From Alphaproteobacteria bacterium (GTDB lineage: Bacteria; Pseudomonadota; Alphaproteobacteria; Micropepsales; Micropepsaceae): DNA of 46,410 nt. The notes below the pieces were generated by a model. It had not been told where the DNA came from. It did no database searches and saw only the letters and a list, made by a program, of their open reading frames with translations. Where the stretch lies: contig CANJIS010000018.1 in the NCBI GenBank assembly GCA_947474565.1, forward strand, positions 1 to 46,410, read 5' to 3'. This document shows, one piece after another, positions 1 to 46,410 of this stretch (its first letter is position 1; every line of letters begins with the position of its first letter). A program made the position numbers and the translations under genes.

Positions 1-140
1 CGCTCGGTTATCAGCCGCCGGCCCCCGAAACCGCGTCGTCGCTATGGCCGCCCTCCGGTTCCGCTACGCTCCACCTACGGCCGGCCATAGCGCTGGAGGC
101 TGCAATGCACTAACAATCAAAACGGACCACTCAGTGGGAG
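1..140. mobile_element. Probable end of an insertion sequence (remnant)
   Basis: This stretch has no complete gene. A reading frame rich in Arg and Pro enters from the left edge and stops at a TAG near position 88-90. Positions 40-50 and 82-92 form an 11-bp inverted repeat. The AT-richer tail after position 110 resembles the sequence that follows transposase genes in some IS3-like elements, but I judge this from general appearance only. No transposase domain can be read. The right boundary is uncertain, and the rest up to 197 shows nothing I can name. Confidence 0.3.
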
Positions 141-197
141 CCGATCACAGGCGCTTAAGACCGGGTGAATACCCAGTAGCGCCGCAGCGTCTAGAGG

Positions 198-683
198 TTA
201 ACGCTTTATGATTTTCTGGCGGGCTTCAGCCAGCTTCTTGCCGGCCAGGGCCGACAATTCCCGCGCCACCACATCGTTCATGTGGCTAAGGGCATCGGGA
301 TCGCGGGCGGTGCGGCCGACAGCGCTGACATGCAGGGCCACGACAGCGGCATCCGCCGGCACGCCGGCCTTGTCCGCGTCGTCAAAATAACGGCACAGCC
401 CGTCGGCGATGCGGCCCGCGGACAGCATCCCGGCGGTTTCAGCGAAGCCGCGAATTTCATGCGCTTTTTCCGAAACCAGCTCGAAATTCATTCCGGCCTG
501 TTCCAGTTCCTCGACATAGGCGCGCACGGCATCGCGCAAAATCTCGCCGCTGTCCTCGATCACCCGGCTGGCGGTCACGGCGGTGACCTGGCTGCGCAGG
601 GTACGGGCCATCAATACGGCCTGCGCCTTGCTCACCATTTGGGGATACGCACTCGGCGGAATGACTTCGGCTTTCTTCGCCAT
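198..683 (-). CDS. Hpt-like histidine phosphotransfer protein
   Basis: A 161-residue, mostly helical protein. Around residues 74-80 it has AHEIRGF, which matches the phosphorylatable-histidine signature of Hpt domains (H-x-[LI]-[KR]-G), with His75 as the candidate phosphate acceptor. It is the second gene of a two-gene minus-strand operon. Its ATG overlaps the TAA stop of the upstream response regulator by one base (TAATG). The context suggests a phosphorelay in which this protein exchanges phosphate with the neighbouring receiver protein or an unlinked hybrid kinase. No other domain is visible. The Hpt call rests on one motif and the pairing. Confidence 0.65.
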   Translation of the reverse strand: MAKKAEVIPPSAYPQMVSKAQAVLMARTLRSQVTAVTASRVIEDSGEILRDAVRAYVEELEQAGMNFELVSEKAHEIRGFAETAGMLSAGRIADGLCRYFDDADKAGVPADAAVVALHVSAVGRTARDPDALSHMNDVVARELSALAGKKLAEARQKIIKR

Positions 684-1195
684 TATTGCACCTGAAGGTC
701 TTGGAAATCGTCATGACGGCGCCACCGGCCGGCATAGCTATCCAGGGTTTTGCGCCGGCGATCCGGGCCGAAATAGGCCTCGCAACGCACAAAGGCACGG
801 GGCCGCTCGACGATCTCGGCGATACGGGAAAACAGGCTGTGGGCGGTGATAGGCTTGGCGAGGAATTCGGTGACGCCGGCATCGCGCGCTTCTTCAACGC
901 GGTGCCTTTCGGTGTGGCCAGTGATCATGATGATGGGCACAAACGGATTGGGGCTGTGGTCGCCGGTGCGCACCTTGCGGCTGAATTCCAGCCCGTTCAT
1001 GGGCGCCATCGACAGGTCGGACAGGATCAGGTCGCACTTCTTTTCGCGCAGCGCATCCAGGGCGGACGCGCCATTGTTGGCTTCCACGATTTCGCGAATG
1101 CCAACGGAATTCAGCAGCCCCCGCAGGAGGGAGCACATGTGCTGATTGTCTTCCACAATCAGGATCTTCAAATGTTCAAAAGCCCCGGCCGACAT
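683..1195 (-). CDS. CheY-like response regulator
   Basis: A 170-residue receiver-domain protein. The acidic pair is in IVEDN (residues 13-17), the phosphoacceptor Asp60 is in LILSDLSM, the conserved Thr is in MITGHT (about residue 92), and the conserved Lys is in LAKP (about 114). After the receiver domain there is only a short basic tail with FGPDRRRK, and no DNA-binding or enzymatic output domain, so it probably acts by protein interaction or in a phosphorelay. It is the first gene of the operon with the Hpt-like protein. Confidence 0.85.
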   Translation of the reverse strand: MSAGAFEHLKILIVEDNQHMCSLLRGLLNSVGIREIVEANNGASALDALREKKCDLILSDLSMAPMNGLEFSRKVRTGDHSPNPFVPIIMITGHTERHRVEEARDAGVTEFLAKPITAHSLFSRIAEIVERPRAFVRCEAYFGPDRRRKTLDSYAGRWRRHDDFQDLQVQ

Positions 1196-1378
1196 ACGCC
1201 CTCATACGCTGCGCCGGTTGCCCGGCGGGCCCGCACGAAATACGCCGCGCAGGCTGAAAATTGCTACCGGAGGTTACAGAAGCTTGGTTAGTTTTCGGTT
1301 ACAAATTTCCATGGGAAACATTCCCGGGGGCCCCCAACCGCTTGTCTTGGCTGCCGGTCCCCTGTACGGGGGCCCGCC

Positions 1379-1927
1379 ATGAGCGAAATCCTGTCCACCC
1401 CGGCCTGGCAGTTGCGCGGCGAAACCGCCGCCGACGCCGCAAAGGTCGAGGCTTTGAACGAGGCCGTGTTCGGGCCTGGCCGTTTCGCCAAATCGGCCTA
1501 TCGCTTGCGCGAAGGCGTCTCCCCGCTGCCGGACCTTTCCTTTGTTGCGGTCGAAGATGGCGTGTTGCGCGGCTCCGTGCGCTTCTGGCCGATGAAAGTG
1601 GGAAGCGAAGAGACCCTGTTGCTGGGGCCGTTGGCGGTGGATCCTTCGCAGCGCGGCCGTGGGCTGGGCATCGCCCTGATGCAGGCTGGCATCGAAGCGG
1701 CGCGAAAGGGCCCCTGGGGCGCCATCTTATTGGTGGGCGATGAGCCCTACTACGCCAAGGTGGGATTCTCGCGCCTGCCGCCGGGGCGGATCAAATTTCC
1801 CGGCCCGGTGGATATCAACCGTATTCTTGGGCTGTCGCTGAAAAGTGGCGGTCTGTTGAATCTGTCAGGCCAGGTCAGACGCGCGACACTTGATGATTCA
1901 GTGTGCGCGGATGGCGCGGCGCGCTAA
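1379..1927 (+). CDS. GNAT family N-acetyltransferase
   Basis: A 182-residue protein of the GNAT fold. The acetyl-CoA binding motif A is visible as QRGRGLGIALMQAG (about residues 89-102), preceded by a beta-strand LLLGPLAVDP. The later LLVGDEPYYAKVGFSR segment is typical of YhbS-like members of the family, which acetylate small molecules or protein N-termini. The acceptor cannot be predicted. It is a single gene lying between the divergent regulator operon and the convergent VWA operon, and starts at an ATG. Confidence 0.85.
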   Translation: MSEILSTPAWQLRGETAADAAKVEALNEAVFGPGRFAKSAYRLREGVSPLPDLSFVAVEDGVLRGSVRFWPMKVGSEETLLLGPLAVDPSQRGRGLGIALMQAGIEAARKGPWGAILLVGDEPYYAKVGFSRLPPGRIKFPGPVDINRILGLSLKSGGLLNLSGQVRRATLDDSVCADGAAR

Positions 1928-1988
1928 GGGACGGGAACCGGTTCCGCGTTTGCTTCACCTCACCCAGCCGCTCGCTTGTGCTCGCGGC

Positions 1989-2056
1989 GCGCTAACGCTC
2001 TGGCATGTCCGATAGGACATGCTCGCGCGCCGCTTGGCGGCGCGCTGCATTAGCGC
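1989..2056. repeat. Nested hairpin cluster between convergent genes
   Basis: An outer inverted repeat (GCGCTAA at 1989-1995, TTAGCGC at 2050-2056) encloses two perfect hairpins. One is GCATGTCC/GGACATGC (2003-2010, 2015-2022) with a GATA loop. The other is GCGCGCCGC/GCGGCGCGC (2025-2033, 2037-2045) with a 3-base loop. The outer right arm contains the stop codon of the minus-strand VWA gene. There is no T-run, so it is not a standard intrinsic terminator. It may be a bidirectional transcription barrier, an mRNA 3'-end stabiliser or a dispersed palindromic repeat. Confidence 0.7.
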
Positions 2057-4107
2057 CCCTCAATCTTCCAAGCCAGCAGCAGCGATCCCACGATCATCAG
2101 CAGCGCCGCCCAGGCGGGCAGCAACGGTTGTTGTGTCAGCGACGTGACGCGATAGGCGCCGTTGCGGCGAATGCCGATCCAGTCCGATCCGCTTGCCGCT
2201 TGTCCCGGCACCACGCGGCGAATGCTCGGCGTGCCGTCAGCAAGCCAATGCGTGCCGCCGCCAGTGGCTTCCACCACCGGTTTCAAGATGGTGTCGGTGG
2301 CGCGCATATCGGCCACTTCCTTGGGATTGAGCGGGCCCGCCGCCGTCACCGCGGTCAGTGTGCCATCGGTGACGCGATACAGTCCCAGCTCGCTGACTTT
2401 GAGGGCGCCGCGCCACATGCCGGGGCCGCCCGTGTCGAGCGTGAGCGTCAGATTTTTGCCGGTGGGCGTGGTGATCTTCACCGGCTGCACTGTCTTGGCC
2501 ATGCTGTGGCGGGTGACCACCAACTCGCCATCAGCGACGCTGGCGGTGAGGCTTTCGGATTCCAGCTCCGGCTCTTTCATCAGCCAATGCGCCAACCTGC
2601 GCAGCAATTCCGCCTGCGGCCCGCCGCCTTCAAAGCCGCGCGCCCACAGCCAGGTCTGGTCGGACAGCATTTCCGCCACCCGGCCTTTTTTCACCTGGTC
2701 CAATACCAGCAACGGCTTGTTGCCGGGTCCGCTCATCACTGTCTGTCCTGCCACCGGTGTGGCGCCGATCAGGCGGAACCAGCGGCCCCAGGTGGGCGCG
2801 GCATTGCCGAGATTGCTTTCAGGCAAGCCTCTGGTGACCGGATGCGCCAGGCCAAGCTGCGTCACTAGCGGCTTGAAAGCCTGGGTCGTGATCTCACCGG
2901 TGGGCTGGGCGGGCAACACGCTGGCCAAGGGCGTGCGATAGATGCTGCCCGGACCGGCGAATTCGGGGCCGGACGAAACAAGCAATGCGCCGCCATTTTC
3001 GACATAGCGGGCGATATTGTCGAAATAGAGCATCGGCAGGATGCCCTGTTCGCCATAACGGTCGAAGATCACCAGATCGAACCCGGTCAGTCTTTCGCTG
3101 AACAGTTCGCGGGTTGGGAAGGCGATCAGCGAAAGCTCGTCAATCGGCGTGCCATCCTGTTTTTCCGGCGGACGCAGAATCGTGAAATGCACCAGATCCA
3201 CCGACGGATCGGCCTTCAGGAGGTTGCGCCACACCCGTTCGCCGGCATGAGGCTGTCCCGACACCAGCAGCACCCGCAGCCGGTCGCGCACGCCCGACAC
3301 CGAAACCACGGCGCGGTTGTTCTGCAAGGTGAGTTCGGAGGGGCCCGGCGCGGCGGACAGCTCCACGATATTTTCGCTTTCATGGGCCACCGGAATGGGG
3401 ATGGCCGTATCCTTGCCCACCGGCACGGACCTTGTGCCCAGCGCTTTGCCGTCCACCGCGATATTGACGGCAGCAAAATCGCCGCCGCCGCCGAAATCAT
3501 CCACTCGCACCGTCAACTGTGCCGGCTTGCCGACAATGGCAAAGCGCGCGGCATTGATCACGCTGAGCTTGCGGTCGCGCTCGTCATGGCTGCCCGCGAT
3601 CAGCACCTGCAGCGGCGCTTTCATTTTCACCTGATCGGCAGGCGGTGCGTCATGCACTTCACCGTCGGTGATCATCACCGCGCCGGCGATGCGGGCCGGC
3701 GGCACATCGGCCAGGGCGCTGTTCAGCGCCGCGAAAGCCTCGGTGCCGTTATTCTCGCCGCTGGTGGTGGTGGTGACTTCGGTCTGGCGCACGATCAGGT
3801 CGGGCTGGCCGGCAAGCTGGCTTTTGATTGCCGCCAGCGCCTTTTCCGCCTGCGCGGTCCGGGCCCCGACATTCATGCTCTGGGAGCGGTCCATCACCAG
3901 CGCCACCACATCCGGCAGGGGCACATGGTTCTCTTTCACCAGCACCGGCCCCATCAGCGCGAACAGCAGAATGACGAAGGCAAGGCCACGGGCCCAGGCG
4001 CCGCGCGCCCGCAGCCAGAAACTGGCGGCGGTGATCAGCAAGGCAATCATGCCCAAACCGATAATCAGCGCCAGCGGCAGATGCGGATCGAAAGCCAATC
4101 TTGTCAT
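2050..4107 (-). CDS. VWA-type membrane protein of the MoxR/DUF58 operon
   Basis: A 685-residue membrane protein. Two membrane helices lie near the N-terminus (about 10-32 and 40-58), followed by a von Willebrand factor A-like domain whose metal site DRSQS (D73, S75, S77) is intact. A region around residues 270-420 resembles a class I glutamine-amidotransferase-like fold, often seen in these proteins. One helix (LLMIVGSLLLAW) sits at the extreme C-terminus. It is the last gene of the moxR operon, 7 bases after the DUF4159 gene. By family knowledge, such proteins work with MoxR ATPases in envelope stress or complex assembly. The exact role is unknown. Confidence 0.75.
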   Translation of the reverse strand: MTRLAFDPHLPLALIIGLGMIALLITAASFWLRARGAWARGLAFVILLFALMGPVLVKENHVPLPDVVALVMDRSQSMNVGARTAQAEKALAAIKSQLAGQPDLIVRQTEVTTTTSGENNGTEAFAALNSALADVPPARIAGAVMITDGEVHDAPPADQVKMKAPLQVLIAGSHDERDRKLSVINAARFAIVGKPAQLTVRVDDFGGGGDFAAVNIAVDGKALGTRSVPVGKDTAIPIPVAHESENIVELSAAPGPSELTLQNNRAVVSVSGVRDRLRVLLVSGQPHAGERVWRNLLKADPSVDLVHFTILRPPEKQDGTPIDELSLIAFPTRELFSERLTGFDLVIFDRYGEQGILPMLYFDNIARYVENGGALLVSSGPEFAGPGSIYRTPLASVLPAQPTGEITTQAFKPLVTQLGLAHPVTRGLPESNLGNAAPTWGRWFRLIGATPVAGQTVMSGPGNKPLLVLDQVKKGRVAEMLSDQTWLWARGFEGGGPQAELLRRLAHWLMKEPELESESLTASVADGELVVTRHSMAKTVQPVKITTPTGKNLTLTLDTGGPGMWRGALKVSELGLYRVTDGTLTAVTAAGPLNPKEVADMRATDTILKPVVEATGGGTHWLADGTPSIRRVVPGQAASGSDWIGIRRNGAYRVTSLTQQPLLPAWAALLMIVGSLLLAWKIEGR

Positions 4108-4114
4108 GGCCGGG

Positions 4115-6862
4115 TCATTTCTCGTTACCCAGCCGTTGCAGCATCGCGGGCGCGTGCACCTGATCGGTTTTGTAATTGCCGGTCAGGGCATACATCACCA
4201 GATTGACGCCGAAGCGCAGCGCCATTTCGCGCTGGGCATTGCCGCCCGGCACCGGCTCGTTCATCGGGCGGCCATTGGCATCGATAGCCCAGGCGGCGGC
4301 CCAGTCATTGCCGCCGACGATCACCGGCGAAACACCATCACCACCGCGGGCGGGCGGGCGCTCGCCATTTTTTTCGGCAGGTGGAAGCTTTTCGATCCAG
4401 ACCTGTCCACCTTGCCAGCGGCCGGGAAAATCCTTCAGCAGGTAAAATGTCTTGGTCAGGACATGGTCCGGCGGCACCGGCTCCAGCGGCGGAAGATCCA
4501 ATCCCGCTGTGAGCCGGCGCAGAGTCTGCTCGCCAGGATTGCTGGCGCCGCGCACCGCGCCCAGCGTCAGGTCGCGTGTGTCGAACAGAATGGTGCCGCC
4601 CAGCCGCATATAGTCGGCGACCTTGGATAGAGCTGCGGGAGAAAGGCTCTTCTCGCGCGGGTCCATCGGCCAATAAAGAAAAGGATAAAAGGAGAGATCG
4701 TCGCGGGTGATGTCCACACCCATGGGCTCGACAGGCTCATAAGACGTGCGTGATCGCAGAGCGTTGTTCAATCCCACCAGTCCGGCCCGGCTCACGGCAT
4801 CCACGTCGGGAAGACCGGTGACGACATAGGCGAGGCGGGTGTCCAGCGCCGATGCCATATCGGCGGCAGCGTCGGCGTGGCCGGGGCGCGGCAGCAGGAT
4901 CAGAAACACAAGCGCCGCCGCGGCTCCGCGCGGACGCAAATTATGGAACAGGTTGTAAAGATAGCCGCGCAGCCACAGCGCGATCAGCGCGTCGATGCAC
5001 AACAGGGCGGCGCCCAGCGCGAGCAGCCAAGGCTCCAGCGCCAATGTGTGGATTTCGCCGTAACTCGTGATGCCGGAGACGTTCAGCGGCAGCAGGATGC
5101 TCCCGGCGCCCAAAACATTCAGCGCATTCTCCACACCCTTGGCGCCATACGTGCCCGGCGGATGTTTGGCGGAAATTTCCGTCTTGGCGAAATCGCTGGC
5201 GGAGATGGGCAGCAGATCTGCCGTCGCCGGTCCCAGATGACCGAAGCCGTCCAGCACGTTGATCGGCGCCAGGCTTGTCAGCTGCGCCAGTTCGCCCGCT
5301 GTGGTGCCGCTGGCCAGCGCCAGAATGCGCTTGAGCATATCGACATAGAGTCCCGAGATCGGCAGCGACGACCAGGCGGGGCTGGCAGTGACATGGAACA
5401 GGATGATCCAGCCCTGACCCTGCTCGCGCGCGGTCACCAGCGGCGTGCCGTCTGCCAGCCGTGCCCAGCTGCGGTCATTGGTTTGTGCATTGGGCTCGGC
5501 CAGGATTTGCCGCGCCACCGTCACTTCGTTCGGGATGGCAAGACCGTTGAAGGGGCTGGCGGCGGGAAAGGGTGCCAAACGCTGCGGCCGGTCCCAGGCC
5601 ATGGCGCTGCCCAGATAGCGTCCGCCCACACGCAGCGGCACCGGCACCAGGCTATCTGCGCCGCCGGTGATGCGCGGACCGGCAAAGCGCACCAGCACGC
5701 CGCCACTGGCGATGAATTTTCCCACCGCATCGGCATCGCTGCCGCCGATCCGGGCGACATCGGCCAGCATCAGCACCGAGACATGGCGGGCCAGCAGACC
5801 AGAGATCGTGCCTTTCTGAATTTCAGCGAAAGGTCCCAGCGCCCGCTCCAGATAATAGACATCCGACAAAAGCGGCTGTTCGGTTTCGGTGGTGGAGGCG
5901 GAGACAATGCCGGCCCGCCGCTCCAGCCCGCCGCTGTCCATCAATTGAATCGCGCCGGCTGTTTCTTCGCCGCGAATTTGCAGCCGCACTGTTTGATTGC
6001 GGATTTCCAGCGGCAGGGCGATATGGCCCTGGGCGCGGGTCGTGGCGGTTTTCAGATTAACATCGGCATCGGCCAGGCTTTCGCCGTTGCGTCCGATGGC
6101 GGAGACCACCACGTTGCGCTGCGCGCCGCGATTGGGCCTGATAACGGTGACGGTAAAGCCGGTGCCGTCGCGCACCGGCGGCAGCAATCCCAGCGCGGGA
6201 AGCTGCGGTCCGAAAACGCGCAAGGGACCAATGGCGCTCAGCGCCGCGGCAAAGCTTTTGGCCGCGCCGTCTTCCATGCCGTCGCTCAACCAGAAAATCT
6301 GCGGCTTGGCCGTGAACGCGGCATGCTGAAGCCGGGCCGCCGCCGCCATGCGGTCTCCCGGCCAGGACATCGGCTTTAATTCCCGCGCGGCGCGCGATGC
6401 GGCGCCGGCATCCAGCAGGCTGACGGCAATGTTTTGCGGATCGCTATTCTGCGGATCGGCGGTGGCGATGATGGCGACAGGGCGATCTCCTGCCGTGCGC
6501 AGCAGATCGGCGATGACATCCTGGCGCTGATCCCAATTCTTGGCAGCGGTCCAGCCATTGTCCACCATCAGCACCATCGGGCCGTTGCCGGTTGCTTGCG
6601 GGCTGCGGCCCAGCAAGGGATCGGCCAGTGCGAAAATCAGCAGCGCCGCCGCCAGCAAGCGCAACAGCAGCAGCCACCACGGCGTCAGTGCAGGCGTCTG
6701 TTCTTCATTCTTCAATCCCAGCAGCAGGCGCAGCGGCGGGAAAGCAATGCGGCGCGGTTGGGGCGGCGTGACTTTCAGCAGCCACCACAGCACCGGCAAT
6801 GCGGCCAACCCCGCCAGCACCCAGGGCGCGCCGAAACTCAATTGGGACAAGAGCGCGGGCAA
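4115..6862 (-). CDS. BatA-like/DUF4159 domain membrane protein
   Basis: A 915-residue protein. The N-terminal 85 residues are BatA-like, with two helices and a PPLRLLLGL segment. A VWA-like domain follows whose metal motif is degenerate (DNGWT at 101-105 instead of DxSxS). A long periplasmic-type region with beta-rich segments leads to helices near residues 630-690. The C-terminal about 220 residues are a DUF4159 domain, with RLAYVVTG, FYPFLYWPM and GGTILFDTRD. It starts 2 bases after the DUF58 stop, so the genes are co-translated. It probably scaffolds the same MoxR-dependent envelope system. The function is not established. Confidence 0.8.
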   Translation of the reverse strand: MPALLSQLSFGAPWVLAGLAALPVLWWLLKVTPPQPRRIAFPPLRLLLGLKNEEQTPALTPWWLLLLRLLAAALLIFALADPLLGRSPQATGNGPMVLMVDNGWTAAKNWDQRQDVIADLLRTAGDRPVAIIATADPQNSDPQNIAVSLLDAGAASRAARELKPMSWPGDRMAAAARLQHAAFTAKPQIFWLSDGMEDGAAKSFAAALSAIGPLRVFGPQLPALGLLPPVRDGTGFTVTVIRPNRGAQRNVVVSAIGRNGESLADADVNLKTATTRAQGHIALPLEIRNQTVRLQIRGEETAGAIQLMDSGGLERRAGIVSASTTETEQPLLSDVYYLERALGPFAEIQKGTISGLLARHVSVLMLADVARIGGSDADAVGKFIASGGVLVRFAGPRITGGADSLVPVPLRVGGRYLGSAMAWDRPQRLAPFPAASPFNGLAIPNEVTVARQILAEPNAQTNDRSWARLADGTPLVTAREQGQGWIILFHVTASPAWSSLPISGLYVDMLKRILALASGTTAGELAQLTSLAPINVLDGFGHLGPATADLLPISASDFAKTEISAKHPPGTYGAKGVENALNVLGAGSILLPLNVSGITSYGEIHTLALEPWLLALGAALLCIDALIALWLRGYLYNLFHNLRPRGAAAALVFLILLPRPGHADAAADMASALDTRLAYVVTGLPDVDAVSRAGLVGLNNALRSRTSYEPVEPMGVDITRDDLSFYPFLYWPMDPREKSLSPAALSKVADYMRLGGTILFDTRDLTLGAVRGASNPGEQTLRRLTAGLDLPPLEPVPPDHVLTKTFYLLKDFPGRWQGGQVWIEKLPPAEKNGERPPARGGDGVSPVIVGGNDWAAAWAIDANGRPMNEPVPGGNAQREMALRFGVNLVMYALTGNYKTDQVHAPAMLQRLGNEK

Positions 6863-6863
6863 G

Positions 6864-7718
6864 TCAGGCCTTGCCGATCGAGGCGTGCAGCGCGATCAGG
6901 GCGGAAAGCGGTGCGTGGTCGGTACGATGACTGGTGACAGTCCAGCCCAGCTTCAGCGCGGTGGCGGCGACATCTTCGCCATGGGCGCGGAAACGGGCGC
7001 GATAGGCATCGCCCACGCTTTCGGCGCGGCCGAACAAAATGGTGTCATTGCCTTTCATGGAATCGAAGCGGGTGCGGCCGTTGTAGGGGAAATCCTCTTC
7101 CGCCGGATCGATGATCCGCACCAGATGTCCCGCCACACCGGCATGGGCCAGAGCCCGCATCGCATCCAGCGCGCCGGGCTCCAGGAAATCGCCCAGCCAC
7201 ACCATTTCAGATCCGCGCGTGATTTTGGCGGGCGGTGGCAGGGTGCGCGCTTGCAAAGGCTGAGCGAGCAACCCTTGCGCAATGCGCGCCAATGCCAGAC
7301 GCGATGCGGCGGGCCGTTCCGGGCTGCCCATGAATGCCACGCGCTCGCCGCCCCGCACCAACAATGCGGCCACGGACAATAAAAGCAATTCGGCGCGTTC
7401 CATCTTGCTGGGGCCGCCGGAGGAGAACGTCATGCCCGCGCCGCCGTCGCGCCAGAACCATACGGTCTGGGCCGCTTCCCACTCCCGCTCCCGCACATAT
7501 AAGTGCTGCGACTTGGCCGATTGCCGCCAGTCGATGCGGGCCGCGTCTTCATTCTGATAGCGGCGGAATTGCCAGAAGCTTTCGCCCATCCCGGCGCGGC
7601 GGCGGCCATGAATGCCCAGGCTCACCGATGCAGCCAACCGTTCTGCCGCCACCATCAGCGCAGGCAAACCGGCGCTCAGGCCATCCGCCTCATGCTGCAG
7701 CGGTGAGAATCCGGTCAC
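6864..7718 (-). CDS. DUF58 domain-containing protein
   Basis: A 284-residue protein with the DUF58 core: FRRYQNEDAARIDWRQSAKS (about residues 50-69), followed by LYVREREWE, the region that defines the family. It lies 11 bases downstream of moxR and just upstream of the DUF4159 gene. MoxR–DUF58–VWA gene sets are known as a widespread module. DUF58 proteins are thought to be adaptor partners of the MoxR ATPase, but their biochemical role is unclear. Confidence 0.88.
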   Translation of the reverse strand: MTGFSPLQHEADGLSAGLPALMVAAERLAASVSLGIHGRRRAGMGESFWQFRRYQNEDAARIDWRQSAKSQHLYVREREWEAAQTVWFWRDGGAGMTFSSGGPSKMERAELLLLSVAALLVRGGERVAFMGSPERPAASRLALARIAQGLLAQPLQARTLPPPAKITRGSEMVWLGDFLEPGALDAMRALAHAGVAGHLVRIIDPAEEDFPYNGRTRFDSMKGNDTILFGRAESVGDAYRARFRAHGEDVAATALKLGWTVTSHRTDHAPLSALIALHASIGKA

Positions 7719-7728
7719 GCGGAATTCC

Positions 7729-8745
7729 TTAAAGAAGTGTGCGGCAGAGCTTTTCGATCACGCCAACAGTGGTGGCGCCTTCGGCGCGCGCCGCGAATGT
7801 CAGCGCCATGCGGTGACGCAGCACCGGTCCGGCCAAAGCGGCGATGTCGTCGCTGGACGGAGCCAGCCTGCCATCCAGCAAGGCGCGGGCGCGCACTGCC
7901 AGCATGAAAGCCTGACCGGCGCGAGGGCCGGGGCCCCAGGCGATCTGGCCGCGGGCTTCGTCATGTTCGGTATCGGGACGCGCCGCGCGCACCAGGCGCA
8001 GGATGGCGTCCATCACACTCTCGCCCACCGGCATGCGCCGCACCAGCGCCTGGGCCTCGGCCAGATCTTCGGGGCTGCACACTTTGCTGGCGCGCTTTTC
8101 TTCGCCGATGGTGGTGGCGGTCAGCATGCGCCGCTCGGATTCCAGATCGGGATAGCCGACATCAATCTGCAGCAGGAAACGGTCGAGCTGGGCTTCGGGC
8201 AGGGGATAGGTGCCTTCCTGCTCCAGCGGATTTTGAGTCGCCAGCACATGAAACAGCGGCGGCAAGTCATGGCGCGCGCCGGCAACGGTGACGTGCTTTT
8301 CCTGCATCGCCTGCAGCAGCGCCGATTGGGTACGTGGGCTTGCACGGTTGATTTCGTCGGCCATCAGAAGCTGGGTGAAGACCGGGCCGCGAATGAAGCG
8401 GAAGCCGCGCGAACCCGCGGCGCTCTCTTCCATCACTTCCGAACCGGTAATATCGGTGGGCATCAAGTCGGGCGTGAACTGAATGCGGCTGGTGTCCAGA
8501 CCCAGCACCGTTGCCAGGGTTTCCACCAGCTTGGTCTTGGCCAGACCCGGCACGCCGATCAAAAGGCCATGGCCGCCCGCCAGCAGGGTGATCAGGCTCT
8601 GCTCGATCACATCTTCCTGGCCGAAGATCACATCGCCAATGCGCCGCTTCACCTTGACGAAGGTCTCAGCGGCTTTTTCCATCCGGGCCGGCGCTTTTTC
8701 GATGATTTCGGCGTCTTGGGACATTCTGGGGTCCATGCGGGCCAT
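7729..8745 (-). CDS. MoxR family AAA+ ATPase
   Basis: A 338-residue AAA+ ATPase. Walker A is GVPGLAKTK (about residues 79-87), Walker B is LLMADEINRA (about 132-141), and sensor 1 lies in VLATQNPLEQEGTYPLPEAQ. The lid domain follows, ending with the VLRHRMALTF segment typical of MoxR. It is the first gene of the four-gene minus-strand operon. MoxR proteins act as chaperone-like ATPases with VWA-domain partners, two of which (one with an intact metal site, one without) follow here. The start could be this ATG or the Met at residue 8. Confidence 0.93.
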   Translation of the reverse strand: MARMDPRMSQDAEIIEKAPARMEKAAETFVKVKRRIGDVIFGQEDVIEQSLITLLAGGHGLLIGVPGLAKTKLVETLATVLGLDTSRIQFTPDLMPTDITGSEVMEESAAGSRGFRFIRGPVFTQLLMADEINRASPRTQSALLQAMQEKHVTVAGARHDLPPLFHVLATQNPLEQEGTYPLPEAQLDRFLLQIDVGYPDLESERRMLTATTIGEEKRASKVCSPEDLAEAQALVRRMPVGESVMDAILRLVRAARPDTEHDEARGQIAWGPGPRAGQAFMLAVRARALLDGRLAPSSDDIAALAGPVLRHRMALTFAARAEGATTVGVIEKLCRTLL

Positions 8746-8933
8746 CTTGATAGATTGGTCGGTAATACTGCACCCTGAGCATAACGGCGCAAGGTGCGCG
8801 CAAGTGACTTATTTATATGGGATTTTGCCCTTTATAAGGAAAATAAAGCTCCAATGGCGTCCGCCATGCTTCCTCTCCTGCTTATGCCTATCGTCCCAAG
8901 TGGCCCTTCGTTCCAGGTTGGGCCTGTTCCGGG
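8746..8933. promoter_or_regulatory. Divergent promoter region, moxR / NUDIX operon
   Basis: A 188-base gap separates two divergently transcribed operons, so promoters for both must lie here or slightly inside the genes. The section 8808-8850 is clearly AT-rich compared with its surroundings and contains TTATTTATA and TTTATAAGG, the best candidate for promoter elements. I cannot assign -35 and -10 boxes with confidence. Confidence 0.4.
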
Positions 8934-9566
8934 ATGAAAGCGTTGATGGAAAATCCGCTGGCGGTGTTGCGCGCGGCCCTGCCGCAAAGTCCCCTGGCCC
9001 ATATCGGGCGCGATGAATTCGCCGCCTATCCTGACCTTCATCGCGGCCAAGCCGCGCCGATTGTTGCGGCGGTGCTGATCCCGGTGATTGCCCGTCCCGA
9101 GCCGACCCTGCTGTTCACCCAGCGCACGCCGCATCTGGCCCGGCATAGCGGCCAGATCAGCTTTCCCGGCGGACGCCGCGAACCGGACGACCTCTCGTCT
9201 GTAGAGACAGCGCTGCGCGAGACACAGGAAGAAACCGGTATTGCGCCAGGGCTGGTCAGCATCGCGGGCTTCCTGCCGCGCTATATTACCGGCACCGGCT
9301 TTGACATCGCCCCGGTGGTGGGCGTGGTGTCGCCCGACTTCGCCCTGATGCCCGACGAACGCGAGGTGGCGGAGGTTTTTGAAGTGAAGCTGTCCTTCTT
9401 TCTGGATCCGGCCAATGCCCAGGAGACCAGCCGCGATCTGGCGGGCAAACCGCGGCGCGTCCATGTCTTTGAGCCGGATGGCCGCATGATCTGGGGCATC
9501 ACCGCTGCCTTGCTGTTCGATTTCGCGGGAAGGCTGAATGCCGCGCATGCTATGAAAAGCCCATGA
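8934..9566 (+). CDS. CoA pyrophosphatase (NUDIX hydrolase)
   Basis: A 210-residue NUDIX hydrolase. The Nudix box starts at the GGRREPDD segment and ends with RETQEETGI (about residues 79-102), preceded by the family-typical GQISFPGG. The upstream segment LFTQRTPHLARHSGQ fits the CoA-hydrolysing subfamily, which cleaves CoA to 4'-phosphopantetheine and 3',5'-ADP. It is the first gene of an operon with the CCA-adding enzyme, overlapping it by four bases (ATGA). The pairing with a CCA enzyme is common in alphaproteobacteria. Confidence 0.88.
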   Translation: MKALMENPLAVLRAALPQSPLAHIGRDEFAAYPDLHRGQAAPIVAAVLIPVIARPEPTLLFTQRTPHLARHSGQISFPGGRREPDDLSSVETALRETQEETGIAPGLVSIAGFLPRYITGTGFDIAPVVGVVSPDFALMPDEREVAEVFEVKLSFFLDPANAQETSRDLAGKPRRVHVFEPDGRMIWGITAALLFDFAGRLNAAHAMKSP

Positions 9567-10783
9567 GAATTGATCCGGCAAAACATGGCTGGTTATCGGA
9601 GCCGGAAACCCGCGCGGTGATGGAAGCGCTGGGCAATGCGCGCTTCGTCGGCGGCGCGGTGCGCAATGCCCTGCTGGGTGCTGCGGTGACCGATATCGAC
9701 ATTGCCGTGCCGATGCCGCCGGAAGAAAGCATCCAGAAACTGGAAGCGGCCGGGATCAAGGTGGTGCTCACCGGTCTGGAACACGGCACTGTCACCGCCA
9801 TCAAGAACAACAAGATTTTCGAAGTCACATCGTTGCGCCGGGACGTCGCCACCGATGGCCGCCATGCCGTGGTCGCTTATACCCATGACTGGAGCGAGGA
9901 TGCGGCGCGGCGCGATTTCACCATGAATGCGCTCTATGCCGCCGCCGATGGCGAAGTCTTTGATTACCATGGCGGCATCGAAGATTTGATCGCCGGCCGG
10001 GTGCGCTTTGTCGGCGATGCCAAAGCCCGCATCGCGGAAGATTACTTGCGCATCCTGCGCCTTTTCCGTTTTCACGCCTGGTACGGCAAGGGCGAGATGG
10101 ATGATACGGCGCTGCGCGCCGCCGCCGACGGCAAGTTGGGCCTCAAGCAGCTTTCGGGTGAGCGCATCGCCAAGGAGATGTTGCGTCTTCTGGAATGTCC
10201 CAATCCCGCGCCGGTGCTGCGGGTGATGGCGGCGTCCGGTATTCTGCCGGAGATTCTGCCATTCGCGCTGCAATGGCCGCGGCTGGAACAGATGATCCAT
10301 CTCGATGCCGACAATCTCTCAACCCCCGATGCACTGCTCAGGCTGGCGGCCTTGCTGCCCGACGATTCCGCCGCAGCGCGTGGCGTCGCAGAGCGTTTGC
10401 GCCTGTCCAACGCCGACCGCGACAGGCTGGAAGATCTGGCCGATGGCACCGCACGGGCCCTGGCCCATCTTCCAGCACGCGATATTCACCGCCTGCTTTA
10501 TGAAATGGGCGTGCCCGCCTTTCAGGACCGGGTACGGCTGGGTTGGGCTGACGCGCCGCCAGGCGCCAACGCCATTCCGTGGCGTATGCTGTTGTCGGTG
10601 GCGCAAAGCTTTGAGCGCCCGCGTTTTCCGCTCACCGGCCGCGATGTCATGGAGGCGGGCGTGCCGGAAGGTCCGCGCGTGGGCAAGGTTTTGGCCGAAG
10701 TCGAGGATTGGTGGATCGACAATGGTTTTCCGCCCGATGAAACCTTGCTGGCGGAAAAGCTGAAAGAAGCGATTTTCGAATGA
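9563..10783 (+). CDS. cca: CCA tRNA nucleotidyltransferase
   Basis: A 406-residue class II nucleotidyltransferase that adds or repairs the 3' CCA end of tRNA. The N-terminal motif FVGGAVRNALLG is followed by the catalytic carboxylates in DIDIA (about residues 47-51). The RRDFTMNALYA motif and the RIAEDYLRILRLFRFHA motif complete the head and neck domains. No C-terminal HD phosphohydrolase domain is seen, which is usual for the alphaproteobacterial form. The ATG overlaps the NUDIX stop, and the stop overlaps the start of the PP2C gene, so all three are translationally coupled. Confidence 0.93.
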   Translation: MRIDPAKHGWLSEPETRAVMEALGNARFVGGAVRNALLGAAVTDIDIAVPMPPEESIQKLEAAGIKVVLTGLEHGTVTAIKNNKIFEVTSLRRDVATDGRHAVVAYTHDWSEDAARRDFTMNALYAAADGEVFDYHGGIEDLIAGRVRFVGDAKARIAEDYLRILRLFRFHAWYGKGEMDDTALRAAADGKLGLKQLSGERIAKEMLRLLECPNPAPVLRVMAASGILPEILPFALQWPRLEQMIHLDADNLSTPDALLRLAALLPDDSAAARGVAERLRLSNADRDRLEDLADGTARALAHLPARDIHRLLYEMGVPAFQDRVRLGWADAPPGANAIPWRMLLSVAQSFERPRFPLTGRDVMEAGVPEGPRVGKVLAEVEDWWIDNGFPPDETLLAEKLKEAIFE

Positions 10784-11622
10784 GCTTTGTCCTGCGCGAA
10801 TCCCTGTCGCTGCCCGGCGATCCCGGAAAACCGAATGAAGATTCCTTCGCCCATGCCGATCATGCCGCGCTGGTGATGGACGGCGCCACGATGCTGGGCG
10901 ATCCCTTGATGCCGGGAGCGAGTGACGCTGCCTGGCTGGCGCAATTCGGCGCCCGGCGGCTGATGGCACATTTAAAAGACGGTGATGCGCCCCGGGATGC
11001 GCTGACGCATGCCCTGGCCGATGCCGAGAAAAGTTTTTCCGCCCTCAGCCGCCGCCCCATCCGCGAGAAATGGGAAACGCCATGCGCCTCCATGATTTTG
11101 GCCGTGGAAAGTGACGCGGGGCTGGAGTGCCTGTGGTTCGGCGATTGCACCGCGCTGTGGTTGCAAGGCGAGACCTGCAGCGTGATCGGCGATGCCTTCG
11201 ACAAGCGCGGCGAAGAATCGAAAAACGCCCAGCGCGTTGCGCAGGAAAATAATCTAAAGCCCGCGCCCGATCTGAACCGGCCGGAAATTCTGTCCCACAT
11301 CCGCGCCGGCCGCGCCAAGGTCAACAGCGGCAGCTATTGGCTGTTCGGTCCCACCACGCGCGCGGCAGCCCATGTCGCGCACAAAAGCATCAAACCAAAA
11401 TCCGGCGATCTTCTGCTGCTGGCGTCGGATGGGTTTCTGGCGCTGGCGACCGACTATGGCGCCTATGACGCCAAAGGCTTGATGGAAGCTGCGCGAGACA
11501 AAGGTCTTGCCGCCTTGAGCACGCAGCTGCGCGCCATTGAAGACGCGGACGCGCTTGGCGAAAAATTTCCGCGCTTCAAGAAGAGCGATGACTCCACCGC
11601 GCTGCTTCTGGAAATAATTTAA
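10780..11622 (+). CDS. PP2C family serine/threonine phosphatase
   Basis: A 280-residue protein with the metal-binding motifs of PP2C phosphatases: NEDS near residue 19, VMDGAT (about 31-36), LWFGDCTA (about 113-120), LLASDGFLAL (about 210-219) and KSDDSTALLL near the C-terminus. These aspartates would bind the two catalytic metal ions, so the enzyme looks active. It is the last gene of the NUDIX–cca operon, joined by an ATGA overlap. No partner kinase is present in the window, so its substrate is unknown. Confidence 0.85.
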   Translation: MSFVLRESLSLPGDPGKPNEDSFAHADHAALVMDGATMLGDPLMPGASDAAWLAQFGARRLMAHLKDGDAPRDALTHALADAEKSFSALSRRPIREKWETPCASMILAVESDAGLECLWFGDCTALWLQGETCSVIGDAFDKRGEESKNAQRVAQENNLKPAPDLNRPEILSHIRAGRAKVNSGSYWLFGPTTRAAAHVAHKSIKPKSGDLLLLASDGFLALATDYGAYDAKGLMEAARDKGLAALSTQLRAIEDADALGEKFPRFKKSDDSTALLLEII

Positions 11623-11626
11623 GCCG

Positions 11627-12247
11627 TTACCAGAAACGCAGTTGCGGTACCGCAGCAAGGACGTCCTGGCTGCCATGATAAATCATGTTCAAGGCAACAT
11701 AGACGACGACCAAAAGGCCCAGATAACTGATCCAGCGATAGCGCTCCAGGATGCGGGCGATGAAGGACGCCGCGGCGCCCATCAGGGCCACGGACATCAG
11801 CAGACCCAGCACCAGCACATCCATGTGATTTTTCGCGGCCCCGGCCACGGCCAGCACATTGTCCAGCGACATGGAAACGTCAGCCAGCAGAATTTGTGTG
11901 ATGGCGCGCTTCAGCGACGCGTTCGTGTCCAGCGCGACGGTATGTTCGGTTTTATGCGCACCGCGAATATCGCGCCAGAAGCGCCAGCTCACCCACAGAA
12001 GCAGGATGCCGCCCGCCAGCAGCAGCCCGATGATTTCCAGCAGCGTGACGGCGACACCCGCCATCAGGATGCGCAAGACCACCGCCGCGAACAGGCCCCA
12101 GAAAATAACCTTCTTGCGCATATGCGCGGGGACGCGAGCCGCAGCCAGGCCGATCACCACGGCATTGTCGCCCGCCAGCACGACATCGATCATCAGCACT
12201 TGAAGAAGTGCCGAGAACCCACCGGGATCGAACAACGTCAGGTGCAT
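11627..12247 (-). CDS. TerC family integral membrane protein
   Basis: A protein of about 206 residues with around seven membrane helices. The two conserved acidic motifs of the TerC/YjbE family are present: VVLAGDNAVVIGLA near the N-terminus and ADVSMSLDNVLAVAG in the middle. These are thought to bind metal ions, and some relatives export manganese. I place the start at 12247 because its ATG overlaps the TGA stop of the upstream trmL gene by one base. A longer frame starts at 12268 inside trmL. Its stop lies close to the convergent PP2C gene. Confidence 0.88.
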   Translation of the reverse strand: MHLTLFDPGGFSALLQVLMIDVVLAGDNAVVIGLAAARVPAHMRKKVIFWGLFAAVVLRILMAGVAVTLLEIIGLLLAGGILLLWVSWRFWRDIRGAHKTEHTVALDTNASLKRAITQILLADVSMSLDNVLAVAGAAKNHMDVLVLGLLMSVALMGAAASFIARILERYRWISYLGLLVVVYVALNMIYHGSQDVLAAVPQLRFW

Positions 12248-12585
12248 CAAGTCTCCTGGCTGGTGCAAAAGCCGCCGGTCTGGCGGAGCGCCTCGCCCAG
12301 TACCATGGCGGCGGCCTGAGCGACATTAAGAGAGCGCATTCCCGGCCGCATGGGAATCAGCAGCAGCACCCGATTGGGCCGGGCACCCCGGAAACTCTCC
12401 CACCCCTCATGCCGGGTCAGGTCCACCCCATCCCGGTAATCCAGCCCCGCCCTGCGAAAATTGCGGTCGCTGAGCAGAAATCCACAGGGCTCGATGATGT
12501 CCATCGCCACCCCCAGGCAGGTGCAAAGCCGCATTAAGGCCCCCGCATTCTGGGGAATGTCGGGCTGATAGAGCGCAAGCCGCAT
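12247..12585 (-). CDS. trmL: TrmL-like tRNA methyltransferase with internal deletion
   Basis: Related to tRNA (cytidine(34)-2'-O)-methyltransferase, a SPOUT enzyme. The N-terminus (MRLALYQPDIPQNAG), the middle (IIEPCGF, RRAGLDY, LTRHEGWESF) and the C-terminus (IPMRPGMRSLNVAQAAA) are well conserved. The product is only 112 residues, against about 155 for the family. The residues normally found between the strand RVLLL and IPM, about 40 including the GxExxGxP SAM-binding loop, are missing without a frameshift. As read, it cannot bind SAM normally. The start is the Met that matches family N-termini; an upstream ATG at 12642 would add 19 unlikely residues. Confidence 0.8.
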   Translation of the reverse strand: MRLALYQPDIPQNAGALMRLCTCLGVAMDIIEPCGFLLSDRNFRRAGLDYRDGVDLTRHEGWESFRGARPNRVLLLIPMRPGMRSLNVAQAAAMVLGEALRQTGGFCTSQET

Positions 12586-12796
12586 GGCCGGCGGGACGGA
12601 TTCCCCGCAAGTCGCGGCAGGAAAAGGCATTTTCTGCGTCATCGTGCCGCAAGACCCTCGAAATTCGACTCTCTATTTTACCCCGCCAATAGGCATGCTC
12701 CGTCGGGATTCGCGGGGACCGGGCGCGTCACTTCACGCAATTCGGTTCCTCCCGCGAATGTGGCAATAGTCTTCGGTTTCTCAAAGGGTGAATGAC

Positions 12797-13366
12797 GTGA
12801 CAGCTACGACGCACGACGCGGGCACCAGACGCGACTTTCTTTATGTAGCGTCGGGCGCGGTTGGCGCGGTTGGCGCCGCCGCCGCTCTCTGGCCCTTTAT
12901 CGATCAAATGAATCCCTCTGCCGCCGCCCTGGCGCTGGCGACCATCGAAGCCGATGTCGCCGCCATTCAGCCCGGCCAGCAGGTGGTGTTGAAGTGGCGC
13001 GGTCATCCGCTGTTCGTGCGCCGCCGCACCGAAACGGAAATCAGCGAAGCCAAGTCGGTGGACGTGAGCACGCTGCCCGATCCCTTGGCCTTCAATCACA
13101 ATCTTCCCGACAACGCCCCGGCCACCGATGCCAACCGCGCCATCAAGCCGGAATTGCTGGTGCTGATTGGCGTCTGCACCCATCTGGGCTGCACGCCCAC
13201 CGTGGCCACGCCGACCGCGCCGCAGGGCGAATATGGCGGCTGGCTCTGCCACTGCCATGGCTCGCAGTACGACACCTCGGGCCGCATTCGCAAAGGTCCG
13301 GCGCCGCGCAATCTGGAAGTGCCGCCTTATTCCTTCCTGTCTGACACCCGCATCAAGGTCGGCTAA
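12797..13366 (+). CDS. petA: Ubiquinol-cytochrome c reductase Rieske iron-sulfur subunit
   Basis: The Rieske subunit of cytochrome bc1, about 189 residues. It has a twin-arginine signal-anchor ([19 protein letters not shown]). The 2Fe-2S ligands lie in CTHLGC (about residues 131-136) and CHCHGSQYD (about 153-161). GTG at 12797 is the likely start because AAAGGG (12783-12788) lies 8 bases upstream; an in-frame GTG at 12788 is also possible but overlaps that site. It is the first gene of petABC and moves electrons from quinol to cytochrome c1 at the inner membrane. Confidence 0.95.
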
Positions 13367-13377
13367 CGGAGAATTTC

Positions 13378-14634
13378 ATGTCTGGTCCCTCGACCTATAA
13401 TCCCAAGTCTGGCCTTGAGAAGTGGATCGATCAGCGCTTGCCGCTGCCGCGCCTGCTGCACGATACCGTGCACACCTTCCCGACGCCGCGTAACCTGAAC
13501 ATCTGGTACACCTTCGGCGGCATTCTCACTTTCTGCCTTGGCGTGCAGATTCTCACCGGCATTGTGCTGGCGATGCATTACGTCGCCAATGCCGGCCTGG
13601 CCTTCAATTCCGTCGAAAGCATCATGCGCGACGTGAATTACGGCTGGCTGATCCGCTATATCCACGCCAACGGCGCGTCGATGTTCTTCCTCGCCGTCTA
13701 TATCCATATGTTCCGCGGCCTCTATTACGGGTCTTACAAAGCCCCGCGCGAACTGATCTGGATCCTGGGCGTGCTGATCTATCTGCTGATGATGGCCACC
13801 GCTTTCTTCGGTTACGTGTTGCCCTGGGGCCAGATGTCCTTCTGGGGCGCCACCGTCATCACCAACCTGTTCAGCGCCATTCCGGTGATCGGTGGTCATA
13901 TCGCCACCTGGCTGTGGGGCGACTTCGCGGTTGGCGACGCCACCCTGAACCGCTTCTTCTCGCTGCACTATCTGCTGCCCTTCATCATTGCGGGCGTGGT
14001 TGGTCTGCATATCTGGGCGCTGCACGTTCCCGGCAACAACAACCCGCTGGGCATCGACGTGAAGAGCCCGCAGGATACGGTGCCCTTCCACCCCTATTAC
14101 ACGGTGAAGGACGCCTTCTATCTCTGCCTGTTCGTGCTCTTCTTCGCCGCCTTCGTGTTCTATTCGCCGGACTTCTTCGGCAATCCGGACAACTACATTC
14201 CCGCCAATCCGCTGGTGACGCCGCCGGATATCGTGCCGGAATGGTACCTGCTGCCCTATTACGCGATGCTGCGTTCGATCCCGGACAAGCTGATGGGCGT
14301 GATCGTGATGGGCGGCGCCATCGTCACCTTGTTCCTGATCCCGTGGCTGGACACCAGCCGGGTGCGCTCCTGCCGCTTCCGCCCCCTGATGAAGCAGTTC
14401 TTCTGGGGATTTGTGGTGGCGTGCGTTCTGCTCGGCTATTGCGGCGCGCAGAGCGTCGACGCCGTGAAGTTCGGCGTGCCCATGGTCTGGGTCGCCCGTA
14501 TCGCCTCGATCTACTACTACGCCTTCTTCTGGCTCATCCTGCCGATCGTCGGCCTGATCGAGACCCCGAAGAAGCTTCCCGCTTCCATCGCCCAATCCGT
14601 GCTCGGCGACTCCGCCGCTGCCGCTGCCGAGTGA
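13378..14634 (+). CDS. petB: Cytochrome b of the bc1 complex
   Basis: A 418-residue integral membrane protein and core of cytochrome bc1. The haem-ligand helices are recognisable ([43 protein letters not shown]), as is the quinol-site motif [16 protein letters not shown]. The length is normal for an alphaproteobacterial cytochrome b. It starts 11 bases after petA and is followed 8 bases later by petC. A long open frame runs antisense through this gene, but it is a codon-bias shadow. Confidence 0.96.
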
Positions 14635-14642
14635 GAACAAAG

Positions 14643-15443
14643 ATGCGCAAAGTTCTTCCTCTCGCTCTTCTGGCCGGTCTGCTGGCCTCCACCTCGGCCT
14701 TCGCGGCCGAGGACACGGCCCGCCGCCCGGTGAAGGACGTGACCTTCTCGTTCGAAGGTCCGTTCGGCACCTATGACCGCGCCGCTCTGCAGCGCGGTTT
14801 CCAGGTCTACAAAGAAGTCTGCGCCACCTGCCACGGCCTGGACCATGTTGCGTTCCACGCTCTGAATGAAGAAGGCGGCCCGGGCTTCTCCGAAGCTCAG
14901 GCCAAGGCCATTGCTGCCGGCTACAAGATCCCGGCCGAGCCGAACGACAAGGGCGAGCTGTTCAATGACCAGGGCGTGCGCCTGACCCGTCCGGGCATCC
15001 TGGCCGACGCGTTCCCCAATCCCTTCCCCAATGAACAAGCTGCCCGCGCCGGCAATGGCGGCAAGCTGCCGCCCGATCTGTCCATGATCACCAAGGCCCG
15101 CATGGGCGGCGCGAAGTATGTCTATTCGATCCTCACCGGCTTCCATGAGCAGAAGCCGGCTGACTTTGAGGTGCCGGAAGGGGCTTACTTCAATCCCTAC
15201 TTCGAAGGCTGGGCGATCGGCATGCCGAATACCGCCCTAGGCGCCAATGCCGTGACCTATTCCGACGGCACCAAAGCCACCATCGAGCAGGAAGCCCATG
15301 ACGTGTCGACCTTCCTGGAATGGGCCGGCGAACCCAAGATGGAACAGCGCAAAAGCATGGGCCTGTCGGTCCTGATCTTCCTGGTCGTTCTGTCCGGCAT
15401 TCTGTTTGCCGCCTATCGCAAGATCTGGAAGGACGCGCACTGA
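14643..15443 (+). CDS. petC: Cytochrome c1
   Basis: A 266-residue protein. It has a cleavable signal peptide (MRKVLPLALLAGLLASTSAFA), the haem c attachment motif CATCH (about residues 54-58), the axial methionine region (EGWAIGMPN) and a C-terminal membrane anchor (LSVLIFLVVLSGILFAAY). It is the last gene of petABC. The ATG at 14643 is chosen because it begins the signal peptide; the open frame continues upstream inside petB. A hairpin and a terminator follow the stop. Confidence 0.95.
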   Translation: MRKVLPLALLAGLLASTSAFAAEDTARRPVKDVTFSFEGPFGTYDRAALQRGFQVYKEVCATCHGLDHVAFHALNEEGGPGFSEAQAKAIAAGYKIPAEPNDKGELFNDQGVRLTRPGILADAFPNPFPNEQAARAGNGGKLPPDLSMITKARMGGAKYVYSILTGFHEQKPADFEVPEGAYFNPYFEGWAIGMPNTALGANAVTYSDGTKATIEQEAHDVSTFLEWAGEPKMEQRKSMGLSVLIFLVVLSGILFAAYRKIWKDAH

Positions 15444-15453
15444 GTGTCATGAA

Positions 15454-15470
15454 CCCGGGCATTGCCCGGG
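15454..15470 (+). repeat. Short GC hairpin after petC
   Basis: A perfect 7-bp stem CCCGGGC/GCCCGGG with an ATT loop lies 10 bases after the petC stop. There is no T-run. It precedes the stronger terminator at 15485 and may protect the 3' end of the petABC mRNA or help pausing. Confidence 0.6.
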
Positions 15471-15484
15471 GGACCTGAAATGCT

Positions 15485-15516
15485 AAAAGGGCGCTTCTTC
15501 TGGGAGCGCCCTTTTT
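15485..15516 (+). terminator. Intrinsic terminator after petABC, overlapping the mtnP leader
   Basis: An 11-bp perfect stem AAAAGGGCGCT/AGCGCCCTTTT with a 9-base loop ends in a T-run. It should stop most petABC transcripts. The mtnP ATG begins at 15518, directly after the T-run, and the only Shine-Dalgarno-like sequence for mtnP (GGGAG, 15502-15506) lies in the loop and first base of the 3' arm. Confidence 0.85.
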
Positions 15517-15517
15517 C

Positions 15518-16396
15518 ATGACCAAAACGGTTCTTGGCGTCATCGGCGGCAGCGGGGTCTATGAGATTCCGGGCCTGGAAAACGCCAAATGGCAGACGGT
15601 CAAAGGCCCCTGGGGGGAGCCCTCCGACCAGCTTCTCACCGGCGTCTTTCATGGCGTCGATATGGTGTTCCTGCCGCGCCATGGCCGCGGTCACATCCAG
15701 ACCCCGATCAGCATCAATTACCGCGCCAATATCGATGCCTTGAAGCGTGTCGGCGTCACCGATGTGATTTCGGTCTCGGCCTGCGGCTCGCTGAAGGAAG
15801 AGTTGCCGCCCGGCACTTTCGTGATGGCCGACCAGTTTATCGACCGCACGTTTGCGCGCGAGAAAAGTTTTTTCGGCCCCGGCTTTGTCGCCCATGTGCC
15901 CATGGCCCATCCGGTCTGTCCGCATCTTTCGGGCGCGCTGGCGGAGTGCGCCCGCGAGGAAAAGATCAGCCACAGCGAAGGCGGCACGTACATCTGCATG
16001 GAAGGGCCGCAATTCTCCACCCGCGCCGAAAGCTTTCTGTATCGCGACTGGGGTTGCAGCGTGATCGGCATGACCGCGATGCCCGAGGCCAAGCTGGCCC
16101 GCGAGGCAGAGCTGCCTTACGCCATTGTCGCGATGGTGACCGATTACGATTGCTGGCACGACAATCATGACTCCGTCACCGTCGATGCGGTGATCAAGGT
16201 GATGCACGCCAACGCCGCCAGTGCCCGCAAATTGATCATGGCGCTCGCCAATAAGCTGGGCCCGGAACGCAAGCCATGCCCGCTGGGCGTGGAAACCATG
16301 CTCGACATGGCGCTGATCACCGCGCCGGAAAAGCGCGATCCCGCCCTGATGGCCAAGCTCGATGCCGTGGCCGGACGCGTCTTGAGGAAGAAATAA
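15518..16396 (+). CDS. mtnP: S-methyl-5'-thioadenosine phosphorylase
   Basis: A 292-residue enzyme that cleaves 5'-methylthioadenosine with phosphate to adenine and 5-methylthioribose-1-phosphate. Family motifs are the phosphate-binding [10 protein letters not shown] near the N-terminus, LPRHGRGH (about 50-57), [10 protein letters not shown] (about 162-171) and [13 protein letters not shown] followed by TDYDCW, whose aspartates read the adenine base. It is the first gene of a five-gene plus-strand run. Adenine made here can be recycled by the next gene, apt. Some enzymes of this family also accept 5'-deoxyadenosine. Confidence 0.94.
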
Positions 16397-16398
16397 TC

Positions 16399-16926
16399 AT
16401 GGATTTCAAAGCCGCCATTCGCACCATCCCGGACTATCCCAAGAAAGGGATCATGTTCCGCGACATCACCACGCTGCTGGGAAATCCGCGCGCCTTCCGC
16501 GCCGCCGTTGACGCGCTGGTGCAGCCTTATTGTGGCATGAAGATCGACGCGGTGGCGGGCCTTGAAGCGCGCGGCTTTATTCTGGGCGGCGCGGTGGCGC
16601 ATCAGCTGGGCGTTGGGTTCATTCCGGTGCGCAAGAAGGGCAAGCTGCCCCACACCGTGATCGGTGAAGATTATGCTCTGGAATACGGCACCGACCGGGT
16701 TGAGATTCACACCGACGCCATCAAGCCGGGCGAACTGGTTCTGCTGGTGGACGATCTGATCGCAACCGGCGGCACGGCTTCGGCCGGCATCCGCTTGCTG
16801 GAACGGGCAGGGGCCAAGGTGGTGGGCTGCTCGTTTGTCATCGACCTGCCGGAGCTGGGCGGCGCCAACAAACTACGCGCCCTGGGCAAGCCGGTCAGCG
16901 CCCTCGTAGCGTTTGAAGGCCACTGA
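16399..16926 (+). CDS. apt: Adenine phosphoribosyltransferase
   Basis: A 175-residue enzyme converting adenine and PRPP to AMP. The PRPP-binding loop is [16 protein letters not shown] (about residues 114-129), and the FRDITTLL and [11 protein letters not shown] motifs are also present. The ATG at 16399 follows the mtnP stop by 2 bases. Its place next to mtnP fits recapture of the adenine released from methylthioadenosine. The open frame extends further upstream, but only this ATG matches the family N-terminus. Confidence 0.95.
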
Positions 16927-16928
16927 TC

Positions 16929-17516
16929 TTGAAGCTTTACGGGACCCCGATTTCGCCTTTCGCCCGCAAGGCGATGGTGATCGCGCATGATCTGGGCCTG
17001 ACGCTGGAAGTTCTTGCCCGTCCCGAAAACGCCGAGGAATTTCGCCGCGTCAATCCGCTGGGCAAGATCCCCGCTCTGGTGCTGGACGATGGCTCTGCGA
17101 TTTTCGACTCGCCGGTGATCTGCGAATATCTCAATCAGCAGGGCGGGGGAAAATTCTTCCCGGGAATTTCTGTCTGGCGCACCAACAGCGGCAAGTGGAA
17201 AGCGCTGACGCTGCAGGCGCTGGGCGATGGCTTGGCGGATGCCGCCGTGGCGCTTGTCACCGAAAGCCGCCAGGCGGTTGCCAACCCGGTCCATGTCGAA
17301 CGCCACCGCGCCGCGCTGCTGGCGTCTCTGGATATGCTGGAGAAGGTGAATTTCGCTGAAGTTCCCACCATTGGCGAAATTTCTGTCGCCTGCGCCATCG
17401 GCTATGTCGAATTCCGCAAGGTGGAGCTTGATTGGCGCGCCACACGCCCCAAATTGTCGGCCTGGTACGACAAAATCTGCGAATTCCCGTCCATGAAAGC
17501 GACGCAGCCCAAATGA
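16929..17516 (+). CDS. Glutathione S-transferase family protein
   Basis: A 195-residue GST-fold protein. The thioredoxin-like N-terminal domain contains [15 protein letters not shown] (catalytic region, Ser at about residue 9), NPLGKIPAL with the cis-proline, and DSPVICEYL for glutathione binding. A helical C-terminal domain follows. The start is a TTG at 16929, two bases after the apt stop. Its stop overlaps the mtnA ATG (ATGA). Being coupled between apt and mtnA is unusual. It might detoxify a reactive aldehyde made by the pathway, but that is inference, and the substrate is unknown. Confidence 0.85.
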
Positions 17517-18598
17517 AGATCAATGGCCAACATTATCGTTCTGTCTGGCCCATCGGCGAGGATGCGTGCGGCATTATCGATCAGGCGCGGCTGCCGCATG
17601 AGCTCGTCACGCTCACCCTGCGCACCGCCGACGACGCGGCGCGGGTGATCAAGGACATGAACACGCGCGGCGCGCCTCTGATCGGTGCCGTGGGCGCCTA
17701 TGGTCTGGCGCTGGCGATGCGCAGCGATCCTTCGGACGAAAATCTTACCCGCATGCACGATATGCTGGCGGAAACGCGCCCCACCGCGATCAACCTGCGC
17801 TGGGCCGTCGGCCGGATGCGCGATGCGCTGCTCAATCGCCCCTGTACCGAACGCGCCGCCCTAGCGTGGAAGGAAGCTGCCGCCATCGCCGATGAAGATG
17901 TGGCGATGAGCATGTCTATCGGCGAGCATGGCCTGAAAATCATCCGCGAGCTTTCGCAGAAGAAGAAGGGCGCGAAGCTCAATATCCTCACCCATTGCAA
18001 CGCCGGCTGGCTGGCGACGGTGGATTACGGCACGGCTTTAGCGCCGATCTATATGGCGCATGATGCGGGCATTCCTCTTCACGTCTGGGTCGATGAAACC
18101 CGCCCCCGCAATCAAGGCGCGTCGCTGACGGCGTTCGAACTGGGCAGCCATGGCGTTGCCCACACCATCCTGGCCGATAATGCCGGCGGCCATTACATGC
18201 AGGACGGGCAGGTGGACATGGTGATCGTCGGTACCGACCGCGTCACCGCCAATGGCGATGTCGCCAACAAGATCGGCACCTATCTGAAGGCGCTGGCGGC
18301 CAAGGATAACAATGTTCCTTTCTATGTGGCGCTGCCCAGTTCCACCATCGACTGGACCATGGCCTCGGGCCGCGACATTCCCATTGAGGAGCGCAGCGCG
18401 GATGAAGTGCTGAAAATGCGGGGCCGCACGGAAAATGGTAGCCTGGTGACGGTGGAAATCGCCGCTCCCGGCTCGCCCGCCGCCAATCCCGGCTTTGACG
18501 TTACGCCGGCCCGTCTGGTCACCGGCCTGATCACCGAACGCGGCACTTGCGCCGCCAGCATCGAAGGCTTACGGAGCCTTTTTCCCAAGGCCCAATAG
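17513..18598 (+). CDS. mtnA: S-methyl-5-thioribose-1-phosphate isomerase
   Basis: A 361-residue isomerase of the eIF2B-related family that converts methylthioribose-1-phosphate to methylthioribulose-1-phosphate. Active-site motifs are [15 protein letters not shown] near residue 46, the catalytic cysteine in [11 protein letters not shown] (about 160) and the catalytic aspartate in [19 protein letters not shown] (about 239). The ATG at 17513 overlaps the GST stop; a longer upstream frame lies inside the GST gene and is rejected. It uses the product of MtnP and feeds the aldolase that follows. Confidence 0.93.
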
Positions 18599-18613
18599 AC
18601 AGGTTTAGAGCTC

Positions 18614-20671
18614 ATGCAGTCGCGTTGGAACGCCGCCGAAGCCCAGAAATTCGCCGCTGACTACGCCCCCAAGGGCGTCAATGCCGATCTGGCGGTGCGC
18701 ACCTACACCACCCGCCTGCTGGGCTCTGATCCCCGCATGGTGCTGCATGGCGGCGGCAACACGTCGGTCAAAACCACGGTCAAGGATCAGCTGGGCGAAG
18801 ATGTGGACGTGATCTGCATCAAGGGCTCGGGCTGGGACATGGGCGTGATCGAGCCCGCCGGTCTTCCCGCTGTTCGCCTGGAACCGCTGCGGAAGCTGCG
18901 CAAGCTGGACAAGCTGTCCGACGAAGACATGGTCAATTACCAGCGCATCAATCTGCTGGATTCCTCGTCGCCCAATCCGTCGGTCGAAACCCTGCTGCAC
19001 GCTTTCCTGCCGCACAAATTCATCGACCATGTTCATTCCACCGCCGTCTTGGCGCTGACCGATCAGCCCGACAACAAGGCGCTGGTGCAGGAAGTCTATG
19101 GCGATCGCGTCGCCTATGTGCCCTACACCATTCCGGGCTTCGCGCTGGCCAAGGCGGTTGCCGAAGTGTTCGACAAGCATCCCAAGGCCGAAGGGTTGGT
19201 GCTTCTTCAACATGGCATCTTCACCATGGGCGACACGGCCGAGCAGGCTTACAGCCGCATGATCGAATTCGTTACCATGGCGGAAGAGCGCCTGATCCGT
19301 CAGCGCAAGGCGCTGGCGGCGGGCAAGCTGCCGGCCAGGATCGCGTCGGTGCCGGAAATTGCCCCCATCCTGCGTGGCGCGGTGGCGATTGAAAAGAATG
19401 CCCTGGCCGGCACTGCCAAGCGCCAGATTCTGGATTTCCGCACCAACGAACAGATTCTGAATTACGTGAATGGCGCCGAGCTGGCCCGTTACAGCCAGAT
19501 CGGCGTGGTCACGCCTGACCATACCATCCGCACCAAGAACTGGCCGGTGATCGTGCCCGCGCCGGAAGCCGGCAAGCTCGATGAGTGGGCGAAGGATGTG
19601 CACGAAGCCGTGCAGGCTTTCGTCGCCCGCTATCACCGCTATTTCGAAACGAACAATGAAAAAAGCGCGGTCAAGAAAAAGGAACTCGATCCCCTGCCGC
19701 GGGTGATCCTGGTGCCGGGCGTCGGCATGTTTGGCATCGGCGCCTCCGCCAAGGATGCCGCCATCGCAGCCGATATCGCCGAGAACGCCATTGCCGTCAT
19801 CACCGATGCCGAAGCCATCGGCGAATACCGCTCCATCTCCGACTTCGACATGTTCGAAGTGGAATACTGGTCGCTGGAACAGGCCAAGCTGGGCAAGTCG
19901 AACGAAAAGTCGCTGGCCCGCCAGGTGGCGGTGATCACCGGCGGCGCTTCGGGTATCGGCGCCGCCACCGCAAAGGCGATGGCCAAGGAAGACGCGGAAA
20001 TCGCCATCCTGGACCGCGACGAAGACGCGGCCAAAGCAGCGGCGAAAAAGATCGGCGGCAAGGCGCTCGCTGTGGCTTGCGACGTCACCGATCCGGCCAG
20101 CATCAAGGCTGCCTTCGACAAGGTGGTCGCCAAGTTCGGCGGCGTGGATATCGTGGTGTCCAATGCCGGCGCCGCCTGGCAGGGCACCATCGGCAAGGTC
20201 GATGACGAAATCCTGCGCAAGTCTTTTGAACTGAATTTCTGGGCGCATCAGAATGTGGCCCAGAATGCGGTGCGCATCATGCAGGCCCAGGGAACCTTTG
20301 GCTGCCTGCTGTTCAACACCTCCAAGCAGGCGGTCAATCCGGGCAAGGATTTTGGGCCTTACGGCCTGCCCAAGGCGGCGACCTTTTTCCTGGTCAAGCA
20401 ATATGCGCTGGATCACGGCAAGGACGGCATCCGCAGTAACGCGGTCAATGCCGACCGCATCCGCACCGGCCTGCTAACAGATGACATGGTGGCGGCCCGC
20501 TCCAAGGCGCGCGGCCTGTCCGAGACCGACTATATGAGCGGCAATCTGCTCAAGCGCGAAGTCACGGCGGAAGATGTCGCCGAAGCCTTCGTCTATCTCG
20601 CCAATGCCAGCAAGACGACGGCCGCAGTCGTTACCGTCGATGGCGGCAATATCGAAGCGAGTATGCGCTAA
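18614..20671 (+). CDS. Bifunctional class II aldolase / short-chain dehydrogenase
   Basis: A fusion of about 685 residues. Residues 1-420 are a class II (zinc) aldolase of the rhamnulose-1-phosphate type: HGGGNTS (45-51), HVH (139-141) and LQHG with His200 supply likely metal ligands. Residues 435-685 are an SDR: TGGASGIG (441-448), Asp466 at the end of beta-2 suggesting NAD, SNAG (about 515) and catalytic Ser569, Tyr582 and Lys586. Relatives cleave rhamnulose-1-phosphate to DHAP and lactaldehyde and then oxidise the aldehyde. No rhamnose genes are nearby. Its place 15 bases after mtnA suggests methylthioribulose- or deoxyribulose-1-phosphate as substrate, which is inference. Confidence 0.85.
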   Translation: MQSRWNAAEAQKFAADYAPKGVNADLAVRTYTTRLLGSDPRMVLHGGGNTSVKTTVKDQLGEDVDVICIKGSGWDMGVIEPAGLPAVRLEPLRKLRKLDKLSDEDMVNYQRINLLDSSSPNPSVETLLHAFLPHKFIDHVHSTAVLALTDQPDNKALVQEVYGDRVAYVPYTIPGFALAKAVAEVFDKHPKAEGLVLLQHGIFTMGDTAEQAYSRMIEFVTMAEERLIRQRKALAAGKLPARIASVPEIAPILRGAVAIEKNALAGTAKRQILDFRTNEQILNYVNGAELARYSQIGVVTPDHTIRTKNWPVIVPAPEAGKLDEWAKDVHEAVQAFVARYHRYFETNNEKSAVKKKELDPLPRVILVPGVGMFGIGASAKDAAIAADIAENAIAVITDAEAIGEYRSISDFDMFEVEYWSLEQAKLGKSNEKSLARQVAVITGGASGIGAATAKAMAKEDAEIAILDRDEDAAKAAAKKIGGKALAVACDVTDPASIKAAFDKVVAKFGGVDIVVSNAGAAWQGTIGKVDDEILRKSFELNFWAHQNVAQNAVRIMQAQGTFGCLLFNTSKQAVNPGKDFGPYGLPKAATFFLVKQYALDHGKDGIRSNAVNADRIRTGLLTDDMVAARSKARGLSETDYMSGNLLKREVTAEDVAEAFVYLANASKTTAAVVTVDGGNIEASMR

Positions 20672-20673
20672 CC

Positions 20674-20840
20674 CCTTGGCATCCCGCCGGAGTGTCCGTA
20701 GCGGCAGCGTGCGGACGCCAAGGTGAAACCAGTTATTTCGGCGCGTGGACACGCGCCGGCTGGATCGTTCATACGCTGGCGCAATGAACTCCCTCGCATC
20801 GCAAGCGATGCTCGCCGGGGATGACACGCTTCGCGTGTCA
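20674..20840. repeat. Array of four hairpins between convergent genes
   Basis: Four perfect or near-perfect stems fill the gap between the aldolase/SDR gene and ychF. They are CCTTGGC/GCCAAGG (20674-20680, 20717-20723) with an inner GTCCG/CGGAC; GGCGCGT/ACGCGCC (20740-20746, 20751-20757); GCATCGC/GCGATGC (20796-20802, 20805-20811); and TGACACGC/GCGTGTCA (20822-20829, 20833-20840). The last contains the ychF stop codon. None has a T-run. It may be a bidirectional transcript end or a dispersed palindromic repeat. Confidence 0.75.
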
Positions 20841-21935
20841 GGTATTGAACCGGAAGTGCATGACGTCGCCATCGGCGACGACATATTCCTTGCCTTCCAG
20901 CCGAAACTTGCCCGCCTCGCGCGCGCCCGCTTCGCCTTTTCCGGCGATATAGTCGGCATAGGCGATGGTTTCGGCGCGGATATAGCCATGCTCGAAATCG
21001 GTATGGATCACGCCAGCGGCCTGTGGACCCTTGGAGCCCTTGGTCACGGTCCAGGCGCGCGCTTCCTTTGGTCCCACCGTGAAGAAGGTCAGCAGACCGA
21101 GCAGGTCATAACCGGCGCGGATCAGGCGGTTAAGGCCCGGTTCTTCCAGACCCAGTGAGTTCAGGAAGTCCGGACGGTCCGCCGCCGGCATCTGGGCGAT
21201 CTCTTCTTCGATCTTGGCCGAGATCACGACGCTTTTGGCGCCTTGCTTCTTGGCCATCTCTTCGGCGCGCGCAGAAATCGCGTTACCGGTGGCGGCGCTC
21301 GCTTCCTCGACATTGCAGACATAGAGAACCGGCTTGGCGGTCATCAGGCCCAGCTGGGAATAGGGCGCGATCTCTTCTTGTGTCAGTTCGGCCAGGCGCG
21401 CGGGCTTGCCTTCGCGCAGTAGGGTCAGGCCTTTGGTGACCAGCGTCACCGCTTCCTTGGCTTCCTTCTCGCCGCCCTTGGCTTTCTTCTCCAGCGCCGG
21501 AAGGCGTTTTTCCAGACTGTCCAGGTCGGCCAGCATCAATTCGGTTTCGACCGTCTCGGCATCGGCGATGGGATCGATCTTGCCTTCGACATGGGTGATG
21601 TCGTCGTCTTCGAAGCAACGCAGCACATGCACCACGGCATCCACTTCCCGGATATTGGCCAGGAACTGGTTGCCCAGGCCTTCGCCTTTCGAAGCGCCGC
21701 GCACCAGCCCGGCAATGTCCACGAAGGTGATCCGGGTGGGAATGATCTCCTGCGAGCCAGCAATGGCGCACAGGGTTTCAAGCCGTTCATCCGGCACGGC
21801 GACATCGCCCACATTCGGTTCGATGGTGCAGAAGGGATAGTTGGCCGCCTGCGCCGCCGCGGTCTGCGTCAGCGCATTGAACAAGGTGGACTTGCCGACA
21901 TTGGGCAGGCCCACAATTCCGCATTTGAAACCCAT
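20838..21935 (-). CDS. ychF: Redox-regulated ATPase YchF (Obg-like)
   Basis: A 365-residue P-loop protein of the Obg/YchF family. G1 is GLPNVGKSTLFNALT (about residues 8-22), G3 is DIAGLVRGASKGEGLGNQFL, and a C-terminal TGS-like domain contains TVGPKEARAWTV and EGKEYVVADGDVMHFRFN. The family binds ATP rather than GTP and associates with ribosomes. Its ATG overlaps the pth stop by one base (TAATG), so it is coupled to pth, its usual neighbour. Confidence 0.95.
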   Translation of the reverse strand: MGFKCGIVGLPNVGKSTLFNALTQTAAAQAANYPFCTIEPNVGDVAVPDERLETLCAIAGSQEIIPTRITFVDIAGLVRGASKGEGLGNQFLANIREVDAVVHVLRCFEDDDITHVEGKIDPIADAETVETELMLADLDSLEKRLPALEKKAKGGEKEAKEAVTLVTKGLTLLREGKPARLAELTQEEIAPYSQLGLMTAKPVLYVCNVEEASAATGNAISARAEEMAKKQGAKSVVISAKIEEEIAQMPAADRPDFLNSLGLEEPGLNRLIRAGYDLLGLLTFFTVGPKEARAWTVTKGSKGPQAAGVIHTDFEHGYIRAETIAYADYIAGKGEAGAREAGKFRLEGKEYVVADGDVMHFRFNT

Positions 21936-22543
21936 TATTCGTCTTTCTTTTTTTCCTTGGGGGGCGGCTGCAACAACAGCGCCACCTTGCTCATGAAACC
22001 GGTATCGTCATCCTTGGCCAGAAGCGGCGCCGCTTCCACCATCGCATCCAGCATGGGCTTGAGCCATGCCAGATCGTCTTTGGAAAAATTCTGCAGCACA
22101 TGGCCCGTCACGCGGTCCTTGTGGCCGGGATGGCCGATACCGATCCGCACCCGCCGATAATCCGGTCCCAGCGCGGCAGTGATGGAGCGCAGCCCGTTCT
22201 GCCCGGCATCGCCGCCGCCGGTTTTCACTTTGAGCTTGCCCGCCGCCAGATCGATTTCATCATGCGCCACCACCAGCGCGGTGAGCGGCAGCTTGAAGAA
22301 TTTCAACGCGGCGCCGACGCTGCGGCCGCTGTCGTTCATGTAGGTCTGGGGCTTGAGCAAATGGACTTTGCGCCCCGCCAGTTCGCCTTCCGCGATCAGG
22401 CCTTCGAACTTGGCGCGAAACGGACCGAAGCCATACTCGGCATGGATCGCATCGGCCAGGATGAAGCCGGCATTGTGGCGGTTGAGCGCATATTGCGGGC
22501 CCGGATTTCCCAGGCCCGCAAGGAGCAACGCGGTGTCGGCCAT
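21935..22543 (-). CDS. pth: Peptidyl-tRNA hydrolase
   Basis: A 202-residue enzyme that releases peptides from prematurely detached peptidyl-tRNA. Motifs include LLAGLGNPGPQYALNRHNAG with the catalytic His (about residue 23), LLKPQTYMNDSG and VAHDEIDLAAGKLKVK with the active-site Asp, and GGDAGQNGLRSI. The C-terminus ends in a Lys-rich stretch. It lies 18 bases after rplY and overlaps ychF, giving the common rplY–pth–ychF operon. Confidence 0.95.
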   Translation of the reverse strand: MADTALLLAGLGNPGPQYALNRHNAGFILADAIHAEYGFGPFRAKFEGLIAEGELAGRKVHLLKPQTYMNDSGRSVGAALKFFKLPLTALVVAHDEIDLAAGKLKVKTGGGDAGQNGLRSITAALGPDYRRVRIGIGHPGHKDRVTGHVLQNFSKDDLAWLKPMLDAMVEAAPLLAKDDDTGFMSKVALLLQPPPKEKKKDE

Positions 22544-22561
22544 CGAAGGCCTCGCGCGCGA

Positions 22562-23326
22562 TTACTTCTTGGCCGGTGCGGCCGCGGCTTTGGCTCCGGC
22601 AGCCGGCGCAGCACCCTTGGCGCCAGCGGCAGGCGCAGCGCCCGCAGCAGCACCTTCGGCAGGGGCAGCACCATCGGCGGCAGCGCCTTCGGCGGCAGCA
22701 GGAGCGCCACTGGCAACGGCGGCGGCAGCCGCGGCAGCAGCCTTCTGCTCTTCGATGACGCTGGTGGGCGCCACGATGGAAGCGATGGTGACGTCACGGC
22801 CCTTTATGATCGGCTTCACGCCTTCCGGCAGGGCGAGATCGTTCAGGTGCAGGGTTTCGTTGATGTCCAGCTTGGACACGTCCACTTCGATAGCCTTGGG
22901 AATCTTGTCGGCCGGGCAGATCACATTCATCTTGTGGCGCACGATATTCAGCACGCCGCCTTTCTTCAGGCCCGGCGATTCGCCCTGGCCCTTGAAGTGC
23001 ACCGGAATTTCCAGGCGCACCGAAGCGCCTTCGGCCAGGCGCATGAAATCGACATGCACGGGGCGGTCGCTGACCGGGTCAACCTGCAGCTGGCGGGGAA
23101 TGACGCGGGTCTTCTTGCCAGCCACATCCAGCATCAGCAGGGTGGTCAGGAAGCCACCGGCTTCGATCTGGCGCTCTAGGGTGCGGGCGTCCACGGTCAC
23201 GGTCACGGGCTCGCCCTGGCCGCCGTAAACGATGCCGGGAATCTGGCCTTTGGAACGCGCCTGGAAAGCCGGGCCCTTGCCCCTGCCGTCGCGCGCTTCC
23301 GCCTTAAGTTCTTGAATCTGCGCCAT
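22562..23326 (-). CDS. rplY: 50S ribosomal protein L25 (Ctc form)
   Basis: A 254-residue Ctc-type L25 that binds 5S rRNA. The N-terminal L25 domain (LKAEARDGRGKGPAFQAR, GQIPGIVYGG) is followed by the TL5/Ctc beta domain (RLEIPVHFKGQGESPGLKKG, ICPADKIPKAIEVDVS). The last about 60 residues are low-complexity Ala/Gly/Pro with a repeated GAAPAAGAK and a final Lys pair. I chose the Met at 23326 because it begins the family N-terminus; an upstream Met at 23359 adds 11 unrelated residues. Confidence 0.94.
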   Translation of the reverse strand: MAQIQELKAEARDGRGKGPAFQARSKGQIPGIVYGGQGEPVTVTVDARTLERQIEAGGFLTTLLMLDVAGKKTRVIPRQLQVDPVSDRPVHVDFMRLAEGASVRLEIPVHFKGQGESPGLKKGGVLNIVRHKMNVICPADKIPKAIEVDVSKLDINETLHLNDLALPEGVKPIIKGRDVTIASIVAPTSVIEEQKAAAAAAAAVASGAPAAAEGAAADGAAPAEGAAAGAAPAAGAKGAAPAAGAKAAAAPAKK

Positions 23327-23453
23327 TTTCTTGATCCCTATGCACCCGGCAAGCCGCAAAGCCCCGGAAAGGCGTGGCTTTTAGCGGATGGCCTTGCGAA
23401 AGACAACCTCGGCGCAGGCCGGAATGCTAGCCTGCCGGCAGGGGAGAAAAGCC

Positions 23454-23861
23454 ATGCACAATCCTTATCTGGCGATCCTGGCAGCGGCCGTGGCCGCCTG
23501 GGTCTTTGGGTCCGTCTGGTACAACGTCCTGGCCTAGGCCTGGCTCGCCGCTCTGGGCAATGATCCGGCCCAGATCGAGGCCAAGCGCAAAGTCCGCTAG
23601 GTGCCCTATGTGCCGATGGCGCTGTCTTTCCTCTAGGAAATCGCCATGGCCGCGCTGCTGAGCTTTCTGTTGTCGGGGCTGGGCGTGGGCAGTCTGGTGG
23701 TGGGTGCGGTGACCGGTCTTGTGATCGGCGGATTCATGGCGCTCTCCGGCCTGGTCAACAATGGGTTCGCGGGGCGCACCCTAAGACTGTCGCTGATTGA
23801 TGGCGCCCACTGGATCGGCGTTGCCGTGATCGAATGCGTGGTTCTGACCGCACTGTCGTGA
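23454..23861 (+). pseudogene. DUF1761 membrane protein gene with three in-frame TAG codons
   Basis: One uninterrupted frame of 136 codons encodes a small multi-helix protein resembling DUF1761, with the family-typical WVFGSVWYNVL, AWLAALG, NNGFAGR and IDGAHWI segments. It is broken by TAG at 23535, 23598 and 23634, with no frameshift. All three lie in the context CTAGG. TAG is a normal stop for other genes here, for example mtnA. A 71-residue fragment could be made from the ATG at 23646. Its stop overlaps the GTG of the next gene. Most likely a pseudogene; sequence error or amber readthrough are less likely alternatives. Confidence 0.7.
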
Positions 23862-24246
23862 AGAACGTCTTGTTCCGCATTGATGGTGCTGTCCGGCGTG
23901 ACCGGGCCATCGCAACCTGGTTTGCCCACGGGGATGAGCACCGGCAGTTGGTCCAGCCCTGGTTTGAACAGATGCGAAGCGCTGGCGCCGATGTGCGCGA
24001 AGTCCTGCATGACGATTGCCCCACCGCCTGTGTGGGCGATGCGCCGTTCGCGTATGTCGCCGCCTTCAGCGCCCACGCCAATATTGGTTTCTTCCACGGC
24101 GCAGAGCTGAAGGATCCGTCCGGCCTGCTGCAAGGCACGGGCAAGACTATGCGGCATGTGAAGCTGCGCTGGGGCGAGAGCATCGACAAAGCCGCGATCG
24201 AAAAACTGATCGCGGCAGCCTATCGCGATATCCGCAAACGGCTCGA

Positions 24247-24250
<4 letters not shown>
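23858..24250 (+). CDS. DUF1801 domain-containing protein
   Basis: About 130 residues. The fold is suggested by [21 protein letters not shown] and [19 protein letters not shown], a pattern typical of the DUF1801 (YdhG-like) family, whose function is unknown. The likely start is GTG at 23858, overlapping the TGA of the broken DUF1761 gene (GTGA). An earlier ATG at 23834 lies inside that gene. The stop overlaps the stop of the convergent prs gene by four bases. Confidence 0.75.
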
Positions 24251-25206
<956 letters not shown>

Positions 25207-25312
25207 TTTCAGCGCCCCGCCAATACGAAGAATTGATGTCGGCTTGTACCGGTCCCCCGGCTAAGTCGCAACGGACACAGTGCCGCTTTGCCGTTGCCCC
25301 TCTTACCCGTTG

Positions 25313-26077
25313 CTAAGTGAGCACAATCGCCGAGATTTGCCGCCCATAATCGGGTTCGCTGCGATGGGTGGTGCGGCGGAATGAGAAAAAGCCGTTTTCC
25401 GGGGGATAGGTACAAAGCTTCAAGTCGGCGATGTCGCTGATTCCGGCCTTGGCCAGCCGGCCTGCCGCATAGGCAGGCAGATCGAAGCGGAAATGGTCCG
25501 CCCGGTTGCTGGGGATAAAAAATACCCCATTCGCAGAATCAACCTCCAGGAAGCGGTCGCGAAATTCGCCGCCCACTTCGTAATTGGCTTTTTGGATGGT
25601 GGGGCCGATGGCGGCGCGTATCTGACCGCGTTTGGCGCCCAGTGCTTCCATGGCCGCGATCACCCCTTCCAGCACGCCGCCCAATGCTCCCTTCCAGCCG
25701 GCATGGGCGGCGCCGATGACGCGCGCGTGCGGCTCTGCGAACAGCACGGGTGTGCAGTCGGCGGTCTGAATACCCAACGCCATCCCGGGCAGGGCGGTGA
25801 CCAGGCCATCGCCGTCCGGCCGGCCCTGCCAGTTTTCCTTCACGACATGCACAACCGGACTGTGAATCTGCGAAAGCGTGATGAGATGGCTCTGCGGCGC
25901 CAGCGCCGCGGTTACGCGCTGGCGATTTTCCGTCACGCGCGCCGGATCATCCTTGCTGCCCGGGCCGCAATTCAGGCTGGCATAGAGGCCTTCCGAAACA
26001 CCGCCTGTGCATCCGAAAAAGCCATGCGCGATGCCGGGCAGATTGAGACTGTCGGCGCGATGGACGTTGAGAGCCAT
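25313..26077 (-). CDS. pgeF: Purine nucleoside phosphorylase/laccase-domain protein (YfiH/PgeF)
   Basis: A 254-residue member of the multicopper-laccase-like YfiH family. The zinc/active-site residues are in LSQIHSPVVHVV, QTADCTPVLF (Cys) and IGAAHAGWKGALGG (His). In E. coli the homologue is reported to edit peptidoglycan precursors, and other relatives have purine nucleoside activities, so the substrate here is open. It lies 13 bases after the midA gene. Confidence 0.9.
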   Translation of the reverse strand: MALNVHRADSLNLPGIAHGFFGCTGGVSEGLYASLNCGPGSKDDPARVTENRQRVTAALAPQSHLITLSQIHSPVVHVVKENWQGRPDGDGLVTALPGMALGIQTADCTPVLFAEPHARVIGAAHAGWKGALGGVLEGVIAAMEALGAKRGQIRAAIGPTIQKANYEVGGEFRDRFLEVDSANGVFFIPSNRADHFRFDLPAYAAGRLAKAGISDIADLKLCTYPPENGFFSFRRTTHRSEPDYGRQISAIVLT

Positions 26078-26090
26078 ACCGAATCCTATC

Positions 26091-27170
26091 TCAAAATCCC
26101 GGCGGCCTTGCGGCGGACTGAGGCAGGATTGCCAGCGCCTTGAACAAATTTCCCATCTGATCCGTGCCTATCAGGCGCGCCACGGCCTGCAACAGGGTCC
26201 GCGCCGCGTCCGGATTGGCTTTGATCAATTGTTCCGCCCGCGATGTCAGGCCCAACTCAGCCAGGAACGCGCCTTGGGTTTTGGGGCCATAAGCGGCAGC
26301 GCCGCCATGCCTGGCCGCTTGCGCCAAGGCCGCGAAATCGACATGGGCGGACAGGTCATTCTCACCCGGTTCGGCCAACACATCAGCAAACGCATGCCCG
26401 CCCACGGCCTGCAGGGTTTCGCCGAACCCGGATTCCTCGCCATAGCCATAATCCAGGAGCAGGGCGCCGCCGCCTTTTTCCGCAATCGTTTGTGCAATGG
26501 TTTCCACCAGCGCGGTGGAGGCAGGCGAGACTTCGTAGGCGCCGCCATCCGGCGCGCCGGCGCGGCTGGCCGGAATGATGGCGCTGGGCGTGGGCAGGGG
26601 TGCCAGCGCGAAATCCAGATTTTCGTCTTTGGCCACGATCATGCGTTCACGCCAGCCTGTTTGCGTCTTTACATATTGGCGGATGGGCAGGGCGTCGAAG
26701 AATTCGTTGGCCAGCACAAACAAAGGCCGGTCCGTCAGGCTGTCATCGAAATGGCTGATCCAGCGCACGTTCACGCCGCTGCCGCTCAATTTCGCTGCTT
26801 GTACTTGCTGTAGCACCGGGCTGGCCTCGACCAGCACCACTTCCAGCCCCACCAGGAATTCCGGCGCGGCCTTGGCGGCGCGCAACACATCGGCCATCAA
26901 GGTGCCGCGGCCCGGTCCCAGCTCCACCAATCGCTTTTGCTTCGGCTGGCCCTGATCGTGCCACACCTGCACGCACCACAGGCCCAGCATCTCGCCGAAC
27001 ATCTGGCTGATCTCGGGTGCGGTTATGAAATCGCCTGCTGCGCCGAAGGGCTCGCGGGTTGCGTAATAGCCGCCTTCGGCATCATGCAATGCCAAGGTCA
27101 TATACTGCGCCACGGAAATCGGACCCTGCACCGCGATCAGGGCAGCGATACGCGCTTCCAGCGCGTTCAT
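26091..27170 (-). CDS. SAM-dependent methyltransferase, MidA/NDUFAF7 family
   Basis: A 359-residue protein. The SAM-binding region contains LVELGPGRGTLMADVLRA (about residues 82-99), and the family N-terminus is YMTLALHDAEGGYYATREPFG with ITAPEISQMFGEMLG. Mitochondrial relatives methylate an arginine of complex I subunit NDUFS2 during assembly; the bacterial substrate is less certain. The ATG at 27170 overlaps the lgt stop (ATGA) and matches the family start. A longer frame to 27227 lies inside lgt. Confidence 0.9.
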   Translation of the reverse strand: MNALEARIAALIAVQGPISVAQYMTLALHDAEGGYYATREPFGAAGDFITAPEISQMFGEMLGLWCVQVWHDQGQPKQKRLVELGPGRGTLMADVLRAAKAAPEFLVGLEVVLVEASPVLQQVQAAKLSGSGVNVRWISHFDDSLTDRPLFVLANEFFDALPIRQYVKTQTGWRERMIVAKDENLDFALAPLPTPSAIIPASRAGAPDGGAYEVSPASTALVETIAQTIAEKGGGALLLDYGYGEESGFGETLQAVGGHAFADVLAEPGENDLSAHVDFAALAQAARHGGAAAYGPKTQGAFLAELGLTSRAEQLIKANPDAARTLLQAVARLIGTDQMGNLFKALAILPQSAARPPGF

Positions 27171-28042
27171 GCGCGCGCCGGGCGCGGCTTGAGGCTCAAC
27201 GCAAACAATGCGCCCGCCGCCAGCCATATCGGAATGGAAAGCGCCATGCCCATGCTCACCGGTCCCAGGAACGGCGCGTCGGGTTCGCGGAAGAATTCAG
27301 AGATGAAACGGAATGCGCCATAACCCGTCATGAAAATGGCGGCGAGCAATCCCGGCCGCCGGTGCAAACCCAGGGCCAGGCAAATCTGCAGGATGACGAA
27401 CAACGCCACGCCTTCCATCGCCGCTTCGTACAGTTGGCTGGGATGGCGCGGCAGGTCGCCGGCGCGGGGAAACACCATACCCCAGGGCGCAGTGGTGACG
27501 CGGCCCCACAATTCGCCATTCACGAAATTGGCGATGCGGCCGAAGAACAGTCCAATCGGCGCCACCAGGCACACCAGATCGGCGATGGAGAGGAGATTCA
27601 ATTTCTGACGGCGGCAGAACCACGCCATGGCGATGATCACGCCCAGCAAGCCGCCATGGAAGGACATGCCGCCTTCCCAGGCTGCGATCAGCTTGATGGG
27701 GTTGGTGACGAATTCCATCGGCAGGCCGCGGCAGAAATCGGCATAGGGCGACACACTGCAAAGCACGACGCCATAGAGCAGGTCCCAGCCGAAGCGGCCG
27801 CCCAGAATGACGCCGAAGGTCATCCACACCACCAGGTCGCCGATCTGGTCCTCGGTGGCGGGCGGCTTGCCATTATAAGGTGGCGCGGCCCAAAGCTGCT
27901 TGCGCCGCAGAAGCAGGATAATGCCGCCCCAGCCCAACAGCAGGCCCCCGATATAGGCCAGGGCATACCAGCGGATCGCAAACGGCCCCAGCTGCACCAG
28001 CACGGGGTCGAAATTGGGGAAGGGAAGGGTAGCCAGGACCAT
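27167..28042 (-). CDS. lgt: Prolipoprotein diacylglyceryl transferase
   Basis: A 291-residue inner-membrane enzyme with about seven helices that adds diacylglycerol to the lipobox cysteine of prolipoproteins. The Lgt signature is GRIANFVNGELWGRVT (about residues 167-182), with supporting GGMSFHGGLLG and HPSQLYEA motifs. It is the first gene of the minus-strand run leading through midA and pgeF to prs. Confidence 0.95.
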   Translation of the reverse strand: MVLATLPFPNFDPVLVQLGPFAIRWYALAYIGGLLLGWGGIILLLRRKQLWAAPPYNGKPPATEDQIGDLVVWMTFGVILGGRFGWDLLYGVVLCSVSPYADFCRGLPMEFVTNPIKLIAAWEGGMSFHGGLLGVIIAMAWFCRRQKLNLLSIADLVCLVAPIGLFFGRIANFVNGELWGRVTTAPWGMVFPRAGDLPRHPSQLYEAAMEGVALFVILQICLALGLHRRPGLLAAIFMTGYGAFRFISEFFREPDAPFLGPVSMGMALSIPIWLAAGALFALSLKPRPARA

Positions 28043-28131
28043 TGCGGGATAAATCGCGGTGCTTCGGGTGCAGTGTCAAGTAAACTTGAGTTAGAAGAGG
28101 TGGGCGGTCATAAACCGCTCAGGAGTTTCCC

Positions 28132-28383
28132 ATGGCACAGACCGACAACCCCTTTCTCGATGGCCTGGCCAAGGCCTTTACCGATGCCGCCGGCATGGCC
28201 CAGGGCGTGCGGGCCGAAATCGACACTTTCATGAAGCAGCGGCTGGAACGGCTGGTGGCCGATATGGACTTTGTTCCACGTGAGGAATTCGAAGCCGTGA
28301 AGGCGATGGCCGCCAAGGCCCGTGCTGAAAATGAGGCCCTCGCCGCCCGGATCGCGGCCCTGGAAGCGGCGAAGAAAAGCTAA
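28132..28383 (+). CDS. ubiK: Ubiquinone biosynthesis accessory factor UbiK
   Basis: An 83-residue protein. The N-terminal NPFLDGLAKAFTDAAGMA segment is an amphipathic helix, followed by PREEFEAVKAMAAKARAENEALAARIAALEA, a coiled coil. This is the UbiK/YqiC (BMFP) pattern; in E. coli it supports UbiJ and the aerobic steps of ubiquinone synthesis. It lies divergent from lgt with an 89-base gap. An AGGAG sequence precedes the ATG. Confidence 0.88.
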   Translation: MAQTDNPFLDGLAKAFTDAAGMAQGVRAEIDTFMKQRLERLVADMDFVPREEFEAVKAMAAKARAENEALAARIAALEAAKKS

Positions 28384-28572
28384 GCCCCAGAATCGACTCG
28401 TCTTTCGAGTCTTTGTGCATGAATTCGCACTGAAATCCGGTCCGCTGCCAAAGCTGTGGAATCTTTTTCCTATACACGGTTGGCGAGGCTGGGACTCTTG
28501 TCTCACCGCAAAATCTTGTGCCAGTTTGGATCGCAACTGCTTCGCGTTGTGGTTTGGAGACGATTTTCGCAA
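28384..28572 (+). promoter_or_regulatory. Intergenic region with hairpin and five GANTC sites
   Basis: A 189-base gap before the YbjN-domain gene. It contains GANTC sites at 28390, 28395, 28407, 28459 and 28493. GANTC is the target of the cell-cycle methylase CcrM in many alphaproteobacteria. The first three surround a hairpin GACTCG/CGAGTC (28395-28400, 28406-28411) followed by TTT, which may be a weak terminator for ubiK. The downstream gene may be controlled by methylation state; this is inference. Confidence 0.5.
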
Positions 28573-29076
28573 ATGACATTTATCCACCAGGACGAAACGT
28601 CCTTTGCGCCCCATCCAATCGATCTGTTGGAGCGGACGGTGGAAGAGAATGGCTGGGCTTTCGAGCGGGCCAACCGTGACGAACTGAACCTGTCCGTGGC
28701 GGGAAAGTGGAGCGACCATCATTTCAGCTTCGCCTGGCGCGATGACCTGAAGTCGCTGCACTTGTCGTCCACGTTCGACATGCGCATCACCGAGGGGGTG
28801 CATCGCCAGAACATCGCCGACCTTCTGATGTATGTGAACGCCCGTCTCTGGATCGGCCATTTCGATCTTTGGCATGAAGACGGCACCGTGGTGTTCCGCC
28901 ACGCCATGATTTTCCCCGGCGCCGAGGCCAGCCCTTCCCAGTGTGAAGCGATGCTCAACCTGGCGCTGGAAGCCTGCGAACATTACTACCCCGCCTTCCA
29001 GTTTGTGCTGTGGGGCGGCAAAAGCGCCAAGGAAGCGGTGGATGCCGCGGTGCTGGAGTGCGTGGGGCGAGCGTGA
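28573..29076 (+). CDS. YbjN domain-containing protein
   Basis: A 167-residue protein with the YbjN pattern: LSVAGKWSDHHFSFAWRDD, LHLSSTFDMRI, IADLLMYVNARLWIGHFDLW and VVFRHAMIFPG. YbjN-like folds resemble type III secretion chaperones, but the function in alphaproteobacteria is not settled. ATG at 28573 is chosen because conservation starts there; the open frame runs further upstream through the hairpin region. Its stop overlaps the proC start (GTGA). Confidence 0.85.
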   Translation: MTFIHQDETSFAPHPIDLLERTVEENGWAFERANRDELNLSVAGKWSDHHFSFAWRDDLKSLHLSSTFDMRITEGVHRQNIADLLMYVNARLWIGHFDLWHEDGTVVFRHAMIFPGAEASPSQCEAMLNLALEACEHYYPAFQFVLWGGKSAKEAVDAAVLECVGRA

Positions 29077-29906
29077 CCCCCGTGCCGAAGGCACGCGATA
29101 AAGAAGTGATCCTGGTGGGCGCGGGCCGCATGGGCGGCGCCCTTCTCAAAGGATGGATCGCGCAAGGTATCGGCCCCATTACGGTGGTCGAACCCAAGCC
29201 TTCCGCTGAAATCAAAGCGCTCGCCAAAAAGAAAAAGATCACGCTGCTGGCCGCATTGCCGGCGAAGAAATTCTCCGCCTGTGTGGTGGCGATCAAGCCC
29301 CAGATTCTGAAAGATGGTGCGGGCACGCTGGCGGACATCGCCAACTCTTCGAGTGGAAAAGAGGGGGCACTGATGATTTCCATCGCGGCAGGCACCGATA
29401 CCAAGCGCCTCGTAGCCGCCTGGGGAGCAAAGGCCCGCATCATCCGCGCCATGCCCAATACGCCCGGCGCCATCGGTCAGGGCATCACGGGACTTTATGC
29501 GGCCAAGGGCGCGACGCCTGCTGACCGCAAGCGCGCCACGCTTTTGCTGGCGGCGCTGGGCGAAACCCTCTGGGTCAAAACCGAAGCGCTGATCGACAGT
29601 GTCACCGCCGTGTCCGGTTCCGGCCCGGCCTATCTGTTCTTGATGGCCGAAGCACTCACCGAAGCCGGCATCGCGGAAGGCCTTTCCAAAGCCGATGCCG
29701 AAAAGCTGGCCCGCGCCACCGTTTCCGGCGCCGGCGCTTTGCTCGACACAGATAAGTCCTCCGCCGCCGCTTTGCGTCAGGCGGTGACAAGCCCCGGCGG
29801 CACCACCGAAGCGGCGCTGAAAGTGCTGATGGCGGATGAGGGTCTTGTTGCGCTGATGAAGCGCGCCGTGTCGGCCGCGCGCAAACGCGCCGTGGAATTG
29901 CGCTAA
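29073..29906 (+). CDS. proC: Pyrroline-5-carboxylate reductase
   Basis: A 277-residue enzyme for the last step of proline synthesis. The NAD(P)-binding motif is ILVGAGRMGGALLKGW, and the later motifs are AMPNTPGAIGQG, VTAVSGSGPAYLFLMAEAL and the C-terminal signature with VTSPGGTTEAALKVL. The GTG at 29073 overlaps the upstream TGA. Coupling of a YbjN-domain gene to proC is seen in other alphaproteobacteria. It ends by overlapping the convergent histidine kinase gene by four bases. Confidence 0.94.
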   Translation: MTPVPKARDKEVILVGAGRMGGALLKGWIAQGIGPITVVEPKPSAEIKALAKKKKITLLAALPAKKFSACVVAIKPQILKDGAGTLADIANSSSGKEGALMISIAAGTDTKRLVAAWGAKARIIRAMPNTPGAIGQGITGLYAAKGATPADRKRATLLLAALGETLWVKTEALIDSVTAVSGSGPAYLFLMAEALTEAGIAEGLSKADAEKLARATVSGAGALLDTDKSSAAALRQAVTSPGGTTEAALKVLMADEGLVALMKRAVSAARKRAVELR

Positions 29907-31264
29907 ACCGGCAGTCTTATCGTCGCTTTCAATCCGCCCAGGCCGCTTTTATCCAATACGATATCTCCGCCATGCGCCCGCGCGATATCGCGGGCGATGG
30001 CCAGGCCAAGGCCGGAGCCGCCGGCTTGCAGGTTGCGGCCTTCGTCCAGGCGATGAAAGGGCCGGAAGGCTTCTTCCCGCCGGGCTTCCGGAATGCCGGG
30101 CCCGTCATCTTCCACCGCGATCTCGACAAACCGATCATCGCGCGACAGCGCCACCTGCACCTTGCGGCCGTGCTTTAAAGCGTTGTCCACCAGGTTTGTC
30201 AGGCAACGCCGTAGCGCCGCGCGCTTCACGTTCAACGCCAGCCGTTCCGGCCCGGTGACCTCCACGTCGCGTCCTTGCCGCGCCTTGGCCGCGGCGGCAG
30301 CCGTGTCGCGCACGAATTCGCCGAGATCCGTGACTTCGGATTCCTCGCCGCCTTCGCCGCGGGCGAACGCCAGATATTCATCCAGCATGCGTTCCATTTC
30401 GATGATGTCGCCGCGCAGTTCGGCGACATCCTTGTTGCCTTCCATCATCGCAAGCGCCAGCTTCATCCGCGTCAGCGGTGTTTTCAGGTCGTGGCTCACA
30501 CCCGCCAGCATTTCGGTGCGCTGGCCAACATGCCGTTCGATGCGTTCGCGCATGGTGAGAAAGGCTTGCGCGGCGCGGCGCACTTCGCTGGCGCCATAAG
30601 GCTTGAAATCGGGGACCGGCCGGCCCTTGCCGAAATTCTCCGCCGCCCGCGCCAGCCGTTCGATCGGCCGCACTTGATTGCGCAGAAAGATCGTGGCGAT
30701 GGCCAGCAGGATCAGCGCCGATCCCACCATCCAGAGAATGAAAATGTCTGGTCCCGACACGGTGATGCGGTCGCGTGGGCCGACAATCTCCAGCACGCCA
30801 TCCTTGGTCTCGACCTTGATATTGAAATTGTTGCCCATACGGGCGGACGTGAAATACCGGTCGGGGCTGACGCGGGTTGCGATGATGTCATCCAGCGCCA
30901 CTTGCACCGTATTGCTCGGCGGGGGGCTGGGGGGCAACGTGGCGCCGTCATGGAAGGTGAGGCGATAGCGCAATTGCCGCGCCGACAAGGCGCGCAGGGC
31001 GTCGCGCTCCAGGGCCGGGGTGGAATCCTCAAGCGCCACCAGCAGCGCGACATCGGCCGCAACATCGCGCGCCAGCCGCCGCGTGGTGGCGGCCTGATCA
31101 CGCTCGAAGAACACATACGTGACGATGCCCTGCAGCAGCACCATCGGCACCACGATGATGATCAGCGAGCGGCCGAACAGCCCGCGCGGCAGGAAGCGCT
31201 TGACGAATTTTCCCACCCCAACGCCTTTGCGTTGGGAATCTGAATTCTTTGCGAGGTCAGCCAC
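29903..31264 (-). CDS. Sensor histidine kinase, EnvZ-like
   Basis: About 453 residues. A membrane helix (SLIIIVVPMVLLQGIVTYVFF) starts the sensor, a periplasmic domain follows, and a second helix (MVGSALILLAIATIFL) leads into a HAMP linker. The H-box is GVSHDLKTPLTRMKLAL, the N-box LTNLVDNALKHGR, and the G-boxes EDDGPGIPEA and GSGLGLAIA. I place the start at GTG 31264, which overlaps the regulator stop by eight bases; a longer frame to 31330 lies inside the regulator gene. The stop is TAG. It pairs with the adjacent OmpR-type regulator. Confidence 0.9.
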   Translation of the reverse strand: MADLAKNSDSQRKGVGVGKFVKRFLPRGLFGRSLIIIVVPMVLLQGIVTYVFFERDQAATTRRLARDVAADVALLVALEDSTPALERDALRALSARQLRYRLTFHDGATLPPSPPPSNTVQVALDDIIATRVSPDRYFTSARMGNNFNIKVETKDGVLEIVGPRDRITVSGPDIFILWMVGSALILLAIATIFLRNQVRPIERLARAAENFGKGRPVPDFKPYGASEVRRAAQAFLTMRERIERHVGQRTEMLAGVSHDLKTPLTRMKLALAMMEGNKDVAELRGDIIEMERMLDEYLAFARGEGGEESEVTDLGEFVRDTAAAAAKARQGRDVEVTGPERLALNVKRAALRRCLTNLVDNALKHGRKVQVALSRDDRFVEIAVEDDGPGIPEARREEAFRPFHRLDEGRNLQAGGSGLGLAIARDIARAHGGDIVLDKSGLGGLKATIRLPV

Positions 31265-31952
31265 GATCGGGCACCAAAACATAACCAACCCCGCGCACGG
31301 TCTGCAGATAGAGCGGCAGCTTGGGATCATCCTCGATCTTGCGGCGCAGACGCGTCACTTGCACATCAATGGATCGTTCCAGCGACACACCCAGCCGGGC
31401 GCACAGATCGCTGCGGGAAAAGGCATGGCCGGCATTGGCGGCGAAAAGTTGCAGCAGTGCCGCTTCGGCGCTGGTGAGCTTCACCGGCTTGCCGGATTTG
31501 GTCAGGCGTGAGCCGTCCGGATCGTAAAGCGCTGCTCCCATCTTCACCGGCCCCGCAGCGCCGCGCTGCACCGGCGCGGTTCGCCGCAGCAGGGCAGAAA
31601 CCCGCAGCAGCAATTCGCGCGGCTCGAACGGCTTGGGCAGATAATCATCCACCCCCAGTTCCAGCCCTTTGATCCGGTCCTCAGGCTCGCCCCGCGCCGT
31701 CAGCATCAGGATGGGAACCTGGGAGCCGGCGCGCACCGATTTGGCCAGATCTAGCCCCGATTCACCGGGCATCATCACATCCAGGATCAAAAGGTCGAAG
31801 GCCATGCTTTTCATCAGGGCGCGGGCCTCGGCGGCATCCCGGGCGGCGCTGACGCGAAAGCCATTGCTTGAAAGATAGCGGGTCAGAAGGGCGCGCAGCC
31901 GCTCATCGTCATCCACCACCGCTAGGTGCGGATCGTCGAAAGACCCGGTCAT
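31257..31952 (-). CDS. OmpR-family response regulator
   Basis: A 231-residue two-domain regulator. The receiver has VVDDD, the phosphoacceptor in LLILDVMMPGESGLDL, LMLTARG and LPKPFEPREL. The C-terminal winged helix has LTSAEAALLQLFAANAG, a recognition-helix region LERSIDVQVTRLRRKIEDD and the wing VRGVGYVL. The ATG at 31952 fits the family N-terminus. It is transcribed before its kinase, and its promoter region faces ilvE. The target genes cannot be read from the sequence. Confidence 0.93.
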   Translation of the reverse strand: MTGSFDDPHLAVVDDDERLRALLTRYLSSNGFRVSAARDAAEARALMKSMAFDLLILDVMMPGESGLDLAKSVRAGSQVPILMLTARGEPEDRIKGLELGVDDYLPKPFEPRELLLRVSALLRRTAPVQRGAAGPVKMGAALYDPDGSRLTKSGKPVKLTSAEAALLQLFAANAGHAFSRSDLCARLGVSLERSIDVQVTRLRRKIEDDPKLPLYLQTVRGVGYVLVPDRG

Positions 31953-32109
31953 GGTGAATATCTCATGGCAGCTATTACGCTCTGTCGCGCCCCAAAAAGG
32001 CCCTTGGGTCTTGCGGTTTTTGCATCCGCCATGCTGCAATGACCCTAGAACTTCGACCGGGCGGCGGGCAAGGCCCGGAAAAACCCGGATATTTGGCGGA
32101 AACAGACCT

Positions 32110-33003
32110 ATGGCAGACGTGATCCCATTCGACCAGCGCGAAGGCAGCCTTTGGTATGACGGCAAGCTGGTGCCCTGGAAGTCCGCCCAGACCCATGTCC
32201 TGACCCATGGCCTGCACTATGCCTCCAGCGTGTTTGAGGGCGAGCGCATCTATGGCGGCCGCATCTACAAGCTGAAAGATCATACCCAGCGCCTGTTCGA
32301 TTCCGCCGAGACGCTGGGCTTCACGATTCCCTACACCCAGGATGAGATCAACGCCGCCTGCCAGGCCGCTGCCGATGTCCAGGGCATCAAGGACGGCTAT
32401 ATCCGCCCCGTCGCGTTTCGCGGCAGTGAGATGATGGCGGTCAGCGCCCAGAGCACCAAGATTCATGTCGCCATCGCGGCCTGGTCCTGGCCGTCCTATT
32501 TCAGCCCCGCGGAAAAGCTCAAAGGTATCCGGCTGGAGATTTCCAAATGGCGCCGCCCTTCGGCTGAGACTGAGCCGGTGCATGCCAAGGCCGCAGGCCT
32601 TTACATGATCTGCACTCTGTCCAAGCACGCGGCGGAATCGCGCGGCTATGCCGATGCCTTGATGTTCGATTATCGCGGCCTCGTGGCGGAAGCGACCGGC
32701 GCCAATGTCTTCTTCGTCAAGGATGGCGCACTGCACACGCCGACGCCCGACTGTTTCCTCAACGGCATCACGCGCCAGTCGGTGATCGCCATTGCCAAGG
32801 CGCGCGGCATCAAGGTTGTCGAACGGCATATCAAGCCGGAAGAAATGGCAGATTTCAGCGAATGTTTCCTTACGGGTTCGGCTGCGGAAGTCACCCCGGT
32901 GTCGGAGATCGGCGAATACCGTTTCAAGCCTGGCACGTTGAGCGAAACGCTGATGAACGCCTATGCCGATGAAGTTCGGGGCGTTGCCACGGTTACGGCC
33001 TGA
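32110..33003 (+). CDS. ilvE: Branched-chain amino acid aminotransferase
   Basis: A 297-residue fold-type IV PLP enzyme that transaminates valine, leucine and isoleucine. Motifs are LTHGLHYASSVFEGERIYGG, the PLP-lysine region PVHAKAAGLYMICTLSKHA, ADALMFDYRGLVAEATGANVFFV, and CFLTGSAAEVTPVSEIG for PLP phosphate binding. The ATG at 32110 starts the conserved region (ADVIPFDQREGSLWYDGKLV); the open frame to 31951 upstream is not conserved. Confidence 0.94.
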   Translation: MADVIPFDQREGSLWYDGKLVPWKSAQTHVLTHGLHYASSVFEGERIYGGRIYKLKDHTQRLFDSAETLGFTIPYTQDEINAACQAAADVQGIKDGYIRPVAFRGSEMMAVSAQSTKIHVAIAAWSWPSYFSPAEKLKGIRLEISKWRRPSAETEPVHAKAAGLYMICTLSKHAAESRGYADALMFDYRGLVAEATGANVFFVKDGALHTPTPDCFLNGITRQSVIAIAKARGIKVVERHIKPEEMADFSECFLTGSAAEVTPVSEIGEYRFKPGTLSETLMNAYADEVRGVATVTA

Positions 33004-33007
33004 ATTT

Positions 33008-33829
33008 ATGGAATCCGAAAGCCTGCCGCGCACCCATCGTGACTGCCCGGCCTGCGGCGCGGCGTCGGCCGCTTCGCCTCTGGTCCGCTATCAGCATCCC
33101 GATTGGCCGATGCGGCGCTGCTCGGCTTGCGAGCTGATCTATCTGGAATGGGTGCCAGAATATGGCGCGCTCTATGACGAAATTTCCTGGACCCGCCAGC
33201 ACAAGAAAGAAGAGTTGCGCCGCCTGAAGGCGATGCCGATTCTGGCGCGGCTGGATATGTGGACGCGCTGGCGGCTGGGCCTGTTCGGCGATGCCACGCC
33301 GGCCGGCGGGCTCAATGCCTGGGCCAAGGCCGGTCCGGTGCTGGATGTGGGCTGCTCCATCGGCAAGGGTTTCGACAAGTTGAATGAAGGCCGCATTCCC
33401 CATGGCATCGAGATCGATGCCAAGGCGGCAGCGATGGCGCAGGAAAAATTCGGTCCGCGCGGCGGCAAGGTGATCAACAGTGATGGCGTCGGTGGCTTGA
33501 AGCAATTGCCGGGAAAGTATTTCACCGGTGTGACGTTGTGGTCCTATCTGGAACATGAAGCCAATCCCCGCGAAGCGCTGATCGAGACGCGCCGCGTCTT
33601 GACCAAGGACGGCATCGCCCTGGTCAAGGTGCCCAATTTCAACTGCGTCAACCGCATGGTGTTGGGAAAGAATTGGCCGGGCTTCCGCCATCCCGATCAT
33701 GTTCAGTATTTCACGCCGGGCACGTTGGGTGCGATGGCGAAGAAAGCCGGATTTGATGTGAAATTCCGGCTCTATGGCCGCATTCCCACCAACGACAATA
33801 TGTACGCGATTTTAAAGCCCGCGAACTGA
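33008..33829 (+). CDS. Class I SAM-dependent methyltransferase with N-terminal zinc-ribbon-like motif
   Basis: A 273-residue protein. The N-terminus has two Cys pairs, CPACG and RRCSACELIYLE, that could bind zinc. The methyltransferase domain has VLDVGCSIGKGFDKL (motif I, about residues 112-126), followed by the TLWSYLEHEANPREALIE and LVKVPNFNCVNR segments. This architecture is common in methyltransferases acting on sugars, lipids or quinones, so the substrate is open. It starts 4 bases after the ilvE stop. Confidence 0.82.
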   Translation: MESESLPRTHRDCPACGAASAASPLVRYQHPDWPMRRCSACELIYLEWVPEYGALYDEISWTRQHKKEELRRLKAMPILARLDMWTRWRLGLFGDATPAGGLNAWAKAGPVLDVGCSIGKGFDKLNEGRIPHGIEIDAKAAAMAQEKFGPRGGKVINSDGVGGLKQLPGKYFTGVTLWSYLEHEANPREALIETRRVLTKDGIALVKVPNFNCVNRMVLGKNWPGFRHPDHVQYFTPGTLGAMAKKAGFDVKFRLYGRIPTNDNMYAILKPAN

Positions 33830-33831
33830 TC

Positions 33832-34710
33832 TCAACCCGGGTGGGCGCGCACAACGAGCACTGCGCCGATAACCAGTAGCGCAATCCCCACAACCTCCCG
33901 TGCCATAATCTTCTGCTTGAAGACCACGTGACTGACGATCTGTGCGAACAGCACATCCACCAGTCCCAGAGTCCGCACGCTGGCGGCGGTGGCCAAGGCA
34001 AAAGCCAGGAACCACATTTCCGATGCCGCCGCGCCGGTGAAACCCGCGGCCAAAGTCCTGCGCTTGAACAGCAGCAACCAGACCAGCAGCAATCCGGTCT
34101 GCACGGCCAGACCTGCGGCCAGAGAAAAAGTGGCGGGCATGACGTAACCCGGCATGTTCAAGGCGAGGATTGCGCCGCGATAGGAAACGCTGGAAAGCCC
34201 GAACAATCCCGCCGACGACAGGCCCAGCAACGCGGGCCCTCTCACATTTTTAGAGGGGCCACCCGTCAGCGCTTCCGGCTTTACGGAAATCGCCGCCACT
34301 CCCGCCATGGCGATCAGGATGGCGGTCAGGGTCATGCCGCTGAGGGCATCGCCCAGGAACACCAGGCCCATGATCGCAACCAGGATCGGCTCGGTCTTCA
34401 GATAGGCCACCGTCACAACAAAAGAGCGGTGCTCCATCGTCATCAGCATCAAGGCGGTGCCGGCGATCTGCGTGACAGCGGCCAGCACTGTCCATTCCAT
34501 GAAGGGCAGGGTGATCTCCGGCAGATGCGCGCCGGTGGCAATCAGCGCAATTGCCAGAAACAGCAGCGCAAACGGAAAGCCGAACAGAAAGCGCACCAGT
34601 GTGGCGCCCAGCGCCCCCAGCTTGGGCGTCAATTCCTGCTGCATGGCATTGCGTGCGGTCTGGCCCGCTGCGCCGATCAGGGTGAACACCACCCACAGAC
34701 TGCCGCCCAT
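33832..34710 (-). CDS. EamA/DMT family transporter
   Basis: A 292-residue protein with about ten membrane helices in two repeated five-helix halves, the EamA pattern of the drug/metabolite transporter superfamily. Recognisable segments are LKTEPILVAIMGLVFLGDALS near the end of repeat 1 and KQKIMAREVVGIALLVIGAVLVV at the C-terminus. The substrate is unknown. It begins 2 bases after pgsA and ends 2 bases from the convergent methyltransferase. Confidence 0.85.
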   Translation of the reverse strand: MGGSLWVVFTLIGAAGQTARNAMQQELTPKLGALGATLVRFLFGFPFALLFLAIALIATGAHLPEITLPFMEWTVLAAVTQIAGTALMLMTMEHRSFVVTVAYLKTEPILVAIMGLVFLGDALSGMTLTAILIAMAGVAAISVKPEALTGGPSKNVRGPALLGLSSAGLFGLSSVSYRGAILALNMPGYVMPATFSLAAGLAVQTGLLLVWLLLFKRRTLAAGFTGAAASEMWFLAFALATAASVRTLGLVDVLFAQIVSHVVFKQKIMAREVVGIALLVIGAVLVVRAHPG

Positions 34711-34711
34711 T

Positions 34712-35338
34712 TTAGGCGTCTTCCAGTGAAGCGCCTTCGCTCGGTCCGGGGCGGATATGGCGCATGCCGCTGCGGAAATAGATCACGCCGGTATAGACGG
34801 TCAGCGCCGCCGCGACCCACAGCAAAATATAAGCAAGCGCCGCATAGCTCATGGCGGGGATGCCGGGCAGATACTCATCCGCCAGCGGCGTCATCAGCAT
34901 GGTGGCGATCGCGATCATCTGCACCGCGGTTTTGAATTTTGCGATGGCGGTGACGGCCACCTTGACGCGGGTCGAAGCCAGAAATTCGCGCAACCCTGAC
35001 ACCAGAATCTCGCGCGACAGGATGATCAGCGCCGGCACCAGCCGCAGCAGACTAAGGGTGCCGTTTGTGGGGCGTGCGAAGGTGCCTTCCGCCACCAGCA
35101 GCATCAAGGCCACGCCAACCAGTACCTTGTCGGCGATGGGGTCCAGCATGCGGCCGAAATCCGATCCCGCCTTCAGCTTGCGGGCGGCAAAACCGTCCAG
35201 CCAGTCGCTGATGGCGGCCAGCGCAAACACCGATACCGCCACGATGCGCGCCGCATCGCCGGGCATGACAAAGGCCACGGCGAAGACGGGAACCAGCAGA
35301 ATGCGCAGAATGGTGAGGGCATTGGGCAGGGAATACAT
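34712..35338 (-). CDS. pgsA: CDP-diacylglycerol–glycerol-3-phosphate 3-phosphatidyltransferase
   Basis: A 208-residue membrane enzyme of phosphatidylglycerol synthesis. The CDP-alcohol phosphotransferase motif D-G-x2-A-R-x8-G-x3-D-x3-D is complete in the segment from SDWLDGFAARKLK to GRMLDPIADK (about residues 45-72). Several helices follow. It lies downstream of uvrC, a common alphaproteobacterial arrangement, with a 54-base gap. Confidence 0.93.
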   Translation of the reverse strand: MYSLPNALTILRILLVPVFAVAFVMPGDAARIVAVSVFALAAISDWLDGFAARKLKAGSDFGRMLDPIADKVLVGVALMLLVAEGTFARPTNGTLSLLRLVPALIILSREILVSGLREFLASTRVKVAVTAIAKFKTAVQMIAIATMLMTPLADEYLPGIPAMSYAALAYILLWVAAALTVYTGVIYFRSGMRHIRPGPSEGASLEDA

Positions 35339-35366
35339 GGCGGCAGCTTAGACGCATGTGTGGCTC

Positions 35367-35385
35367 GCAGGAAACCTGCTTTTTT
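35367..35385 (+). terminator. Plus-strand intrinsic terminator between minus-strand genes
   Basis: GCAGG/CCTGC (35367-35371, 35375-35379) with an AAA loop is followed by six T. It would end plus-strand transcripts, yet both flanking genes (uvrC, pgsA) are on the minus strand, where the U-run is absent. The stem is short, so it may be chance or an antisense terminator. Confidence 0.45.
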
Positions 35386-35392
35386 GGGGCCT

Positions 35393-37255
35393 TTACGAGC
35401 CGCCAGAATGGAAGAAATCGTAGATTTTCTTCGCCAATGTTTCCGAAACCCCGGCCACGGATTGCAGATCGGTCAGGCTGGCGGCGGCCACGGCGCGGGC
35501 CGAGCCGAAATGCTGCAACAGCGCGCGTTTGCGGCCAGCGCCAACACCCGTCACTTCGTCCAGGGGATTGGCCCCGATGGCGGCGCTGCGTTTTTTGCGG
35601 TGGGTGCCGATGGCGAAGCGGTGCGCTTCGTCACGCAAGCGTTGCAAATAATAAAGCACCGGACTTTTGAGATCGAGGCGGAACGGGTCCTTGCCCGGGA
35701 TATAGAAATGCTCGCGCCCGGCGTCGCGGTCGGGCCCTTTGGAAATTCCTACCAGCGCTACATCCTCCACGCCCAGATCGGCGAACACCTGGCAGGCGAT
35801 GCTGAGCTGCCCCGGGCCGCCGTCAATCAGCACCAGATCGGGCCGCGCCCATTTCGTATTCTCGATCGGCTCCGCCTCTTCCTTCACCAGCCGCGCAAAG
35901 CGGCGGGTGAGGACTTCGCGCATCATGGCGTAGTCGTCGCCGGGGGTCAGTTCCGAAGATTTGATGTTGAACTTGCGATACTGGCTTTTCTCGAATCCTT
36001 CCGGTCCCGCGACAATGAAGGCGCCCACGGCGTGCGCGCCCTGGATATGAGAATTGTCATAGACCTCGATACGCCGCGGCGGCGCGTCCAGGCCGAAACT
36101 TTCCGCCACGCCTTCCAGCAATTGCAGCTGGGCGCTGTTTTCGGCCATGCGGCGGCCCAATTGTTCGCGGGCATTGGTCAGCGCCCGGTCCATGATCTCG
36201 CGCTTCTCGCCGCGCTGGGGTTTGGAGATTTCAACTTTGTATCCGGCGCGTGAACCCAGCGCCTCGGCCAGCAGCGCCGCATCTTCCACATCCTCCGACA
36301 GAAGTATGAGCTTGGGCGCGGTGCGGTTGTCGTAGAATTGCCCGACAAAGGATTCCACCACTTCCGGCAATTGCATGTCGAACGGCATGCGCGGGAAATA
36401 GGGCCGGTTGCCCCAATTCTGTCCGGCGCGGAAAAAGAACACCTGGATGCAGACCTGGCCGCCTTCGGTATGGGCGGCGAAAAGATCGGCTTCATCGAAG
36501 GTGGAAGGATTGATGCCCTGGCTGGCGTGGATATGGCTCATGGCCTTCAGCCGGTCGCGCAGCTTCGCCGCCGCTTCGAAATCCAATGCCTCGGATTTGG
36601 CAGTCATCTCCTTGACCATCAGATCCTGCACCGCCCGGCTTTTGCCATGCAGGAAATCCGCTGTCTCGGTCACCAGTTCGCCATAAGCGGCTTCGTCCAG
36701 GCGGCCGACGCAAGGCGCGCTGCAGCGCTTGATCTGGTACAGCAGGCACGGCCGGGTGCGCGCCGCGAACACAGAATCCGAGCAGGAACGCAGCAGGAAA
36801 GCGCGCTGCAAGGTGTTGAGCGTGCGAGTGACCGCGCCGGCGCTGGCAAAGGGCCCGAAATAGACACCCTTCTCGCTTTTGGCGCCGCGATGCTTCAGCA
36901 ATTGCGGAAAAGGATGGTCCTGGCGCAGCAGGATGTTGGGGAAGCTTTTGTCGTCGCGATAGGAAACATTGTAGCGCGGCTTGAGCTGCTTGATCAGGTT
37001 GCTTTCCAGCAGCAGCGCCTCGGTTTCCGAAGCGGTAGTGACGAACAGCATCTCGGCGGTTTCCGCCACCATGCGGGTCAGCCGTTCGCTATGGACTTTG
37101 CCGGTGGCATAGGCGCTGACGCGCTTCTTCAGGTTCTTGGCCTTGCCGACATACAGAACGTCGCCCGCCGCATTCATCATGCGATAGACGCCCGGCGCAT
37201 CCGGCAGGGTCTTGAGATAAGACGTGATGAGGTCGGCGCCCTTGAGCGGGGTCAT
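35393..37255 (-). CDS. uvrC: Excinuclease ABC subunit C
   Basis: A 620-residue nucleotide-excision-repair nuclease. The N-terminal GIY-YIG domain has [20 protein letters not shown] (about residues 17-36). A UVR segment lies near [16 protein letters not shown]. The C-terminal RNase H-like nuclease domain has [18 protein letters not shown] and [12 protein letters not shown], and helix-hairpin-helix motifs end the protein ([20 protein letters not shown]). It makes both incisions around a lesion. It follows folB by 12 bases. Confidence 0.95.
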
Positions 37256-37267
37256 ACCGGGAATATA

Positions 37268-37645
37268 TTATCGCGTGCGCTCGATCTCAACGCCTGCGGA
37301 CTCTGCCGCCGACAGGGCGTGGAGCTTTTCTACCCGCACCCGGGCGGTCTTGACCCGGGAATCCTCGAAACAGGTCTTAGCGATGCGCTCTGCCAGGGTT
37401 TCGATCAGGTTCACATGACCCTCGGCGATTATGGCGCGGATCTTTCCTTCGATCACGCCGTAATCCACCACCTTGGCAAGGTCATCGCCCAGATCAGCCA
37501 CGTCTTCCACCGCCATGTCCACATTGATCCGCACCGGCTGCATCTTTCCCACTTCGTGGTGATAGACCCCGATCTGGGCCGGCAGTTCCAGGTTGCGGAT
37601 GAAGACATGGCGGATGGCGTGGCTGGCGCTGGCAAAGCTGGTCAT
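37268..37645 (-). CDS. folB: Dihydroneopterin aldolase
   Basis: A 125-residue enzyme of folate synthesis. The typical features are IGVYHHEVGKMQPVRINVDM near the N-terminus, VVDYGVIEGKIRAIIAEGHVNLIETLAERIA with the catalytic Glu, and a C-terminal VRVEKL strand. The start overlaps the stop of the upstream SDR gene by four bases, which suggests joint work in pterin metabolism. Confidence 0.9.
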   Translation of the reverse strand: MTSFASASHAIRHVFIRNLELPAQIGVYHHEVGKMQPVRINVDMAVEDVADLGDDLAKVVDYGVIEGKIRAIIAEGHVNLIETLAERIAKTCFEDSRVKTARVRVEKLHALSAAESAGVEIERTR

Positions 37646-38394
37646 TCCGTTCCCTGTACATCTGGAGTTTGCCAGATCAAATGCTGGCCGCCATCCACCG
37701 CGATCATTTGGCCGGTGACGGACGGCGCTTCCAGCAGATAGCGGATGGCCGCCGCCACATCCTTCGGTTCGGCGCCCTGCTCCAGCAGCGTCGCTTTGCG
37801 CTGGCGCTCAAAATCTTCTTCCGACTGGCGCGCGTTGCGCATGGTCGGTCCTGGCCCCACGGCATTGACGCGGATATTGGGCGCCATCGCCTGCGCCAGG
37901 GTCGTGGTCAACCAGTAAAGCCCTGCCTTGCTCAGGCTATAGGAAATGAATTGCGGCGTCGGCTTCAGGACGCGCTGGTCGATAATGTTGATGATGTTGC
38001 CGCGTTCGCCCTTGGGAAGTTGCTTGGCGAAAAGCTGTGACAGCAAAAAGGGCGCGCGCAGATTGGCTTCCATATGTGCGTCCCAGCTTCGGCGGCTGGC
38101 GCTTTGCCAATCATCGTTTTCGAACAGGGATGCGGAATTGATCAGGGCGGTGAGCGGCCCGATTTCTTTTGTGACGCGCGCTATCAATCCTGCGGTTTCT
38201 TCTTCATTGGCGAAGTTGGCGGCGAACAGCGCCACCTTGGCGCCTTTGGCGCGGATATCCCTGGCGGTCTCTTCGGCTTCTGTGGCCGAGCCGTGATAAT
38301 GCAGCCCGATGGACCAGCCGGCTTCGGCCAGATCCAGGGCGATGACCCGTCCCAGCCGTTTCGCGGCGCCGGTGATCAGAAGCGTCTTTGTCAT
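37642..38394 (-). CDS. SDR family oxidoreductase, pteridine-reductase-like
   Basis: A 250-residue short-chain dehydrogenase. The cofactor motif TGAAKRLGRVIALDLAEAG, the NSASLF motif and the catalytic YSLSK are present. TGAAKRLG and the lack of an acidic residue after beta-2 (LHYHGS) point to an NADPH-dependent pteridine-reductase-like group. Overlap with folB supports a pterin or folate role, such as dihydromonapterin or dihydrofolate reduction. This is inference from motif and context. It starts 5 bases after cydB. Confidence 0.82.
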   Translation of the reverse strand: MTKTLLITGAAKRLGRVIALDLAEAGWSIGLHYHGSATEAEETARDIRAKGAKVALFAANFANEEETAGLIARVTKEIGPLTALINSASLFENDDWQSASRRSWDAHMEANLRAPFLLSQLFAKQLPKGERGNIINIIDQRVLKPTPQFISYSLSKAGLYWLTTTLAQAMAPNIRVNAVGPGPTMRNARQSEEDFERQRKATLLEQGAEPKDVAAAIRYLLEAPSVTGQMIAVDGGQHLIWQTPDVQGTE

Positions 38395-38398
38395 GAAC

Positions 38399-39406
38399 TC
38401 AGTGATATCCGATTTCGCCCCGAGCCTTGCCGCGGAACACCCAATAAGACCAGGCGGTGTATATCAGGATCACCGGCAGCAGGAACAGCGTTCCCACGCC
38501 CAGGAATATCTGGGTATCTGGCGATGACGCCGCCTGCCACAGCGTATAGTGGTGCGGCACGATCATGGGAAACAGGCTGATGGCGATCCCAAGATAGGAA
38601 AGACTGAACAGGCAGATCGCGTAAAGAAACGGAGTCAGTTCCGCTTTCGGGTTGGCGATGGCGCGCAACTCCAGCACCGCGAAAAGGGCCGTGAGCAAGG
38701 GCACCGGACTCAGGAGCGCGATATTGGGCCATGAGAACCAGCGATGCGCGATATCGCCATCCATCCATGGCGTCCACAGACTGACGATGCCGACGGCTAC
38801 AAGGGTCCCCAGGAAACAGAACCGCGCTTGAGCCCGCGCCTTTTTCTGCAGGTCACCTTCCAGCTTCAGGATCAGCCAGCCCGCGCCCAGCAGGCCATAG
38901 CCCAGCACCAGCGCCAGGCCGGTGAACAAGGAGAAAGGCGTGATGCAGTCGAAGGTGCTGCCGGTGAAATGCCGCCCTTCCACTTGAAAGCCTTGAATGA
39001 AAGCGCCCAGCACCACGCCCTGGGCGAATGTCGCCACCGTCGAGCCATAGCCGAAAGCATGGTCCCAGAAGCCGCGATGCTCCTGGTCGCGGAAATGAAA
39101 TTCAAACGCCGCGCCGCGGAAAATCAGCGCCAGCAGCATGACCAGGATGGGAAAATAAACCGCCGGAATGATGATGGCGAACGCCAGCGGAAACGCCGCC
39201 AGCAATCCCAAGCCGCCCAGCACCAGCCAGGTCTCGTTGCCATCCCAGATCGGCGCGATGGAATTCATCATCAGGGTGCGCGCCTGCCGTGTGGGGGCGA
39301 AATTGTAGAGAATGCCGACACCCAGATCGAAACCATCCAGCAAAACATAGAGGAAGACCGCAAGGCCCAGGATCAGCGTCCAGACCGGCACGAAATCGAA
39401 AATCAT
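38399..39406 (-). CDS. cydB: Cytochrome d ubiquinol oxidase subunit II
   Basis: A 335-residue protein with about eight helices. LYVLLDGFDLGVGIL near the N-terminus and APIWDGNETWLVLGGLGLLAAFP are CydB hallmarks. It is the second subunit of a cytochrome bd-type (probably cyanide-insensitive CioB-like) quinol oxidase, which reduces oxygen at low concentration. Its ATG overlaps the original cydA stop at 39403 (ATGA), which matters for judging the cydA break. Confidence 0.93.
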   Translation of the reverse strand: MIFDFVPVWTLILGLAVFLYVLLDGFDLGVGILYNFAPTRQARTLMMNSIAPIWDGNETWLVLGGLGLLAAFPLAFAIIIPAVYFPILVMLLALIFRGAAFEFHFRDQEHRGFWDHAFGYGSTVATFAQGVVLGAFIQGFQVEGRHFTGSTFDCITPFSLFTGLALVLGYGLLGAGWLILKLEGDLQKKARAQARFCFLGTLVAVGIVSLWTPWMDGDIAHRWFSWPNIALLSPVPLLTALFAVLELRAIANPKAELTPFLYAICLFSLSYLGIAISLFPMIVPHHYTLWQAASSPDTQIFLGVGTLFLLPVILIYTAWSYWVFRGKARGEIGYH

Positions 39407-39525
39407 CGCGTGCCTCCCGCCAATGGCTTGGCCGGGGCATCGTTATGCTGTTTCACGCCACCCTGCACCATGCGCAGCATCACCCACAGGCCGGTCGGAA
39501 ACATCACGGCATAGACCAGAACATA
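39403..39525 (-). pseudogene. Detached C-terminal segment of cydA
   Basis: Reading on through the TGA at 39526-39528 in the cydA frame gives 40 codons that begin YVLVYAVMFPTGLWVMLRMV, the normal last membrane helix of CydA/CioA. They end at a TGA overlapping the cydB ATG. This shows the ancestral cydA frame ran to 39403. Confidence 0.85.
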
Positions 39526-40758
39526 TCACGTCAGAGAGATCAGGACGTCCAGGCCGGTCAGTGACGGTGTGACGGATTGCGCTGTGCGCATCACGCCATA
39601 AACCGTCCAGGGTTGGCGACCGACTTCGGTTGTTGTCCAGCCCGCCACCACGGCGATGAAACCCAGCGGCGAAGCCAGCATCAGGGCGCGCAAATACCAG
39701 GCGCGGTCATAAAGGTGCCTGGAAAATCGCAGCCATAATCCGGCGGCGATCAGCGCGAGCATGAGAAGTCCAATGCCCACCATGATGCGAAAGGCAAAAA
39801 ACGTAATCGCCACCGGGGCCCGGTCCTGGCGCGGAAATTCCTTCAGGCCGGGCACCACGCCATTGGCATCATGGGTGAGGATCAGGCTGCCCAGGTTGGG
39901 CACGTCAATCGCATAGTGATTGGTCTCGGCCTTCTGATCGGGAATGGCGAACAGGGTCAGCGGCGCATGCGCCCCGCGTTCCCAATGCGCTTCAATCGCG
40001 GCCAGCTTGGCGGGCTGGTATTGGAATGTGTTGATGCCGTGCTGGTCGCCCAGGAATATCTGCAGCGGCACCAGCAGGGTCAAAAGCCACAGCGTCACCG
40101 ACAGCATCAGCTTGGCATCGCACACGGATTTCTTCCGCAGCAGCAGATAGGCGGCCACGCCCATCACGACAAAACCGGTGGTGACATAAAAAGCGGTGAC
40201 GGTATGCAGGAAGCGGTAAGGGAACGATGGGTTGAAGATGATCGCCATCCAGCTGGTGGGATGGAAAATGCCGTCTTCGATCCGATAACCCGCCGGGGTC
40301 TGCATCCAGCTATTGGTCACCAGAATCCAGAAGGATGAAAACAGGGTTCCCGCCGCCACCATAAACGCCGCGCCGAAATGCGCCCAGGGCGGCACCAGCT
40401 TGCGCCCGAACAGCAGCACTCCGAGGAAGCCCGCCTCCAACGTGAAAGCCGTCAATCCTTCATAGGCCAGCATGGGTGACAGAATATTGGCCGTGGCGTC
40501 GGAAAATCGGCTCCAATTGGTGCCCAGCTGGAATGGCATCACCACCCCGGAGACGACGCCCATGCCGAAGGCGACTGCGAAAATTCGGGTCCAGAAGGTT
40601 GAGATGCGCAGCCAGCTTTCGCGGCCGGTGAAAAAGAAAACGCCTTCCAGCAGCGCGATATAGGACGCCAGCCCGATGGTCATGGCAGGAAGCAGGATGT
40701 GCCAGGCGATAACCCAGGCAAATTGCAACCGGGACAGGACAAGCGGGTCCAGCGTCAT
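39526..40758 (-). CDS. cydA: Cytochrome d ubiquinol oxidase subunit I, truncated by in-frame TGA
   Basis: 410 residues as read. The haem- and quinol-binding regions are present: the N-terminal WVIAWHILLPAMTIGLASY, GLTAFTLEAGFLGVLLFG, the short Q-loop GDQHGINTFQYQPAKLAAIE and FFAFRIMVGIG. The short Q-loop fits the CioA type. The frame stops at TGA codon 411, before the last membrane helix, whose codons follow intact. The full protein would have about 451 residues. If the stop is real, the oxidase is probably impaired; a sequencing error is possible. Confidence 0.85.
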   Translation of the reverse strand: MTLDPLVLSRLQFAWVIAWHILLPAMTIGLASYIALLEGVFFFTGRESWLRISTFWTRIFAVAFGMGVVSGVVMPFQLGTNWSRFSDATANILSPMLAYEGLTAFTLEAGFLGVLLFGRKLVPPWAHFGAAFMVAAGTLFSSFWILVTNSWMQTPAGYRIEDGIFHPTSWMAIIFNPSFPYRFLHTVTAFYVTTGFVVMGVAAYLLLRKKSVCDAKLMLSVTLWLLTLLVPLQIFLGDQHGINTFQYQPAKLAAIEAHWERGAHAPLTLFAIPDQKAETNHYAIDVPNLGSLILTHDANGVVPGLKEFPRQDRAPVAITFFAFRIMVGIGLLMLALIAAGLWLRFSRHLYDRAWYLRALMLASPLGFIAVVAGWTTTEVGRQPWTVYGVMRTAQSVTPSLTGLDVLISLT

Positions 40759-40805
40759 GCGGCAAGCCTAGCGCAAAGATGCGCCGATAGCTTGGGCAAA
40801 CTGCC

Positions 40806-41825
40806 TCAGGCGATGAAGCCGACCTTCTTCTTCACATCGTCTATGATGGGCGTCGCGATGGCGCGGGCTTTATGGGCACCGGCCTTCAGAATGCGGTCAA
40901 TCTCGGCCGGGTCGGCCAGCAGGCGGCGCATTTCTTTGGCCATCGGTTCCAGCTTGGCCACGGTCAGGTCCGCGAGCTTGTTCTTGAACCCGGAAAATTG
41001 CTGGCCGGCGAATTCGGCGATCACCGCGTCACGGTCCTGATCGGCCAAGGCGGCATAGATGTTGAGAAGATTTTCCGCTTCCGGCCGCTCCTTCAGTTCG
41101 TCTTTGGAGCCAGGCAGCGGATGGGGATCGGTCTTGGCGCGCCGGATCTTGTCGGCAATCGCTTCGGCGGTGTCCGTCAGGTTGATGCGGCTGGCATCGC
41201 TTTCGTCCGACTTGGACATTTTCTTGGTGCCGTCGCGCAAGCTCATCACCCGCGTGCCGGTGCCGGTGATCACCGGTTCGGGCTGAGGAAAGAAATCCGG
41301 CGCGTTGTAATCATTGTTGAACTTGCCGGCGATGTCGCGCGCCAGTTCCAGATGCTGCTTCTGGTCTTCACCCACGGGCACATGGGTGGCTTTGTAAACC
41401 AGAATGTCGGCGGCCATCAGCACGGGATAGGTGTAAAGGCCGACGCTGGACCGTTCCTTGTGCTTGCCGGATTTTTCCTTGAACTGGGTCATGCGATCCA
41501 TCCAGCCCAGCCGCGCCACGCAATTGAAGATCCAGGATAGCTCGGCATGTTCCGGCACCTGGCCCTGGTTGAAGATGGGGGTGCGCGAAACATCCACGCC
41601 GCCGGCGATATAGGCGGCAGCGACTTCGCGGGTGGCGCGCGCCAGTTCTTCGGGCTTGCCGTAACCGGCATCGGCGGTGATGGCGTGCATGTCCACGACA
41701 CAAAACAGGCAGGGCATCTCTTCCTGCATGCGCACCCAGTTCTTCAGCGCGCCCAGGTAATTGCCCAGATGCAACGTGTTGGTGGGCTGCATGCCCGAAA
41801 GAACCAGGGGTTTGTGTGTGCTCAT
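40806..41825 (-). CDS. trpS: Tryptophanyl-tRNA synthetase
   Basis: A 339-residue class I aminoacyl-tRNA synthetase. The HIGH-like motif is in [18 protein letters not shown] (about residues 10-27), and the KMSKS loop is KKMSKSD (about 204-210). The middle part has [30 protein letters not shown]. It charges tRNA-Trp. It lies 34 bases after glnD in the long minus-strand run. Confidence 0.95.
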
Positions 41826-41859
41826 GATGCGGGTTTATGCCCGACCAGACGGCGCAAGC

Positions 41860-44646
41860 CTAGAGGGGAACGGCCTCGGGGCGGCCTTCCAGCGCCTGGT
41901 TTAGGCGCTTTTCGATAGAGGCCAGGCGCTCGGGATGGATGATCTTGTGACCGAAGCCATCGCGCACATAGAAAACGTCGACGGCCTTTTCGCCATAGGT
42001 CGCCACCATCGAGGTGGTGATGGATAGGCCGGATTCGAACAGGGCCTGGGTGACGTCGTACAGCAGGCCGACCCGGTCCAGACATTCCACTTCGACCACG
42101 GTCGCCAGGCGGCTGGCTTCGTTGTCGAACAGAACCTTGGGCCGAACCTTGAAGGCGCTGGCTTTGCTCTTGAGCGGACGGCGCGCCATCAACTCGCGCC
42201 GCGGCCAGATTTCGCCGCGCAGCGTCCGGGTGATGGTCTGGCGCAGCCGCGCCAGGCGTTCGGTATCGCTGAAGGCTTCGCCTTCCGCATCCTGCACCGA
42301 GAAAACGTCCAGCGCGAAGCCGTCGGTGGTGGTGAAGACCTTGGCATCCACGATGGAGCCGCCCGACATGGCGATGGCGCCGGCGAAAGTCGAGAACAGG
42401 CCGGCATGGTCCGGCGTGTAGAGCATGATGTCGGTGACGGCGCGGAATTTGTTGGGCGTAAAGTCCAGCGCGATCAGATCGCCGCTCGCATCGGCCTTGG
42501 CCATGGCGCGGGCGTGGCGTTCATACTCGTCCGGCTCAAACGCCAGCCAGTAATTGTCGTAATTGTGGGTCAGCGCCTTGTCGCGCTGCTGCGGCGTGAA
42601 GTCTGTCAGGCGCTCGCCAAGCCGCCCCTTGGCTTCCAGCACCCGCGCGCTGCGCGCCGAGGCCTGGTCGCCGCCGGTCATCATCTGTTCAGCGGCATAA
42701 TAAAGTTCGCGCAGCAGCTGGCCTTTCCAGCCATTGAACACGCCCGGTCCCACCGCCTTGATATCGGCGACGGTGAGGATCAGCAGAAGCCGCAGCATTT
42801 CCGGCGTTTGCACCTGGGCGACAAAGTCGCGAACCGTTTGGGGATCGGAAAGATCGCGGCGCTGGGCCGTGTCGCTCATCACCAGATGGTTTTTCACCAG
42901 CCAGGCCACGGCCTGGGTATCGGAAGGCGACAGGCCCAGCCGCGGCATCAGGCTGCGGGCGATCTCCGCCCCGACATCGCTGTGGTCACCGGGCAGGCCC
43001 TTGGCCATGTCATGCAGCAGCACGGCGCAATACAGCACCGCGCGCGATTGGATGCGCTTGATGATCTCGGTGGAAAGCGGGTGATCGTCCTTGTTGTCGC
43101 CACGCTCAATCGCGGCCAGGTTGCCCACGGCGCGGATCAGATGCTCGTCCACCGTGTAGTGGTGATACATGTTGAACTGCATCAGTCCCACGGCATGGCC
43201 GAATTCCGGGATAAAGCGTCCCAGCACGCCCGCTTCATTCATCAGCCGCAGCGCCCGCTCCGGGTCGTTGCGCGATGTCAGCATGGACAGGAAGGCGGTG
43301 TTGGCTTCGGGATTTTCCCGCAGCTTGCCGTCAATCAGGTCCAGCGAGCGGGTGATGGTGCGCAGCGCATCGGGGTGAATGTCCACCCGCTTGGCGTCGG
43401 CGGTCTGGAAGATGCGCAGCATGTTCACCGGATCTTTGCGGAAGATACCGGGATCGGCGGTCAACCGGCCATTCTCGACATAGAAATCATCGCCGCTGCT
43501 GCGCGGTTTCAGAAACCCCGGAATGATGCGGGTGAGCGATGGCCGCGTCTTTCTGTGCTGCACTTCCAGCGCGGCGCAGAAAATACGCGTCAGATCGCCG
43601 ACATCCTTGGCGGTGAGAAAGTAGGCGCGCATGAAAGCTTCCACGGCGCGGCGCGGCTTTTCGGGATTGGTATAGCCCATCGCCGCCGCCAGGCCCGGCT
43701 GCACATCGAACGACAGCCGCTCTTCGGCGCGCGCCACCAGGTAGTGCAGATGGACACGCACATTCCATAAGAAGGCTTCCGCCTTCTGGAAAGTTTTGTA
43801 TTCGTCCTTGGTGAAGACGCCATGATCGACCAGGTCGGCGGCGTCGTCGCAATGATAAAGATACTTGCCGATCCAATAGAGGGTTTGCAGGTCACGCAAA
43901 CCGCCCTTGCCCTCCTTGATGTTGGGCTCGACCAGATAACGGCTTTCGCCTTGGCGGGTGTGGCGCTGATCGCGTTCGGCCAACTTGGCCTCGACAAAAT
44001 CCTGACCGCTTCCGGTGGCGACTTCGGTCCAGAACTTCTTGCGCAGCTCGTCATACTGGCCGCGGTCGCCCCACAGATAGCGCGCTTCCAGAATGCCGGT
44101 GCGAATGGTGATGTCCTGTTTGGCTAGGCGCACGCAATCGGCCAGGGAACGGGTGGCATGACCCACCTTCAGCCCCAGGTCCCACAGCATGTAGAGAATG
44201 AATTCAATGATGCTCTCGCCCCATTGCGTCTGCTTGGACGGGCGCACGAACAGAAGATCGACATCTGATCCCGGCGCCAGTTCGCCGCGGCCATATCCGC
44301 CGGTGGCGACCACGGTGATGCGCTCGGCGCTGGTGGGGTTCTCCGCCGGATATACATGGCTGGTGGCGAAGTCATAGATGACCTGGATCACCGCATCCTG
44401 CAGGCCCGACAGGGTCTGGGCTGCGGCAAGACCATGCAGGCCCTGGCCGGTAACGGCGGCTTGCACTGCGTCCCGCCCTTTTTGGAAAGCGGCCTTGATC
44501 AGCCCCAGTCCTTCCTTGCGCAGGGTCAGATTGTCCGGGGCGGAACCGGCCAGCGCCGCCAGCGCGGCGCGCAGCCCGGCGGCGTCGAAGACGTCACCGG
44601 CGACAAGGTTGGGAAGCGGCTTTTCCAGGCCCATGGAAACCATCAT
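41860..44646 (-). CDS. glnD: [Protein-PII] uridylyltransferase / uridylyl-removing enzyme
   Basis: A 928-residue bifunctional nitrogen sensor that adds or removes UMP on PII proteins. The nucleotidyltransferase motif is GGYGRGELAPGSDVDLLFV (about residues 112-130). A central HD domain has LLHDMAKGLPGDHSDVG. Two C-terminal ACT domains (starting near TPDHAGLFSTFAGAIA and CLDRVGLLYDVTQALFESG) would sense glutamine. The length is normal. The secreted-protein gene is divergent from it. Confidence 0.95.
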   Translation of the reverse strand: MMVSMGLEKPLPNLVAGDVFDAAGLRAALAALAGSAPDNLTLRKEGLGLIKAAFQKGRDAVQAAVTGQGLHGLAAAQTLSGLQDAVIQVIYDFATSHVYPAENPTSAERITVVATGGYGRGELAPGSDVDLLFVRPSKQTQWGESIIEFILYMLWDLGLKVGHATRSLADCVRLAKQDITIRTGILEARYLWGDRGQYDELRKKFWTEVATGSGQDFVEAKLAERDQRHTRQGESRYLVEPNIKEGKGGLRDLQTLYWIGKYLYHCDDAADLVDHGVFTKDEYKTFQKAEAFLWNVRVHLHYLVARAEERLSFDVQPGLAAAMGYTNPEKPRRAVEAFMRAYFLTAKDVGDLTRIFCAALEVQHRKTRPSLTRIIPGFLKPRSSGDDFYVENGRLTADPGIFRKDPVNMLRIFQTADAKRVDIHPDALRTITRSLDLIDGKLRENPEANTAFLSMLTSRNDPERALRLMNEAGVLGRFIPEFGHAVGLMQFNMYHHYTVDEHLIRAVGNLAAIERGDNKDDHPLSTEIIKRIQSRAVLYCAVLLHDMAKGLPGDHSDVGAEIARSLMPRLGLSPSDTQAVAWLVKNHLVMSDTAQRRDLSDPQTVRDFVAQVQTPEMLRLLLILTVADIKAVGPGVFNGWKGQLLRELYYAAEQMMTGGDQASARSARVLEAKGRLGERLTDFTPQQRDKALTHNYDNYWLAFEPDEYERHARAMAKADASGDLIALDFTPNKFRAVTDIMLYTPDHAGLFSTFAGAIAMSGGSIVDAKVFTTTDGFALDVFSVQDAEGEAFSDTERLARLRQTITRTLRGEIWPRRELMARRPLKSKASAFKVRPKVLFDNEASRLATVVEVECLDRVGLLYDVTQALFESGLSITTSMVATYGEKAVDVFYVRDGFGHKIIHPERLASIEKRLNQALEGRPEAVPL

Positions 44647-44753
44647 AGGGCCTGACCGCCGTGAAATCAGCCCCTTAACCGTGGCCCGGAATCAATTCCA
44701 GGAACCAGGAAGGCGGTCCAGCGGTTGTAGCCGCAGGGGCAAGAGGAGAGACG

Positions 44754-45194
44754 ATGATGCGGTTATCCATGCTTGTCATTGCGGTTTCGGTCGGCGCCGG
44801 CAGCCTGATGGCTTTGCCTGCATTGGCCGTTCAGGACCAGCCCACCAATCAGAACGGGATCGAGACCGTCTGCACCGGCGTGGGCTCGGCCAAGGACAAT
44901 CCGGCCTGGAGCGGTTACCCCGTCAAGCTCACCTTCTCCAATACGGCTGGCGAAAACGAGGCCATGGAGCATGTTGCCATTTCCCAGGGCGGCAAGGCGG
45001 TGATGGAAACCGATTGCGATGCGCCCTGGCTGCTGATCAAGGCGCCGGCGGGCCAATATGATGTGAAGGCGTCTCTGCCTGGCAGCGGCCGCACCGCGTC
45101 GGCGAATTTCTCCACCAGCGGTTCCAGCGGTCAGAAGACCGTGAACCTCGCATTCCCCGGCGGCAAAGATCAGGCAGCGATGCCCGCCCAGTAG
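44754..45194 (+). CDS. Uncharacterised secreted protein
   Basis: A 146-residue protein with a clear signal peptide (hydrophobic LVIAVSVGAGSLMALPALA, likely cut after ALA near residue 25). The mature part looks like a beta-sandwich. It has two cysteines, in ETVCTG and ETDCDAPW, that could form a disulfide, and APAGQYDVKASLPG near the end resembles carboxypeptidase-regulatory-like folds. I do not recognise a named family. A GAGGAG ribosome site lies upstream of tandem ATGs at 44754 and 44757. It is monocistronic and convergent with the cold-shock gene. Confidence 0.75.
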   Translation: MMRLSMLVIAVSVGAGSLMALPALAVQDQPTNQNGIETVCTGVGSAKDNPAWSGYPVKLTFSNTAGENEAMEHVAISQGGKAVMETDCDAPWLLIKAPAGQYDVKASLPGSGRTASANFSTSGSSGQKTVNLAFPGGKDQAAMPAQ

Positions 45195-45210
45195 CGGTTT
45201 TCCAATTCCC

Positions 45211-45245
45211 AAAAAGAAAGGGCCGGCAGCTTTCGCTACCGGCCC
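45211..45245 (-). terminator. Intrinsic terminator of the cold-shock gene
   Basis: On the minus strand an 11-bp stem GGGCCGGTAGC/GCTGCCGGCCC (one G-U pair) has a GAAA tetraloop and is followed by TTTCTTTTT. It lies 26 bases after the cold-shock stop. On the plus strand the same pair is a mismatch and the T-run is absent, so it acts mainly on the minus strand. Confidence 0.9.
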
Positions 45246-45271
45246 AAACTTTTGGAAACTTCAATACTGTC

Positions 45272-45475
45272 TTAGACAGCCTTGAGGTTCGCAGCCTTGG
45301 CGCCACGAGCGTCTGGCACCACGTCAAACGAGACCTTCTGGCCTTCCGTCAGGCTGCGCAGGCCGGCTGCTTCAACAGCGGTGGCGTGCACGAAAACGTC
45401 CTTGCCGCCGCCTTCCGGAGCGATAAAGCCGAAGCCCTTGGAGGTATTGAAAAACTTCACGGTTCCAATCGTCAT
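45272..45475 (-). CDS. Cold-shock domain protein
   Basis: A 67-residue CspA-family single-stranded nucleic-acid binding protein. RNP1 is KGFGFIAP (about residues 13-20), and RNP2 is DVFVHAT (about 26-32). It acts as an RNA chaperone in the cytoplasm. AGGAA lies 6 bases before the ATG. A long upstream gap leaves room for an extended 5' leader, as is common in cold-inducible csp genes. Confidence 0.94.
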
Positions 45476-45927
45476 GGTAGTTCCTGCAGTAAGTTGGCCA
45501 CCAACGCGGAATGCGCCGGCGGACCGGGGTTACGTGTGTCTCAGGGAAGGAAGGAACTGTCTCGTCCAGGCGCGCAACGTTAGGCGGGCAGGAGTCTCAA
45601 TTGCGCTTCATCTGGGACGGGACGTATCCACGATGGCCGCGACAATACGCGCATGGGGGGTCTTAGGCAAGATAGTGGCCCGGTACACACGGGCGTTTTT
45701 GCGTCTGCGAAGCAGACATGGTCCGACATATATATTGCGTTGCGCGTTGTCATGAACGCCACCTCTCGTGCGGATTGGTTAAGTGCGCCGACACGCTGTC
45801 AGTTCGTCCGTGGCCGGATGACTGAGCATCTGGCGCGCTCCGCGCGCGGATTTCAGGTCTATAACCCGCCTAGCGACAGCGTAGCGGCGCCGCGATATCA
45901 GGTGGCGCAGAATTTGGGCAACGAACG
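45476..45927. other. 452-base gap between divergent csp and arsC genes
   Basis: No convincing gene lies here. It should hold the csp promoter and leader on the minus strand and the arsC promoter on the plus strand. On the plus strand there is an intrinsic terminator at 45678-45700, and a perfect hairpin GTCTGC/GCAGAC at 45703-45708 and 45712-45717. A 92-codon plus-strand frame crosses the terminator and looks non-coding. TATATATTG near 45727-45735 is the most AT-rich spot. Confidence 0.5.
45678..45700 (+). terminator. Plus-strand intrinsic terminator in the csp–arsC gap
   Basis: The stem GCCCG/CGGGC (45678-45682, 45690-45694) with a 7-base loop is followed by G and five T. No plus-strand gene precedes it after 45194, so it would end a short untranslated RNA or an attenuated arsC leader. 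Confidence 0.55.
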
Positions 45928-46269
45928 ATGAACGTGACGATGACCTACAATCCGTCTTGCGGTACCGCCCGCAACGTTCTGGCCCTGCTGCGCGGGCGTG
46001 GCATTGAGCCTACGGTCAACGAGTACCTGAAGACGCCGCTCACCCGCGATGAGATCGCCGCCCTGGTGAACAAGATGGGCGTGCCCGTGCGCGATGTCGT
46101 CCGCGCCAAGGAAAAACTCTATTCCGAACTGAAACTGGAAAACGCATCGGACGATGAATTGCTCGACGCCATGGCCGCGCACCCCATCCTGCTCAACCGC
46201 CCCATCGTCACCACCCCCAAAGGCAGCAAACTCTGCCGCCCGAGCGAGACGGTAGAAGCGTTGCACTAG
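45928..46269 (+). CDS. arsC: Arsenate reductase-family protein (ArsC/Spx-like, glutaredoxin type)
   Basis: A 113-residue thioredoxin-fold protein. The active-site segment is YNPSCGTARNVLALL, with the catalytic Cys at about residue 11 and the family N-P-x-C-x-x-x-R pattern. The C-terminal part PILLNRPIVTTPKGSKLCRPSETV is also typical. It reduces arsenate to arsenite using glutathione/glutaredoxin. It is at the short end of the family, but both ends match. No arsR or arsB is adjacent, so it may act alone or belong to an uncharacterised ArsC branch. Confidence 0.88.
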   Translation: MNVTMTYNPSCGTARNVLALLRGRGIEPTVNEYLKTPLTRDEIAALVNKMGVPVRDVVRAKEKLYSELKLENASDDELLDAMAAHPILLNRPIVTTPKGSKLCRPSETVEALH

Positions 46270-46289
46270 GTCCAATCGACATTCAGGAT

Positions 46290-46410
46290 TCTCAAGAGAG
46301 GCTTTGGCTGATTCAGTTTGCTCCGGGTCGAGTGATTCGGAGCGGCAGGAATGGTCAAGCGATACGAATTGACGGACACGCAGTGGAACCGGATTTGTGA
46401 GGTTTTACCC
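46290..46410 (+). mobile_element. Left end of an IS5-like insertion sequence
   Basis: An insertion sequence appears to begin just after arsC and runs off the window. A likely left inverted repeat starts near 46296 (GAGAGGCTTTGGCTGATTCAG is the region), shortly before the transposase start. The other end is not in the window, so the boundary and target duplication cannot be confirmed. Confidence 0.5.
46351..46410 (+). CDS. IS5 family transposase, N-terminal fragment
   Basis: The first 20 codons read MVKRYELTDTQWNRICEVLP, which closely fits the DUF4096-type N-terminus of IS5-family transposases (usually [RK]YELTDxQWxxIxxLLP). An AGCGGCAGG sequence precedes the ATG. The gene is cut by the window edge. 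Confidence 0.8.
   Translation, partial: MVKRYELTDTQWNRICEVLP

Follow-up and report, generated by a model that had tools for sequence, protein, structure and literature searches.

The interrupted cydA frame

The DNA analysed here, referred to as the window, is a stretch of 46,410 nucleotides (bases 1-46,410 of contig C18) from a draft genome of 2.18 Mb that is held in 39 contigs and is estimated to be 99.84% complete. A cydA frame lies on the minus strand at 39403-40758, more than 5 kb from the window end, and runs into cydB. Translated, this frame has 410 sense codons, then a TGA at codon 411, then another 40 sense codons that end in a second TGA. The features discussed below are as follows.

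39526-40758, minus strand: the 410 codons of cydA, for a CioA-like cytochrome bd subunit I, that lead up to the premature TGA; these include the haem-ligand equivalents and GRQPW
39526-39528, minus strand: premature in-frame TGA, codon 411, next base T (translation, profile search and homologue alignment)
39406-39525, minus strand: rest of the cydA frame, 40 codons, predicted to encode the C-terminal tail and the greater part of the last transmembrane helix (translation, model, profile and structure comparison)
39430-39435, minus strand: codons 442-443, junction at which about nine in-frame codons are missing, those of the GRPxxPV tail motif of relatives (hand alignment to L114, a locus of one of the four nearest relatives)
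39413-39418, minus strand: GGGAGG, likely ribosome-binding site of cydB within the cydA tail (by eye)
39403-39405, minus strand: TGA at the original end of cydA, sharing ATGA with the cydB start (cydB ATG at 39406-39404; from the sequence)
38399-39406, minus strand: cydB, open, 335 amino acids (open reading frame and Pfam)
12788-15443: cytochrome bc1 operon with genes for the Rieske protein, cytochrome b (13378-14634) and cytochrome c1 (14643-15443), each an open frame matched by Pfam

Residues 8-409 of the cydA product match PF01654 (Cyt_bd_oxida_I) with 500.4 bits, the cut-off (gathering score) being 26.2, and the cydB product matches Cyt_bd_oxida_II with 308.3 bits (Pfam). This is the only PF01654 match in the 2.18-Mb draft genome, and the match itself is flagged as having one TGA inside it. 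The residues H20, H185 and M326 and the GRQPW segment are invariant across a 12-sequence alignment, and the three residues align to H19, H186 and M393 of E. coli CydA (6rko_A), which we take to be the haem ligands. All of these positions lie upstream of the premature TGA. A scan of the sequence for promoters and terminators returned no more than is expected by chance. The gene resembles known cytochrome bd subunit I genes (CydA/CioA) in its family match, its catalytic segments and its operon with cydB, but its protein ends after residue 410, inside the last helix, and is without the tail motif of near relatives.

A profile of 12 sequences was built from this CydA, read through the TGA, and 11 relatives. 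Its positions 408-439 align with residues 474-505 of 6rko_A, near the C-terminus of that protein, and in the six remaining distinct solved CydA sequences it extends to a comparable point (the alignments are shown for four of the seven). In a structural model of the read-through protein, whose mean pLDDT of 65.8 corresponds to moderate confidence, the last helix spans residues 402-433, and the model compares with ten solved CydA chains at Z scores of 34.0-38.4. Normal translation is predicted to leave the last transmembrane helix incomplete, since it stops after residue 410, some nine residues inside the modelled helix. According to the model, what is lost from the product is most of the last transmembrane helix together with the C-terminal tail. 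An earlier note on this DNA had reported the TGA at codon 411 and the 40 additional codons that end in a TGA overlapping the cydB ATG, and translation of the minus strand (39526-39528) confirms both. Its claim that the frame runs on into the expected last helix is supported by the read-through model and by the profile and structure comparisons. The TGA had been placed just before that helix, whereas in the model, at moderate confidence, it falls inside it.

Reading of the TGA

An in-frame UGA that is followed by conserved coding sequence is a feature shared with selenocysteine genes and with other genes recoded by readthrough. Unlike those genes, the present one has no recoding machinery over the cut-offs in its genome, no stable structure downstream of the UGA and no other aligned homologue with a UGA at this site. 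In the draft genome the best SelB candidate scored 110.6 against a TIGR00475 cut-off of 242.25, and the best tRNA-Sec candidate scored 46.0 bits against an RF01852 cut-off of 47. ARAGORN reads the latter as a tRNA-Ser, and the other nine candidates likewise as ordinary tRNAs. None of the 43 tRNA matches, all of which were read with ARAGORN, has a UCA anticodon or is a suppressor tRNA, in a draft tRNA set that is incomplete (no tRNA-Ile was seen). The anticodon of tRNA-Trp is CCA, and prfB, which encodes release factor RF2, is present with 512 bits. No SECIS-like or otherwise stable stem-loop was found at the TGA: the 81-nt fold has a z-score of +1.49, and 189 of 200 shuffled sequences were at least as stable. 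No Rfam family matches the window.

The wider genome was examined with stops read through, and none of 35 ABC-transporter domain matches contained an internal stop; the COX1, COX3 and prfB matches were also free of them. The window genes hold no stop in 8,001 codons over 17 stretches, which were chosen as open frames and so carry no evidence on the code. A genetic code in which UGA is a sense codon is rejected on the lack of a UCA tRNA among the matches, the presence of RF2 and the stop-free ABC-transporter domains. Selenocysteine is rejected as well, since SelB and tRNA-Sec stay below their cut-offs and the fold at the TGA is weaker than that of most shuffles. The same observations bear out the view of the earlier note that TGA is an ordinary stop here. 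They lend no support to its suggestion that the oxidase may be made only by readthrough, as neither a SECIS-like fold, nor selenocysteine machinery over cut-off, nor a suppressor tRNA was found in the draft.

Constraint and the codon-411 site among relatives

The part of cydA before the stop, which we will call the body, has pn/ps values of 0.19-0.29 against the four nearest relatives, and the values among those four are 0.17-0.37. Its leave-one-out profile score is 762.2 bits, with 12 of 44 relatives scoring lower. These 44 are the 45 sequences of at least 60% identity minus one partial sequence (L132). On these comparisons the body reads as a normal CydA under ordinary purifying selection, like its relatives. 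The results for the last helix are mixed. The helix past the stop scores 42.2 bits (12 of 44 relatives are lower), and its pn/ps is 0.39-1.18 against the four nearest relatives and 0.21-0.96 among those four, with only 24 codons in the comparison. The divergence of the helix in this lineage is matched by none of 386 overlapping 24-codon sliding windows, and it ranks 4 of 45 when set against 44 homologues. We do not claim decay of the helix, which appears not clearly decayed, because the rank is only 4 of 45 and the profile score is typical.

The C-terminal tail scores 3.6 bits, and only three of 44 relatives score lower, all three among the most distant. This low score is due to the roughly nine codons with the GRPxxPV motif that are missing in frame. 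The strict GRPxxP pattern is found in 32 of 46 distinct sequences of at least 60% identity (window included) and in all eight of the nearest relatives (73.6% identity or more). Judged by eye, 13 of the 14 sequences without it still carry a variant form of the segment, weakest in the most distant ones, and the fourteenth, that of the window, lacks it. We know of no function for the GRPxxPV motif. The junction at 39430-39435 was placed by hand alignment to L114, and in the MAFFT alignment the gap begins earlier by two codons. By eye, L114 has near-repeats on either side of the stretch that the window lacks, an arrangement that would suit a slippage deletion. The tail is standard only in part: the helix and the cydB overlap are kept, but the tail motif of relatives, on whose absence the earlier note had not remarked, is missing. 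Loss of the motif hints weakly at relaxed constraint on the tail, and relaxed constraint would in turn be modest evidence that the stop is real. A tail that has ceased to be translated would be expected to lose such a motif.

The site itself was compared across 145 fetched loci, those in which the best tblastn alignment spans codon 411; they correspond to 134 distinct segments, and loci that gave no such alignment are uncounted. A stop is found at the site in one of these segments, the window's own, and the other 133 have a sense codon. The residues at the site are A (49), G (34), L (20), M (11), I (11), V (4), S (2), C (1), T (1) and stop (1). The four nearest relatives have glycine encoded by GGT, GGT, GGC and GGT, and GGA makes up 10% of the glycine codons counted in the window genes. 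Given the wide variation in this column, the GGT and GGC codons of the near relatives and the 10% share of GGA, the GGA-to-TGA path that the earlier note gave as an example is not established. Its broader proposal, a single nonsense change, in a gene that is otherwise intact, is still the simplest explanation for the stop.

In a set of 100 related genomes PF01654 is found in 56, this one included, and only the present match has an internal stop. In a class-wide set of 385 genomes there are 160 with PF01654, again counting this one, and among the matches listed the internal stops are this TGA and one TAG (in genome G433), so that the lesion count is at least two. One homologue survey used residues 1-410 and is blind to stops in the tail, whereas the PF01654 searches of both genome sets can show them. 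Lesions in cydA thus occur in other genomes, and none other was seen at the codon-411 site. The TAG in G433 (locus L217) belongs to a different alphaproteobacterial CydA and lies in a locally garbled stretch, probably with compensating frameshifts. In a congener, G042 (locus L218), the CydA is found in two reading frames with a break between query residues 83 and 102.

Respiratory context and the fate of the bd oxidase

The gene order trpS-cydA-cydB-SDR-folB-uvrC is common to three of the four nearest relatives (L032, L034 and L033). In L032 and L034 glnD lies in front, as it does in the window, and L033 matches from trpS on; the fourth (L066/L114) has none of these neighbours in the compared stretch. 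Across 11 distinct loci trpS directly precedes cydA in five and lies about 1.2 kb away in one, and five (L066/L114 and four more distant loci) have no such neighbours in the compared stretch. Since the order is kept in three of the four nearest relatives, cydA looks resident in this lineage. The genome also has COX1 (546 bits), COX2 and COX3 together with a UbiA-family (CtaB-like) gene, all of them open, which we read from their sequences as a putative aa3-type oxidase. A second lesion in the bc1 operon was considered and rejected, as neither the cytochrome b nor the cytochrome c1 gene is interrupted and both have Pfam matches. Among 59 other genomes of the genus PF01654 is found in 38 and gave no match in 21, some of which are incomplete. 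With the genes of another oxidase and of bc1 open and cydA patchy in the genus, loss of the bd oxidase is plausible.

With a probability of roughly 0.6, we consider the best explanation to be a recent nonsense mutation at codon 411 of the sole cydA, most likely one that leaves a dispensable bd oxidase inactive. The mutation would have arisen, probably recently, in the only cydA of the genome, and ribosomes would be released at the TGA with RF2. The resulting CydA of 410 residues would keep the haem-ligand equivalents and lack most of the last helix and the tail, and CydB would still be made from its own likely ribosome-binding site. The truncated CydA would most likely be unassembled or unstable, leaving the bd oxidase lost or badly impaired and respiration running via bc1 and the aa3-type oxidase. 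The evidence against this explanation is that the helix past the stop scores like that of the relatives and that the frame to cydB is open. Premature stops in the oxidase genes ccoN and cyoA2 are described for Bordetella pertussis (PMC11257404). The likeness is that one oxidase is lost by a premature stop and another is kept; the present case differs in that it comes from one draft genome and that the stop lies very close to the 3' end of the gene.

The main rival to a nonsense mutation is an error in the consensus or assembly, or an allele carried by a minority of the population that was sampled, such that most cells would have a sense codon and a working oxidase. We regard this as rather unlikely. 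The draft assembly is spread over 39 contigs, neither the body nor the last helix shows clear decay, and with the frame and the ATGA overlap kept one wrong base could suffice; yet the absence of stops from the 35 ABC-transporter domain matches and from the COX1, COX3 and prfB matches argues that such errors are not common, and the tail motif is missing too. We judge it improbable that the 410-residue CydA works, which would mean that this CioA-like enzyme can do without its last helix. The haem-ligand equivalents and GRQPW do precede the stop and the body is constrained, but the other 133 distinct homologues continue past the site, in a comparison whose requirement for an alignment across the site is biased against shorter ones. 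The peripheral helix of CydA is presumably the ninth, and if so some activity without the last helix is conceivable. Two reports describe the architecture of CydA as a pair of four-helix bundles with one further, peripheral helix (PMC6853902, PMC8951039).

A very improbable alternative is that near-cognate tRNA-Trp or some other recoding event lets ribosomes pass the TGA, rarely or in a regulated way, so that some full-length CydA is made. The frame is open to the cydB overlap and the helix is still recognisable, as would be needed. Against this stand the presence of RF2, the lack of SelB and tRNA-Sec matches over cut-off and of a UCA anticodon in the 43 tRNA matches of the incomplete draft set (the one in which no tRNA-Ile was seen), an RNA at the stop that folds worse than most shuffles (z +1.49), the missing tail motif and the next base, which is U, whereas the leaky context of UGA is UGAC. 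Readthrough of UGA is given as 0.04-0.08% in two pseudomonads and as up to about 12% at a UGA in E. coli (PMC9481147), and the E. coli value speaks in favour of this alternative. We also give little credence to a bd oxidase that works without most of the last CydA helix or with traces of readthrough CydA, for which the stop would be a form of dosage control, not a knockout.

If the nonsense mutation is real, the window would be a snapshot of a genome losing an alternative oxidase, which fits the patchy occurrence of cydA across the genus. A truncated enzyme that worked would test the need for the last helix of CydA. An annotation that relied on the family match would list a bd oxidase even though the enzyme may not work.

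Elsewhere in the window, an open reading frame of 685 amino acids (2050-4107) that has no Pfam match at E 0.001 is adjoined at 4115-6862 by a gene encoding a BatA plus DUF4159 protein of 915 amino acids.
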